DNA of 53,475 bases from an uncultured Solirubrobacteraceae bacterium (GCA_902806205.1 CADCVR010000076.1:1-53475), one strand, 5' to 3'. Positions 1 through 53,475 are shown, numbered from the stretch's first letter. A program made the numbers and translations. The notes: a model not told the origin generated them from the sequence alone.

Positions 1-1
1 G

Positions 2-229
2 CCGCCGGCGCCGGCGCCGGTCGCCGTGCCACCGCGACGCGGCAACGGCGGCGCGCGGCGCCTGCTGATCGGGCTGCTGATCCTCGCGCTGGCCCTGGGA
101 GGCGGTGCGGCCGCGGTCGTCGCGACCTCGTCCAGCGAGCGCGGAGTCAACCTTCGTCAGGTCACCGCCGACCAAGTCGACGGAATCGTCGACGAACTCT
201 CACAGCTCATCGACGACAACACGCGCTGA
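2..229 (+). CDS. C-terminal end of a membrane-anchored protein (partial)
   Basis: The reading frame is open from the window edge and ends with TGA at 229, so only about 75 C-terminal residues are visible. They show a Pro/Ala-rich stretch, a basic patch (PRRGNGGARR), one strong hydrophobic helix (LLIGLLILALALGGGAAAVV) and an extracytoplasmic tail of about 35 residues ending SQLIDDNTR. Linker, basic stop and single membrane helix are typical of actinobacterial single-pass signalling proteins such as PknB-like Ser/Thr kinases, but no catalytic part is in the window, so the family is a guess. The last 30 bp overlap the 3' end of tgt on the other strand. Confidence 0.6.
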   Translation, partial: PPAPAPVAVPPRRGNGGARRLLIGLLILALALGGGAAAVVATSSSERGVNLRQVTADQVDGIVDELSQLIDDNTR

Positions 230-1456
230 GCGCCGGGCGGCGCCGACCGGCGGCGCGGCGGTGCCGGGCGGAGCACCGTCGCGCAGCGCCCGGGCGGTCT
301 CGGCCAGGGTGCCGGCGAGGATGGCGCCACGCAGATCGGCCATCACCCGCTGGACGAAGGCGAGGTTGTGCAGCGTCAGCAGGCGCATGCCCGTGAGCTC
401 CCGGGAGTGGACGAGGTAGCGCACGTAACCGCGGGAGAGGCCGAGCGCGCAGGCCGGGCAGGGACACTCGTCCATGATCGGCCCGTGGTCGTCCTTGAAC
501 CTGCCGGCGGTGAGGTCGACGCGCCAGCGCTTGGCCGGTTCGGGGACCAGCGCGACGCCGTGGCGCCCCAACCGCGTCGGCATCGCGCAGTCGAAGCTGT
601 CGATGCCGAGCTCCACCCCGCGGACGAGATCGTCGATCTCCCCGATGCCGAGCAGATGGCGCGGCTTGGCCTCGTGCTCGCCGCCGAGCACGGAGGTCGC
701 CCAGTCGACCACCTCGTACATCTGCGCCTTCTCCGCCCCGAGCGATCCGCCGATCGCGACTCCCGGCGTGCCGCTGGCCGCGATGACCTCCGTCGACTGC
801 TTGCGCAGGTCCTCATAGACACCGCCCTGGGAGATCCCGTAGACGAGCTGGCCGGGTGCACCGTGCTCGCCGTGCCAGGCCAGGCAGCGCTCCAGCCAGC
901 GGTGGGTGCGCTCCGTCGAGCGCTCGGTGTAGTCGCGGTCGACGTGGAACGGGGTGCATTCGTCGAAGACCAGCGCGATGTCGGAGCCCAGCCGGGTCTG
1001 GATCTCCATCGAGGTCTCCGGGGCCATGAACTTGTCCGATCCGTCCAGGTAGGAGCGGAAGCGGACCCCGTCGTCGCCGATCGAGACCACCTTGCCGAGC
1101 CGGTCGGCGTGCTTGCGCGAGCCCTTGATCTCGTCGGCGACCGTGCCGTGGCCCATGGAGAAGACCTGAAAGCCGCCGGAGTCGGTGATGATCGGCCGTT
1201 CCCACCCCATGAAGTCGTGCAGGCCGCCGAAGCCGGCGATGCGCTCGGGGCCGGGGTCGAGGAACAGGTGGAAGGTGTTCCCCAGGACCATGTCGTACCC
1301 GAGGTCTGCAACCTCGGGCCCGAGCAGCCCCTTCACCGTCGCCTTCGTCGCGAGCGGGACGAACGCGGGAGTGCGGACCGTGCCGTGGGCGGTGTGCAGC
1401 AGGCCCGCCCGGGCGCGGGTCGCGGGGTCACGGGCGAGGATGTCCAGCACGGGCAA
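200..1456 (-). CDS. tgt: tRNA-guanine(34) transglycosylase
   Basis: Exchanges guanine at wobble position 34 of GUN-anticodon tRNAs for a queuine-type base. The TIM-barrel hallmarks are visible: TDSGGFQVFS with the substrate-binding Asp at residue 92, YGISQGG near 206, and DSFDCAMPTR with the catalytic Asp at about 289. The zinc site is C331, C333, C336 and H363 (CPCPAC then TLHN). At 418 residues it is longer than the usual 370-380; the extra length is an insert after the GGFQVFS motif and a C-terminal tail of low conservation that overlaps the upstream gene tail-to-tail by 30 bp. The start is taken at TTG 1456; GTG at 1450 is equally possible. No preQ1 or queuosine biosynthesis gene is seen here, but a queuosine-salvage gene lies at 45.7 kb. 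Confidence 0.95.
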   Translation of the reverse strand: MPVLDILARDPATRARAGLLHTAHGTVRTPAFVPLATKATVKGLLGPEVADLGYDMVLGNTFHLFLDPGPERIAGFGGLHDFMGWERPIITDSGGFQVFSMGHGTVADEIKGSRKHADRLGKVVSIGDDGVRFRSYLDGSDKFMAPETSMEIQTRLGSDIALVFDECTPFHVDRDYTERSTERTHRWLERCLAWHGEHGAPGQLVYGISQGGVYEDLRKQSTEVIAASGTPGVAIGGSLGAEKAQMYEVVDWATSVLGGEHEAKPRHLLGIGEIDDLVRGVELGIDSFDCAMPTRLGRHGVALVPEPAKRWRVDLTAGRFKDDHGPIMDECPCPACALGLSRGYVRYLVHSRELTGMRLLTLHNLAFVQRVMADLRGAILAGTLAETARALRDGAPPGTAAPPVGAARRSARVVVDEL

Positions 1457-1497
1457 CGTCGGAGGGCCGCGCCGTCAGCCGCCGTCCCCGGGCCGCG

Positions 1498-2010
1498 TCA
1501 CCGGTTCTGCTCTCGCCGCGAACAGCAGCTCCCGGGCGCGCCCGGCTCGCCCGCGCCGAGCCGCTCCCAGAAGCCGCCGAGCAGCTCCTGTTCCTGCGGT
1601 GTGAAGTGGTCGAGGAACATCGCGCGCACGCCGGCCAGGTGGGTGGCGCGCGCGGCGTCGAGCTTGGCGCGCCCCTTCGGCGTCAGGCAGGCGAAGGCTC
1701 CGCGCGCGTCGGACGAGCAGGACCGGCGGGCGAGCAGGCCGTCGCGCTCGAGCCGGTCGACCAGGCGCGTGAGACCGCTGCGCGACAACAGGATCGAGCT
1801 CGCGAGGTCGTGCATGCGCATGCGCTGACCCTCGGAGTCGGCGATGTACATGAGCACCTCATAGGAGCTCAGCGGCAAGTCGTGCGCCGCCTCGAGCTCG
1901 GCGTCGAGCGCCTTGGTGAGCTTCGCGTAGGTCCGCAGCAGGCCGCGCCACGCGTGCAGCTCCTGCTCGTCGAGGGGGGCAGGACCAGTCGCCGCAGGTG
2001 CAGAGGCCAT
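1498..2010 (-). CDS. MarR family transcriptional regulator (MhqR-like by context)
   Basis: A 170-residue winged-helix regulator. The central region SSYEVLMYIADSEGQRMRMH followed by LSRSGLTRLVDRLERDGL and the wing RRSCSSDARGAFACLTPKG is the standard MarR DNA-binding fold, flanked by N- and C-terminal dimerisation helices. It is divergent from a ring-cleaving dioxygenase/hydrolase pair, the same association as MhqR with mhqO and mhqD in Bacillus, where quinones release repression. The quinone-sensing role is therefore inferred from neighbours, not from the protein itself. The C-terminus has two adjacent cysteines (GSCCSRREQNR), which could be redox sensitive. A TAGGCT hexamer lies 10 nt upstream of the ATG. 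Confidence 0.9.
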   Translation of the reverse strand: MASAPAATGPAPLDEQELHAWRGLLRTYAKLTKALDAELEAAHDLPLSSYEVLMYIADSEGQRMRMHDLASSILLSRSGLTRLVDRLERDGLLARRSCSSDARGAFACLTPKGRAKLDAARATHLAGVRAMFLDHFTPQEQELLGGFWERLGAGEPGAPGSCCSRREQNR

Positions 2011-2035
2011 CGTGCCCTAGAGCCTACTAGCCAAG

Positions 2036-2047
2036 TTGTGCGCGCAA
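2036..2047. promoter_or_regulatory. Candidate MarR operator (imperfect palindrome)
   Basis: TTGTGCGCGCAA lies in the 80-bp divergent spacer between the MarR gene and the dioxygenase gene. It is palindromic at 10 of 12 positions (TTG-N6-CAA core), the size and place expected of a MarR-family operator that would control both directions. No second copy is obvious; the call rests on position and symmetry only. Confidence 0.35.
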
Positions 2048-2090
2048 TCAGGTTTGCCCGCTCCTCGCACGTGCAAGGAGACTGACCACC

Positions 2091-3011
2091 ATGCCGCCGG
2101 AGGGTCTGCACCACATCACCGCGATCACCCGGGACGCTCCGAGCAACGTGAACTTCTACGCACGGATCCTCGGGCTGCGGCTGGTCAAGCAGACCGTGAA
2201 CTTCGATCAGCCCGACGCATACCACCTGTACTACGGGGACGAGGACGGGGCGCCGGGCTCGATCCTGACCTTCTTCGAGTTTTCGGACTCGCTCCCCGGC
2301 CGCCACGGCGAGGGGATGGTGCACACGATCCAGTGGCGCGTGGGCTCGCCGGAAGCCATCGCGTTCTGGCACGAGCGTCTCTCGACCCGGGGCGTGAAGA
2401 CGTTTCCCGGCGACGAGCGCTGCCTGGCCTTCGCCGACCCCGAGGGCCTGGGCAACGAGCTGCTGGCCGTCGAGGCTCCCGACGCGCCCCTCGCCGCCCG
2501 CGCCGACGACATCCCGGCCGAGCACGCGCTGCTGGGGTTCGAGGGGATCCGCGTCTACGCGTCGGATCCCGCGCGCTCGGCGGAGCTGCTCGAGCGCCTC
2601 GGCTTCGTCGCCGGGGAGGCCGAGGCCACGTGGACGGCCCGAGGCGAGCAGCGGCACGCGCACTACCGCTACGAGCCCTCACCCGGACGGGGCACGCAAG
2701 GAGCAGGAACGGTTCATCACGTCGCCTGGTCGCTGGCCGACGATGCCGAGCTCGAGCAGTACGCGGCGCTGGCGCGCCAGGGCGGCGCGCAGCCCACGCC
2801 GATCATCGACCGCCAGTACTTCCACTCGGTCTACTTCCGCGAGCCGAGCGGCGTCCTCTTCGAGCTGGCCTCGCGCGACATCGGCTTCGATCTCGACGAG
2901 CCGCGCGAGTCGCTCGGCTCGTCGCTCAAGCTGCCCGACCAGTATGAGAGCCGGCGAGGACTGATCGAGCCGGCCCTGACGCCGATCGTCAATCCGCGCC
3001 AGGTGGGATGA
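2091..3011 (+). CDS. Ring-cleaving dioxygenase, VOC superfamily (MhqO/LinE-like)
   Basis: A 306-residue protein with two vicinal-oxygen-chelate modules. The first starts GLHHITAITRD (His 7/8), the second GTVHHVAWSLAD, and the C-terminal strand VLFELASRDIGF supplies a Glu, so the usual His-His-Glu metal set is present. The family cleaves hydroquinone or catechol-type rings and occurs in MhqR regulons. The start is supported by a GGAG Shine-Dalgarno 9 nt upstream. It overlaps the following hydrolase by ATGA, so the two are translationally coupled, and it is divergent from the MarR gene that probably regulates it. The exact substrate cannot be read from sequence. Confidence 0.85.
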   Translation: MPPEGLHHITAITRDAPSNVNFYARILGLRLVKQTVNFDQPDAYHLYYGDEDGAPGSILTFFEFSDSLPGRHGEGMVHTIQWRVGSPEAIAFWHERLSTRGVKTFPGDERCLAFADPEGLGNELLAVEAPDAPLAARADDIPAEHALLGFEGIRVYASDPARSAELLERLGFVAGEAEATWTARGEQRHAHYRYEPSPGRGTQGAGTVHHVAWSLADDAELEQYAALARQGGAQPTPIIDRQYFHSVYFREPSGVLFELASRDIGFDLDEPRESLGSSLKLPDQYESRRGLIEPALTPIVNPRQVG

Positions 3012-3640
3012 ACGTGAACGCCACGCTGCCCGTGCGCGTCCGGGAGGAACGCGGCGACCACACGCTCGTCCTCCTCCACGGGCGCGGCGCGGACGAGCAC
3101 GACCTGTTCGGGCTCTTCGACGTGCTCGACCCGGAGCGCCGCCTGCGCGGGATCACCGTCGGCGGGCCGCTCTTCCTGCCGCCGGGCGGGCGCCACTGGT
3201 ACGTCGTTCCGCGCGTCGGCTTCCCGGACCCGCAGACCTTCGCCGACAGCTACGCGGCGCTGCAGCACACGCTCGACGAGGAGTTGGGCGTCGACTGGGC
3301 CACCACCGTGGTCGGCGGCTTCTCCCAGGGCACCGTGATGTCCTACGCGCTCGGGCTCGGGGCGGGTCGTCCGGCCGCGGCGGGCATCCTCGCCCTCAGC
3401 GGCTTCATCCCGACCGTCGACGGCTGGTCGGCGGACGTGACGGACCGTCCGAACCTGCCCGTGCTCATCGCCCACGGCACGCACGACCCGGTGATCTCCG
3501 TGGAGTTCGGACGACGGGCGCGCAGGCTGCTCGACGACGGCGGCGCGCGCGTGGAGTACCACGAGACGCCGACGTCGCACGCGATCGACCCGGGAGTCGT
3601 CCCCGAGATGCGGCGCTGGCTGGCGGACCTGACCGCCTGA
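3008..3640 (+). CDS. Alpha/beta hydrolase, phospholipase/carboxylesterase family (MhqD-like)
   Basis: A 210-residue alpha/beta hydrolase with the complete triad: nucleophile Ser 106 in GGFSQGT, Asp 160 in HGTHDPVI and His 191 in TPTSHAI; the oxyanion region is LLHGRGADEHD. This is the phospholipase/carboxylesterase subfamily that includes MhqD, found beside ring-cleaving dioxygenases in quinone-detoxification operons. It overlaps the dioxygenase by 4 bp. Likely role (inference): hydrolysis of ring-cleavage or thiol-adduct products. It converges on gpmI with 59 bp between. Confidence 0.85.
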   Translation: MNVNATLPVRVREERGDHTLVLLHGRGADEHDLFGLFDVLDPERRLRGITVGGPLFLPPGGRHWYVVPRVGFPDPQTFADSYAALQHTLDEELGVDWATTVVGGFSQGTVMSYALGLGAGRPAAAGILALSGFIPTVDGWSADVTDRPNLPVLIAHGTHDPVISVEFGRRARRLLDDGGARVEYHETPTSHAIDPGVVPEMRRWLADLTA

Positions 3641-3699
3641 TCGGCCGCGCCGTCGATCACGGACGGACCTGGGCCGACGATCGACCGCAGGGTGGCGGC

Positions 3700-5223
3700 T
3701 CAGGCGATCAGCGAACGGCCCGTCATCTCCGTGGGCTGGGCGACGCCGAGGAGCTGCAGGACCGTGGGCGCGACGTCGGCCAGCACGCCACCGTCGCGCA
3801 GCACGAGCCCCGCGCTCGTCACGACCAGCGGCACGGGGTTGAGCGAGTGTGCGGTGTTCGGGGAGCCGTCCGGCTCGAGCATGTGGTCGGCGTTGCCGTG
3901 GTCGGCGGTGACGATCAGCGCACCACCGGCGCTCTGCACGGCGGCCACGACGTCGGCAAGGCACGCGTCGACGGTCTCGATCGCGGTCACGGCCGCGGGG
4001 ATGACGCCCGTGTGGCCGACCATGTCCGGGTTGGCGAAGTTGATGACGCCGAAGGCGGGCCGGTCCTCCGCCCAGGCGGCGATGAACTTGTCCGCTGCCG
4101 CCCGGGCGCTCATCTGCGGAGCGAGGTCGTACGTCGCCACGTCGCGCGGACTCGGAGCCATCACGCGCCGCTCACCCGGGTGCGGCTCCTCCTCACCGCC
4201 GTTGAAGAAGTACGTCACGTGCGGGTACTTCTCGGTCTCGGCGACGTGCAGCTGCGGCCGGTCCAGCTCCGAGACGAGCTTCGCGAGGGTGGTCCTCGGT
4301 GGCTCGGGCGGGAAGGCGACGGGGTAGTCCCACTTCTCGCCGTACTCGGTCAGGCACGTGTACCGGCCGACCTGGGGGGCGAGCGCGAGCGTGAGCTGGC
4401 GCATGCGGTCCGCGCGGAAGTTGAACGCGATGACGGAGTCGCCGGGCCGGATACGCGCCTCGGCACCGACCGTCGTGGCGGTGACGAACTCGTCGGTCTC
4501 CCCGCGGGCGTAGGCGGCGTGGGCCGCCGCTCGGGCGCTGTCGGCGTGGTAGGTGGCCTCGCCGTCGACGAGCAGGGCGACCGCGACCGCCGTGCGCTCC
4601 TCGCGGTGATCGCGATCCATCGCGTAGAAGCGGCCGATGACCGAGCCGACGCGAGCGTTGCCGGCGGCGGCGCACCAGCCCTCGAGCGCGGCGAGGTGGT
4701 CGGCGCCGCTCGTCGGCAACGTGTCGCGCCCGTCGCTGAACGCGTGGACCACCACGTCGGCCACCCCGAGCTCGGCACCCAGCGTCACGAGGGCCTCGAC
4801 GTGGCGCAGGGAGGAGTGCACCCCGCCGTCGGAGACCAGACCGATCAGGTGAACTCGCTGCTGACCGTAGAACGCTGCGCGCAGGACCTCGTTGGAAGCG
4901 AACTCCCCCGCCGCGACGGCGGCGTCGATGCGCGTGAGGTCCTGCCGGATGACCGAGCCGGCGCCGAGGTTGAGGTGGCCCACCTCCGAGTTGCCCATCT
5001 GCCCGTCGGGGAGCCCGACCGCCTGCCCGCACGCCGTGAGCTGCGTGTGCGGGTAGCGCTCCCAGAGGTCGTCGAAGACCGGGGTGCGCGACAGCGAGAC
5101 CGCGTTCCCCGGGCCCGCCTCGGCCAGCCCCCAGCCGTCGAGGACCACGAGGGCGACGCCGGGGAACGGCGCCCGCGGCGTCAGGGTGGGCGCCGGCGCC
5201 CGGGCCGCGTCGGTGGCGTTCAC
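3700..5223 (-). CDS. gpmI: 2,3-bisphosphoglycerate-independent phosphoglycerate mutase
   Basis: Interconverts 3- and 2-phosphoglycerate through a phosphoserine intermediate using two metal ions. The phosphatase-domain metal site LVVLDGWGL (Asp 29), catalytic Ser 79 in QMGNSEVGHLNLGAG, FSDGRDTLP, NFRADRMRQ, NPDMVGHTG and the C-terminal VTADHGNADHM are all present; 507 residues is the normal length. It is the last gene of a gap-pgk-tpiA-gpmI operon and its start overlaps the tpiA stop by 4 bp. A basic/Pro stretch of about 20 residues precedes the conserved core, so a shorter start is possible. Confidence 0.96.
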   Translation of the reverse strand: MNATDAARAPAPTLTPRAPFPGVALVVLDGWGLAEAGPGNAVSLSRTPVFDDLWERYPHTQLTACGQAVGLPDGQMGNSEVGHLNLGAGSVIRQDLTRIDAAVAAGEFASNEVLRAAFYGQQRVHLIGLVSDGGVHSSLRHVEALVTLGAELGVADVVVHAFSDGRDTLPTSGADHLAALEGWCAAAGNARVGSVIGRFYAMDRDHREERTAVAVALLVDGEATYHADSARAAAHAAYARGETDEFVTATTVGAEARIRPGDSVIAFNFRADRMRQLTLALAPQVGRYTCLTEYGEKWDYPVAFPPEPPRTTLAKLVSELDRPQLHVAETEKYPHVTYFFNGGEEEPHPGERRVMAPSPRDVATYDLAPQMSARAAADKFIAAWAEDRPAFGVINFANPDMVGHTGVIPAAVTAIETVDACLADVVAAVQSAGGALIVTADHGNADHMLEPDGSPNTAHSLNPVPLVVTSAGLVLRDGGVLADVAPTVLQLLGVAQPTEMTGRSLIA

Positions 5224-5971
5224 GCCGCGGCGGAGACGATCGCCGAGAACGTCTCGGGATCCAGCGACGCGCCACCGATCAGGCCGCCGTCGACGTCGGG
5301 CTCGGCCAGGAGCTCGGCCGCGTTGTCGGGCTTCATCGAGCCGCCGTAGAGGATGCGCGTGCGCTCGGCCTGCTCGGAGGAGCGGTCGGCGACGAGCGCG
5401 CGGCAGAACGCGACGGCGTCCTGCGCCTGCTCGACGGTGGCGACCAGTCCGGTACCGATCGCCCAGATCGGCTCGTAGGCGATCACGATCTCACCGAGCT
5501 GCTCCGTGGGAACCCGCTCGAGGCCCTCCTGGATCTGATAGCGGAGCTTGCGCTGGGTGTCGCCGCGCTCACGCTCCCCCTCGGTCTCCCCGACGCACAG
5601 GATCACCTTGAGCCCGCTGGCCAGCGCAGCCGGCACCTTCACCGCGAGCGCGCGATCGGTCTCCCCGAAGTGCTCGCGCCGCTCGGAGTGGCCGAGGACG
5701 ACGCCGTGGACGTCGAGCTCGACGAGCATCGCCGCCGAGACCTCGCCCGTGTAGGCGCCCTGCTCGGCCCAGTGCATGTTCTGCGCGTAGACCTCCACGC
5801 GCGAGCCGCGCGTGGAGTCGACCATCGCCGCCAGAGCCGTGAACGGGACGCAGAGGGCGACGTCGACGCCGTCGGCGGTGCTCACCCGCGGCAGCAGCCC
5901 CTGCACGAACTGCTCGGCCTGGTCGACCGTCTTGTGCATCTTCCAGTTGCCGGCGATCAGCGGCGTGCGCG

Positions 5972-5975
<4 letters not shown>
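5220..5975 (-). CDS. tpiA: Triosephosphate isomerase
   Basis: Interconverts dihydroxyacetone phosphate and glyceraldehyde-3-phosphate. All catalytic residues are visible: Asn 10 and Lys 12 (AGNWKMHK), His 96 (VLGHSERR) and Glu 168 in the loop-6 motif AYEPIWAIGTG; the phosphate-binding YGGSMKPDN and GGLIGGASL follow. 251 residues is standard. It overlaps pgk upstream and gpmI downstream by 4 bp each, so it is expressed as part of a coupled glycolytic operon. Confidence 0.97.
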
Positions 5976-8127
<2,152 letters not shown>

Positions 8128-8181
8128 CTAGGGTCTTGCGGGGCGGACGAGGGGCAAAACCCTACTCAATGCTCCCGCAAA

Positions 8182-8291
8182 CGGCCCCGGCGTCGAGTCA
8201 GTGTCCTCGAGGACACCGGCTCGACGCGGTAGCACAGGCGCCGGCCCCGGCGCCGAGTCAGTGTCCTCCGGACACCAACTCGACGCGGTAG
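8182..8291. repeat. Two-copy ~50-bp repeat with internal palindrome at the 3' end of the VOC gene
   Basis: Positions 8182-8232 and 8242-8291 are imperfect copies (about 88 percent identical) of a unit running from CGGCCCCGG to ACGCGGTAG. Each carries an inverted repeat: GTGTCCTCGAGGACAC, a perfect 16-bp palindrome, at 8201-8216, and GTGTCC-N3-GGACAC at 8261-8275. The second copy includes the last codons and stop of the VOC gene; the first lies between that gene and gap. It is either a partial tandem duplication of the gene end or a REP-like dispersed element that has been absorbed into the C-terminus. It may also act as a terminator. Confidence 0.7.
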
Positions 8292-8623
8292 CCGTCCGGG
8301 TCCAGCAGGTAGCCCGCGTAGTACGAGCGCCCGTACTGCGGCCGCGGGCCCGGGGAGCCCGCGTCGCTGCCGCCGGCGGCCAGGCCACTGGCGTGCGCGG
8401 CGTCGACCGCGGCGCGCGCCGCCGCCGCGAAGGCGACATGCCCGAACGACGGCCCGGGCCCCCGATCGCGGGCGACGATCCAGAAGCGCACGTCGGCGCG
8501 GCCGTAGGCGACGGCAGCATGCGCCTCGTGCAAGCGCCGCACACCGATGCGGGCGAACAGGGCATCGTAGAAGCCGGCCGAGCGGGTGATGTCGGTGACC
8601 TCGAAGGAGACGTGATCGAGCAC
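8258..8623 (-). CDS. VOC family protein (glyoxalase/bleomycin-resistance fold)
   Basis: A single-module VOC protein of 121 residues. It begins with the characteristic strand VLDHVSFEVTD followed by SAGFYDALFARIGV, and ends with YYAGYLLDPDGYRVELVS, so the fold is clear; His 4 and the terminal Glu are potential metal ligands. The substrate is unknown. The GTG at 8623 is chosen because it sits 7 nt after the rapZ stop and is directly followed by the conserved first strand. The last codons (VSGGH) lie inside a palindromic repeat that is duplicated downstream, so the C-terminus may have been shaped by that element. Confidence 0.8.
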   Translation of the reverse strand: MLDHVSFEVTDITRSAGFYDALFARIGVRRLHEAHAAVAYGRADVRFWIVARDRGPGPSFGHVAFAAAARAAVDAAHASGLAAGGSDAGSPGPRPQYGRSYYAGYLLDPDGYRVELVSGGH

Positions 8624-8630
8624 GCGGGCT

Positions 8631-9518
8631 TCAGCGCCTGGCGATGTCGCGGTGGGTGGCCTCGACCAGGAGGTCGTCGCGCCGGCTGTACACGTGCGCG
8701 AGGTGCTCGGCGATCGCCACGGAGCGGTGCTGGCCGCCCGTGCAGCCGATCGCGACCATGAGGTGCGCCTTGCCCTCGGCCTCGTAGCGGGGCAGAAGGT
8801 AGTCCAGCAGCGGCTGGAGCCGGTCGTAGAGCTCCTGCAGGTGTCCGTCACGGCCGACGTAGGCGACGACCTCCGCGTCCTTGCCGGTGAGCGGCTCGAG
8901 TTCCGGGACGTAGTGCGGGTTCGGCAGGAAGCGCACGTCGAAGGCCAGGTCCGCGTCACGCGGCGGGCCGTGCTTGTGGCCGAAGGACTGGAACGTCACG
9001 GCGAGCCTGCGGCTCGCCTCCCGCGGAAGGAACTCCTCGGCCAGGCGCCGGCGCAGACCCGCGGCGCTGATGCCCGTCGTGTCGACGACCGCATGCGCGT
9101 GCTCTCTCAGCGGGGCGAGCAGCGCCTGCTCGGCGGCGATCCCGGCCGTCACCGCGCCCGCGGGAGCCAGGGGATGCCGGCGGCGCGTCTCCTTGTAGCG
9201 GTTGAGCAGCGTCTGCTCGTCGGCGTCGAGGAAGAGGATGCGGTGCGGGGCGCCCAGGTCGGCGAGGCCGTCGAGCACCGCGAGCAGGGCGTCGAAGAAC
9301 TCTCCCGTGCGCACGTCGGAGACGACCGCCGCCCGCTGCACCTTGGAGCCCTCGTGCAGGAAGAGCTCGACGAGCCCCCGGATCATCTCGGGCGGCAGGT
9401 TGTCGACGCAGAAGTAGCCCGCGTCCTCGAAGACGGCGAGCGCGGTCGATTTTCCCGCGCCGGAGAATCCCGTGATGACGACGAGATCCTGCAGGGTCGA
9501 GGCGGACGCGGTGGACAT
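8631..9518 (-). CDS. rapZ: RNase adapter / nucleotide-binding protein RapZ (YvcJ family)
   Basis: 295 residues with an N-terminal P-loop (GFSGAGKSTALAVFEDAG) and the family-specific C-terminal motifs FGHKHGPPRDADLAFDVR and GCTGGQHRSVAIAEHL. In E. coli RapZ senses glucosamine-6-phosphate and guides RNase E to a small RNA; in Gram-positives the family links to cell-wall precursor metabolism. It is downstream of uvrC on the same strand, an arrangement common in actinobacteria, where whiA/yvcK often accompany it; those are not in this window. Confidence 0.93.
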   Translation of the reverse strand: MSTASASTLQDLVVITGFSGAGKSTALAVFEDAGYFCVDNLPPEMIRGLVELFLHEGSKVQRAAVVSDVRTGEFFDALLAVLDGLADLGAPHRILFLDADEQTLLNRYKETRRRHPLAPAGAVTAGIAAEQALLAPLREHAHAVVDTTGISAAGLRRRLAEEFLPREASRRLAVTFQSFGHKHGPPRDADLAFDVRFLPNPHYVPELEPLTGKDAEVVAYVGRDGHLQELYDRLQPLLDYLLPRYEAEGKAHLMVAIGCTGGQHRSVAIAEHLAHVYSRRDDLLVEATHRDIARR

Positions 9519-9557
9519 TCGCCGGCTACATGATGGCGGACCGGCGGGAAGCGGTTG

Positions 9558-11432
9558 TCATGTTCCGGTGCGGTTCATGAACTCATAGAGCTGGCGTGCC
9601 GTCTTGCCCGGCAGCCCGGGCACCGCCTCGAGCTGGTCGCGTGTGGCGCCCATCACCGCTTCCGGTGAGCCGAAGTGCTTGAGCAGAACCCGCTTGCGCG
9701 ACGGGCCGATGCCCGGCAGGCCGTCGATGATCGAGCTGGTCATCGCCTTGTCGCGACGCTGGCGGTGGTGGCTGATCGCAAAGCGGTGCGCCTCGTCGCG
9801 GACACGCTGCAGCAGCTGGAGCTCCGGGGTGTCGTGGGCGAGCACGACGGGCTCCTTGCGGTCCGGGAGGAAGACCTCCTCGATGCGCTTGGCCAGCGAG
9901 ATGATCGCCACGCCGCGCTCGCGGAAGTCCTTCAGGACCTTCAGGCCGGCCGAGAGCTGTCCCGGCCCGCCGTCGACGACCACGACGTTCGGGAGCGCCG
10001 CGAAGGACTCGTTGCGGTTCGGGTCGTGCGGAGAGAGGTCCTGCTGCACCGTCCACTGCTTCAGGCGGCGCGCGAGAACCTCCTCCATCGCCGCGAAGTC
10101 GTCGGGAACACCCTCCTTGAGGCCCCGGAGGGTGAAGCGGCGGTAGTCGGACTTCTTCGGCGCACCGCCCTCGAAGACGACCATCGAGGCGACCGTGTGC
10201 GTGCCCATGAGGTTCGAGATGTCGAAGCACTCGATGCGCAGCGGCAGCGTGTCGAGGCCGAGCGCGTCCTGCAGCGCGTCCAGCGCGACGACGCGCTGCT
10301 GTCGGGAGCGCTCGTTCTTGAGCTTCTCCTGGTCGAGCGCGAGCGCCGCGTTGCGCTCGGCGAGATCGAGGATGCGGCGCTTGTCGCCGCGCTCGGCGGC
10401 ACGGACCTCGACCCTGGCCCCCCGCCGCCGGCTGAGGGCCGCGCCGACGACGTCGCGATCCTCCACGTCGGCCTGGACGATGATCTGCGCGGGGATCGCC
10501 AGCGAGCCCGAGTAGAACTGCAGCAGGAACTCCGTGGCGACCTCCCCCACGCCGCCCTCCTGGAGGTTCTCGAGGTAGAACGACTGGCGGTCGGAGAGCA
10601 CGCCGTCGCGAATCTGGAAGACCTGCGCGTTGGCGTCGACGCCCTCCACGGCGACCGCGACCGCGTCCATGGTCCCGACAGCCTCGTTGGAGACGCGCTG
10701 GCGCTGGAGGATCTGCTGGACGGCCGAGAGCTTGTTGCGCTGCAGCGCCGCCTCCTCGAACTCCTGGGCGGCCGCGGCCTCCTGCATCCGGCGCTGCAGG
10801 TCGCGCTCGATCTCCTTGTAGCGACCGCTCAGGAACGCGACGACGCCGTCGATCGCCTCGCGGTACTGCGCGCGGTCCACGCCGTAGTCGACGCAGGGCG
10901 CGCCACAGCGCTTGATGTAGTAATCCAGGCACGGCGAGCCCGAGCGCCGGCCGGGCTCCACCCCGGCGCACGAGCGGTATTGGAAGACCTTGCCGAGCAG
11001 CTCGAGCGTCGCGCGGGTCCGCTTGGCGTTGGAGTACGGCCCGAAGTACAGGCGGTCGCGGCGGTGGCGCTCCCGGGTGAAGTACACCCGCGGGAACTCC
11101 TCGTCCGTGGAGATCGCGATGAACGGGTAGCTCTTGTCGTCGCGCAGCTTGATGTTGAAGCGCGGCTTGTACTGCTTGATGAAGCCCTGCTCGGTGAGCA
11201 GGGCCTCGCTCTCGGAGGCGACGAGGAGGAACTCGATGCGGTCGACGACGCTCGTCATCTCCACCGAGCCGCGGGTGACCGGATTTGCGAAGTGGCCGGC
11301 GACGCGCTTCTTGATCGACTTCGCCTTGCCGACGTAGATGACCTTCCCCTTGTCGTCGCGGAAGAGGTACACCCCCGGGCCGTCGGGGAGGGTCCTGCGC
11401 TGCGCGACGAGGCGTTCGGTGCGGTCGGACAT
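9558..11432 (-). CDS. uvrC: Excinuclease ABC subunit C
   Basis: Makes both incisions in nucleotide excision repair with UvrB. Domain order: GIY-YIG nuclease (PGVYLFRDDKGKVIYVGKAK, about residues 20-40), a cysteine cluster RSCAGVEPGRRSGSPC then KRCGAPC that matches the Fe-S region of UvrC, the UVR/UvrB-binding segment near 205-240, the RNase H-like 5' nuclease domain (VVVDGGPGQLSAGL) and C-terminal helix-hairpin-helix motifs (IDGLPGIGPSRKRVLLKHFG, AVPGLPGKTARQLYEFM). 624 residues is normal. A TATCGT hexamer 9 nt before the ATG suggests a near-leaderless transcript. Confidence 0.97.
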   Translation of the reverse strand: MSDRTERLVAQRRTLPDGPGVYLFRDDKGKVIYVGKAKSIKKRVAGHFANPVTRGSVEMTSVVDRIEFLLVASESEALLTEQGFIKQYKPRFNIKLRDDKSYPFIAISTDEEFPRVYFTRERHRRDRLYFGPYSNAKRTRATLELLGKVFQYRSCAGVEPGRRSGSPCLDYYIKRCGAPCVDYGVDRAQYREAIDGVVAFLSGRYKEIERDLQRRMQEAAAAQEFEEAALQRNKLSAVQQILQRQRVSNEAVGTMDAVAVAVEGVDANAQVFQIRDGVLSDRQSFYLENLQEGGVGEVATEFLLQFYSGSLAIPAQIIVQADVEDRDVVGAALSRRRGARVEVRAAERGDKRRILDLAERNAALALDQEKLKNERSRQQRVVALDALQDALGLDTLPLRIECFDISNLMGTHTVASMVVFEGGAPKKSDYRRFTLRGLKEGVPDDFAAMEEVLARRLKQWTVQQDLSPHDPNRNESFAALPNVVVVDGGPGQLSAGLKVLKDFRERGVAIISLAKRIEEVFLPDRKEPVVLAHDTPELQLLQRVRDEAHRFAISHHRQRRDKAMTSSIIDGLPGIGPSRKRVLLKHFGSPEAVMGATRDQLEAVPGLPGKTARQLYEFMNRTGT

Positions 11433-11471
11433 CCACTTCTGACGATAGGAGCGCCGCGGGCGGCCGGCGCG

Positions 11472-11795
11472 TCAGGCGACCATCGCCTGCTTCACCGCGG
11501 CACGGATCGCCTTCTGCACCCCGTGAGCCTTGAAGTCCTTACCCCACTCCGAGCCCAGGGGTGAGTTCTTGGAGCGCCCCCGAACCACGAGGTCGGTCCC
11601 TGACGCCCCCGGGGCCACGGTGGCGAACAGCTCGTCGTGCCAGCCATTGAGCGTGACCCCGGTCGACAGCCGCGCGGTCCTGTTCACGTCGTCGACGTCG
11701 CGGAGGTCCATCGTGGCCGTGCCACGCTTGAACGCGGTCCAGACGGACTCGGGGTCGAGGTCGAAGTGCTCGGTGAACAGCTCGCGTTCGTCCAT
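11472..11795 (-). CDS. Hypothetical protein, 107 residues
   Basis: I do not recognise the family. The protein has no signal peptide or membrane helix; it starts MDERELFTEHFDLDPESVW, contains a beta-rich centre (ATMDLRDVDDVNRTARLSTG, ELFATVAPGASGTDLVVRGR) and ends with a basic amphipathic helix (AHGVQKAIRAAVKQAMVA). The alternation of strands and the final helix are compatible with a small SRPBCC/START-like fold, but this is a guess. The ATG at 11795 is supported by a TACGCT -10 hexamer at 11802-11807, 6 nt upstream, as in other leaderless genes of this window. It is just downstream of DUF2294 and upstream of uvrC. Confidence 0.6.
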   Translation of the reverse strand: MDERELFTEHFDLDPESVWTAFKRGTATMDLRDVDDVNRTARLSTGVTLNGWHDELFATVAPGASGTDLVVRGRSKNSPLGSEWGKDFKAHGVQKAIRAAVKQAMVA

Positions 11796-12063
11796 CGGGC
11801 GAGCGTACGTCACCCGGCTCGTGGCGCGCCAGGAGCTAGGCCCCAGCCCGCAGGCCTCGCCGAGCGCCCCGCGTCGATGCACAGCGTCTCGCGCAGTCCC
11901 GGGTTGTGCAGCGCCGCAGAGGTTCTGCGCGATCGCGTCGAGCCGCGCCTGGGCGTCAGCGACCATGGCCCGCCGCCTCGATGATTCCGCGCGGCGCCGG
12001 GCTCGACGCTCTTCACCACGGTGCAGTTCTCGGGCGGCAGCCTGATCCGCCGGCCAGGCGACG
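11796..12063. other. 268-bp stretch without a confident gene
   Basis: Apart from the -10 region of the 107-residue hypothetical gene, I see no complete gene here. On the minus strand two frames carry short gene-like fragments (for example VADAQARLDAIAQNLCG), with no start signal and no family match, which could be the decayed 5' part of an older gene. No tRNA, terminator or long inverted repeat is evident. Confidence 0.4.
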
Positions 12064-12489
12064 TCAGGCGTCGCGGGACGCCGGGACCCTGTCGAGGACG
12101 AAGATCTCGAACGCGCGAACGGGGTCGAAGACGATCTGGCTGTGATACGTGAGCACGCGGCTGCCGGTGATCTCCTCGATCGTCTTCGTGGCGGTCTCGC
12201 TCATGACCGCCTGGAAGCGCAGGCGGAAGCTGCGCACCAGGTCCACCTCCCCCGCGGCGAGCATGGTCTGCTCGTTGCGCGTCAGCCCGCCCTCGAGAAC
12301 GACGAAGACGTAGGTGTCGTTGAGGAACGTCTTGGCCCGCTCCGGCCCCTTGCCGTACAGCTCCTTCTTCAGGCCGACCATCGCCTCGGAGATGCGCGCC
12401 CGCATAGAGCCCTGTGGGTCGGGGGCCCGACCGCCGTCGGCGTCCCCCAGTTCGGCGGGAGTCTGCACACGAGGAGGCTCCGGTCCCAT
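12064..12489 (-). CDS. DUF2294 domain-containing protein
   Basis: A 141-residue protein whose core fits DUF2294: ISEAMVGLKKELYGKGPERA, then a strand DTYVFVVLEGGLTRNEQTML, a central helix LRFQAVMSETATKTIEEITG and the final strands VLTYHSQIVFDPVRAFEIFVL. The family is soluble and its function is not established. The ATG at 12489 is preceded by TAGGCT 10 nt upstream, which supports it; a shorter start at 12405 (MRARISEAM) would begin exactly at the domain and is also possible, since residues 1-28 are Pro/Gly-rich and unlike the family. Confidence 0.8.
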   Translation of the reverse strand: MGPEPPRVQTPAELGDADGGRAPDPQGSMRARISEAMVGLKKELYGKGPERAKTFLNDTYVFVVLEGGLTRNEQTMLAAGEVDLVRSFRLRFQAVMSETATKTIEEITGSRVLTYHSQIVFDPVRAFEIFVLDRVPASRDA

Positions 12490-12558
12490 GGAGGACCGGA
12501 GCCTACCTCAGACCCGTCGGAGGCTCGGGCTCGCTCGGTGCTGCGCGGGCTCGGGGCT

Positions 12559-12840
12559 CTACCCGTGATCGTCGTCCGTGTACGGGTCGCGACTGCCGGC
12601 CTTGGCCAACCCGCGGCTCACCATGTAGGCGGCCGAGACGATGGCGACGTACAGCCATGCCTGGCGCGCGATGAACTCGTCGGTGCCCTCTGTGTCTCCG
12701 CCCTTGATGAGCAAGGCAGCGAGCAGGATGCCGACCGTCACTGCAGCCCAGACGTACAGCTCGCTCGTCTTCGACGAGTGCTTGGTCTCCGTCGAGCGAC
12801 GCACGGCGGTCGAGGGTCGTGTTCCGGGATCGTTAGCCAT
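12559..12840 (-). CDS. Small two-helix membrane protein
   Basis: 93 residues: a Ser/Thr-rich polar N-terminus, a first membrane helix (LYVWAAVTVGILLAALLI), a short loop with acidic residues (KGGDTEGTDEFI), a second helix (AWLYVAIVSAAYMVSRGLA) and an acidic C-terminus ending YTDDDHG. No family recognised. The start is supported by a GGAGG ribosome-binding site. It is divergent neither with nor obviously co-transcribed with its neighbours, and no function can be assigned. Confidence 0.75.
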   Translation of the reverse strand: MANDPGTRPSTAVRRSTETKHSSKTSELYVWAAVTVGILLAALLIKGGDTEGTDEFIARQAWLYVAIVSAAYMVSRGLAKAGSRDPYTDDDHG

Positions 12841-13039
12841 GGTGTACCTCCAGAGTGAGAGTTGTCGTGCAGAGCCGCCTCGCGACCGACCCCGCCCGAG
12901 CGTGGTCGCCGCGCAACCCTCTGAAGTGCGATGGCTCACCGGGCGGACCTCCCACCGCCGCAGCCGGCAGCGACCTACCCAACTCCTGAGAGCTTTCAAA
13001 CGGCGTCGGCCACCCGCGCGACCCGGAGTGCCCGGCGCT

Positions 13040-14347
13040 TCAGGCCACCAGGCGCACCTTCATCTCCCCGGCGACCCCGCCGTCCAGGCCGGCTCCGCGC
13101 AGCAGCGCGAGGATCTGCGCGACGTATCTCTGCGTCTCGCGGTACGGCGGGACGCAGCCGCAGGCCTCCACGGCCCCCGGCCCGGCGTTGTAGGCCGCCA
13201 GCGCCAGCGGCACCGACCCGAATCGCCGCAGCAGGTCGCGCATGAGGTGGGCCTGCGCATCGATGCTCGCCGCCGCGTCGAACGGGTTGCGCAGCCCGTA
13301 GCCCCGCGCCGTCCCCGGCATGAACTGGGCGATGCCCTGAGCGCCGGCTCCGGAGACCGCGAACGGATTGAAGTTCGACTCGGCGTAGAGCTGCGCCGCC
13401 AACAGCGCCCCGGAGACGTTCCAGCGCTGCGCCGCGCGAGCGATCGCGGGCGCGTACCGCTCGGGAACGAAGCTCGGCAGCGCGGTGCGTCCGTCCGCCT
13501 TGTAGCCGAGCGATGCGGTTCCCGCGTTGAGCGTGTAGCCGTAGTGCCATGGCTCCCACGCGTAGCGGCGCACGAAGTGGAAGCGCTTCGCGTTGGCCAG
13601 CAACCAGGGGTAGGCCGCGTTCGGACCCAGATCGAGTTCCGTGCCGAGACGGTGCAGCGATCTGCCGGGCGGGGCGACCCACTTGGGGTCGGGATGTCGG
13701 GCGAACAGCACGGCCTGCTCGGCGTCGGAGCGGTAGCCGCTGACGACGATCAGCGCATGACCGTCCTTGCGCGCGGCGGCGGTCAGGCGGTCGAAGGCAG
13801 CCGCGACGTCGGGGCGCATCGGCTTGCCCTGGCGCGTGGCGTACGGCCCGGCGTACTCCCCCGCGTTCTGCGGACCCGGAAGCGCCGCGTCGTCGAAGGC
13901 GGCGACGATCTCGGCCTCCGCGCGCGTCCCGGCGACGACGTCGTCGCCGACGCCGAGCGTATCGAGCACCGTGACGCGAACGCGGGTCGGGGCGGTCGAG
14001 GCGGCGTCGGGAAACGACACCGCGATGGCATCGACCCCGTTCTCGCGCGCGACCGCTCGGGCCGCCTCGCGGGCGCGGGCGAGGTACCCGTCGCGCTCGA
14101 GGTGCATCTGGTCCGCCCGGCCGGCCACCACGGCCGGCCGGAACAGGCGGGGGTAGGCGACGGCCATCGCCCGCGCCGCAGCCAGCGCCGACAGGTCGGC
14201 GGCCCGCTGCTGGTCTCCGCGCCCCGTCAGCCCCGACGCGATCGCCGCCAGGATCGCAGCGCCGAGGAGGAGGAACGCCAATCCGCCGATCACGAGCGCG
14301 ATCGCCTGGCCGGACTCGTCTGGCGCCCCGGTCCGCGGTGCGATCAT
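13040..14347 (-). CDS. TadG-like / VanY-type peptidase / lytic transglycosylase fusion
   Basis: A 435-residue three-part protein. Residues 1-60 are a TadG-like N-terminus: ESGQAIALVIGG with a hydrophobic helix, then RGDQQRAADLSALAAARAMA. Residues about 165-272 match M15/VanY D-Ala-D-Ala carboxypeptidases: SGYRS, then S230-L-H232-R-L-G-T-E-L-D239 (SxHxxGxxxD) and W-E265-P-W-H268, giving the His/Asp/His zinc set with Glu 265 as likely base. Residues about 295-420 are an SLT domain with catalytic Glu 323 (YAESNFNP), GAQGIAQFMPGTA and LAAYNAGPGAV. It overlaps the preceding gene by ATGA. A single exported enzyme could thus cut both stem peptides and glycan strands where a Tad-like apparatus crosses the wall (inference). 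Whether the N-terminus is processed is unclear, as the +5 Glu of true pseudopilins is absent. Confidence 0.88.
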   Translation of the reverse strand: MIAPRTGAPDESGQAIALVIGGLAFLLLGAAILAAIASGLTGRGDQQRAADLSALAAARAMAVAYPRLFRPAVVAGRADQMHLERDGYLARAREAARAVARENGVDAIAVSFPDAASTAPTRVRVTVLDTLGVGDDVVAGTRAEAEIVAAFDDAALPGPQNAGEYAGPYATRQGKPMRPDVAAAFDRLTAAARKDGHALIVVSGYRSDAEQAVLFARHPDPKWVAPPGRSLHRLGTELDLGPNAAYPWLLANAKRFHFVRRYAWEPWHYGYTLNAGTASLGYKADGRTALPSFVPERYAPAIARAAQRWNVSGALLAAQLYAESNFNPFAVSGAGAQGIAQFMPGTARGYGLRNPFDAAASIDAQAHLMRDLLRRFGSVPLALAAYNAGPGAVEACGCVPPYRETQRYVAQILALLRGAGLDGGVAGEMKVRLVA

Positions 14348-15720
14348 CGCAGCGCCTCCAGCGCCTGACCGACCGCCGCGCGCCGCATGGCCGCGCCATG
14401 CCGGGCGGCCAACGGCACCGCCTGCACCAGCGCACCGGGCGCCACCTCGGTGAGTTCGGCAACCGCCAGGGCGGAGAGGGACGGCGGAGCTCCGGCGGCG
14501 ACCACGACCAGCACGAGATCCTGACCGGCGACCAGCGCATCGACTCCGGGGCGGCGTACACCGGGCCACAGCGTCACCATCGGCGCGCCCGGAGCCCGCG
14601 CGTCGACCGCGGCGAAGAGCGCGCGGGCGTTCTCGGGCGCATCCGGTAGCAGCGCGCCCACCACCCGTCCGCGCGCGGACGCCGGGTGGCCGTCGGTCAC
14701 CAGCCGGCGGGCGACGCGCCGGGCGCTTGGCGCCGCCGGACGGAGCGGTCCAAGCGGACGCGCCGGTGCCCTCCCATGGTCGGGCGGCGGGGAGCAGAGC
14801 GCCGCGCAGCGCGCGGTCGGCAGGCGCGCCAGACGTGCAGCGAGCGCCCACGCGAGACTCGCTCCGGCCTGCTCGCCACCGAGGACGCAGACGCGCAGGC
14901 CACACGCGCCCAACGCCGAGATCAGGCCGGAAGCTCCGGCCGGCGCGGCCGCAGCGACCGAAGCGGCCGGCGCGACGGCAGCGACCGAAGCGACCGGCGC
15001 GGCCGAAGCGACCGGCGCCGCCGGCGACGGAGCTCGCCGAACTGTTCGAGGCCTCTCCCGTTCAGCCCGCAGGACGCCGGACGGGTCACCCTCCCCGCTC
15101 GACTCGGGCGCGTCCGGGGTCGCCGCGCGGAGTGACGTCAGACCGAGCTCGCGTACCCGAGCCGGGTGCCCCTCCGGCGCGGTGCTGCGCGAGACCCCCA
15201 GCGCGGCGCTTCGGTGCTGATCGGCGGGCACGACCAGAAGCACCGGACCGCTGGACGGCGCGCCCGCGCGACGGGTGGGCCGAGCCGCGTCGTCGATCGC
15301 CGCGGCCGCGCCCGGCAACGACGTGCCGTCGATCGCCGCCGCGGCATCGAGGGTCGTCGAGCCCTGGGCTGCTGCGGCGGGAGCGACAGACCCGCCGCCC
15401 GTGTCCCGTCCAGGCGACCGCTGCACCCGTCCGCCGCGTGCCGGTCGTGGCTTGCGGCGCCCTGGGGACCGCGGCGCCGGGAAGGAGACCGTGCGGCTTT
15501 CGACGGGCGACGGTGGCGGCCAGGGCGCCGCCGATGGCTCCGGCCCCGCCGTGCTCGAAAGCGACGGCTCGGGAACGGACGCCGACGCTCCACTGCCCGT
15601 CGGGGACGACCCGGCCCCGGACGACGGCCCCGCGCGACATGCGCCACGCCGCGCAGCCGTGGCCGACAGCCCGCCGGGCGGCGTGACGAACAGGGCCACC
15701 AAGCGCTCGACGGCGCTCAC
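14344..15720 (-). CDS. Low-complexity protein of the Tad-like operon, possibly with a degenerate MinD/TadZ-like domain
   Basis: 458 residues with GTG start overlapping the upstream TadE-like stop (GTGA) and a 3' ATGA overlap with the fusion gene, so it is certainly translated within this operon. Residues 1-270 are Pro/Ala/Ser/Arg-rich and disordered, ending in imperfect Ala-Pro-Val-Ala-Ser repeats encoded by GCGACCG-rich DNA near 14940-15020. The C-terminal third is ordered: GLRVCVLGGEQAGASLAWALAARLARL resembles the deviant P-loop region of MinD/ParA-type TadZ/CpaE proteins but lacks the Walker lysine, followed by strands QDLVLVVVAAGAP and a final helix. The relation to TadZ is inference; without it I would call the protein unknown. 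Confidence 0.7.
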   Translation of the reverse strand: MSAVERLVALFVTPPGGLSATAARRGACRAGPSSGAGSSPTGSGASASVPEPSLSSTAGPEPSAAPWPPPSPVESRTVSFPAPRSPGRRKPRPARGGRVQRSPGRDTGGGSVAPAAAAQGSTTLDAAAAIDGTSLPGAAAAIDDAARPTRRAGAPSSGPVLLVVPADQHRSAALGVSRSTAPEGHPARVRELGLTSLRAATPDAPESSGEGDPSGVLRAERERPRTVRRAPSPAAPVASAAPVASVAAVAPAASVAAAAPAGASGLISALGACGLRVCVLGGEQAGASLAWALAARLARLPTARCAALCSPPPDHGRAPARPLGPLRPAAPSARRVARRLVTDGHPASARGRVVGALLPDAPENARALFAAVDARAPGAPMVTLWPGVRRPGVDALVAGQDLVLVVVAAGAPPSLSALAVAELTEVAPGALVQAVPLAARHGAAMRRAAVGQALEALR

Positions 15721-16166
15721 GCGTCCTTCCCCGCGCGGGCGTGGACGGTGCTCTCGAGCAGGCGCGCGAGGCCGGGCACCAGCGTGGGCGGTCGCATGCG
15801 GACCGTGACGTCTCCGCCACGGACGGTGATGGTCATGCGGGTGGTCGACCAGCCCGGCACGGCGTCGCGCGCGGCGCCGCGCGCGTCGGCGCGCTGCAGC
15901 AGCGCCACGGCACCGGCCCCGGCGGCATGGCCGGCGAGCTCGCGAGTCGCTCCCGCGGCGAGGAACTGAAGCGCGGTGAGCATGACCGCGACCGCGACCG
16001 GCAGCATCGCGACGAGCTCGACGCTCGCCTGGCCACGCTGCACCGGGCCCCGGCCAGGACGGGGCGGCGCCGGCGCCGCCCCGCCGTGTCGGCTCCCGAC
16101 GAGACGGGGGTCGCACTCCACGGCTGCCCGAGCGCCGTGCGCCCGGAGTTCGACGGCGCCGCTCAT
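15717..16166 (-). CDS. TadE-like pseudopilin (second of pair)
   Basis: 149 residues. The TadE/class III signal RG-QASVELVAMLP is at 44-56: Gly 45 before the predicted cleavage, Glu 50 at +5, then a hydrophobic helix. A 44-residue polar leader precedes it, longer than usual, so the true start may be internal. The mature part is a small alpha/beta domain (GAVALLQRADARGAARDAV, MTITVRGGDVTVRMRPP). It overlaps its upstream paralogue by 4 bp and the downstream gene by 4 bp. Predicted minor pseudopilin of a Tad/Flp-like system that needs a TadV-type prepilin peptidase encoded elsewhere. Confidence 0.82.
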   Translation of the reverse strand: MSGAVELRAHGARAAVECDPRLVGSRHGGAAPAPPRPGRGPVQRGQASVELVAMLPVAVAVMLTALQFLAAGATRELAGHAAGAGAVALLQRADARGAARDAVPGWSTTRMTITVRGGDVTVRMRPPTLVPGLARLLESTVHARAGKDA

Positions 16167-16519
16167 CGCTGCCCCTGCGGCGCGAAGTGCGCCTCGCGCG
16201 CGACCGCGCCCAGCCGGCCGTCGCCGCCGGGCACCACGACGGGGACGGTGAGGCGCACCGCCACCCGGCCGTCGGCCGTCGTCTTGACGCGCACGTCGTC
16301 GCGCAGGCGCACGGGCAGCGCGGCGCGCGCGCCGAGGGTGGCGTCGTCGCCGAGCGCCTGAGCGCGCGCCGCGGCGCGTGCGGCCGTGCCCGCCAGCCAG
16401 GCGGCCTGGCCGGCGACGGCGACCTGCCAGCCGACGGTGGCGAGCGCCGCCATGAGCGGCAGGAGCGCGACGAGCTCGACGCTTGCCTGACCGCGCTCGC
16501 CGGGAGGACTGTGGGGCAT
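16163..16519 (-). CDS. TadE-like pseudopilin (first of pair)
   Basis: 118 residues and first gene of the Tad-like operon. The prepilin signal is ERG-QASVELVALLPLMAAL, with Gly 10 at -1 and Glu 15 at +5, followed by a single hydrophobic helix and a mature domain of helices and strands (VRVKTTADGRVAVRLTVPVV). It is clearly a paralogue of the next gene (shared GQASVELVA). No Shine-Dalgarno is visible; a TAGTTT hexamer lies about 30 nt upstream. None of the core Tad genes (ATPase, TadB/TadC platform, secretin, Flp pilin) is in the window. Confidence 0.85.
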   Translation of the reverse strand: MPHSPPGERGQASVELVALLPLMAALATVGWQVAVAGQAAWLAGTAARAAARAQALGDDATLGARAALPVRLRDDVRVKTTADGRVAVRLTVPVVVPGGDGRLGAVAREAHFAPQGQR

Positions 16520-16596
16520 GGCCGCACCATTGCGGCGGACCGCGTCACGAAACTAGACGCAGGTGTCGCAGAAGTGCGCGGGAAGGCGCGCGAGGC

Positions 16597-16956
16597 TCAG
16601 TACGCGTCGTTGCGGTGCTGCCGGTACACCACGACCAGCGAGTAGGACGCCGCGACGATGACCGCGAACCACAGCAGCGTGCCGGCCGTGGTGTCCCACA
16701 GGCGCTCGCGGATGGCCATCATCAGGACCGCCGCGCCCAGCGCCCCGTAGAGCATCCCGCGGTACCGGTCGCCGAGCGAGAAGATCGCGATGCGGTGCTC
16801 CCGGTACAGGCGCCATCCGATGAACGCGATGCTCACGGTGATGAGGATCGACAGGACCGCCTGGACGAACGAAGCGGTCCTGCCACCGCCCGGAATCCCG
16901 TAGACCGCGCCGGCGAGCACCAGGACGATGAGGACGTTGCGGGCCGTGGCGCTCAT
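16597..16956 (-). CDS. Small polytopic membrane protein
   Basis: 119 residues with four hydrophobic helices: VLIVLVLAGAVYGI, FVQAVLSILITVSIAFIGW, GMLYGALGAAVLMMAI and TLLWFAVIVAASYSLVVVY. A short basic loop (RLYREHRIAIFSLGDRYR) lies between helices 2 and 3. No family is recognised and no catalytic motif is visible. The start has a GGAGG ribosome-binding site and a TAGATT hexamer upstream. It lies between the Tad-like operon and the response regulator but need not belong to either. Confidence 0.75.
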   Translation of the reverse strand: MSATARNVLIVLVLAGAVYGIPGGGRTASFVQAVLSILITVSIAFIGWRLYREHRIAIFSLGDRYRGMLYGALGAAVLMMAIRERLWDTTAGTLLWFAVIVAASYSLVVVYRQHRNDAY

Positions 16957-16977
16957 GCGCCTCCGAATCTAGCGCTG

Positions 16978-17032
16978 GGAGACTGTTGAAGTACTCGCGC
17001 GCCCGGCCGGAGGCGATGAATCAACAGCCTCC
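16978..17032 (-). terminator. Inverted repeat directly after the response-regulator stop
   Basis: GGAGACTGTTGA (16978-16989) pairs with TCAACAGCCTCC (17021-17032), 11 of 12 positions, across a 31-nt GC-rich loop. It starts at the regulator's stop codon. There is no T tract, so termination efficiency is uncertain. Confidence 0.4.
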
Positions 17033-17880
17033 TAGGCCAGCTGGGCCGCTTCAAGCGGATGGCGCACCGAAGGGTCCGACGGGGATCCCTCCGGCGGCGG
17101 CACGTCGGCCAGCGCGGCCGCCTCGGGATCGGCGGGCTCGGGCGCGAAGCGATAGCCCACGCCGAAGTGCGTGTGGATGTAGCGCCAGTCCGGCGACGCC
17201 TTCTCGAGCTTCTGACGCAGCTTGCGCACGAACACGTCGACGGAGCGATCGCCACGGGCCATCGCGTAGCCCCACACCCGCTGGTAGATCTCCTCGCGCT
17301 CGAGCACCCGGCCCTCGGCGGAGGCGAGCAGCTCGATGAGCTCGAACTCACGGCGGGTGAGGTCGATGGAGATGTCGGCCACGAACGCCTGGAAGCGGTC
17401 GGCGCGGATCGCGAGCTCGCCGGCGACCACGGAGGCGCCCGCCGTCCGCGCCTCGGTCCGCCGGCGGCGGCGCACGACGGCCTCGACGCGCGCGATGAGC
17501 TCCTCGGGGTGGCAGGGCTTGGTGAGCCAGTCGTCCGCGCCCTGACGCAGGCCGCGGACCCGCTGGGCGACCGTCGACTGGCCGGTGCACACGATCACGC
17601 CGAGGCCCGGCAGACCGACGCTCAGCTTCCCGAGGTACTCCCAGCCGTGCTGGCCGAGCGCGCCGAGATCGACGACCACGGCGCTGAGGCGCATCGCGAC
17701 GATCGTCTCGACGGGAACGGCGGTGGCCAGGACGCGGTGCTCCCAGCCGAGGCGCTCGAGGCGCTTGGTGAGCACCTGGAGGAAGCCGGAATCCGTGTCG
17801 ATGACCGCGATGCGCGGCGGTGCTGACCCGGCGGGCGCAGCAGGGCGCTCAAGCTCCGCGCCTGGGAAGCGGTCCGTCAT
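17032..17880 (-). CDS. OmpR/PhoB-family response regulator
   Basis: 282 residues: a receiver (IAVIDTDSGF start, phospho-acceptor Asp in AVVVDLGALG, TGQS, LTKPCHPEELIARV with the conserved Lys-Pro) and a winged-helix output domain (LTRREFELIELLASAEGRVL, then RSVDVFVRKLRQKLE, wing IHTHFGVGYRF), ending with an acidic tail of about 35 residues. It lies just upstream of phoU/pst on the same strand, so a PhoP/RegX3-like role in phosphate control is likely but inferred. No histidine kinase is adjacent. TAGACT at 17888-17893, 7 nt before the ATG, suggests a leaderless transcript. Its output domain resembles the receiver-less protein at 22.6 kb. Confidence 0.9.
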   Translation of the reverse strand: MTDRFPGAELERPAAPAGSAPPRIAVIDTDSGFLQVLTKRLERLGWEHRVLATAVPVETIVAMRLSAVVVDLGALGQHGWEYLGKLSVGLPGLGVIVCTGQSTVAQRVRGLRQGADDWLTKPCHPEELIARVEAVVRRRRRTEARTAGASVVAGELAIRADRFQAFVADISIDLTRREFELIELLASAEGRVLEREEIYQRVWGYAMARGDRSVDVFVRKLRQKLEKASPDWRYIHTHFGVGYRFAPEPADPEAAALADVPPPEGSPSDPSVRHPLEAAQLA

Positions 17881-17927
17881 GCGCCGCAGTCTAGGGGCGG
17901 ACCCGGACGGCGGGAGTCCCGTCAGGA

Positions 17928-17945
17928 GAAGATCACTGGATCTTC
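17928..17945. other. Perfect hairpin between phoU and the response regulator gene
   Basis: GAAGATC-ACTG-GATCTTC is a perfect 7-bp stem with a 4-nt loop, 34 bp after the phoU stop. Low GC for this genome and no T tract, so it may be a weak terminator of the pst-phoU operon or an operator. Confidence 0.35.
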
Positions 17946-17978
17946 ACAAGTCACCCCTGACGAACTCCGGAGCCCCCC

Positions 17979-18665
17979 TTACCCCGGCGTCGGGTGAGAC
18001 GAGTCGGAGAACTCGCGGAAGAGCCCGGTCACGACGAACGCGGTCTGCTCGCCGATGTCGACCGCGTTGTCCCCGACGCGCTCGAACGCGCGGGCGACCA
18101 TCGTCATGGTCATCGCCCACTCCCGCGTGTCCTCGTCGGTGCCCATGGACACCGCCAGGGCGAAGATCTCGCGGTTGAGCGCGTTGATGGTCCGGTCCTG
18201 CACGACGAGCGCCTCCGCGAGGCCCACGTCGCGTTCGGCGAACGCGCGCCGGCACAGGGTCACCTCGTCGCGCGCGGCGCGCCCCATGCGCAGGACGCGC
18301 TCGAGGATCTCGGCCTGCACGGGGGGCTCGTGCCCCGTGAGCGGGATCAGCTTGGCGATGTTCACGCACTGATCGCCCATGCGCTCGACGTGCTTGATCG
18401 TGTGCAGCAGCGCCGCGACGATCCGCAGGTCGCCGGCGACGGGTGCTTGGAGCGCCAGCAGCGACAAGATGCCCTGGTGCACCTCGAGGTACCGCCCGTC
18501 GAGACGGTCGTCGTCGGCGATGATGAACTCGGCGAGCTCGACGTCCTGGTGCTGCAGTGCCTCCAGGCACCGGTCCACCTGACTGACGACCATGTCGAGG
18601 CCACCGAGCGCCTGCTGCTCGACGGCGGCGAGCTCCTCACGGAACCGGTGGCGGAACTCGGTCAC
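17979..18665 (-). CDS. phoU: Phosphate signalling protein PhoU
   Basis: 228 residues forming two PhoU helical repeats. The metal-binding E/DxxxD motifs are visible in HVERMGDQCVNIAK (first repeat) and AFERVGDNAVDIGEQ (second). PhoU links the Pst transporter to the sensor kinase and keeps the Pho regulon off in phosphate excess. It begins with GTG 4 nt after the pstB stop and is the last gene of pstSCAB-phoU. Confidence 0.95.
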   Translation of the reverse strand: MTEFRHRFREELAAVEQQALGGLDMVVSQVDRCLEALQHQDVELAEFIIADDDRLDGRYLEVHQGILSLLALQAPVAGDLRIVAALLHTIKHVERMGDQCVNIAKLIPLTGHEPPVQAEILERVLRMGRAARDEVTLCRRAFAERDVGLAEALVVQDRTINALNREIFALAVSMGTDEDTREWAMTMTMVARAFERVGDNAVDIGEQTAFVVTGLFREFSDSSHPTPG

Positions 18666-18669
18666 CCGG

Positions 18670-19566
18670 TCAGCCGAACTTGCCGGTGACGTACTGCTCC
18701 GTGCGCTCGTCGTCGGGATTGGAGAAGACCTTCTCCGTCGGGTTGAACTCGACGAGCTGACCGATCCGCTTGCCCTCCTCGACCTTCGCGACGGTGAAGA
18801 ACGCCGTGCGATCCGAGACGCGGGCAGCCTGCTGCATGTTGTGGGTGACGATGACGATCGTGTACCGCTCCTTGAGCTCGCACATGAGGTCCTCGATCGC
18901 CCCGGTGGAGATCGGGTCCAGCGCGGAACACGGCTCGTCCATGAGGATCACCTCCGGCTCGACGGCGAGCGCCCGGGCGATGCACAGCCGCTGCTGCTGG
19001 CCGCCGGACATGGCGAAGGCGTTGGTCTTCATGCGGTCCTTGACCTCGTCCCAGAGCGCCGCGCGCCGCAGCGCCCGCTCGACGATCTCGTCCATCTTGC
19101 CCTGCATGCCGAGCACCTTCGGGCCGAAGGCGATGTTCTCGTAGATCGACTTGGGAAACGGGTTGGGCTTCTGGAAGACCATCCCGATGACCTTGCGCAC
19201 CTGGACGGCGTCGATGTCGGGCCCGTAGAGGTCCTGGCCGTTGAACACGACCTTCCCGGACACCTTCGCCGAGGGCACGAGGTCGTTCATCCGGTTGAGG
19301 CAGCGGATCAGCGTGGACTTGCCGCAGCCCGACGGCCCGATGAACGCGGTGATCTCGCGCTCGGCCAGGTTGAACGTGACGTCCTGGACGGCCTTGACCG
19401 TTCCGTAGTGGACGGTGACGTCGGTCAGCTCGTAGGCCATGGTCGGCGACGCATCGAGCGCCTTGCCCCGCCCGGTCGCCCCGCCCACCTGCACCGAGCC
19501 GGCGGGCTGCCCGGTGCGCGGCTCGGCGGCGTCGTCGGTGGTGCGGACAGGATCGGGAGCGGTCAT
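18670..19566 (-). CDS. pstB: Phosphate ABC transporter ATP-binding protein
   Basis: Energises high-affinity phosphate import. Walker [20 protein letters not shown], the PstB-typical [18 protein letters not shown], signature [15 protein letters not shown], Walker [16 protein letters not shown] and H-loop [13 protein letters not shown] are present. The first Met codon gives 298 residues with a 42-residue polar leader not found in typical PstB; a start at ATG 19440 ([13 protein letters not shown]) would give the usual 256. Neither start has a clear Shine-Dalgarno. Third transport gene of the operon, 7 nt after pstA. Confidence 0.96.
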
Positions 19567-19573
19567 GCAGGGG

Positions 19574-20491
19574 TCACCACTTGGTCTCGTAGCGGTTGCG
19601 GAGGTAGATGGCCGCCGAGTTCATCAGCAGCAGGATGACGAGCAGGACGATGATGGCAGCTGCGGCGATGTTCTGGAACACGGCCTCGGGCTCGCCGACG
19701 GCGTTGAGGATCTGCGCCGGCAGCGCGGTGAAGGGCCCGTCGATCTCCGGGTTGAAGCGGAGGTTGGCCACCGCCCCGACGAGGATCAGCGGCGCGGTCT
19801 CGCCGATCGCGCGCGAGAGGGCGAGGATCACGCCGGTGGCGATGCCCGGGAGCGCGCCCGGGAGCACCTGCTTCCAGATCGTCTGCCACTGCGTCGCGCC
19901 CAGGGCGAGCGACCCTTCGCGGATCGACGATGGCACCGCGCGGATCGCCTCTCGGGAGACGATGATCACGACGGGCAGGACGAGCAGCCCGAGCGTCAGC
20001 GCCCCGGCCAGCAGGGTCGGCTGCCCGACGCCGAGTCCGAAGATGTCGACGGGACCGCGGACGATGAACGCGAGCCCGAGGATCCCGTAGACCACCGATG
20101 GCACCGAGGCGAGGTTCTGGATGTTCGTCTCGATCGTCCGGTTCCACCACTTCGTGGCATCGGCGTACTCCTCGAGGTAGACCGCGCTCGCCACCCCCAC
20201 CGGCACGATGAAGGCCGCGACGAGGACCATGAGGTAGAGCGTCCCGATCAGCGCGGACTGGACGCCCGAGGACTCCGGGCGCAGCCGCGACGGAAACGAC
20301 GTGAGGAAGTCCAGGCTCAGAAAGCTCACGCCGTCGTTGAGTGTCGTGACGAACAGCGCGGCGAGGAACGCGACGGCGATCAGCAGGCACAGCAGCAGCG
20401 CCGCGCGGAAGAGCAGGTCCTTCGTGCGCTCCCCGCTGCCGGCACGCTCGACCGCGCGGCGGGTGATGGCCTTCTCGGCGGCGATGGCCAT
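19574..20491 (-). CDS. pstA: Phosphate ABC transporter permease PstA
   Basis: 305 residues with six predicted membrane helices, the first at about 30-50 ([20 protein letters not shown]). The EAA-like loop that docks PstB is [20 protein letters not shown] followed by [17 protein letters not shown]. The ATG follows the pstC stop codon immediately with no spacer, indicating tight translational coupling. Partners are PstC, PstB and PstS. Confidence 0.96.
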
Positions 20492-21448
20492 CTACTCGTA
20501 GACCTGTCGGTACCTGCGGACGAAGCGGATGGCGAAGAGGTTCAACACGAAGGTGATGACGAACAGCGTGCCGCCGACGGCGAAGATCGTCCCGTAGGCG
20601 ACACCGCCCGCCGAGATGTCCGACCGGGCCGTGTTCGCGATGAAGGCCGCCATGTTCTGATGCGCGGTCGTCAGATCGAGGCCCAGGTTCGGTTTGTTGC
20701 CGGCCGCCACGAGGATGAGGATCGTCTCGCCGATGGCCCGCGACGCCCCCAGGACCAGACCGGCGACCACCCCGGAGAGCGCCGCGGGGAACACGACGCG
20801 CACGACGACCTGCCATTTCGCGGCGCCGAGGCCGAAGGCACCCTCCCGGAGCGCCTGGGGGACCGAGGACAGTGCGTCCTCGGAGACCGACGCGATCGTG
20901 GGCACGACGAGGATGCCGAGGATGATCGCCGCCGACAGCCCGTTGAAGATCGAGACGTCGACGCCGATGTCCTGCAGCAGCGGGGTGAAGAACGTCAGGG
21001 CGAAGAAGCCGAAGACGATCGTCGGGATGCCCGCGAGGATCTCGACGACCGGCTTGAAGATCTTCCGGATGCGGGGGTTGGCGTACTCCGCGAGGTAGAT
21101 GCCGACCCCGAGGCCGACGGGGATCGCGACCAGGAGACCGATCACCGTCAGGTACAGGGTCGACCAGATCAGCGGCAGCACTCCGAAGGACTGCGAGTCC
21201 CCGCCTGCCAGCGGCGTCCACTTCGTCCCGAGGAAGAAGTCGGCGAACGGGACCTGCTCGAAGAAGTTCACCATCTCCCGCAGAAGCGTGATGACGATGC
21301 CCGTCGTCGTGACGACCGACACGAGCGCGGCGAGGGCGAGCAGCCCCTTGATGACCTGCTCGCCGACCGACCGCCGCGTGCGGGTCCTCGTCAACTTCGA
21401 CGAGGACACCGCGCCGCGTGAGGCAGCGGCTGCCGAGCTTGCCTCCAT
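20492..21448 (-). CDS. pstC: Phosphate ABC transporter permease PstC
   Basis: 318 residues from the ATG at 21448; the frame is open further upstream but overlaps pstS and looks non-coding there. Six membrane helices, with a periplasmic segment between the first and second containing FADFFLGTKWTPLAGGDSQSFG, a PstC hallmark, and the coupling loop ALREGAFGLGAAKWQVVVR then GASRAIGETILILVAAG. It lies 11 bp after pstS. Confidence 0.96.
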   Translation of the reverse strand: MEASSAAAASRGAVSSSKLTRTRTRRSVGEQVIKGLLALAALVSVVTTTGIVITLLREMVNFFEQVPFADFFLGTKWTPLAGGDSQSFGVLPLIWSTLYLTVIGLLVAIPVGLGVGIYLAEYANPRIRKIFKPVVEILAGIPTIVFGFFALTFFTPLLQDIGVDVSIFNGLSAAIILGILVVPTIASVSEDALSSVPQALREGAFGLGAAKWQVVVRVVFPAALSGVVAGLVLGASRAIGETILILVAAGNKPNLGLDLTTAHQNMAAFIANTARSDISAGGVAYGTIFAVGGTLFVITFVLNLFAIRFVRRYRQVYE

Positions 21449-21459
21449 GCCTGGTCGTG

Positions 21460-22488
21460 CTACTCCGCCGCCGGCTTCTCGACGGGCGTGGCGCTGTTGA
21501 TGTTCTCCAGCGCCTTGGTCTTCAGCTCGTCGGTCAGCGGGATGTAGCCCGAAGCCTCGTTGATCTGCTGGTTCATCTCGTTGATGAAGGTCAGGTAGCC
21601 CTTGATGGCCGGCATCTTGACCGTCTCGGCGGTCGGATACATGAACAGCGGGCGCGAGAGCGGCGCGTACTCGCCGCTGGCGATCGTCTCGACGTTCGGT
21701 TGGACGCAACCGTCGCCGTTGTCGACGGCCAGGGTCTTGAGCTTCTCCTTGTTCTCCTCGGCGAACGCGAAGCCGACGTAGCCCAGGGCGTTCTCGGTTC
21801 CCGAGATGCCGGTGACGATCTGGTTGTCGTCGGCGGACGTCTGCACGTTCTGCGTGCGCTGCTCGGCGTCGGTCTCGAGGGCCGCCTCGGTGAAGTAGTC
21901 GTAGGTGCCGGACTCCGTGCCCGGCGTGAAGAACGACACGGGCGCGTCGGGGTAGCCCGAGCCGAGCTCGGAGTAGTTCTTGACCTTCGACTTCGGCGCC
22001 AGCAGCTTCTTCAGGTCGGCGACCTTGATGCAGTCGTTCGGGAACTTGAGCGCGGGGTTGGCCACGACGGAGAGGCCGTCGATGCCGACCTGGACCTCGA
22101 CGGGGTCGATGCCCTCCTTCTGGCAGGCCTCGTACTCGTCGGCCTCGATGGCGCGCGAGGCGTCGGCGATGTCGAGCTCACCGCGGCAGAACTTCTCGAA
22201 GCCGTCGCCCGTGCCTGCACCACCCACCGTGACCTGCAGCTTGGCGCCCTCCTCGCCGATCAGCTCGGCGGCGGCGTTGGCGAGCGGCTCGACGGTGGAA
22301 GAGCCGTCGATCCGGATGCTGCCCGACAGGCTGGAGACGTCGGTGCCCGACTCAGCCGGCTGGGTCTCGGTGGACGCGCCGCCGCCCGCCGGGGTGCTGG
22401 CCGTGGGCTCGTCATCGTCGCCACAGGCCGCGGCGCCGAACGCCAGGGCGCCGACGGTCAGCGCGGCGCAGAAGTTCTTTGACCTCAC
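21460..22488 (-). CDS. pstS: Phosphate-binding lipoprotein PstS
   Basis: 342 residues from GTG 22488, which has an AAGGAG site 8 nt upstream. A lipoprotein signal (AALTVGALAFGAAAC, lipid-anchored Cys near 22) and a Thr/Gly/Ala-rich linker precede the binding domain. Phosphate-ligand segments are IDGSSTVEPLA, GAGTGDGFEKFCRGELDIADAS and TPGTESGTYDYFTE, as in SphX/PstS proteins. It heads the pstSCAB-phoU operon. A PHO-box-like repeat lies about 85-100 bp upstream with TAACAG at 22550-22555 as a suitable -10. Confidence 0.96.
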   Translation of the reverse strand: MRSKNFCAALTVGALAFGAAACGDDDEPTASTPAGGGASTETQPAESGTDVSSLSGSIRIDGSSTVEPLANAAAELIGEEGAKLQVTVGGAGTGDGFEKFCRGELDIADASRAIEADEYEACQKEGIDPVEVQVGIDGLSVVANPALKFPNDCIKVADLKKLLAPKSKVKNYSELGSGYPDAPVSFFTPGTESGTYDYFTEAALETDAEQRTQNVQTSADDNQIVTGISGTENALGYVGFAFAEENKEKLKTLAVDNGDGCVQPNVETIASGEYAPLSRPLFMYPTAETVKMPAIKGYLTFINEMNQQINEASGYIPLTDELKTKALENINSATPVEKPAAE

Positions 22489-22564
22489 TCGAGCATCTCC
22501 TTCGAAGTGGTTTGCGTCCCCGCAGGCTGACCGGGAGCACCCGCCCACCCTGTTACCGACTCGT

Positions 22565-22912
22565 CTAGGAGATGTGAAGAGGGTGTGAAGTCTCGGGCGA
22601 GAAGCGGTAGCCGAAGCCCACGTGGGTGTGGATGAACCGGGAGCCGGGAAGCGCCGTCTCGAGCTTCACGCGCACCTTGTGGATGTAGACGTCGATGGAG
22701 CGGTCGCCGTCGCGCAGCGGTCCCCCCCAGACGCGCTCGTAGAGCTCGCGCCGCGAGACGATCCCGCCCTGGGAGCGGACGAGGGCGACCAGGAGCTGGA
22801 ACTCCCGGACCGAGAGCGTCAGCGCGCGGCCCGCGGCCAGGACCAGCCCGTCGGCGGGCCGGATCTCGAGCTCGCCGGCTCTGAGCACCGGGTGGTCGGA
22901 CGCCGTCTCCAT
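22565..22912 (-). CDS. Receiver-less OmpR-type winged-helix DNA-binding protein
   Basis: 115 residues consisting only of a Trans_reg_C domain: strands LRAGELEIRPADGLVLAAG, helix LSVREFQLLVALVRSQGGIV, SRRELYERVWGG, recognition helix RSIDVYIHKVRVKLET and the wing IHTHVGFGYRF. There is no receiver domain and no room for one, because the upstream sequence is the PHO-box region. It closely resembles the output domain of the regulator at 17 kb, suggesting duplication. It could compete for or cooperate at the same repeats (inference). Its stop lies in the pstS promoter, and the CTTCAC repeats overlap its last codons. Confidence 0.85.
   Translation of the reverse strand: METASDHPVLRAGELEIRPADGLVLAAGRALTLSVREFQLLVALVRSQGGIVSRRELYERVWGGPLRDGDRSIDVYIHKVRVKLETALPGSRFIHTHVGFGYRFSPETSHPLHIS
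22569..22590 (-). promoter_or_regulatory. PHO-box-like direct repeat upstream of pstS
   Basis: On the minus strand CTTCAC-N5-CTTCAC gives two hexamers exactly 11 bp apart (22590-22585 and 22579-22574). A TAACAG hexamer starts about 13 nt after the second unit, the spacing seen in activator-dependent PhoB/PhoP promoters. Part of the repeat lies inside the 3' end of the winged-helix gene. Confidence 0.6.
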
Positions 22913-22948
22913 CCGCCGGGAGGTTCGCGCGCGGATCCCTCGATCTCG

Positions 22949-22987
22949 GTTACGCGACCGTGAACCGGTTGTGAAAGAACCGTGAAC
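22949..22987 (-). promoter_or_regulatory. PHO box: GTTCAC/TTTCAC repeats with 11-bp period
   Basis: On the minus strand GTTCAC (22987-22982), TTTCAC (22976-22971), GTTCAC (22965-22960) and a weaker CGTAAC (22954-22949) repeat at exactly 11 bp. This is the unit and period of actinobacterial PhoP boxes. It lies in the divergent spacer between the receiver-less winged-helix gene, which it faces, and the DUF47 gene. Confidence 0.7.
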
Positions 22988-23030
22988 TGCGCCGGACGGC
23001 CTCCATGGGCGTCCCTAGGCTGGGTCGCCG

Positions 23031-23663
23031 ATGCCGTTGTTCCGCCGCCCCGGCCACGACCAGGCCGTCCTCGAGCTCCTGGAGGAGTCCGGCCGCAACG
23101 TCCAGCGCACCACCCTGCTGCTCCGCGACCTGCTTGCCGCCTGGCCCGAGCGCTCCGACCTCGTCCGGGAGGTGATGCTCTGCGAGCAGGAGGGCGACCG
23201 GATCACCCACGACATCATCCACCGCATCGGCGGGAACACGCTTCGGGCGCCCTTCGACCCGCAGGACGGGCACGCGCTCGCGACCGCGCTGGACGACATC
23301 GTCGACTTCGCCGAGCAGACCGCCGACGCACTCGGCCTGTACGGCGTCGAGGCGGCGATGGAGCAGAGCACCGCGCTCGCGGAGGTGCTCGTCGGGGCCG
23401 GTGAGCAGGTCGGGCGTGCCCTGCGCTGCCTGCGGACGGGCACCGAACTCGGGCCGCACCTCGTGGAGATCCACCGGCTGGAGAACGAGGGCGACCGGCT
23501 CAGCCGCGAGGCGATCGCGTCCCTGTTCGCCAACGGCATCGACCCGATGGTCGTCATCCGCTGGAAGGACATCTTCGAGAGCCTCGAGGCCTCCGTCGAC
23601 GCGTGCGAGACCGTTGCCCACCTGCTCGAGGGCATCACCCTCAAGCGGCGGGCCGGCCGGTAG
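23031..23663 (+). CDS. DUF47 family (PhoU-like) protein
   Basis: 210 residues, all helical, of the DUF47/YkaA family that resembles PhoU and usually accompanies low-affinity Pit phosphate transporters. Conserved metal-type motifs are EQEGDRITHDIIHRIGGN in the first half and HRLENEGDRLSREAIASLF in the second, with VIRWKDIFESLEASVDACE near the end. No pit gene is adjacent. TAGGCT at 23016-23021 is 9 nt before the ATG, and the PHO box lies upstream, so phosphate control is likely. Confidence 0.9.
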   Translation: MPLFRRPGHDQAVLELLEESGRNVQRTTLLLRDLLAAWPERSDLVREVMLCEQEGDRITHDIIHRIGGNTLRAPFDPQDGHALATALDDIVDFAEQTADALGLYGVEAAMEQSTALAEVLVGAGEQVGRALRCLRTGTELGPHLVEIHRLENEGDRLSREAIASLFANGIDPMVVIRWKDIFESLEASVDACETVAHLLEGITLKRRAGR

Positions 23664-23777
23664 GGCACTTCGCCGCCGGCGACCGCTTCACGCCCTCGCA
23701 ACCGCGGAGAACCGACCGCGGTCCTGGGCGGTTTCGCGCGCGTCGGGCCGGGTCACGCGCAGCCTCCGCGAGGGGTG

Positions 23778-24725
23778 CTATCCCTGCTGTCGCCCACCCG
23801 CCGAGCAGCCGCACGAGCCCGCCGCCGCCGTGGCGGTACCGCAGCAGCTCGACTCGGTCTCGCCCTCACAGCAGGACGCCTGAGCCGCGTCGCTGCCGCA
23901 AGCCGAGGTCGCCTCGGCCAGGCCGACGGCTCGAGCGGGAGGCTTCGTCGCGCGGACGATGGCCGACGCGGCGTGCTCGTGCACCCGGTGCCCCTCGACG
24001 AGTTCGACATCGACGAGCCCGGCGCCGACCAGCGAGCGCTCGAACTGCTCGCGGGTCAGTGCTCCCGCGATGCACCCGGTCCACTGCGCCATGTCCGCGC
24101 GGGTCGCCGCGTCCATGTCCGGGTCGGCGATGACGTCCGAGACGGCGAACCGGCCCCCCGGCCGCAACACGCGCGCGGCCTCGCGCAACACGCGATCCTT
24201 GTCGCCGGAGAGGTTGATGACGCAGTTGGAGATGACGACGTCGACGCTCGCGTCCGGGAGCGGGATGTCCTCGATGTGACCCTTGAGCCACTCGACGTTC
24301 GTCGCGCCCGCCGCGGTCGCGTTCGCCCGGGCGAGGTCGAGCATCTCGTCGGTCATGTCGAGCCCGATCGCCCGGCCGGTCGGCGCGACGCGCCTGGCGC
24401 TGATCAACACGTCCGCGCCGGCGCCCGAGCCCAGGTCGAGCACGACGTCGCCGGGGCGCAACTCGGCCACGGCGGTCGGCACCCCGCAGCCCAGCGACGC
24501 GGCGACCGCGGCGCCCGGCGCGTCGCCCGCTTCGCGCGCGCCGTAGAGCACGTCGCCGAAGACCTGCGTCCCCGCGGCATCGTCCAGCACGACCGGGGCG
24601 GGGCCGCAGCAGCTCTCACCGGCGCCCGCGCCGCTCGCGGTCGCGCGGGCCGCCGCGGCGTAGCGCTCGCGGACCGCCTCACGGACGTCGCCGCCGCTTC
24701 CATCGATGTTCGTCGATCCGTTCAC
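23778..24725 (-). CDS. arsM: Arsenite S-adenosylmethionine methyltransferase
   Basis: Methylates As(III) to volatile or oxidisable species. The SAM site is [16 protein letters not shown], and the arsenic-binding cysteines are in place: C39/C40 (GESCCG), C168 (ISNCVINL) and C218 (WTGCIAGAL). The C-terminus carries an extra Cys-rich tail ([20 protein letters not shown]) that may bind arsenic or another soft metal. GTG start with TAGCCT 7 nt upstream (24733-24738), so it seems to have its own leaderless promoter despite lying only 36 bp after arsR. Confidence 0.92.
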
Positions 24726-24761
24726 GTGGTGGAGGCTACCGGCCCGCCGGCCGCTGTCAAG

Positions 24762-25115
24762 TCAGGCCAGCCAGGCCGAGAGCTCGTCGAGCGCCGCCGG
24801 CAGCACGTAGTAGTACGCCCACACGCCACGCCGCTCGGAGTCCACGATCCCCGCATCGCGCAGCTTCTTGAGGTGGTGGGAGAGCGTGGGCTGGGCGATG
24901 TCGAAGAGCGCGACGAGCTCGCACACGCAGACCTTCCCGGCGTGCTTGCGCAGGACGTCGACGAGCTGCAGGCGGATCGGGTCGCCGAGCGCCTTGGCCA
25001 CCTCGGCCAGGCGGAGCGCCTGCTCGCGATCGACGTCCGGGAAGACGACGGGCTCGCAGCACGGCGCGCCACTCGCGCGCTTGGTCTTGGGTGACAGCTC
25101 GAGCTCGACGGACAT
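24762..25115 (-). CDS. arsR: ArsR family arsenic-responsive repressor
   Basis: 117 residues. The winged helix includes AKALGDPIRLQLVDVL, the metalloid-sensing KVCVCELV (C63, C65) and recognition helix QPTLSHHLKKLRDAG. A further pair C19/C20 near the N-terminus (APCCEPVV) may be the third ligand. The ATG at 25115 is supported by TACGCT at 25122-25127, 6 nt upstream; the frame upstream of it is antisense to gap2. It is divergent from gap2-arsJ and probably controls both directions through a shared operator. Confidence 0.93.
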   Translation of the reverse strand: MSVELELSPKTKRASGAPCCEPVVFPDVDREQALRLAEVAKALGDPIRLQLVDVLRKHAGKVCVCELVALFDIAQPTLSHHLKKLRDAGIVDSERRGVWAYYYVLPAALDELSAWLA

Positions 25116-25147
25116 GCGCGAAGCGTACGCGGTGACGCAACGGTGAA

Positions 25148-25164
25148 CGTAGATTGCATCTACG
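25148..25164. promoter_or_regulatory. ArsR operator
   Basis: A perfect inverted repeat CGTAGAT-TGC-ATCTACG in the arsR-gap2 spacer. It contains the probable gap2 -35 (TTGCAT, 25154-25159), 17 bp from the -10 TACGGT (25177-25182), and abuts the arsR promoter on the other side, so binding would block both. Confidence 0.7.
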
Positions 25165-25188
25165 AACGTCGATGGATACGGTGGCGCG

Positions 25189-26208
25189 ATGGCGCTGCGG
25201 ATCGGCATCAACGGCTTCGGCCGGATCGGGCGCCTGGCCCTGCGCGCCGCGTGGGGGAAGCGCGACCTCGAGTTCGTCCACGTCAACGAGCCCAACGCCG
25301 GCGCGCACACCTCCGCCCACCTGCTGACGTTCGACTCGGTCCATGGCCGCTGGGACCACGACGTCACCGGCGACGACGGAACGCTCGCAGTCGACGGCAC
25401 CCCGCTCGGCCACAGCTCCCACGCCGCCCCGGGCGACGTGCCCTGGGCCGGGTGCGGCGTCGACCTGGTCCTCGAGTGCTCGGGCGAGTTCCGCACCATG
25501 GAAACGCTCGCGGCCTACTTCGAGCAGGGCGTCGGGAAGGTCGTGGTGGCCGCACCGGTCAAGGACGCTCGCGCGCTCAACGTGGTCGTCGGGGTGAACG
25601 ACGACCGCTACGACCCCGGCCGCCACGACGTGATCACCGCCGCGTCGTGCACCACGAACTGCCTGGCACCGGTGGTCAAGGTCATCCACGAGGCGATCGG
25701 GATCCGGCACGGCGCGATCACCACGCTCCACGACCTGACCAACACCCAGACGCTCGTCGACGCGCCGCACAAGGACCTGCGGCGGGCGCGGGCGGCGGGC
25801 GTCTCGCTGATCCCCACCACGACGGGCTCGGCCACGGCGATCGGGCTCATCTTCCCGGAGCTCGAGGGCCGGCTGAACGGCTTGGCCGTGCGCGTCCCGC
25901 TGCTCAACGCGTCGCTGACCGACTGCGTCTTCGAGGTGGCGCGGCCGACCACGGTCGAGGAGGTCAACGGGCTCCTCAAGGCCGCCGCGGACGGTCCCCT
26001 CGCTCAGATCCTCGGCTACGAGGAGCGGCCGCTCGTGTCCGTCGACTACAAGGACGACCCGCGTTCGGGGATCGTCGACGCGCTCACGACGATGGTCGTC
26101 GACGGGACGCAGGTGAAGATCCTGGCCTGGTACGACAACGAGTGGGGCTACGCGAACCGCCTCGTCGAGCTCGCGGCCCTCGTCGGCGCCGCCGGGAGGC
26201 AGGGGTGA
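25189..26208 (+). CDS. ArsJ-associated glyceraldehyde-3-phosphate dehydrogenase
   Basis: 339 residues, type [15 protein letters not shown], catalytic Cys 154 ([11 protein letters not shown]) and His 181 ([10 protein letters not shown]). Asp 35 of the glycolytic paralogue is replaced by Glu 34 (VNEPNAG), as in other arsenic-linked GAPDHs. With arsenate in place of phosphate it makes 1-arseno-3-phosphoglycerate, which the next gene exports. It overlaps arsJ by GTGA. TACGGT lies 6 nt before the ATG, indicating a leaderless mRNA under the ArsR operator. Confidence 0.92.
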
Positions 26209-27500
26209 GCGTCACCGTGCAGAGGGCAGGCGACCTGCGCAACTACGTGCTGGTCACGGGCGCCTACTGGGCCGACACCATCGCCGACGGCGCGAGCCGC
26301 GTGCTGGTCCTCTTCTACTTCTACGAGCTCGGCTACAGCCCGCTGGCGGTCGCGTCGCTCTTCCTCTTCTATGAGTTCTTCGGGATCGTCACGAACCTCG
26401 TGGGCGGCTTCCTGGCCGCCCGGCTCGGGCTGAAGGCGACGCTCGTGATGGGGCTCAGCACGCAGATCGTCGCGCTGGGACTCCTCGGCCTGGCTCCCGC
26501 CGCCTGGCTCGTCGTGCCCTACGTCATGGCCTCCCAGGCGCTGTCGGGCATCGCGAAGGACCTCACGAAGATGAGCTCGAAGAGCGCCGTGAAGCTCGTC
26601 GTGCCCGAGGGCGACGAGGGCGCCCTCTTCCGCTGGGTGGCGATCCTCACGGGCTCGAAGAACGCGCTGAAGGGCTTCGGGTTCTTCCTCGGCGGCCTGC
26701 TGCTCACGGTCGTCGGGTTCCAGGCGGGCGTACTGCTGCTCGCCGGGATGGTCGTCGTCGCGCTCGGCGTGACGCTCGGCCTGATGCGCGGTGACCTCGG
26801 ACGGCCGGACAAGAAGGCGCGGTTCAGCCAGATGTTCTCCCACAACCGGGGGGTGAACGTCCTGGCCGGCGCGCGGATCTTCCTGTTCGCCTCGCGCGAC
26901 GTGTGGTTCGTCGTCGGCGTCCCGGTGTTCCTCCGCGACGAGCTCGGCTGGACCTTCTGGCAGGCCGGCTCGTTCCTGGCCGTGTGGGTCATCGGCTACG
27001 GGATCGTGCAGGCCTGCGCCCCGCGCTTCGTGCGGCGGCGCGCCGAGCGGGACGGCGAGCCCGACGGCGGCAGCGCGACGTGGCTGGCCTTCGTCCTGGC
27101 GGCGTTCCCGGCGGCGATCGCCGTGGGGCTGGCGGGCGGCGCGGATCCCGCGTTCATCGTCGTCGGTGGCCTCCTGGCCTTCGGCGTGATCTTCGCGATG
27201 AACTCCGCGGTCCACTCCTACCTCATCCTGAGCTACGCCGACGGGGACAGGGTCGCGATGAACGTCGGCTTCTACTACATGGCCAATGCCGGCGGGCGGC
27301 TGATCGGAACGGTCCTTTCAGGACTGCTGTACCAGTGGCAGGGCCTCGAAGCGTGCCTGTGGGCCAGCGTCGCGTTCGTGCTCGCCGCGGGGCTGCTGTC
27401 GCGGATGCTTCCGGCCGGCCCGGCCGGCCCGGCCGGCCCGGCGCCCGGGCCGAGCCCCCGGCTCGACCGGGTCGTCACACCCACGGCCGCCGTGACGTAA
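26205..27500 (+). CDS. arsJ: ArsJ organoarsenical efflux permease (MFS)
   Basis: 431 residues with about 11-12 membrane helices. Family-typical segments include [19 protein letters not shown], the cytoplasmic loop [40 protein letters not shown] and [15 protein letters not shown]. ArsJ exports 1-arseno-3-phosphoglycerate, which then decays to arsenate outside. The GTG at 26205 overlaps the gap2 stop. The C-terminus has a collagen-like run of Gly-Pro-Ala triplets from a GGCCCGGCC DNA repeat (about 27412-27445), likely a disordered tail. Confidence 0.92.
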
Positions 27501-27524
27501 GCGCACGCACGCTCCGCGGCCGGC

Positions 27525-27568
27525 GTTCACCGGACGAACACATCGACCGATATCACTCTTTCTAGGGT
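27525..27568 (+). promoter_or_regulatory. Probable phoX promoter with PHO-box-like units
   Basis: GTTCAC at 27525 and GAACAC at 27536 are 11 bp apart, followed by TAGGGT at 27563-27568 as a -10. The second unit is degenerate, so the box is less certain than those at pstS and 22.95 kb. Confidence 0.45.
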
Positions 27569-27600
27569 CGTCGGCGTCCCCGAGCCCAAGGAGCCTTCCC

Positions 27601-29088
27601 ATGCACGACCTCGACCGCCGCAGCTTCCTGCGACAGAGCACCGTCGCCGGTGCGGGCCTGTTCACCGCAGGAGCAGTCCAGACGCTCACCGCACGCGACG
27701 CGCTGGCCAGGAAGCTCGAGGGCAAGAGCCCGTACGGCCCGGTCAGGCCGATGCGCGACCGCACCACCGGCCGCGAGATCCTCGCCCTGCCCAACGGCTT
27801 CAAGTACGCGACCTTCGGCGCCATCGGGTCGACGATGTCCGACGGCAACCGGACGCCGCTGGCGCTCGACGGGATGGCCGCGTTCGACCACCCGTCCGAG
27901 CGCCGGCGCCACGTGGTGCGGCTGATCCGCAACCACGAGGACCGCAACCCCGCGGGCAAGGGCTCCAACCGGCCGGCTCCGGGTGAAGACGTGTACGACG
28001 CGCAGGCCGGCGGAGGGACTTCCACGCTGGACTTCGACGTCCGCAAGATGGAGCTCGTGCAGGACTTCATCTCGCTGAAGGGCACGATCGTCAACTGCGC
28101 CGGCGGCTATTCCCTGGGGCAGACGGGCTGGCTGACCGGCGAGGAGACCACGGAGATCCGCGGCGGAAAGAAGCACGGCTACACCTACTTCGTGCCGGTC
28201 GACCGCGATCGCGGAGAGGGCGTTCGCAGTGACCCGATCGTGCCGATGGGGCGCTTCGCGCACGAGGCCGCCGCCACCGACGACCGCACCGGCATCGTCT
28301 ACCAGACCGAGGACGCCGGCTCGGGCCGCGGCTCCGGCTTCTATCGCTACATCCCGAACGTGAGGACGAACCTCGACGCCGGGGGCAGGCTCGAGATGCT
28401 CGCCGTGACCGGCAACGATCGGATCGACCTGCGCCAGGGCCAGCGGATCGGCGACACGCGGCCGGTCCGCTGGGTTGCGATCACCACCGTCGATCCGGCC
28501 GACAACGCCGCAGCCAACAGCGTCTTCGAGCAGGGCTTCGCGCAGGGCGGTGCGAAGTTCAACCGGCTCGAGGGCTGCTGGTGGGACGGCAGGCGCTCGA
28601 TCTTCTTCGCCTCGACGAGCGGCGGTGACGTCAAGAACCCGGAGATGCCCAACCGCGACGGATTCAAGGAGGGCTACGGGCAGATCTGGCAGTACCGGGC
28701 CGAGGGCTTCGGCGGCGGAACGCTGACGCTCGTCTACGAGTCGACGGGCGCCGAGGCGCTCGACTCCCCGGACAACCTCTGCGTGACGCCGCGCGGCGGG
28801 CTGATCCTCTGCGAGGACGACGCGTCCAACGACAACGACACCCACCCGGCCAACCCGACGATCGAGAACGTCAACCGGTTGATCGGCTTCAGCCGCAACG
28901 GCGGTGTCTTCGAGTTCGCCGTCAACATCCTCAACGACTCCGAGCTGGCCGGCGCGACGTTCAGCCCGGACGGCAAGGTGCTCTTCGTCAACATCTTCGG
29001 CTCGAGCTCCGGCGCGGTCGACGACCCCGATAACAACGAGGGGATGACGGTCGCGATCAGGGGCCCCTGGGCCAAGGGCCCGCTGTAG
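27601..29088 (+). CDS. PhoX/DUF839 family alkaline phosphatase, Tat-exported
   Basis: 495 residues with a twin-arginine signal (DRRSFLRQSTVAGAG) and the PhoX-type body: KYATFGAIGSTMSDG, RLIRNHEDR, GGTSTLDFD, GGYSLGQTGWLTGEE, GRFAHEAA, QTEDAGSGRGSGFYRYIP and DNLCVTPRGGLILCEDD. PhoX enzymes are Ca/Fe-dependent periplasmic or extracellular phosphatases induced by phosphate starvation, which fits the upstream box and the nearby pst genes. An AAGGAG site precedes the ATG. Some DUF839 proteins have no proven phosphatase activity, so the activity is inferred. Confidence 0.9.
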   Translation: MHDLDRRSFLRQSTVAGAGLFTAGAVQTLTARDALARKLEGKSPYGPVRPMRDRTTGREILALPNGFKYATFGAIGSTMSDGNRTPLALDGMAAFDHPSERRRHVVRLIRNHEDRNPAGKGSNRPAPGEDVYDAQAGGGTSTLDFDVRKMELVQDFISLKGTIVNCAGGYSLGQTGWLTGEETTEIRGGKKHGYTYFVPVDRDRGEGVRSDPIVPMGRFAHEAAATDDRTGIVYQTEDAGSGRGSGFYRYIPNVRTNLDAGGRLEMLAVTGNDRIDLRQGQRIGDTRPVRWVAITTVDPADNAAANSVFEQGFAQGGAKFNRLEGCWWDGRRSIFFASTSGGDVKNPEMPNRDGFKEGYGQIWQYRAEGFGGGTLTLVYESTGAEALDSPDNLCVTPRGGLILCEDDASNDNDTHPANPTIENVNRLIGFSRNGGVFEFAVNILNDSELAGATFSPDGKVLFVNIFGSSSGAVDDPDNNEGMTVAIRGPWAKGPL

Positions 29089-29124
29089 GCCCGTGGCCAC
29101 CGACGCAGCGGATCGGCGCTCCTG

Positions 29125-29166
29125 TCCCCCGGGAGCCCGCTTCGGGGCAGGCGGGCTCCCGGGGGA
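29125..29166. terminator. Strong hairpin terminator after phoX
   Basis: A perfect 16-bp stem (29125-29140 with 29151-29166; arms CCCCCGGGAGCCCGC and its complement) and a 10-nt loop TTCGGGGCAG, 37 bp after the phoX stop. No T tract follows, so it may act as a U-less or bidirectional terminator. Confidence 0.7.
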
Positions 29167-29192
29167 GCCCGCCTGATCCTCCGCGAGGGCCG

Positions 29193-30416
29193 ATGCCCCG
29201 GCCGATCCACCTGAGCACGCCGCTCGTCCGCGCCGTGTGCCGGGGACTGCTGGCGGTCGCCGCCTTCCTCCTGCTCGCGGAGGACGCGCGAGCAGGGCGC
29301 GCGACGGTCTCCGGCACGCGACTGCTCTACGCCGACCTGGGCTCCGGGGCGGCCGGTGCCGCCGCCGAGCCCAACGACGTCACGCTCTCCGCGCGCGACG
29401 GGGCGCTCGTCATCGCCGAGTCGGGCGCCGGCGTGGTCCCGGTCGCCGGTGACGGCTGCGCCGTGACCGAGAGCACGGTGACCTGTCGTACCGCTGACGG
29501 CGCGCCGTTCGGCGCCGCGGACGTGAACCTGGCGGCGGGGGCCAACCGCGTCGCGGTCGCCGCCTCGGTCGGCGAGCTGCCGATCTCGCTGACCGGGGCG
29601 GACGGCGCCGACGTCCTGCGCGGCGGCCCCGGGCCCGACGTGATCATCGGCGGCGGCGGTGACGACGTGATCGAGGGCGGCGACGGCGACGACGTGCTCT
29701 TCGGCGACGAGGGAGCCGATCAGCTGCAGGGCGACGGCGGGCTCGACGAGTTCTTCGGTGACGAAGGCGATGACGTCCTGCGCGCCGTCGACGGCATCGG
29801 CGAGGTGATCGACTGCGGTGGCGGGGTCGATCGCGTCGAGGCGGACGCCGTCGACGTGGCCGAGGCCGACTGCGAGTCGCGGGGCGCAGCTGGCGTCGTT
29901 CCCGGCAGGCCGCCGGACGACGACGCACGGGAGCAGCTCCCGCCGCCTGGCGTCGCAGCTCCCGCCCCCGGCGAGCTGCGCGGCCTGCGCGTCAGGTCGC
30001 GTTGCTTCTACCCGGGTGAGCCCGTGAGCCGCGCCCGCCGCTCGACGTGCCGGCGGCCGACGCGCGGAAGCGCCCTGCTCGTCGAGGCCACGGGAGCCGT
30101 GGCCGTGGTCGTCGGGATCCAGCGCGTGCTGCCGGGGAGGCGGGCGGGCCCGCGATGCCTGCCGGGGCGCCCGCGCGCGGTGGGGCTCTGCCGCCGCTAC
30201 GTCCGGGCGGCGGTGCTGCGCCGGACGGTGCCCGCGGGCACCACCGCGCTCGGCCTCACCGGCCGATGGCCGGCCGCGCTCGGGCCCGGGCTCTACCGTG
30301 CGGCCTTGTCCGTGGAGGTCGCGGGCCAGCCGGCGGGCCGGCGGCTGTTCGCGTTCTTCCGCGTCGTCGCGGCACCGCCGCGCGACCGCTCCCGCAGTGA
30401 GCGCGCGCGGCGGTGA
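29193..30416 (+). CDS. Secreted RTX-like calcium-binding repeat protein
   Basis: 407 residues. A signal peptide (GLLAVAAFLLLAEDARA) is followed by a beta-rich domain, then about five GGxGxDxxx nonapeptides at roughly 139-185 (GGPGPDVII, GGGGDDVIE, GGDGDDVLF, GDEGADQLQ, GDEGDDVLR). The repeats end with a cap, VIDCGGGVDRVEADAVDVAEADCE, with two cysteines that could form a disulfide. The C-terminal 180 residues are Arg/Cys-containing and beta-rich, family unknown. Secreted or surface role inferred. The cap recurs in the RTX-like gene at 43.3 kb. Confidence 0.8.
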   Translation: MPRPIHLSTPLVRAVCRGLLAVAAFLLLAEDARAGRATVSGTRLLYADLGSGAAGAAAEPNDVTLSARDGALVIAESGAGVVPVAGDGCAVTESTVTCRTADGAPFGAADVNLAAGANRVAVAASVGELPISLTGADGADVLRGGPGPDVIIGGGGDDVIEGGDGDDVLFGDEGADQLQGDGGLDEFFGDEGDDVLRAVDGIGEVIDCGGGVDRVEADAVDVAEADCESRGAAGVVPGRPPDDDAREQLPPPGVAAPAPGELRGLRVRSRCFYPGEPVSRARRSTCRRPTRGSALLVEATGAVAVVVGIQRVLPGRRAGPRCLPGRPRAVGLCRRYVRAAVLRRTVPAGTTALGLTGRWPAALGPGLYRAALSVEVAGQPAGRRLFAFFRVVAAPPRDRSRSERARR

Positions 30417-30473
30417 TCGCCGACGTACCGGTGTCCGGCGGGCTGCCGACGTCGCCCGCGCGGTCGCCGCCGG

Positions 30474-31541
30474 TCAGCCGAGGGGCACGAGCCGCGTGGC
30501 GGCGGCCTTCCACGTCGCGGCCACCAGGACACCCGCCCGGAGGTCGAGATGCGCGACGGCGGTGGTGCTGACCTCGGCGGTCAGCCGCTCGGCGCCGTCG
30601 AGCCCGAGGCGGACGCGCCCGCCGATCGTGGTGACCGACAGGACGCGGGCCTCCACGCGGTTCTGCGCCGATCGGGGTGCGGTCTGCCCCGCCGGCTCGA
30701 CCGTGACCTCCCACGGGAACACGGTGGCGGCGACGGGTCCTGACGCCACGTCGGTGCTCCGGATCGCGTGGCCGCCCGCGAGGACGACGACGGTGCTGCC
30801 GTCGGCCTGCGGCGTGGCGGTGCCGCGCAGGACGACGGCGCCGGTGAAGTCGGCGACGAACGCGGTGGCCGGGCACGCGGCCAATGCGCTGGCCGTGCCC
30901 TGCTGGACCACGCGGCCGCGGTCGAGCACCGCGACCTCGTCGCCGAGCAGCGCGGCCTCGGTGAAGTCGTGTGTGACCAGGATCACCGGGATCTCGCTGG
31001 CACGCAGGACGTCGGCGAGCTCGCGCCCCGCGGCGGCCCGGGTGCGGGTGTCCAGGGCCGAGAGCGGCTCGTCGAGCAACAGGACGTCGGGGCGGCGGGC
31101 CAGGGCGCGCGCCAGGGCGACGCGCTGGCGCTCCCCGCCCGAGAGTGTGGCGGGGCGGGCGTCGGCGAGCTCGGCCAGGCCGAAGCGCGCAAGCCAGGCC
31201 CGCGCCTCCTGCTCGCGGGTGGCGCGCGGGCGATCGCGGAGCGCGTAGGCGACGTTCTGCCAGGCACGCCGGTGGCCGAAGAGCGCGTAGTCCTGAAAGA
31301 CGTAGCCGCAGCGGCGCTGCTCCGGGCGGCGGTCGATGCCGCGGACGGTGTCGAGCCACACCTCCTCCCCCGAGGTCACGCGGCCGCTCGCGGGCCGCAG
31401 CAGGCCGGCGGCGACGCGCAGCGCTGAGCTCTTGCCGGCGCCGGACGGCCCCGCGATGGCCAGGCAGCACCCGGCGGGGACTTCGAGGTCGACCTCCAGG
31501 CGCAGGGCGCCGAGGTCGGTCTGCGCCTCAACGCGCAGCAA
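30474..31541 (-). CDS. modC: Molybdate ABC transporter ATP-binding protein
   Basis: 355 residues: Walker A GPSGAGKSSALRVAAG, Q-loop region GYVFQDYALFGHRR, signature LSGGERQRVALARAL, Walker B LLLDEPLSALD and H-loop VTHDFTEAALLGDE. The C-terminal third is a Mop/TOBE oxyanion-binding domain (VEARVLSVTTIGGRVRLGL). A TTG start at 31541 overlaps modB by 14 bp, which is unusual but no better start exists near the conserved N-terminus. Converges with the RTX-like gene. Confidence 0.92.
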   Translation of the reverse strand: MLRVEAQTDLGALRLEVDLEVPAGCCLAIAGPSGAGKSSALRVAAGLLRPASGRVTSGEEVWLDTVRGIDRRPEQRRCGYVFQDYALFGHRRAWQNVAYALRDRPRATREQEARAWLARFGLAELADARPATLSGGERQRVALARALARRPDVLLLDEPLSALDTRTRAAAGRELADVLRASEIPVILVTHDFTEAALLGDEVAVLDRGRVVQQGTASALAACPATAFVADFTGAVVLRGTATPQADGSTVVVLAGGHAIRSTDVASGPVAATVFPWEVTVEPAGQTAPRSAQNRVEARVLSVTTIGGRVRLGLDGAERLTAEVSTTAVAHLDLRAGVLVAATWKAAATRLVPLG

Positions 31542-32331
31542 GACGGGGGGTCGCTGCGCGGGTGGCGAGCTTGACGGTGAGCAGGATCGCCCCGGACACG
31601 GCGACGAGGACGGCGGAGAGGCCGAGGGCCGCGGTGAAGTCGGTGGCGAAGCGCTCGTAGATGGCCAGCGGGACCGTCTGGGTCACGCCCCGGAAGGAGC
31701 CCGCGAACATCAGCGTGGCCCCGAACTCCCCCAGCGCCCGGCCCCAGGCGAGGGCCAGGCCGGCGACGAGGCCGGGCAGCGCGGCGGGGATCGCGACCCG
31801 GGCGAAGGTCGTGGCCTCGCCGGCACCGAGCGTCCGGGACGCCTCGAGCCAGGACGGGTCCAGGGCACCGAAGGCGGCCTCGGCCTGGCGCAGGTAGAAC
31901 GGCGCGGCGACGAACGTGAGCGCCAGCACGACGCTGGCGGTGGTCAGCACGACGCGGAGGCCCGCGTCGTCGAGCGTCTGCCCCAACAGCCCGTTGGGCC
32001 CGAGGGCGGCGAGCAGGCCGACGCCCGCCACCGCGGGCGGGAGGACGAGCGGCAGCTCGATGAGCGTGACCACGACGCTGCGCCCGCGAAAGCTGCGCGT
32101 GGCCAGGAGGTAGGCCGCCGGCGTCCCGACCAGCACGATGATCGCGACGGCCAGCGCGCTCGTCCACAGGCTGAGCGTCAGCGCGTCGACGGCGGCCGGG
32201 TCGCCGAGGCTGGCCAGCAGGTCGCCTGGGCCGGTGTCGACGAAGATGGCGACGATCGGCAGCGTCAGGAAGCACAGCGCCAGCGCCAGCGCCGCGCACA
32301 GCAGCGGCGCAAACCAGCGGGCCTGCGTCAT
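31528..32331 (-). CDS. modB: Molybdate ABC transporter permease
   Basis: 267 residues with five to six membrane helices and the ModB/CysT-type coupling loop WLEASRTLGAGEATTFARVAIP followed by GRALGEFGATLMFAGS. LPLVLPPAVAGVGLLAALG is characteristic of ModB. ATG at 32331 overlaps the modA stop as ATGA; the open frame upstream is antisense-like filler. Confidence 0.93.
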   Translation of the reverse strand: MTQARWFAPLLCAALALALCFLTLPIVAIFVDTGPGDLLASLGDPAAVDALTLSLWTSALAVAIIVLVGTPAAYLLATRSFRGRSVVVTLIELPLVLPPAVAGVGLLAALGPNGLLGQTLDDAGLRVVLTTASVVLALTFVAAPFYLRQAEAAFGALDPSWLEASRTLGAGEATTFARVAIPAALPGLVAGLALAWGRALGEFGATLMFAGSFRGVTQTVPLAIYERFATDFTAALGLSAVLVAVSGAILLTVKLATRAATPRLAAR

Positions 32332-33128
32332 GTCCCGGCCGGCGGACCGAAGCCGTGGTCGCGCAGCGCCTGGGCGCCCGCGCCCGCGAGCAGCCCGTCG
32401 ACGAACGCCCGGCCGCCGGCCCGGTTCGGGGCGCCCCTGACCACGGTCACGCCGTATTCGACGGTCGGCTTCAAGGCGTCGGGCAGCTCGATCGCCCTCA
32501 GCTTCCCGCGGGCGCCCGCGACGTCGGAGCGGTAGACGAAGCCGGCGTCGACGGCGCCCTGGGTGAGTTTGCCGACGATTCCGCCGACGTCGGGCTCCCG
32601 CGAGCGGACGTTGGCGAGGATCGCCTCGGACCGCGTCGCGGGCAGGCGGTCCAGGACGGCGCGCGTGTACTCGCCGACCGGGACGCCGTCGGCACCGAGG
32701 GCGAGCGTCACCCCGTCCCGGCCGAGATCCGCGAGCGACGCGACCTTGCCGCCGGCCGCCGGGACGGCGAGGACGAGCTCGTTGGTCGCGAAGCGCACGG
32801 GCCGCTCGACCAGGCCCTCCTCGAACAGCTGGTCGGGCAGCGTGACGTTGGCGGCGGCGAAGACGTCGGGCGTGACCCCCTGGCGGATCTGGGCCGCCAG
32901 CTCGTCGGACCCGGCGAACGACAGCCGCACCACTCCCCCGTCGAACCGCTCGCCGTAGCGCGTCAGCGCCTGCTTCAGCGACGCGGCCGCCGCGACGACG
33001 ACCTCGCCGGACTTCGGACGCCGGCCCGCCCCGTTCTCCGCGTCGCCACCGCACGCGCTGGGCGCTCCGGCGAGCAGCGCGACGACGAGCGCCGCCAGCG
33101 CGATACCCGGGCGCCCCGGCCGCGTCAC
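32328..33128 (-). CDS. modA: Molybdate-binding lipoprotein ModA
   Basis: 266 residues with a lipoprotein signal (IALAALVVALLAGAPSAC) and the ModA fold: VVVAAAASLKQALTRYGERF, LSFAGSDELAAQIRQGVTPDVFAAAN, FATNELVLAVP, GVTLALGADGVPVGEYTRAVL and GAVDAGFVYRSDV. Substrate is molybdate or tungstate. The GTG start overlaps the stop of the upstream regulator (GTGA). Confidence 0.93.
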   Translation of the reverse strand: MTRPGRPGIALAALVVALLAGAPSACGGDAENGAGRRPKSGEVVVAAAASLKQALTRYGERFDGGVVRLSFAGSDELAAQIRQGVTPDVFAAANVTLPDQLFEEGLVERPVRFATNELVLAVPAAGGKVASLADLGRDGVTLALGADGVPVGEYTRAVLDRLPATRSEAILANVRSREPDVGGIVGKLTQGAVDAGFVYRSDVAGARGKLRAIELPDALKPTVEYGVTVVRGAPNRAGGRAFVDGLLAGAGAQALRDHGFGPPAGT

Positions 33129-34144
33129 AGAGCCGCTCCCGTGCCGGCGATGTCGTAGGCCGGGAGGGCGCCGGCCCGATCGCGGAAGCGGGTGGTGCCG
33201 AGGAGGTCGAGCAGGGCGGCGATGCCCGGAGCGGCAGCCCAGCGGTCGAGCACCCAGAGCTCGACGTCGTGGACCTCCAGCGCGAGGAAGTCGAGGCCCA
33301 CCGCGACGGCGACGGGCTCGATCGTCACGGCGGCACCCCGGTGATCGAGGGCCGCACGCGCCGCGTCGAGGTGACCGGCGGCTGTCCTGTGCGCCGTGGC
33401 GCGCGGAGCTCCGAGCCGGCGCGCCGCGCGCTCGAGCGCCTGCTGGCAGGCGGCGGTGCGATCGCGTTGAACCAGACGTACCGCTCCCGTGAGCAGCGCC
33501 TCCAGGCTGGGACGGGCGAGCCCGGGGTGCGTCGCGATCCCCGACCGCCACCGCGCGACGTGCCAGCGCCGCAGCCCGGGTCGCGCCCGCGTGCGCAGCG
33601 AGCGGGCCGGGCCGTGCACGAGCGCGCCGTGGCAGCGGCCGGCCGCGAGGGCCGCGAGCGCCTGTCCGCTGGTCGCCGGCACCCCGACGAGACGTGCGCC
33701 ACCCGCCCGCTCCAGCAGTCCCTCCGCGATGCCCAGCACCGGATCGCAGCCCGCGACGACCGCGCCACCCGGCGCGGCACCGGAGAAGAGCTGCACGCAC
33801 CCGTCGGCGACGACGCCGTCGGCCGGCGCTCCCACCGCCCCCAGCGCGCTGACCGGATCGACGACGCGCGCCACCAGCGTCCCTCCGATCCAGGAGGCCC
33901 GCGCGAGCGTGCCGTCGGGCAGAGACTCCCCGAGCACCGCCACCGCGGGGCCGACCCCGTCCGGGGTCGTCGCGCCGAAGAGCCGCTCGACCGTCGTGCC
34001 GAGCGCGCGCGCGATGCGGATCGCCGCGTCGGTGGCGGGCATGTGGCGCCCGCGCTCCAGTGCGCCCACCAGCGCGCGGCTGACCGCGGCGCCTTGAGCG
34101 AGCTCGCCCTGGGTCAGGCCCGCCGCCGAGCGCTGCTCGCGCAC
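33125..34144 (-). CDS. XRE-type regulator fused to a periplasmic-binding-protein-like domain
   Basis: About 339 residues: an N-terminal HTH (AGLTQGELAQGAAVSRALVG ... ARALGTTVERLFG) followed by a PBP-like ligand-binding domain (GCDPVLGIAEGLLERAGGARLVGVPATSGQALAALAAGRCHGALVHGP is the recognisable part). Heading a modABC operon with 4-bp overlap, it is probably the molybdate-responsive regulator, in place of ModE (inference). The start is doubtful: GTG 34144 truncates helix 1, and the frame continues upstream as IEALEGIGRRV, preceded by TAGGAT 6 nt before an ATC codon. Confidence 0.82.
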   Translation of the reverse strand: MREQRSAAGLTQGELAQGAAVSRALVGALERGRHMPATDAAIRIARALGTTVERLFGATTPDGVGPAVAVLGESLPDGTLARASWIGGTLVARVVDPVSALGAVGAPADGVVADGCVQLFSGAAPGGAVVAGCDPVLGIAEGLLERAGGARLVGVPATSGQALAALAAGRCHGALVHGPARSLRTRARPGLRRWHVARWRSGIATHPGLARPSLEALLTGAVRLVQRDRTAACQQALERAARRLGAPRATAHRTAAGHLDAARAALDHRGAAVTIEPVAVAVGLDFLALEVHDVELWVLDRWAAAPGIAALLDLLGTTRFRDRAGALPAYDIAGTGAAL

Positions 34145-34193
34145 CCGCCGCCCGATGCCTTCCAGCGCCTCGATGCGCGGATCCTACGCCAAT

Positions 34194-34373
34194 GACAGGA
34201 TCCTGCGAGCGCGAGGCGCCGGGCTCACGTTCGAGAACCCGACGAACCACTTCGATCTGCTGCGCTCCCTCGAGGACGCCTTCGGCCTCGACCCGCTCGG
34301 TTACGCCGCGCGCACGGAGGTCACGGGGCTCCCGCTCGAGACGGTGCTGAAAAGCGGCCGGCCGCAGCGCTAG
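34194..34373 (+). pseudogene. C-terminal remnant of a phosphoesterase-family protein
   Basis: The translated piece TFENPTNHFDLLRSLEDAFG followed by LDPLGYAAR and GLPLETVL matches the tail of phosphoesterase/acid phosphatase (AcpA/PLC-type) proteins, where NHYSLLRSIED-LFGLxxLGYA is typical. Only about 55 residues survive, with no start signal or catalytic part; the 5' side is the regulator gene on the other strand. The stop overlaps the DUF559-type gene by 4 bp tail-to-tail. A truncated leftover after deletion or rearrangement is the best reading. Confidence 0.55.
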
Positions 34374-35272
34374 CGCGAGAGGAACCGGTTGAGCTGGCCG
34401 GCCACGAAGGGGTCATCGGGCTCGAGCTCCTCCCACATGAGGCGCACGGGCGTCCAGCCGGCGAGCAGATAGCGGCGGTCGCGCCGCCGGTCCTCGAGCA
34501 CCTCGCGCCGGCGCTGGTGGTGGGCACGCGAGTCGAGCTCGACGACCAGCCGCTCCCTTCTCCACACGCAATCCGCCTCACAGCCGGCGATCCGCTCGTT
34601 GCGCGCGTCGGGCGGGCGGATACCCCAGCGCCACGCGTAGGCGGTGAAGCGCCGCTCGAGCTCGGACTTCGCGCGGGCGTCCTCGGAGTGGATGAGCATC
34701 GCGGTGCGCCTCCAACCCGCACGGCCGGGAAGCCGGGCGTGCTTCTCTTCGAGCTGTCGCTTCGGCAGCTCACGCAGCTGGTCGGCGACGAGGCGCAGCT
34801 CGCGGTAGGAGAGACGATCGGCGCGGTCGATCAGCGTGCGCGCGCCGTCGGTGACGCGCAGCAGCCCCTCGAAGCGCAACACGTCGTCGTGGGGGAGCCT
34901 GCGCGTGCGGTGCACCGTGACCCCCGGCTTCGCCTTGCGGTCCTTGGTGGTGGTGACGTGGATGGGTGGCGGGTGGTCGTCGTCCTCGGGGATCCAACCG
35001 TAGAACGCGCAGGCACTCTCGTCGGCGAGCGCGGCGTCACCGCCGCACCACCACGTCGCCGCGAGGTACTCGGGCTTCCGCGAGATCGCGCGGTGCCCGA
35101 CCGTGTAGACGCCGGGATGCAGCTCGTGGAGCCGATCCTGCACCATCCACCGGCGGACCTGGCGTCGGTCCACGCCGAGCGCGTCGAAGTCGCTTCGTCG
35201 CAGGATCGACCACTGCGCTTCGGCCTTCTCGACAACCGTCATCCATGGGGGCTTGGGCTTCAGTGACGCCAT
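34370..35272 (-). CDS. AbiEi/DUF559-like protein (winged helix plus Vsr-like nuclease fold)
   Basis: 300 residues. The N-terminal third resembles AbiEi-type antitoxin domains (ILRRSDFDALGVDRRQVRRW, LHPGVYTVGH), the middle a beta domain (GVTVHRTRRLPHDDV, VTDGARTLIDRAD), and the C-terminus a DUF559/Vsr-like nuclease fold with RNERIAGCEADCVWRRERLVVELDSRAHHQ, where Glu and Asp of VELDS are likely metal ligands. No partner toxin gene is adjacent. Such proteins are multicopy in Thermoleophilia; function unproven. Confidence 0.75.
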   Translation of the reverse strand: MASLKPKPPWMTVVEKAEAQWSILRRSDFDALGVDRRQVRRWMVQDRLHELHPGVYTVGHRAISRKPEYLAATWWCGGDAALADESACAFYGWIPEDDDHPPPIHVTTTKDRKAKPGVTVHRTRRLPHDDVLRFEGLLRVTDGARTLIDRADRLSYRELRLVADQLRELPKRQLEEKHARLPGRAGWRRTAMLIHSEDARAKSELERRFTAYAWRWGIRPPDARNERIAGCEADCVWRRERLVVELDSRAHHQRRREVLEDRRRDRRYLLAGWTPVRLMWEELEPDDPFVAGQLNRFLSR

Positions 35273-35325
35273 CTGTGGTCACTAGGGCCCAAGCCCCCGC
35301 CCTCGCCCCCCGCCGACGCGCCAGC

Positions 35326-36558
35326 TCAGACCAGATCCACCAGCAGCGTCGACCAGGCGAAGCCCTTCGCCGCCTGGCCGGTCCCGTCGCGCGGGTCGTA
35401 GTACTCGCGAAAGCCCTCCCGCAGCGCCGCGCGGGCGAGCGGGGCGACGATGCGCTCCGCGTCGGCCTCGTAGCCCAGCGCGCGCAGGGCGGGCACCAGC
35501 AGCCATGCGGTGTTGACCCACGAGGGCCCGCGCCAGTTGCGCCAGCGGTCGAAGTGCGGGGTGTAGGCGGGCTCCTCCATCGACACCGAAGGGATCCCGA
35601 CGGGCGCGCGGTACCGGCGCGCGTCGAGCAGGTGCTCCTCGACCAGACGCCGCTTGACGTCGTCCGGGACGCCGGGAAGCGCGAGCGGCGCCAGGCAGGA
35701 CCACGTACTCACCCGGACGGGCGTCTCCCCCGGGCCCGCGAGGTCGAAGAAGAGGCCCGTGGCCGGATCGAGGCTCCGCCAGACCAGCCCCCGCTCGGTC
35801 TGCGCCGCGCGCAGCGCCCACGAGGGCTCGCCCGTCATCCGCGCCATCGCGTGCAGCGAGAGCGCGTAGGCGACGTTGACGAGCACCTCCTCGACGTGGA
35901 GTTCCCCGCATGCCGCGATCCGCCGGGCGCTGTAGCCCAGGCGCCGGCACTGCTCGATGAGCAGCGCCGCGCTCGGCTTGTAGTGCGCGTAGCGGCCGAA
36001 GACGACGTCGAACTTCGGGGAGTCGTCGAGGCCGGACTCGTCGGGCAGGATGAGCGAGAGCAGCCCGTCGCCGTCCGGGTCGCGCTCCCGCGCCAGCCAG
36101 TCCAGGTGCGCGGCGATCTGCTCGAGCGCCGCCACGTCGCCCGCCGGTCCGGCCCGCTCCCAGGCCACCGCCAGCAGCGGCGGGTCGATCGTCTCGGTGT
36201 GGGTCGCGCCGAGCACCCGCCCGGTCGCGTAGAACGGCGCGCGCCGCCAACCCGCCGGCCAGCCCCAGAAGACGGTGTGCGGCAGGAAGCCGTCGGGCCG
36301 CCCGGAGCGCAGCAGCGTCCGCAGCTCGGCTTCGGCCCGCGCGCGGTCGAAGTGGCTCCACGCGATCGCGTGGAAGCACGAGTCCCAGTGCCACTGGTGG
36401 CGGTAGCGCGGCGTCGACGGGCACGTGTAGGCGTACGCCAGCCCGTCGGCGCGGCGCACCCCGGTGCGCCAGTTCTCACGGAGCACGCCGGAGGCGCGCG
36501 CCCGGAGCTCGGTGACCTCCGTGGCCACCAAGCGCCCTGGCGCCGCGACGGCGCTCAC
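35326..36558 (-). CDS. Glycoside hydrolase of the (alpha/alpha)6 type, GH63/MGH-like
   Basis: 410 residues. RHQWHWDSCFHAIAWSHFD, GFLPHTVFW, THTETIDPPLLA, DESGLDDSPKFDV, YKPSAALLIEQCRRLG and GPSWVNTAWLLVPALRALG are the conserved blocks of GH63-like mannosylglycerate hydrolase/oligosaccharide glucosidases. The Asp in DDSPKFD and a C-terminal Glu (EGFREYYDPRDGTGQ) are the likely catalytic acids. GTG start overlaps the deacetylase stop. No signal peptide, so it acts in the cytoplasm, perhaps on mannosylglycerate- or glucosylglycerate-like solutes or on glycogen-like chains. Confidence 0.85.
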   Translation of the reverse strand: MSAVAAPGRLVATEVTELRARASGVLRENWRTGVRRADGLAYAYTCPSTPRYRHQWHWDSCFHAIAWSHFDRARAEAELRTLLRSGRPDGFLPHTVFWGWPAGWRRAPFYATGRVLGATHTETIDPPLLAVAWERAGPAGDVAALEQIAAHLDWLARERDPDGDGLLSLILPDESGLDDSPKFDVVFGRYAHYKPSAALLIEQCRRLGYSARRIAACGELHVEEVLVNVAYALSLHAMARMTGEPSWALRAAQTERGLVWRSLDPATGLFFDLAGPGETPVRVSTWSCLAPLALPGVPDDVKRRLVEEHLLDARRYRAPVGIPSVSMEEPAYTPHFDRWRNWRGPSWVNTAWLLVPALRALGYEADAERIVAPLARAALREGFREYYDPRDGTGQAAKGFAWSTLLVDLV

Positions 36559-37283
36559 GTGGGCTGCAGCGCCAGCTCGTCGTAGGTCAGCGACGTGCGA
36601 CGTCGCGCACGGCGCAGCACCGACTCGACGGCGCGAACGTGGCTCGGGTGGTCGAGATCGGCGGGATGCAGGTCGAGGCGCAGAAGCGGGCCGGCCAGGA
36701 ACGCTCCCGCGCGGATCGCCCCCGGCATCGCCTGCCGCTTGAACTGCGTGGAGGAGCCGAACCTCAGCGCCTGTGCGCGCGTCGTGCAGCGCCCGTGGTC
36801 GTAGCTCAAGCTGTGCAGCGACGCCCACCAGTCGAAGCTCGCGGCCAGCGCGCGCCGCAGCACCGCGGTATACGCGTAGGCCGGCGCCACGAAGCCGCGC
36901 GGCTGGATGCCGGCGAGGCGCAGCACGCGGCGGCCCGCCTCGACGGCGCGCCTGGTCTCCGCGTCGTCGAGACCGACGAACTCCGCCGCGCCACCGCCCT
37001 GCAGGCGCGCGTAGGCCTGCCGCGCCGGGCTCGCGGAGCGCCGCACCTGGCGGTGCTGGAAGCCGTGCTGGGCGATCGTGTCGCCGCGCTGCACCCGGTC
37101 CGCCAGCCAGTCGACCATCTCGGGGCGCCGGTCTGAGAAGGGATGCAGATCGCTCGCGGGGATGACCAGCAGCGTGACCCTGCCGATGCCGTGGTCGTCG
37201 AGCCAGTCGCGGATGAGCGCACAGCGCTCGTACGTCGCGGGCTCCACGTCGTGAAGTGCGACCGCGAGGACGCCGCCGGTCAC
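36555..37283 (-). CDS. DUF2334-type polysaccharide deacetylase
   Basis: 242 residues of the NodB-like fold: LAVALHDVEPATYERC (metal Asp preceded by His), VTLLVIPASDLHPF, QRGDTIAQHGFQHRQV (the HxxxH-type metal His pair) and a C-terminal LRLDLHPADLDHPS. The GTG start overlaps the glycosyltransferase stop (GTGA). Cytoplasmic, no signal. Predicted to remove an acyl group from a glycan or glycolipid precursor of this operon. Confidence 0.85.
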   Translation of the reverse strand: MTGGVLAVALHDVEPATYERCALIRDWLDDHGIGRVTLLVIPASDLHPFSDRRPEMVDWLADRVQRGDTIAQHGFQHRQVRRSASPARQAYARLQGGGAAEFVGLDDAETRRAVEAGRRVLRLAGIQPRGFVAPAYAYTAVLRRALAASFDWWASLHSLSYDHGRCTTRAQALRFGSSTQFKRQAMPGAIRAGAFLAGPLLRLDLHPADLDHPSHVRAVESVLRRARRRTSLTYDELALQPT

Positions 37284-38482
37284 AGCGCCGCCAGGCTGCG
37301 CCGCTCGGCCCCGAAGAGCTGCGCCCAGCGCATGCGCCACCCGAGCGCGGCGGCCGACGCGAGATCCTGCGGCGCGCACAGCGCGTCGGCGATCGCCTCG
37401 ACGAGTCCGGGCAGGTCGCCGGGGGCGAAGCGGTGCGCGAGCGCGCCGCACTCGTGCCCCGACGGCGCCGTCGAGCAGGCCACGACCCGCGCACCGCTCG
37501 CGGCCGCCTCCAGCCCGACCAGCCCGAAGGTCTCGTGCACACCGGGCATGACGACGCAGCCTGCGCCGGCGTAGAGCCGCGCGAGCTCGTCGCGGTCGGC
37601 GACGAAGGGATGGAAGGAGACACGGTGGGCGATCCCGTAGCGCGCGGCACGGGCGCGAAGCTGGTCCTCGACCGGTCCGGAGCCGACAAGACGCAGCTTC
37701 CACGGCTCAGGTGAGCGCGCGGCCGCTTCGAGCAGCTCGAGCACGCCCTTCTCGCGCCCGAGCCGCCCGACGTAGAGCACGTGGTCGCCGCGCGCCACCT
37801 CCGCCTGGGGCCGGAACGCCTCGTGGAGGCCGAGGCGCAGCGGCAGATCGGCTTCCCGCCCGCAGTCGGAGTACGGATCGACGACGGACATCACCGCGTC
37901 CGCGGAGCGATACGCCCGCCGCAGCCAGGCGCGCAGCAGACCGACGTAGAGCCCGTCGGGGCCCGGCAGGCCGGCCGCATCGAGCTCGGCGGAACCGTGG
38001 TGCACCGCGACGACCTTCGCCCCGAGCCGGTGCGCCGCCCGCGTGACGTTGACCGGCCCCCAGAACGGGTCGTGGAGCAGGACGACATCGGGGCGGATGC
38101 GGGCGAGCGTCTGCTCCAGGCGGGTGACCCCGAGCGGGAGCCGGTAGCCGTTGGAGCCCGTGAGCGTGACGGACGGCAGGCTGTGGAGACCGCCCTCGTG
38201 GCGCTCCTCGCAGCCCGGCACGACGACGTGGTGCTCGAAGGCCCCGGTCGCCTTCGCGTAGGCGACCTTCGCGTCGAGGTAGGTGCGGATCCCACCCGAG
38301 CGCGGCGCGTAGAACAGCGCGACGTCGCAGACGCGCAGGGGCGGCGGCGCGACCAGCCGCAGCGCCGGCGCCCCCGGGCGCCTGACGGAGCGCTGCGCAG
38401 GACCATCGGACGCGCCCCGCCATCCACGATCCGGCTCCCTCGCCGGACCGCTCCGAGTCTCGAAGAGCTTCTCAGGCGGCAC
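37280..38482 (-). CDS. GT4-family glycosyltransferase
   Basis: 400 residues, GT-B fold. The N-terminal domain begins VCDVALFYAPRSGGIRTYLDAKVAYAKA (split here by family alignment) with ARIRPDVVLLHDPFWG; the donor domain has HVLYVGRLGREKGVLELLEA and the E-x7-E motif HETFGLVGLEAAASGARVVA. The first 50 residues are Arg/Pro-rich and poorly conserved; the GTG at 38482 overlaps the PHP-GT gene by 11 bp, but a later start is possible. Donor and acceptor are unknown. Confidence 0.88.
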   Translation of the reverse strand: MPPEKLFETRSGPAREPDRGWRGASDGPAQRSVRRPGAPALRLVAPPPLRVCDVALFYAPRSGGIRTYLDAKVAYAKATGAFEHHVVVPGCEERHEGGLHSLPSVTLTGSNGYRLPLGVTRLEQTLARIRPDVVLLHDPFWGPVNVTRAAHRLGAKVVAVHHGSAELDAAGLPGPDGLYVGLLRAWLRRAYRSADAVMSVVDPYSDCGREADLPLRLGLHEAFRPQAEVARGDHVLYVGRLGREKGVLELLEAAARSPEPWKLRLVGSGPVEDQLRARAARYGIAHRVSFHPFVADRDELARLYAGAGCVVMPGVHETFGLVGLEAAASGARVVACSTAPSGHECGALAHRFAPGDLPGLVEAIADALCAPQDLASAAALGWRMRWAQLFGAERRSLAAL

Positions 38483-40745
38483 GCCGCGCCCCGGCGGCGT
38501 CCGTGGCGCCCAGGGCGGCGCGGTAGCCGTCGGCCAGGCGCCCGAGCGCCCGGTCCCACGTGCGCTCGCGGACGGCGGAAAGCGCCGAGCGCGCCAGGCG
38601 CTCGCGTAGCAGGGGCTGGGCCGCGAGATCGCAGACCGCCTCGGCCAGCGCCCCCGCCCACGGCTCGCGCAGCAGGCCGGTCACCCCGTCCTCGATGAGC
38701 GAGAGCGGGCCGCCCTCGGCCACCGCCACCACCGGCAGCCCCGATGCCTGGGCCTCGAGCAGCACCTGGCCGAAGGTGTCGGTGCGGGAGGCGAAGAGGA
38801 AGCCGTCGGCGCTCGCGTAGGCCCGTGCGAGCTCATCGCCCTCCAGCCAGCCGAGGAACGTCGCGTGCTCTCCGAGCGCGCTGCGGAGCTGCGCTTCCTC
38901 CGGGCCGCCGCCGGCGAGCACGAGGTGCAGCCGCGGGTCGCGCTCACGCGCCGTGAGGAACGAGGCGGCGAGCAGGTCGGCCCCCTTCTCCCTGGTCAGC
39001 CGGCCCGTGTACAGGACGTTGAAGCCAGGGCCGAAGAGCCCTTCCTCGCGCTTGGCCGGGTCGAAGCGCCCGAGGTCCACGCCGCGGTCCCAGCGACCGA
39101 TCTTCTCCGCCGCGATGCCCATCTGCCGCAGCACGGCGTCGCTCTGGGGGCTCGGGGTGAGCACGTGCCGGCACTGGCCGTAGAAGGCGGCGATCGCCAG
39201 GCGGGCGTACAGCCCGAGCTTCGGGTCGGAGGAGCGCAGGCCCGCGTAGGCGGCGAGCTCGGTGTGGTAGCTGCCGAGGATCGGCACGTCCATCATCCGC
39301 GCGATGACCGCCGCGGCGACCCCGGACGGCCCGGGCGAGCAGAGGTGCACGAGGTCGTAGCGGCCCTCGGCGAGCGTCTCGACGATCGCGGGCAGCGACG
39401 GCACGCCGACCTTGAGGCCCGCGTAGAACGGGATGTCGACCTCGGCGACCGCGCTCAGCCGGCGGTCGACGTTGGGGTCGGTGCCGACGATCTCGACGTC
39501 GAAGCCGGGAACGCCGCGGTCGCGGATCTCGTCGAGCGTGTGGGTGACGCCGTGCATGCCGCCGACGGCGTCGGCCACCAGCGCGACCCGCAGGCGTTCG
39601 CCCTCGCGCTGTACGAGCTTGCCCTTCTCCTTGCCGAGGAACGCCGCGGCCGGCGCGTAGGGAATCGCTGCGACGCACGCGTCGAACAGGCCACTCGCGG
39701 CCCTGCCGTAGTCGGGCGAGGCCGACCGGGTCTGGGTGACGACCTCCTCGACGGCGCGGACGAGCTTGCGCTCGTGGGCGCGGCGCGCGCGGCGGAAGAG
39801 GTCGGCGTGGGAGAAGTCGTCGTCCTGCAGGTAGGCCAGGAACTCCGCCTGGCCCGCCTGGAGATCCGTCGCTTCCAGCCAGGCGGCCAGCAGCGTGCGC
39901 GCGTCGTCGGGCCCGAGGTCGTTGTGGGCGGTGCCCGAACGCGCGTCGCCCTCGAGCATCACGCGCTCGATCATCTTCAGGACGGCCTGCGGGTTGGGCT
40001 TGGCGCCCGCGGTGCCCGCCCCGAGCGCACGGGACGCCAGGCCCATCGCCGCGTGGGCCCACTTGGCGGCCGAGCCCTGCTCGCCGCGGGCACTCGCACG
40101 GCCCGCGCGGACGTGCGCGAGGAACTCCCGGGGCGTGGCGCACCGCGGCGTCTCGGTGAACGTGCGGCCGATGTCCACGCCCGCGTGGTCGTCCGACCCC
40201 CCGACGCCGGTGCCCCCGTGGGTCTCGATGTAGATCGCGGCGGGCGCGTTGAGCTCCTTCGCGCGAGAGCCGTTCCGGGTCTCCCAGACCGGGAAGAGCT
40301 GCGCGAGGCGACGGCGGTGGCGCGGGGTCAGCGGCGCCTCGACCGCGTAGAACGGGTGCGCGAGCGCCGTGGCGATCTCGTGCTCGTGCAGGTACTCCGC
40401 GCACGCCTCGACGTCTGCGTTGTGGAACTGGAGCCACTCGTGGTCGTCGGGGGTGATCCCCCAGCAGAGGACGTGCACGTGCTGGGGCTCACCCTTGAAG
40501 GCGACCGTCAGCTCCTCGGAGAGAAAGACGCGTGGATCGTCGGCGATCTCCAGCGCGCCGGCGATCGTGTCGTGGTCGGTGAGGGTCACGAAGTCCATGC
40601 CGCGGCGCGTGGCCAGCTCGAGCACGTCCTCGGGCGGCGTCGCGCACTCGGGCAGCCCCAGCGAGGTCTGCACCCCGAGCTTGGAGACCACGGAGGCGGT
40701 GGAGTGGCAGTGCAGGTCGACCCGGCTGGTCTGGAGGGATGTCAT
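38472..40745 (-). CDS. PHP phosphoesterase domain fused to GT4 glycosyltransferase
   Basis: 757 residues. Residues 8-215 are a PHP domain: DLHCHST (H12, H14), TLTDHDT (D56-H57-D58), TALAHPF (H129) and GGSDDHAG (D185, H186) supply the metal site. Residues 215-380 are a helical linker. Residues 384-750 are a GT4 transferase with LRVALVADAVGGMHGVTHTL, VLYTGRLTREKGADLL, and E-x7-E region DTFGQVLLEAQASGLPVVA. A GGGAG site precedes the ATG. It heads a four-gene overlapping operon. The fusion suggests sugar transfer followed by, or preceded by, removal of a phosphate group, as in MgtA/phosphatase pairs (inference). Confidence 0.92.
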   Translation of the reverse strand: MTSLQTSRVDLHCHSTASVVSKLGVQTSLGLPECATPPEDVLELATRRGMDFVTLTDHDTIAGALEIADDPRVFLSEELTVAFKGEPQHVHVLCWGITPDDHEWLQFHNADVEACAEYLHEHEIATALAHPFYAVEAPLTPRHRRRLAQLFPVWETRNGSRAKELNAPAAIYIETHGGTGVGGSDDHAGVDIGRTFTETPRCATPREFLAHVRAGRASARGEQGSAAKWAHAAMGLASRALGAGTAGAKPNPQAVLKMIERVMLEGDARSGTAHNDLGPDDARTLLAAWLEATDLQAGQAEFLAYLQDDDFSHADLFRRARRAHERKLVRAVEEVVTQTRSASPDYGRAASGLFDACVAAIPYAPAAAFLGKEKGKLVQREGERLRVALVADAVGGMHGVTHTLDEIRDRGVPGFDVEIVGTDPNVDRRLSAVAEVDIPFYAGLKVGVPSLPAIVETLAEGRYDLVHLCSPGPSGVAAAVIARMMDVPILGSYHTELAAYAGLRSSDPKLGLYARLAIAAFYGQCRHVLTPSPQSDAVLRQMGIAAEKIGRWDRGVDLGRFDPAKREEGLFGPGFNVLYTGRLTREKGADLLAASFLTARERDPRLHLVLAGGGPEEAQLRSALGEHATFLGWLEGDELARAYASADGFLFASRTDTFGQVLLEAQASGLPVVAVAEGGPLSLIEDGVTGLLREPWAGALAEAVCDLAAQPLLRERLARSALSAVRERTWDRALGRLADGYRAALGATDAAGARRAA

Positions 40746-40813
40746 CGATGCTCCCGTTCTCGCTTCCCGAATGTGCTTCCAGAAGGCAATCTGCCCTGCA
40801 AATGGCGGTTGTA

Positions 40814-40881
40814 TGTGACCGCGCCGCCAACCTCGTGTGACCGTCTGGTTACTCCCCGGGGGTCCGTCCGGCGCGTGTGAC
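40814..40881. promoter_or_regulatory. TGTGAC direct repeats in a divergent promoter
   Basis: TGTGAC occurs at 40814, 40836 and 40876 in the 147-bp spacer between the PHP-GT operon and the GH31 gene. The first two are 22 bp apart, two helical turns, in the same orientation. Candidate binding sites for a shared regulator. Confidence 0.4.
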
Positions 40882-40892
40882 ATGACCCCCGG

Positions 40893-43178
40893 ATGCCTGC
40901 GACGCTGACGGCCGGCCGGGAGCGCGTGGTGCTCGAGAGAGCCGGCGTGCGGCTCGAGATCGCCTTGCTTCCGCTGGCGATCGACGTGCGGCGCCTGACG
41001 CCGCGTGACGGGGGTGCGAAGTGGCGCCGCCTCCTGCGTGGCGTGCACGTCTGGGCGGTCGACGGAGAGGTCCACGACCGCTTCCTCCAGCTCACGGAGG
41101 GCGTGATGGCCCGGGAGGAGCTCGGCTTCCCCGAGCGCGCGGTCACCGCGAGCATGGCCGAGCACCTCGCCGACGGCGTCGTGCTCGCGCTGCGGCTGCA
41201 GGGCGGGCGCCACGCGAAGCTGCGCCTGACCGTCCCGGACACCGACCGCGTGCTCTTCGAGCTGGACGCGGAGGACGCGCCGCTGCGCCTCGCGCTCGAG
41301 TGGGGAGCGCGGCCGGAGGAGCGCTTCAACGGGCTCGGAGCACGGCACCATTCGAGCGTCGACCACCGCGGGCGCGCGATCCAGCTCGGCGCCGACCGCG
41401 CGTACACGGGCCCCGACTGCCCGCCGGACATGCTCGAGCTCGGCGGGATCCCGCAGGGCGACTACGCGCCCGCGCCGTGGCTGCAGAGCTCGCGGGGGTA
41501 CGCCGTGTGGGTCGAGACGCACGCCAACGGCACGCGCTTCGACCTCGGCGCCACCCAGGGGCGCTACACGGTGAGCACCCGCGCCGACGCCGGGCCCTTG
41601 CGTGCCCACGTGCTCACCGCGCCGACGCCGGCCGCCCGTCTGCGCCACTACCTGCGCCTCACGGGGATGCCGCGGCTGCAGCCCGAGTGGGGCTACGGCT
41701 TCTGGAAGTCGCGCGACGTCTACGACCACCAGGACGACGTGCTCGAGGACTTCACGGGCTGCGGCTGGCACGACATCCCGCTCGACGCGGTCGTCCTCGA
41801 CTCCCCCTGGGAGACGCAGTACAACACCTGGATCCCGAACCCCCACCAGTTCCCCGACTTCGAGGGGATGGTGCGGCTGATGCGGTCGTCCGGGGTGAGG
41901 ACGGTCGTGTGGGTCGTGCCCTGGACGAACCTCGAGTCCGTCGACGGGCAGGTGCCCCCCGACCCCGGCTCGCGCCGGCTGCACCGCGAGCCCGCGCCGA
42001 ACTACCAGGAGGGCGCCGACGCCGGGCATTACGTGGGGGCCGCGGACGGCTCGGGGCCGTACGTCGCGCGCTGGTGGATGGGCACCGGCTCCCCGGTCGA
42101 CTTCACCTCGCCCGCCGCGGAGGAGTGGTGGCGCGACCAGGCGCGCACGGTCCTGCGGCTCGGCGTCGAGGGGATCAAGGCCGACGACGGCGAGGGCTAT
42201 TACTTCCCCGACGACGTGCGCTTCGCCGACGGGACCACCGGCGCGCAGTCCGCGTGGAGGGTCGGCGCGCTCTACCGCCGCTCGATGCAGGCCGCCCTCG
42301 ACGACGTGCACGGCCTGGGGCGCGGGGTGCTCTTCGGGCGCTCGGGTTGGACGGGCCAGCAGCAGGACGGCTTCCTCTGGGCCGGCGACCAGGTCTCGGA
42401 CTTCTGGTCCCTGCGCATCCTGGTCGCGTCGACTCTCGCGGCCGCCTCCACGGGCTTCTCGAACTGGTCGCACGACGTCGGCGGCTACCTCGGCGAGCGC
42501 GGCCTCACACGCGCATCGAAGGAGCTGCTGATCCGCTGGGCGCAGCTCGGCTGCTTCACCCCGCTGATGCAGGCGCACGGCCGCCTCGAGCAGGAGCCGT
42601 GGACCTATGACTCAGAGACGCTCGCGATCTACCGCGCGTACGTCGTCCTCCACGAGCAGTTCGTGCCCTACGTCCGGGCGGCGGCCCTGACCGCGCAGCG
42701 AGCGGGCGTGCCGATCATCCGCCCCATGCCGCTGCTGGCCCCGGACGACGAGCGCGGGTGGTCGGTCGCCGACGCGTTCGGCTACGGGCCGTCGCTGTGG
42801 GTCGCGCCCGTGCTCGAGCGTGGGGCGACCGAGCGCGAGACGCTGCTGCCGCGCGGCGAGTGGCTCGAGGCCTCGACGGGGAAGGCGGTACGCGGCGGGC
42901 GCGAGGTGCTCACCGACGCACCGCTCCACCAGATCCCCGTCTGGGTGCGCCGCGGGGCGATCGTCGTGACGCTGCCCGCCGCGCACGTCGCCGGCGGGCT
43001 CGGCGACACGCCGGAGAGCGAGCGCCCGCTCGAGGCGACGCTGTGGGGCGAGCCGGCCTGCGACCGCTCGTCGACCCGGCTGGCCGACGGCACGCGCATC
43101 TCCTGGCGCCGCGGGCGCGGATGGTCCGTGAGGACCCGGGACGGCCGCGACCGCGACGTCACCTTTCGCGTCGTGTGA
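40893..43178 (+). CDS. GH31 family alpha-glycosidase
   Basis: 761 residues: an N-terminal beta-sandwich (RFNGLGARHHSSVDHRG, FDLGATQGRY), the TIM barrel with WGYGFWKSRDVYD and DIPLDAVVLDSPWE, nucleophile Asp 431 in GIKADDGEGYYF, acid/base Asp 499 in WAGDQVSDFW, and the C-terminal beta domains (GPSLWVAPVLERGATERE). Cytoplasmic, no signal. The family includes alpha-glucosidases, alpha-xylosidases and sulfoquinovosidases; the specificity is not determinable here. It is divergent from the glycan operon, sharing a repeat-bearing spacer. Confidence 0.93.
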   Translation: MPATLTAGRERVVLERAGVRLEIALLPLAIDVRRLTPRDGGAKWRRLLRGVHVWAVDGEVHDRFLQLTEGVMAREELGFPERAVTASMAEHLADGVVLALRLQGGRHAKLRLTVPDTDRVLFELDAEDAPLRLALEWGARPEERFNGLGARHHSSVDHRGRAIQLGADRAYTGPDCPPDMLELGGIPQGDYAPAPWLQSSRGYAVWVETHANGTRFDLGATQGRYTVSTRADAGPLRAHVLTAPTPAARLRHYLRLTGMPRLQPEWGYGFWKSRDVYDHQDDVLEDFTGCGWHDIPLDAVVLDSPWETQYNTWIPNPHQFPDFEGMVRLMRSSGVRTVVWVVPWTNLESVDGQVPPDPGSRRLHREPAPNYQEGADAGHYVGAADGSGPYVARWWMGTGSPVDFTSPAAEEWWRDQARTVLRLGVEGIKADDGEGYYFPDDVRFADGTTGAQSAWRVGALYRRSMQAALDDVHGLGRGVLFGRSGWTGQQQDGFLWAGDQVSDFWSLRILVASTLAAASTGFSNWSHDVGGYLGERGLTRASKELLIRWAQLGCFTPLMQAHGRLEQEPWTYDSETLAIYRAYVVLHEQFVPYVRAAALTAQRAGVPIIRPMPLLAPDDERGWSVADAFGYGPSLWVAPVLERGATERETLLPRGEWLEASTGKAVRGGREVLTDAPLHQIPVWVRRGAIVVTLPAAHVAGGLGDTPESERPLEATLWGEPACDRSSTRLADGTRISWRRGRGWSVRTRDGRDRDVTFRVV

Positions 43179-43270
43179 GCCGCCGGGCACCCTCGAGCTC
43201 TCCGACGGTCGACGGATGTTCGACGCCGGAGCTGCCGCCCCGCGGACCCGGCTGGGATACGGTCTCGTCG

Positions 43271-44710
43271 ATGTCGGTCCCCCGGCTCCGGGCACTGCTC
43301 CTCCTGCTCCTCCTCGGCGGACTGACCGGCACGGTCGCCCACGCCGCCGTCCGGACCGGCGACAACGCACCCGACCGGCTGGTGGGCACCGGCGCGAAGG
43401 ACATCCTGCGCGGCCGCGGCTCGCAGGACAAGCTCTTCGGCCGCGCGGGCAACGACCTGCTCTCGGGCGGCAGCGCCGGCGACTTCATCCTGGGCCAGGA
43501 GGGCAACGACGACCTCGACGGCGGCTCGGGCAACGACCGCATGGACGGCGGGCCCGACGGGGATGTCCTCTTCGGCGACACGGGCAACGACATCCTGCAG
43601 GGCGGCCCGGGCAACGACGAGCTCGACGGCTTCGACGGAGACGACGTCATCTTCGGTGGCGAGGGCAACGACCTGCTGGTCGAGACCCGCTTCGGTGACG
43701 ACCGCCTGCTCGACGGCGGCCCCGGCGACGACGTCCTGATGGGCAACGCGGGCAGCGACCGGCGCCTCGAGGGTGGCGAGGGCGACGACATCCTCTCGGG
43801 CGGGACGGGCAACGACGGGCTCGACGGCGGACCCGGGGACGACCTGCTCTTCCCGGGGTCCGGACAGGCCAACGGCCTTCCCGCACTGGGCGGGCCGGGC
43901 AACGACACGCTCGTCGACGTCGGCTCGGGAACGCTCGACGGCGGTGAGGGCGACGACACGCTCTGGGCGGCGCTCGACCGTGCCTCCCCGACCCTGATCG
44001 GCGGACAGGGCAACGACGTGCTCTACATCGGCGCCAACACGATGGTCGCCGACTGCGGTGCCGGCCGCGACGTGGCGTACCTCAGCGCCGAGACGACCGA
44101 GCGCCGCACGCGCGAGACCCTGTCGCTGGTGATCGGCTTCCTCGAGTGCGAGCGCGTCGTCCTGCAGCCCGCGGGAGCCGAGCCGCCGCTGTTCGAGAGC
44201 TTCGAGGAGCGCTACCGCGGTCGTGGCGTGGGCTGGGACGACGACGTCGTCGGCAGCGCGCTGTCCTACGAGAGCCGCCGCTCCTGCCTCAGGCGCCGCT
44301 CCAGGTGCCGCCCCAACCGCCTCGACCAGCGGATCGTCGGCACCGACCGCGGCGACCGTCTCTCCGGTGGCGGAGGCGACGACCTGCTCGAAGGGGCGGA
44401 GGGCTCCGACCACCTCTCGGGCGGGCGCGGGCGCGACGTGCTCTTCGGCCGCACGGGAGGCGACACGCTGCTCGGCGGCCTCGGCAGCGACGAGCTCGAG
44501 GGCGGGCGCGGCAGCGACCACCTCGACGGCGGCGAGGGGAACGACCGCATCACGGGTGGCTTCGGCCCGGACCGCATCCTCGGCGGCGGGGGCGACGACA
44601 CGATCCGCACGGTCGGCGGCAGTCGCGACGTCGTCGACTGCGGCCCGGGACGCGATCGCATCGAGAAGGACACGCGCGACGTGACGCGCAACTGCGAGGT
44701 TGTGCTGTAG
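43271..44710 (+). CDS. Secreted RTX-like calcium-binding repeat protein with two repeat blocks
   Basis: 479 residues with a signal peptide (LRALLLLLLLGGLTGTVAHA). Block 1 (about 35-250) has more than a dozen GGxGNDxxx units, then a cap ADCGAGRDVAYLS ... FLECERVVL. An Arg/Cys-rich insert (SCLRRRSRCRPNRLDQ) leads to block 2 (about 360-440) and a final cap VVDCGPGRDRIEKD ... RNCEVVL. Calcium-dependent beta-roll folding outside the cell is expected. ATG is 7 nt after TACGGT (43258-43263), a leaderless arrangement. Confidence 0.85.
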   Translation: MSVPRLRALLLLLLLGGLTGTVAHAAVRTGDNAPDRLVGTGAKDILRGRGSQDKLFGRAGNDLLSGGSAGDFILGQEGNDDLDGGSGNDRMDGGPDGDVLFGDTGNDILQGGPGNDELDGFDGDDVIFGGEGNDLLVETRFGDDRLLDGGPGDDVLMGNAGSDRRLEGGEGDDILSGGTGNDGLDGGPGDDLLFPGSGQANGLPALGGPGNDTLVDVGSGTLDGGEGDDTLWAALDRASPTLIGGQGNDVLYIGANTMVADCGAGRDVAYLSAETTERRTRETLSLVIGFLECERVVLQPAGAEPPLFESFEERYRGRGVGWDDDVVGSALSYESRRSCLRRRSRCRPNRLDQRIVGTDRGDRLSGGGGDDLLEGAEGSDHLSGGRGRDVLFGRTGGDTLLGGLGSDELEGGRGSDHLDGGEGNDRITGGFGPDRILGGGGDDTIRTVGGSRDVVDCGPGRDRIEKDTRDVTRNCEVVL

Positions 44711-44717
44711 ACAGCGC

Positions 44718-45692
44718 CTACGGCGCGAGGTCGAACGCGAAGGCCGCCCCGACGTCGGGTCGGGCCTCGAGCAGGCCGATGCGCGCGTCGAAGGCGGCCC
44801 AGTCCTCGAGAACGCGGCGGTCGAGGCGCACGGGCGGCGAGAAGAGCGGCAGCGTCGCGTCGAGCTGCGCGCGGACGAGCTTCGCCTCCCCCGCTCCGGC
44901 GGCGTCCGCGATCAGCCGCGCCGCTCGCCCGGGGTCGGCGCGGGTCGCGCCCACCCCGTCGGCGACCGCGGCCAGGAAGGCCCGGAGGCGCCCGGGCTGC
45001 TCGCGCACCGTCTCACGCCGGGCCATGAAGACCACCTCCGGGTAGGCGGGCGCGCCGAAGCGCTCGACGCGGAACTCGCTGACCGCCCGGCCGCGCTCAC
45101 GCAGCGCGACGCCCTCGGCGTTCCAGAAGACGGGCACCGCGTCGACCTTGCCCGAGAGCAGTGCGCTGACGGCGGTGAAGCCGATCGTCACCTGGCGGAT
45201 CTTCGCGTAGCGCCCCCCGTCGGCCTCGACGATCGCCCGCAGGAAGGCCGGGTCGGAGGGCAGGCCGGAGACGCCGACCGTCTTGTCCTCCAGGTCGCGG
45301 GGGCGCCGCAGGCCCGGCTGACCGACGAGCGCGGCCAGGGGCCGCTGCACGAGCGCGCCGATGCCCACGACGTCGACGCCGCGCTCCCGGGCGAGGCCGA
45401 GGTCGTGGATGTCGACGATGCCCACGTCGATGCGCCCGGCCGCGAGGAGCTTGAGCGCGTCGGGGCCCTCCCCGGGCTGGCGGATGCGCAGCCGCAGGCC
45501 GCGCCGGGTGTCGGCTCCGCGGTCGGCGGCCATGAACAGCGGGGCGTGGACGGCGTTGGGCGTGAAGTCGAGCGCGACGGAAAGGTCGGCGACCCGCGCG
45601 GGCGTCGCCGAGGTGTCCTCGCTGCCGCAGCCGCCGATCGCCAGGGGCACGGCGCAGGCCAGGACGAACCGGACGATGCCACGAGGGGTCAC
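44718..45692 (-). CDS. NMT1/THI5-like ABC substrate-binding lipoprotein (orphan)
   Basis: 324 residues. A lipoprotein signal (FVLACAVPLAIGGC, Cys 22) precedes an NMT1/SsuA-type binding domain: VALDFTPNAVHAPLFMAADRG, LKLLAAGRIDVGIVDIHDLG, TVGVSGLPSDPAFLRAIVEADGG and GKVDAVPVFWNAEG. The family binds hydroxymethylpyrimidine-type and other small cyclic compounds. No permease or ATPase is adjacent. GTG start with TAGGTT (45699-45704) 6 nt upstream. It is divergent from a queuosine-salvage gene, which hints at a queuine- or nucleoside-like ligand (inference). Confidence 0.88.
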   Translation of the reverse strand: MTPRGIVRFVLACAVPLAIGGCGSEDTSATPARVADLSVALDFTPNAVHAPLFMAADRGADTRRGLRLRIRQPGEGPDALKLLAAGRIDVGIVDIHDLGLARERGVDVVGIGALVQRPLAALVGQPGLRRPRDLEDKTVGVSGLPSDPAFLRAIVEADGGRYAKIRQVTIGFTAVSALLSGKVDAVPVFWNAEGVALRERGRAVSEFRVERFGAPAYPEVVFMARRETVREQPGRLRAFLAAVADGVGATRADPGRAARLIADAAGAGEAKLVRAQLDATLPLFSPPVRLDRRVLEDWAAFDARIGLLEARPDVGAAFAFDLAP

Positions 45693-45703
45693 TCGGCCAA
45701 CCT

Positions 45704-45745
45704 AGTGCTCCGATTCGTACGATCGAACGTCGGAATCGGAGCACT
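45704..45745. promoter_or_regulatory. 13-bp perfect inverted repeat in the divergent promoter
   Basis: AGTGCTCCGATTC (45704-45716) and GAATCGGAGCACT (45733-45745) flank a 16-bp partly symmetric core (GTACGATCGAACGTCG). The left arm touches the -10 of the lipoprotein gene and the right arm precedes the salvage gene, so a dimeric or tetrameric repressor site is likely. Confidence 0.7.
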
Positions 45746-46647
45746 TGGTGACGTGCGCTTTGCGTACCGTCCTCTCCCTGGGCTTCTGCGAGAACATCAG
45801 GATCGCCTGCCGCGCCGTGGTCGCCGGGGCCGAGTGGGTGCGCATCGACCCTCGCGCCCTGGAACGGATCACCCCCGGCGATCCGCCGCGGCTCGACCCC
45901 GCCAGCCACTTCCTCGACGGCCCACCCGACGCCGTGGCCGCCTACGTCCTCACCCTCGACGCGGTGAACTTCGGCTCGGGCTGGTTCGCCGAGCTCGGGC
46001 AGCGACCCGGCGGCTTCGGCTACGAGCAGGTGTCGAGGGCGCTCGCCGAGCGCTTCCGCGCCGAGGGCCCGTGGTCAGGAGCGGCCATGCGGGGGTTGGG
46101 CGCCGAGGAGGTCGGCGGTCTCTTCGGCCTGGAGCGCGGGCACGCGCTGACGGGGCACTTCACCGCGGCCCTGCGGGAGCTCGGCGCCTTTCTCGACGGC
46201 CGCTGCGCCTTGGAGGTGATCGCGGGGGCGGACGGCTCGGCCGAGCGTCTGGCCGCGACGCTCGTCCGCAGCATGCCGGGGTGGCGCGATCCGCTGGCCA
46301 AGCGCGCGCAGCTCGCCGCGAGCGACCTCGTGCTCGCCGGCGTCGCGACGTTCGGCGATCTCGACGCGCTGACGATCTTCGCGGACAACCTCGTGCCCCA
46401 CGTGCTGCGCCGGGACGGCGCGCTGGTCCTGGATCGCGGGCTCGAGCGGCACCTCGACGCGGGGCTCGAGCTCGAGCCGGGACGCCGCGAGCTCGAGCTG
46501 CGCGCCGCGGCCGTGGTGGCCGGGGAGCGCCTCGCGCGGCGGCTCGGCGTGACCCAGCGCGACCTGGACGGGATGCTCTGGCAGCGCGGCCAGGCGGCGC
46601 GGTACGCCGACCCGCCCGCGCATCGCTGTCGCACGACGGCCTACTGA
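45745..46647 (+). CDS. Queuosine salvage family protein (DUF2419 / Qng1-like)
   Basis: 300 residues or slightly fewer. SHFLDGPPDAVAAYVLTLDA followed by VNFGSGWFAELGQ, GYEQVSRALAERF, LFGLERGHALTGHFTAAL and the C-terminal CRTTAY match the queuosine-5'-phosphate N-glycosylase/hydrolase family, which frees queuine for salvage. The start is uncertain: TTG 45745 and GTG 45748 lie in or next to the inverted repeat, while TACCGT at 45765-45770 sits 7 nt before an in-frame CTG (45778), suggesting a leaderless shorter form. Together with tgt at the window start this points to queuosine scavenging. Confidence 0.85.
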   Translation: MVTCALRTVLSLGFCENIRIACRAVVAGAEWVRIDPRALERITPGDPPRLDPASHFLDGPPDAVAAYVLTLDAVNFGSGWFAELGQRPGGFGYEQVSRALAERFRAEGPWSGAAMRGLGAEEVGGLFGLERGHALTGHFTAALRELGAFLDGRCALEVIAGADGSAERLAATLVRSMPGWRDPLAKRAQLAASDLVLAGVATFGDLDALTIFADNLVPHVLRRDGALVLDRGLERHLDAGLELEPGRRELELRAAAVVAGERLARRLGVTQRDLDGMLWQRGQAARYADPPAHRCRTTAY

Positions 46648-46774
46648 CGCGTCCGCCGGCCACGCGGCGCGATGCCGGCCCCGGCCTGAGCGCGTGCGGC
46701 AGTCCGACACGCCGGCACCGGCACGAGGCGGTCCGGCGGCGAATCCGCGGAACGACTCATCTAGCCTCGTCGGG

Positions 46775-48244
46775 GTGAGCGACGCCGAGCACCCCGCTCC
46801 CCTGGCGCCTGCCGCCGCGGCGGCGCTCGTCTTCCTCGCCTCGGGCGCCGTGCTGGTGCTCGAGATCCTCGGCGTCCGGCTCCTGGCGCCCTACGTCGGG
46901 CTGACGCTCGAGACGACGACGTCGATCATCGGGGCGGTGCTGGCGGGCATCGCGGCGGGGGCGGCGATCGGCGGCTACGTGGCCGATCGCACCGCGCCGC
47001 GGCGCCTGCTGGCCGCGCTGTTCGTCGGCGGTGGGCTGCTCGCGCTGGCGACGGTCCCGATCGTCCGCGCGGTCGGTCCGGGCGCCCGCGGCGGCGGTGA
47101 CAGCGCGGCGTTCGCGATCACGCTCATGACGCTGCTGCCCGCCGCGACGGTGCTCAGCGCGGTGACGCCCGTGGTGGTGCGGCTGCAGCTGCGCGATCTC
47201 GCCGTGAGCGGGACCGTGGTGGGACGGCTCTCCGCGTGGGCGACGGGCGGCGCGCTGGCCGGCGTCTTCGGCACGGGTTTCGTGCTCGTCCCGCTGCTTC
47301 CCGTCAGCGGCGCGGTGCTGCTCGTGGGCGCCACGCTCGTCCTCACCGGCCTCGCTCTCGGCGTGCGGGCTCAGATGACGACCCGCCGTACGGCGCTCCT
47401 CGTCGCGGTCGGAAGCCTCGGGCTCGGCCTAGTACCGTTCGCCTCAGGCTCGCCCTGCGAGACCGAGACCACCTATCACTGCGCGCGCGTGGTCGAAGAT
47501 GACGCCCGCGCGGGGGGCCGCACGCTGCTGCTCGACGACCTGCAGCACTCCTACGTCGACCTCGACGACCCGCGCCACCTCGATTTCGACTACGCGCGCT
47601 GGATCGGCGACGCGGTCGACGCGTGGGCCCCCGCCGGAGAACCGCTCGACGCCGTGTGGGTCGGCGGGGGCGGGTTCACGCTGCCGCGCTGGCTCGCCGC
47701 GACCCGACCGGGCTCCCGCTCACGGGTGCTCGAGGTCGACGCAAAGCTCGTGTCGCTCGTGCGCGAGCGGCTCGGGCTGCGGACGGGACCGGCGCTGCGC
47801 GTCACCCTCGGCGACGCACGGACGACGCTCGCCCGCGAGCCGCCGGACTCCGCCGACCTGATCGTGGGCGACGCGTTCGGCGGCAGGTCGGTCCCCTGGC
47901 ATCTCGCGACGACCGAGTGGCTCTCCGAGGTCCGCCGCGTCCTGCGGCCCGGCGGCCTCGTCGCGCTCAACCTGATCGACCTGCCGCCGCTCGCGTTGCT
48001 CCGCGCGGAGGCCGCGACGCTGCTCAGCGCCTTCGACGACGTGCGGCTCGTTCGTCAGCCGGAGGGCGCCCTCGGATCGAACTACGTGCTGCTGGCCTCC
48101 GAGCGCCCGCTGCCCGCCGCGGTCGGCTCGAGCGCGCGGGGGGCGAGAACGCTGCCGCACGCCGAGGTCGCCGCGCTGGCGCGGGGGGCCGCCGTCCTCA
48201 CCGACGACGACGCGCCCGCCGACCAGCTGCTGACGACGCCGTAG
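46775..48244 (+). CDS. Membrane protein with C-terminal spermidine-synthase-like domain
   Basis: 489 residues. The first 230 contain about six membrane helices (ALVFLASGAVLVLEILGVRL, SIIGAVLAGIAAGAAIGGYVAD, and others), as in fused MFS/SpeE-like proteins; the last 250 form a Rossmann methyltransferase/aminopropyltransferase fold with DAVWVGGGGFTLPRWLA, VLEVDAKLVSLV and DLIVGDAFGGRSVPWHL. Typical of actinobacterial SpeE homologues of unknown activity. GTG start with TAGCCT (46762-46767) 7 nt upstream. Confidence 0.88.
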   Translation: MSDAEHPAPLAPAAAAALVFLASGAVLVLEILGVRLLAPYVGLTLETTTSIIGAVLAGIAAGAAIGGYVADRTAPRRLLAALFVGGGLLALATVPIVRAVGPGARGGGDSAAFAITLMTLLPAATVLSAVTPVVVRLQLRDLAVSGTVVGRLSAWATGGALAGVFGTGFVLVPLLPVSGAVLLVGATLVLTGLALGVRAQMTTRRTALLVAVGSLGLGLVPFASGSPCETETTYHCARVVEDDARAGGRTLLLDDLQHSYVDLDDPRHLDFDYARWIGDAVDAWAPAGEPLDAVWVGGGGFTLPRWLAATRPGSRSRVLEVDAKLVSLVRERLGLRTGPALRVTLGDARTTLAREPPDSADLIVGDAFGGRSVPWHLATTEWLSEVRRVLRPGGLVALNLIDLPPLALLRAEAATLLSAFDDVRLVRQPEGALGSNYVLLASERPLPAAVGSSARGARTLPHAEVAALARGAAVLTDDDAPADQLLTTP

Positions 48245-48380
48245 GTGGAGCCCGGTCCTCGGCGGTGGCGGCGACAAGGCCTGTCCCTGTCACCGAGCGA
48301 CCGCATCGGCGGGGCCGAGGTCCGGCTGGGCTGTCCGGGTGAGAGACTCCGTTGCTCGTCACTCAAGCCAGGAGGACCCG

Positions 48381-48596
48381 ATGTCAGAGAGCGTCTACCG
48401 CGTCACCGAGGTGATCGGGGTGAGCAGCGAATCGTGGGAGGCCGCGGCCCGCGCGGCGGTCGGAACGGCCGGAAAGACGGTACGCGACCTCCGCATCGCG
48501 GAGGTCCTGCGCCAGGACCTGACGATCGGGGAGGGCGGAGTGGTGAACTTCCGGATCCGTCTCGCGATCTCGTTCAAGTACGGCACGGAGGAGTGA
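48381..48596 (+). CDS. Dodecin family flavin-binding protein
   Basis: 71 residues with the complete dodecin fold: SVYRVTEVIGVSSESWEAAA (Trp stacks the flavin), GKTVRDLRIAEVLRQDLTIG and VVNFRIRLAISFKY. Dodecamers bind and store FMN or riboflavin. AGGAGG lies just upstream of the ATG; an earlier in-frame start at 48339 lacks family similarity. Confidence 0.93.
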   Translation: MSESVYRVTEVIGVSSESWEAAARAAVGTAGKTVRDLRIAEVLRQDLTIGEGGVVNFRIRLAISFKYGTEE

Positions 48597-48814
48597 GACG
48601 GCGGGCCGGCCCTCCGGGCGCGGATCGCCTGGCGGGCCGCCGGCGCTTCCCTGGAGGGCTGAAACCCGAGGCTTTCGTACAGGAGTGAGCGGCGATGCGT
48701 CCTCGCCGGTGCCGAGGTCCATGTGATCGGGCGCCCCGGGCAAGCTCGATCGCTGCCTCCACCCGCGCTCCCGGGGCCCGGGGGTGCGGCGTCCCGGCAT
48801 CACGATCGGCTCGC

Positions 48815-48844
48815 TTGACCGCCGCACTCGGACGGACTTAGGAT
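48815..48844 (+). promoter_or_regulatory. Sigma70-type promoter of the secreted-protein gene
   Basis: TTGACC (48815-48820), 18-bp spacer, TAGGAT (48839-48844). Predicts transcription from about 48851 and a leader of about 100 nt. The rest of 48597-48814 holds no gene I can support. Confidence 0.6.
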
Positions 48845-48866
48845 CGGCGTCGACACCGGCGTGCAA

Positions 48867-48938
48867 GCCGGCGGCCGGGGGGCCGCCGGCGCGCGGGACG
48901 CAGCGACCGGTCAACGATCCCCGGACGAGGTCCGGGGA
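48867..48938 (+). promoter_or_regulatory. Structured 5' leader with two perfect hairpins
   Basis: Hairpin 1: GCCGGCGGCC-GGGG-GGCCGCCGGC (48867-48890). Hairpin 2: TCCCCGGAC-GAG-GTCCGGGGA (48918-48938). The second ends a few bases before the GGGAGG ribosome-binding site of the secreted-protein gene. It does not match a riboswitch class I know. It may control ribosome access or protect the mRNA 5' end. Confidence 0.55.
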
Positions 48939-48951
48939 CAAGGGAGGCAAC

Positions 48952-49392
48952 GTGCGACACAAGCTCACAGCAGGGGCAGGAGTGATGGGCGTCGCGATGG
49001 CGCTCATGGGAGGGACGGCGGCCGCCGATCCCACCAACGCCAAGAACGCATTCACCGTGCCGCTCAACTGCGCAAACGGTCAGACCTACCAGGTCGTGGT
49101 CAACGGAAACGGCGAGTTCACGCCGGCGCACGACATCAACAGCACAGCCACGTTGGTGCCGGTGTCCTTCGGGCCCTTCTCGGGGACGATCAGCGACGCG
49201 CAGGGCAACGTGGTGGACTCCTTCACCGAGCCCGGAAGCTCCAAGGGGCAGTCGGCGAAGGGCAAGAAGAACCTGGTGAACTGCACCTTCACCTTCACCG
49301 AGGTCGGCGACGGCTCGGACCCGGAGTTCCCAGCCGGCTTCTCCTTCACCGGAAGCGGCAGCGTCCTGGTGAAGATCACGCCGAGCAACTAG
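48952..49392 (+). CDS. Small secreted protein of unknown function
   Basis: 146 residues from a GTG with GGGAGG 5 nt upstream. A signal peptide (HKLTAGAGVMGVAMALMGGTAAADPTN, cleavage after about residue 25) is followed by a beta-rich domain: FTVPLNCANGQTYQVVVNG, TATLVPVSFGPFSGTISD, then a charged loop KGQSAKGKKN, and NCTFTFTEVGDGSDPEF ending SVLVKITPSN. Two cysteines (LNCANG and VNCTFTF) probably form a disulfide. No family recognised. The long structured leader and strong promoter suggest high or regulated expression. Confidence 0.85.
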   Translation: MRHKLTAGAGVMGVAMALMGGTAAADPTNAKNAFTVPLNCANGQTYQVVVNGNGEFTPAHDINSTATLVPVSFGPFSGTISDAQGNVVDSFTEPGSSKGQSAKGKKNLVNCTFTFTEVGDGSDPEFPAGFSFTGSGSVLVKITPSN

Positions 49393-49422
49393 TCACCGGC
49401 AGGAGCCGCGACCGATTCGCAA

Positions 49423-49451
49423 GCGCGGCGTCCGTAGATCGGGCGCCGCGC
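49423..49451 (+). terminator. Hairpin terminator after the secreted-protein gene
   Basis: GCGCGGCGTCC pairs with GGGCGCCGCGC (one G-T wobble) around the loop GTAGATC, 30 bp after the stop codon. No T tract. Confidence 0.5.
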
Positions 49452-49580
49452 CCGTCGGCGGGTCAGGCAGGCACGAGGACCGTGCTGCGGGAGTCTCGCA
49501 CCGATCGCGGCGTCGGCCGCGCGTCATCGCCGGCCGGTGCGCGGACCCTCGAGGCGAAGCTTCCCGCCGCCGAGAAGGCG

Positions 49581-51650
<2,070 letters not shown>

Positions 51651-51715
51651 GGCTACGAGGGTAGAGCGCGACGAGAGCGAGGTCGTCGCGGGCGAGGCGA
51701 ACCTCCGAACCGCGA

Positions 51716-51745
51716 TCGCCGGCCTCGCGATGACGAGGCCGGCGA
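51716..51745 (-). terminator. Hairpin terminator after the riboswitch-controlled gene
   Basis: Perfect 12-bp stem TCGCCGGCCTCG / CGAGGCCGGCGA with loop CGATGA, about 30 bp after the stop at 51775. No T tract follows on the minus strand. Confidence 0.6.
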
Positions 51746-51774
51746 CGGACGTTGCGGCGTTCTGTCGGTTGCGC

Positions 51775-52761
51775 TCAGCGGCCGCCGAACAGTCCACCCA
51801 GGCCCGGGATCAGACCTCCCAGTCCTCCCAGCCCTGGGATCAGACCCGAGAGGCCGCCGAGCAGCCCGCCGGCGGTGGGGGCCGCCCCGGGGGAGCCCGC
51901 GCCCGGCACGACGCCGGTGACCGCGGTGGCCTGCGGGATCAGCCCGCTGACCAGCGCGAAGACGCGGTCCAGCGTGGTCGCGACGAGGCTCGTGGTCTGC
52001 GCGAGCAGCGGCGCGATGCCCGCCAGCGCGCTGCGGACGATCCCGAGCGCCTGGGCGACCTGGATCTGCGCAGCCTCGGGCAGGGTCGGCAGCAGCGCCG
52101 TGATCTGCGCGAGCCCGTCGTCGAGCGCGGCGGTGGCCGCCGCGAGCGCCGTGTCGAGGATGCCCTGCAACGCCAGCGGAAGCCCCGCGAGCGTCGTCGC
52201 CTCTGCGAGGCCGGCGACCTGACCGGGCGCACCGGCCTGGACGGCCGCGAGTGCCTGTGCCGCCCGGTCGCGCTGGGCACCGTCGAGCTGGGCGATGAGC
52301 GTGCTCAGCATCGCGAGCATCTGCGTGCGCCCGGCGACCGAGCCCGGGATCGCCGTGGCAAGCTTGCGCTGCAGCGGGCCGGAGGTCGTGTCGAGGAGGC
52401 CGGCGAAGCCCTGGGTGGCGTTGCCGTAGGAGGCGGCTGCGACGGCCAGGCCCCAGACCGCCTGATCGGCCGCGCGGTCCGACGTGCCGGCCCGGGCGGC
52501 GAGCAGGCGCGCCTCACGGGCACCGGCGACCGCCTCCCGGCGGGCCTCGACGATGAACCGCGCCGCGGCGCGGTCGTTGCCGCGGCGGGCGTACTTCGCC
52601 ACGCGCTTGGACGCCTTGGTGGCGGCCTGGACGTGGGAACCGACGCCGGCCGCGCTCGGCGCGGCGACGGGGGCCGCGGCGGCCGGGGCGACGGCCACGG
52701 CGGCGGGGATGAGCGTGGCGGCGACGAGCGTGGCCACGGTGGAACGGAGGCTGCGGGACAT
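51775..52761 (-). CDS. Secreted Ala/Leu-rich helical protein of unknown function
   Basis: 328 residues. A signal peptide (TVATLVAATLIPAAVAVAPAAAA) is followed by a helical region with basic segments (ATKASKRVAKYARRGNDRAA), long Ala/Leu/Gln helices without cysteines, and a C-terminal repeat of the type GLIPGLGG (three copies between about 305 and 325) ending FGGR. I do not recognise a family. An AAGGAG site precedes the ATG. A GEMM-type riboswitch lies directly upstream, so expression should follow cyclic di-GMP, suggesting a surface or matrix role (inference). Confidence 0.8.
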   Translation of the reverse strand: MSRSLRSTVATLVAATLIPAAVAVAPAAAAPVAAPSAAGVGSHVQAATKASKRVAKYARRGNDRAAARFIVEARREAVAGAREARLLAARAGTSDRAADQAVWGLAVAAASYGNATQGFAGLLDTTSGPLQRKLATAIPGSVAGRTQMLAMLSTLIAQLDGAQRDRAAQALAAVQAGAPGQVAGLAEATTLAGLPLALQGILDTALAAATAALDDGLAQITALLPTLPEAAQIQVAQALGIVRSALAGIAPLLAQTTSLVATTLDRVFALVSGLIPQATAVTGVVPGAGSPGAAPTAGGLLGGLSGLIPGLGGLGGLIPGLGGLFGGR

Positions 52762-52779
52762 ACGGTTTCTCCTTGGGTG

Positions 52780-52862
52780 ACTGGGCGGCCTGCGCGGATG
52801 CGAGGCCCCTGGCTTTGCGTGCCCGCCTCGCGACGGGGTTGCCTTGATCCGGAGGCCGTGAC
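52780..52862 (-). promoter_or_regulatory. Cyclic di-GMP-I (GEMM) riboswitch
   Basis: On the minus strand the leader reads AAGGCAACC, a stem-loop CCCGTC-GCGA-GGCGGG with a GNRA tetraloop, then CACGCAAAGCC, and a second stem GGCCT/AGGCC. ACGCAAAGCC after a GNRA-capped helix, with GGCAA(A)CC before it, is the hallmark of GEMM-I aptamers, and the second stem is where its tetraloop-receptor helix belongs. The element ends about 6-8 nt before the AAGGAG site, which fits translational control. One base differs from consensus in GGCAACC. Confidence 0.72.
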
Positions 52863-52933
52863 CTCCTTCGTGGACGAGGAGCGCGAACGGGCTCCCCTTG
52901 TCAGCGACGACTTGTCCGTTGGCGCGTAAACGC

Positions 52934-53475
52934 TCAACCACGTCGAAGGATGGTGTCGAGGAGCACGAGCGCGTCAGCCACCGAGGGCGCAGTCTGCATC
53001 ACGCTCGTGCCGGAGCGCGGCTGCTCGGTCGTCTGGCGTGCCGCGGCGAGCGCGGCGTCGACCTGGGCGCGCGCGTCGGCGAGGGCGAGCGCGACCGACG
53101 GAGAAGACGCTGTCCTGGCCGCCGTGGGCGACGGGCCGGCCGCCCCGGACCCGACGTCGCCGGTCGCCTGGCCCCCGGGCGGCTCGGCGCCGGGCGCTCC
53201 CGCCTCCTCCGACTCCTGGACCGAGGCTCCGGGGGTGGCCCCCGGCGGCGTCACGCCGGCCTCCGGGCCCTCCGCCTCGTCCTCGGCCGCCGGCCGGGAT
53301 GCGCCCGGACGGGCGGGAAGTCGCCGCGCGGCCCGGCTCTCGTCGACGACTGCCACCGCCACAGCGGTGGCGGGGCGCCGCCGCCGGCCACCGGCGCCGT
53401 CGTCGATTCTCGACCCGGCGATCCGCACGGCCGGGGGCCGGCTCGACGCCACCGGCCGGCCGCCGGACGCGGCGG
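52934..53475 (-). CDS. Low-complexity hypothetical protein (partial)
   Basis: The frame is open to the window edge; GTG at 53452 would give 172 residues, but the gene may begin outside. The visible part is Pro/Ala/Glu/Gly-rich with acidic stretches (EDEAEGPEAG) and ends with a helix (PSVADALVLLDTILRRG). No domain recognised. Coding status rests on the long open frame and ordered C-terminal helix only. Confidence 0.45.
   Translation of the reverse strand, partial: AASGGRPVASSRPPAVRIAGSRIDDGAGGRRRRPATAVAVAVVDESRAARRLPARPGASRPAAEDEAEGPEAGVTPPGATPGASVQESEEAGAPGAEPPGGQATGDVGSGAAGPSPTAARTASSPSVALALADARAQVDAALAAARQTTEQPRSGTSVMQTAPSVADALVLLDTILRRG

Follow-up and report, generated by a model that had tools for sequence, protein, structure and literature searches.

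A TadG-VanY-lytic transglycosylase fusion conserved in Thermoleophilia, a candidate minor pilin of a Tad-type machine encoded at two loci

The window (the whole stretch of DNA analysed, 53,475 nucleotides from an uncultured Solirubrobacteraceae bacterium) contains four minus-strand genes, joined at each junction by a 4-bp overlap (ATGA, GTGA and ATGA, in gene order). They encode two TadE-like minor pilins, a protein of 458 residues, and a fusion of a TadG-like module with a zinc peptidase and a lytic transglycosylase domain (Table 1). This arrangement is as described in an earlier reading of the same DNA (hereafter the sequence-only reading), which missed a fifth conserved gene heading the block. 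The latter encodes a 119-aa membrane protein for which Pfam gave no match above cut-off, and it is the first gene of the block in relatives, where the order 119-aa membrane protein, TadE1, TadE2, (TadZ-like), fusion is kept and is followed by uvrC-rapZ-gapA-pgk-tpi. The start of TadE2 is placed at 16166, and possibly lies at 16043.

Table 1. Positions of the genes and domains of the fusion operon in the window.
Feature	Position	Strand	Basis and remarks
119-aa multi-TM protein	16597..16956	-	Synteny kept in Solirubrobacterales and in the second lineage
TadE1 minor pilin	16163..16519	-	RG^QASVEL, Glu at +5; PF07811 E=0.069
TadE2 minor pilin	15717..16166	-	RG^QASVEL, Glu at +5; syntenic in relatives
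Putative degenerate TadZ/CpaE-like gene, 458 aa	14344..15720	-	GTG start; assigned by gene position and by alignment to relatives
Conserved MinD/TadZ-like part of the 458-aa ORF	14347..14925	-	Deviant P-loop VLGGEQAGAS; alignment
TadG-VanY-SLT fusion gene, 435 aa	13040..14347	-	ATG at 14347; Pfam/NCBIfam
TadG-like pilin module, residues 12-149	13901..14314	-	Prepilin-type SG^QAIAL, hydrophobic +5; strands after a long N-terminal helix
VanY/LdcB-like M15B zinc carboxypeptidase domain, residues 177-271	13535..13819	-	PF02557 E=1.1e-15
SLT lytic transglycosylase domain, residues 302-394	13166..13444	-	PF01464 E=1.9e-20; catalytic E323

The Pfam matches of both TadE proteins are below cut-off, yet each has a prepilin site (RG^QASVE) with a glutamate at position +5. 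In the fusion, the +5 residue is a leucine (SG^QAIAL), and a glutamate at this position was found in 0 of 30 homologues. Its TadG-like N-terminus is matched weakly by Pfam, with a score likewise below cut-off (PF13400, E=0.05, residues 13-60); the AlphaFold2 (AF2) model of this module contains a helix over residues 12-68, a second one over residues 85-102 and three strands, in a pilin-like arrangement.

The peptidase domain carries the M15 motif (SxHxxGxxxD, ExWH type) in the form SLHRLGTELD..WEPWH, with H232, D239, E265 and H268 as zinc/base residues, and the transglycosylase domain has the SLT signature (catalytic Glu in ESxFNP; GIAQFMP, AYNAG). Both sets of residues, including E323, G338, Y386 and N387 of the latter domain, are invariant across 28 homologues. 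A Foldseek search with the AF2 model of the fusion, which is of moderate quality (pLDDT 60), returned Slt/MltC and LdcB/VanY folds. The three-domain architecture with intact catalytic residues proposed by the sequence-only reading is borne out by these results, as are the M15 and SLT folds, and both the VanY-type carboxypeptidase and the lytic transglycosylase are predicted to be active. Its designation of a D-Ala-D-Ala-type zinc peptidase holds for the M15 zinc motif only, since the modelled fold matches VanY (D,D) and LdcB (L,D) enzymes alike and does not single out the D,D type. A carboxypeptidase by itself leaves cross-links uncut, its action being the trimming of stem peptides.

A large size, a hydrophobic residue at +5 and a last-encoded position in the cluster have been proposed as the mark of the first (tip) subunit among minor pilins (PMC5207764). 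The fusion shows this GspK-like signature, as it has a hydrophobic +5 residue and is the largest product and the 3'-most gene of the minor pilins. Together with the Kil Tad pilus of Myxococcus, whose tip is a trimer of TadE/F/G homologues with the TadG-like KilN and its large C-terminal domain at the extremity (PMC12075869), this signature favours a location of the fusion at the tip of a Tad filament. The Kil system differs in that the KilN domain is of unknown function, the host is diderm, and the machine serves predation. In Streptococcus sanguinis PilB and other modular type IV pilins, a functional module is likewise carried on a pilin module, although PilB belongs to a T4aP and its module is an adhesin; the predicted peptidase modules of such pilins are S74 and M26, compared to M15 plus SLT here (PMC8179133). 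The VanY/LdcB and Slt/MltC/MltF enzymes have the same folds and catalytic residues as the fusion, but are normally separate proteins with no tie to a Tad pilin. A structural study from 2025 states that a peptidoglycan hydrolase or lytic transglycosylase has been reported for other appendages but not for the Tad pilus (PMC12307814).

The third gene had been read as encoding a low-complexity protein. The ORF is repetitive and its product has a long, disordered N-terminal part, but this is followed by a conserved C-terminal part, and the existence of a conserved family with a profile match to TadZ rules out its dismissal as low-complexity junk. A first comparison with TadZ, using a smaller profile, gave a weak match. 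In pairwise hhalign comparisons with TadZ of a second lineage (see below), the P-loop-bearing subset of the family gave E=1.3e-7 over 192 columns and the whole family 1.8e-5, compared to 1.4e-3 or worse for decoy families. No clear match was obtained when the family was searched directly against Pfam, NCBIfam and the PDB, and the AF2 model of the protein has a pLDDT of 40. Some relatives have a deviant P-loop (VVAVVGLSARCGATTVARAL), and that of others, the copy in the window included, is very degenerate. Judging by the profile comparisons, the third gene product is a putative degenerate TadZ/CpaE homologue.

At E <= 1e-20, 159 of the 232 Solirubrobacterales genomes and 46 of the 54 genera gave a match to the fusion, a few of the 159 being weak, single-domain matches. 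Chance is excluded by this conservation. The fusion is also present in a second Thermoleophilia lineage, which we guess to be Gaiellales. Among 396 genomes across the phylum, only SLT-domain matches and no fusion were found outside Thermoleophilia, while a wider scan of contigs gave six full-length fusion loci, beyond which the matches were swamped by SLT-only proteins. Far from being a local peculiarity, the architecture, which had seemed unusual, is conserved in two lineages of the class, and TadG-VanY-SLT is an old family.

As previously noted, there is no Tad motor near the operon: a search for T2SSE-type matches found no Tad ATPase on its contig. The source genome as a whole has five T2SSE-type matches. 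Contig C23 carries T4aP pilB and pilT, with pilC, and contig C81 an additional PilT-like ATPase. The genome search for tadA/B/C, flp and tadV suggested by the sequence-only reading gave a complete canonical Tad locus on contig C68 (two flp, tadE, tadG, cpaB, cpaE, tadA, tadB, tadC and tadV) and a second Tad set on contig C94, consisting of a response regulator, a histidine kinase, CpaB, TadA, TadB and a TadC that is truncated where the contig ends. No tadE, tadG, tadZ or flp was found in the C94 locus. Its TadA matches T2SSE (5e-62) and has TIGR03819 as its best match (8.5e-101, slightly below the cut-off of that model), its TadB matches T2SSF (3e-7), and TadC is full-length in relatives. There, the locus forms a compact RR-HK-CpaB-TadA-TadB-TadC block. 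In 17 of 19 loci this block lies upstream of mraZ-rsmH-ftsI (dcw) and has the same orientation, as it does in 6 of 9 from the second lineage. The fusion operon and this motor locus complement each other. Of the two possibilities raised initially, a reduced system or one supplying an apparatus elsewhere, the first is ruled out by this second tadABC locus and the second stands.

A TadA of the C94 type was found in 26 of the 27 fusion-bearing genomes of the first panel. Among 112 good genomes, 72 have both the fusion and the motor, 31 have neither, 7 have the fusion only and 2 the motor only, with three of the motor calls resting on a TadA at a contig end. One of these 7, genome G083 (98% complete), has no TadA match. 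The second lineage has tadZ in the motor locus, between cpaB and tadA (9/9 loci), and none in the fusion operon, whereas in Solirubrobacterales the motor locus lacks tadZ and the TadZ-like gene is in the fusion operon. This apparent relocation of tadZ between the two loci is good evidence that they serve one machine. A two-locus split has been described as very rare for Tad systems (PMC6668835). With regard to the remaining components, an A24 prepilin peptidase is encoded in 30 of 30 genomes (in two copies in the source genome), and no secretin was seen in the fusion or motor loci. The Flp major pilin was not found in Solirubrobacterales genomes with the split system alone, while in the second lineage tadC is followed by a Flp-like gene. 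We refer to a Tad-type machine and not to a Flp pilus, and a diverged or shared pilin is possible.

The nearest known machine is the actinobacterial Tad cluster of the Rv3654c-Rv3660c type (helicase/secretion neighbourhood; TIGR03819, TIGR03815, TIGR03816). The similarities are the TadA match given above, the match of the second-lineage TadZ to TIGR03815 (Ssd, 1.6e-13), the presence of two TadE-like proteins, and loci with no secretin seen. In contrast to that cluster, the system described here is distributed over two loci and includes CpaB and a two-component pair, its last TadE/G-like protein bears VanY and SLT domains, and Flp was not found with it in Solirubrobacterales. The tad-1 and tad-2 clusters of Micrococcus luteus, both of which are required for transformation, resemble it in being two, in their one-TM TadG-like proteins and in the location of the peptidase gene elsewhere; they differ in that wall-hydrolase domains have not been reported and TadZ is absent (PMC4322843).

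The distribution of ComEC gives an indication of the role of this machine. Among the 112 good genomes, 76 have both ComEC and the fusion, 3 the fusion only, 4 ComEC only and 29 neither (p ~3e-19, from a Fisher test which, like that for the fusion and the motor, ignores shared ancestry). About four concordant losses can be made out clearly: that of G078 within its genus, those of G059 and the g17-g19 group, and, in the second lineage, that of G232. In a 36-genome panel, ComEC is present in 20/20 Solirubrobacterales and second-lineage genomes with the fusion versus 0/14 without it, and in another family two genomes encode ComEC and lack the fusion. The T4aP ATPase PilB does not follow this pattern, being absent from 5/20 genomes with the fusion and present in 8/14 without, and this discordance does not support T4aP as the partner of ComEC. 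The role with the best support is that of a competence pilus, on the grounds of co-inheritance with ComEC.

We therefore consider it probable that the two loci encode a split Tad competence pilus, in which a TadG tip-type minor pilin with carboxypeptidase and lytic transglycosylase domains opens the wall for DNA uptake. The fusion operon would be the minor-pilin (tip) half of this Thermoleophilia Tad (type IVc) pilus. TadE1, TadE2 and TadG-VanY-SLT would be processed or inserted in a pilin-like manner and prime the filament, with the TadZ-like protein having a role at the cytoplasmic face, and the motor half (RR, HK, CpaB, TadA, TadB and TadC) being supplied by the second locus, which lies upstream of the cell-division genes. 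Outside the membrane, the TadG subunit would display both enzymes, so that the thick wall could be opened locally, letting through the filament as well as DNA bound for ComEC.

A split Tad pilus with built-in wall hydrolases could instead function in adhesion, secretion or predation, with ComEC being lost in parallel, for example through a change of lifestyle. Tad pili are mostly adhesive, prey is killed by Kil Tad tips (PMC12075869), and the two genomes with ComEC and no fusion also fit such a role. We nevertheless regard it as unlikely, as the association between the fusion and ComEC is tight and not mirrored by PilB, and the actinobacterial Tad pilus of Micrococcus luteus is a proven competence pilus (PMC4322843). 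Somewhat less probable still is that the fusion is an enzyme that remodels the wall, at the septum or in general, its TadG part being just a membrane anchor and the link with the Tad motor a historical one. The position of the motor locus upstream of mraZ-rsmH-ftsI, the name of the actinobacterial TadZ model (septum site-determining Ssd), and the genomes with the fusion and no detected motor would agree with this, but the fusion gene still has the two prepilin-type TadE genes and the TadZ-like gene beside it, and fusion and motor have been lost together in about 30 genomes. That the operon works for the canonical Tad locus on C68, complete and in the same genome, is very improbable and was rejected, as C68 is self-sufficient (it has its own flp, tadE, tadG, cpaE and tadV) and rare among fusion carriers, with its marker Flp found in just 5 of the 25 fusion-bearing genomes tested.

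To judge from the open-access literature, the wall hydrolases within a Tad minor pilin, the stable split into two loci, and the apparent relocation and fusion of TadZ are new. How Tad pili pass through peptidoglycan is an open question, and the occurrence of both enzymes within one Tad minor pilin suggests a possible way through a thick wall. The fusion is conserved throughout this class of soil actinobacteria, its genetic signature points to DNA uptake, and it hints at where in the group competence should be sought; no transformation study in the Thermoleophilia group was found in the open-access literature. Culturable members, such as Conexibacter arvalis, make the putative wall-cutting pilin testable. 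More speculatively, the fusion may act as a two-enzyme wall drill on the tip of the competence pilus, borne through the wall by the growing Tad filament, and in some species the joining of the TadZ-like protein, pilin and enzymes in one chain might couple placement of the machine to opening of the wall; we hold this more specific picture as tentative. In several relatives (L051, L052, L053, L061, L062, L066, L071 and L138), the TadZ-like protein and TadG-VanY-SLT are encoded by a single in-frame ORF.

The neighbours ahead of the conserved block with the fusion in relatives are repeatedly of the phosphate or wall-lipid type, namely pst-phoU and a PhoB-like regulator in family f1, a PhoU-like protein together with a phosphate transporter resembling Pit in f2, and an inorganic-pyrophosphatase-like protein with a UppP-like undecaprenyl pyrophosphate phosphatase in f4.

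Adjoining a canonical Tad locus in genome G070 is a 574-aa protein, distinct from the TadG-VanY-SLT fusion, which combines a lytic-transglycosylase-like domain with a C-terminal peptidase-like motif (HxxGxAxD..HIHVGF). Judging from these features, it is a further case of a predicted transglycosylase paired with a predicted peptidase close to a Tad locus. At the own-genome motor locus, cpaB and tadA are set apart by two genes, coding for a long, Asp-rich protein with calcium-binding (thrombospondin type 3-like) repeats and an MFS-like transporter. Elsewhere in the window, one encoded protein carries RTX-like repeats (GTGAKDILRGRGSQDKLFGRAG), and a molybdate-transporter-like ABC-transporter set (ATPase, permease and binding protein) is followed by a helix-turn-helix regulator.

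Coordinates of the features
Feature	Location	Strand	Remark
119-aa multi-TM protein	window 16597-16956	-	keeps head-of-block place in Solirubrobacterales and the second Thermoleophilia lineage with the fusion
Molybdate-like ABC-transporter set	window 30474-33128		
RTX-like repeat protein	window 43271-44710		
Genes between cpaB and tadA, own-genome motor locus	L038:2716-6005		
574-aa protein	L111:9540-11264		G070
Gene resembling that of the 574-aa protein	L037:13592-13999		beginning only
Genes ahead of block	L045:5387-6709		
Genes ahead of block	L067:12589-14002
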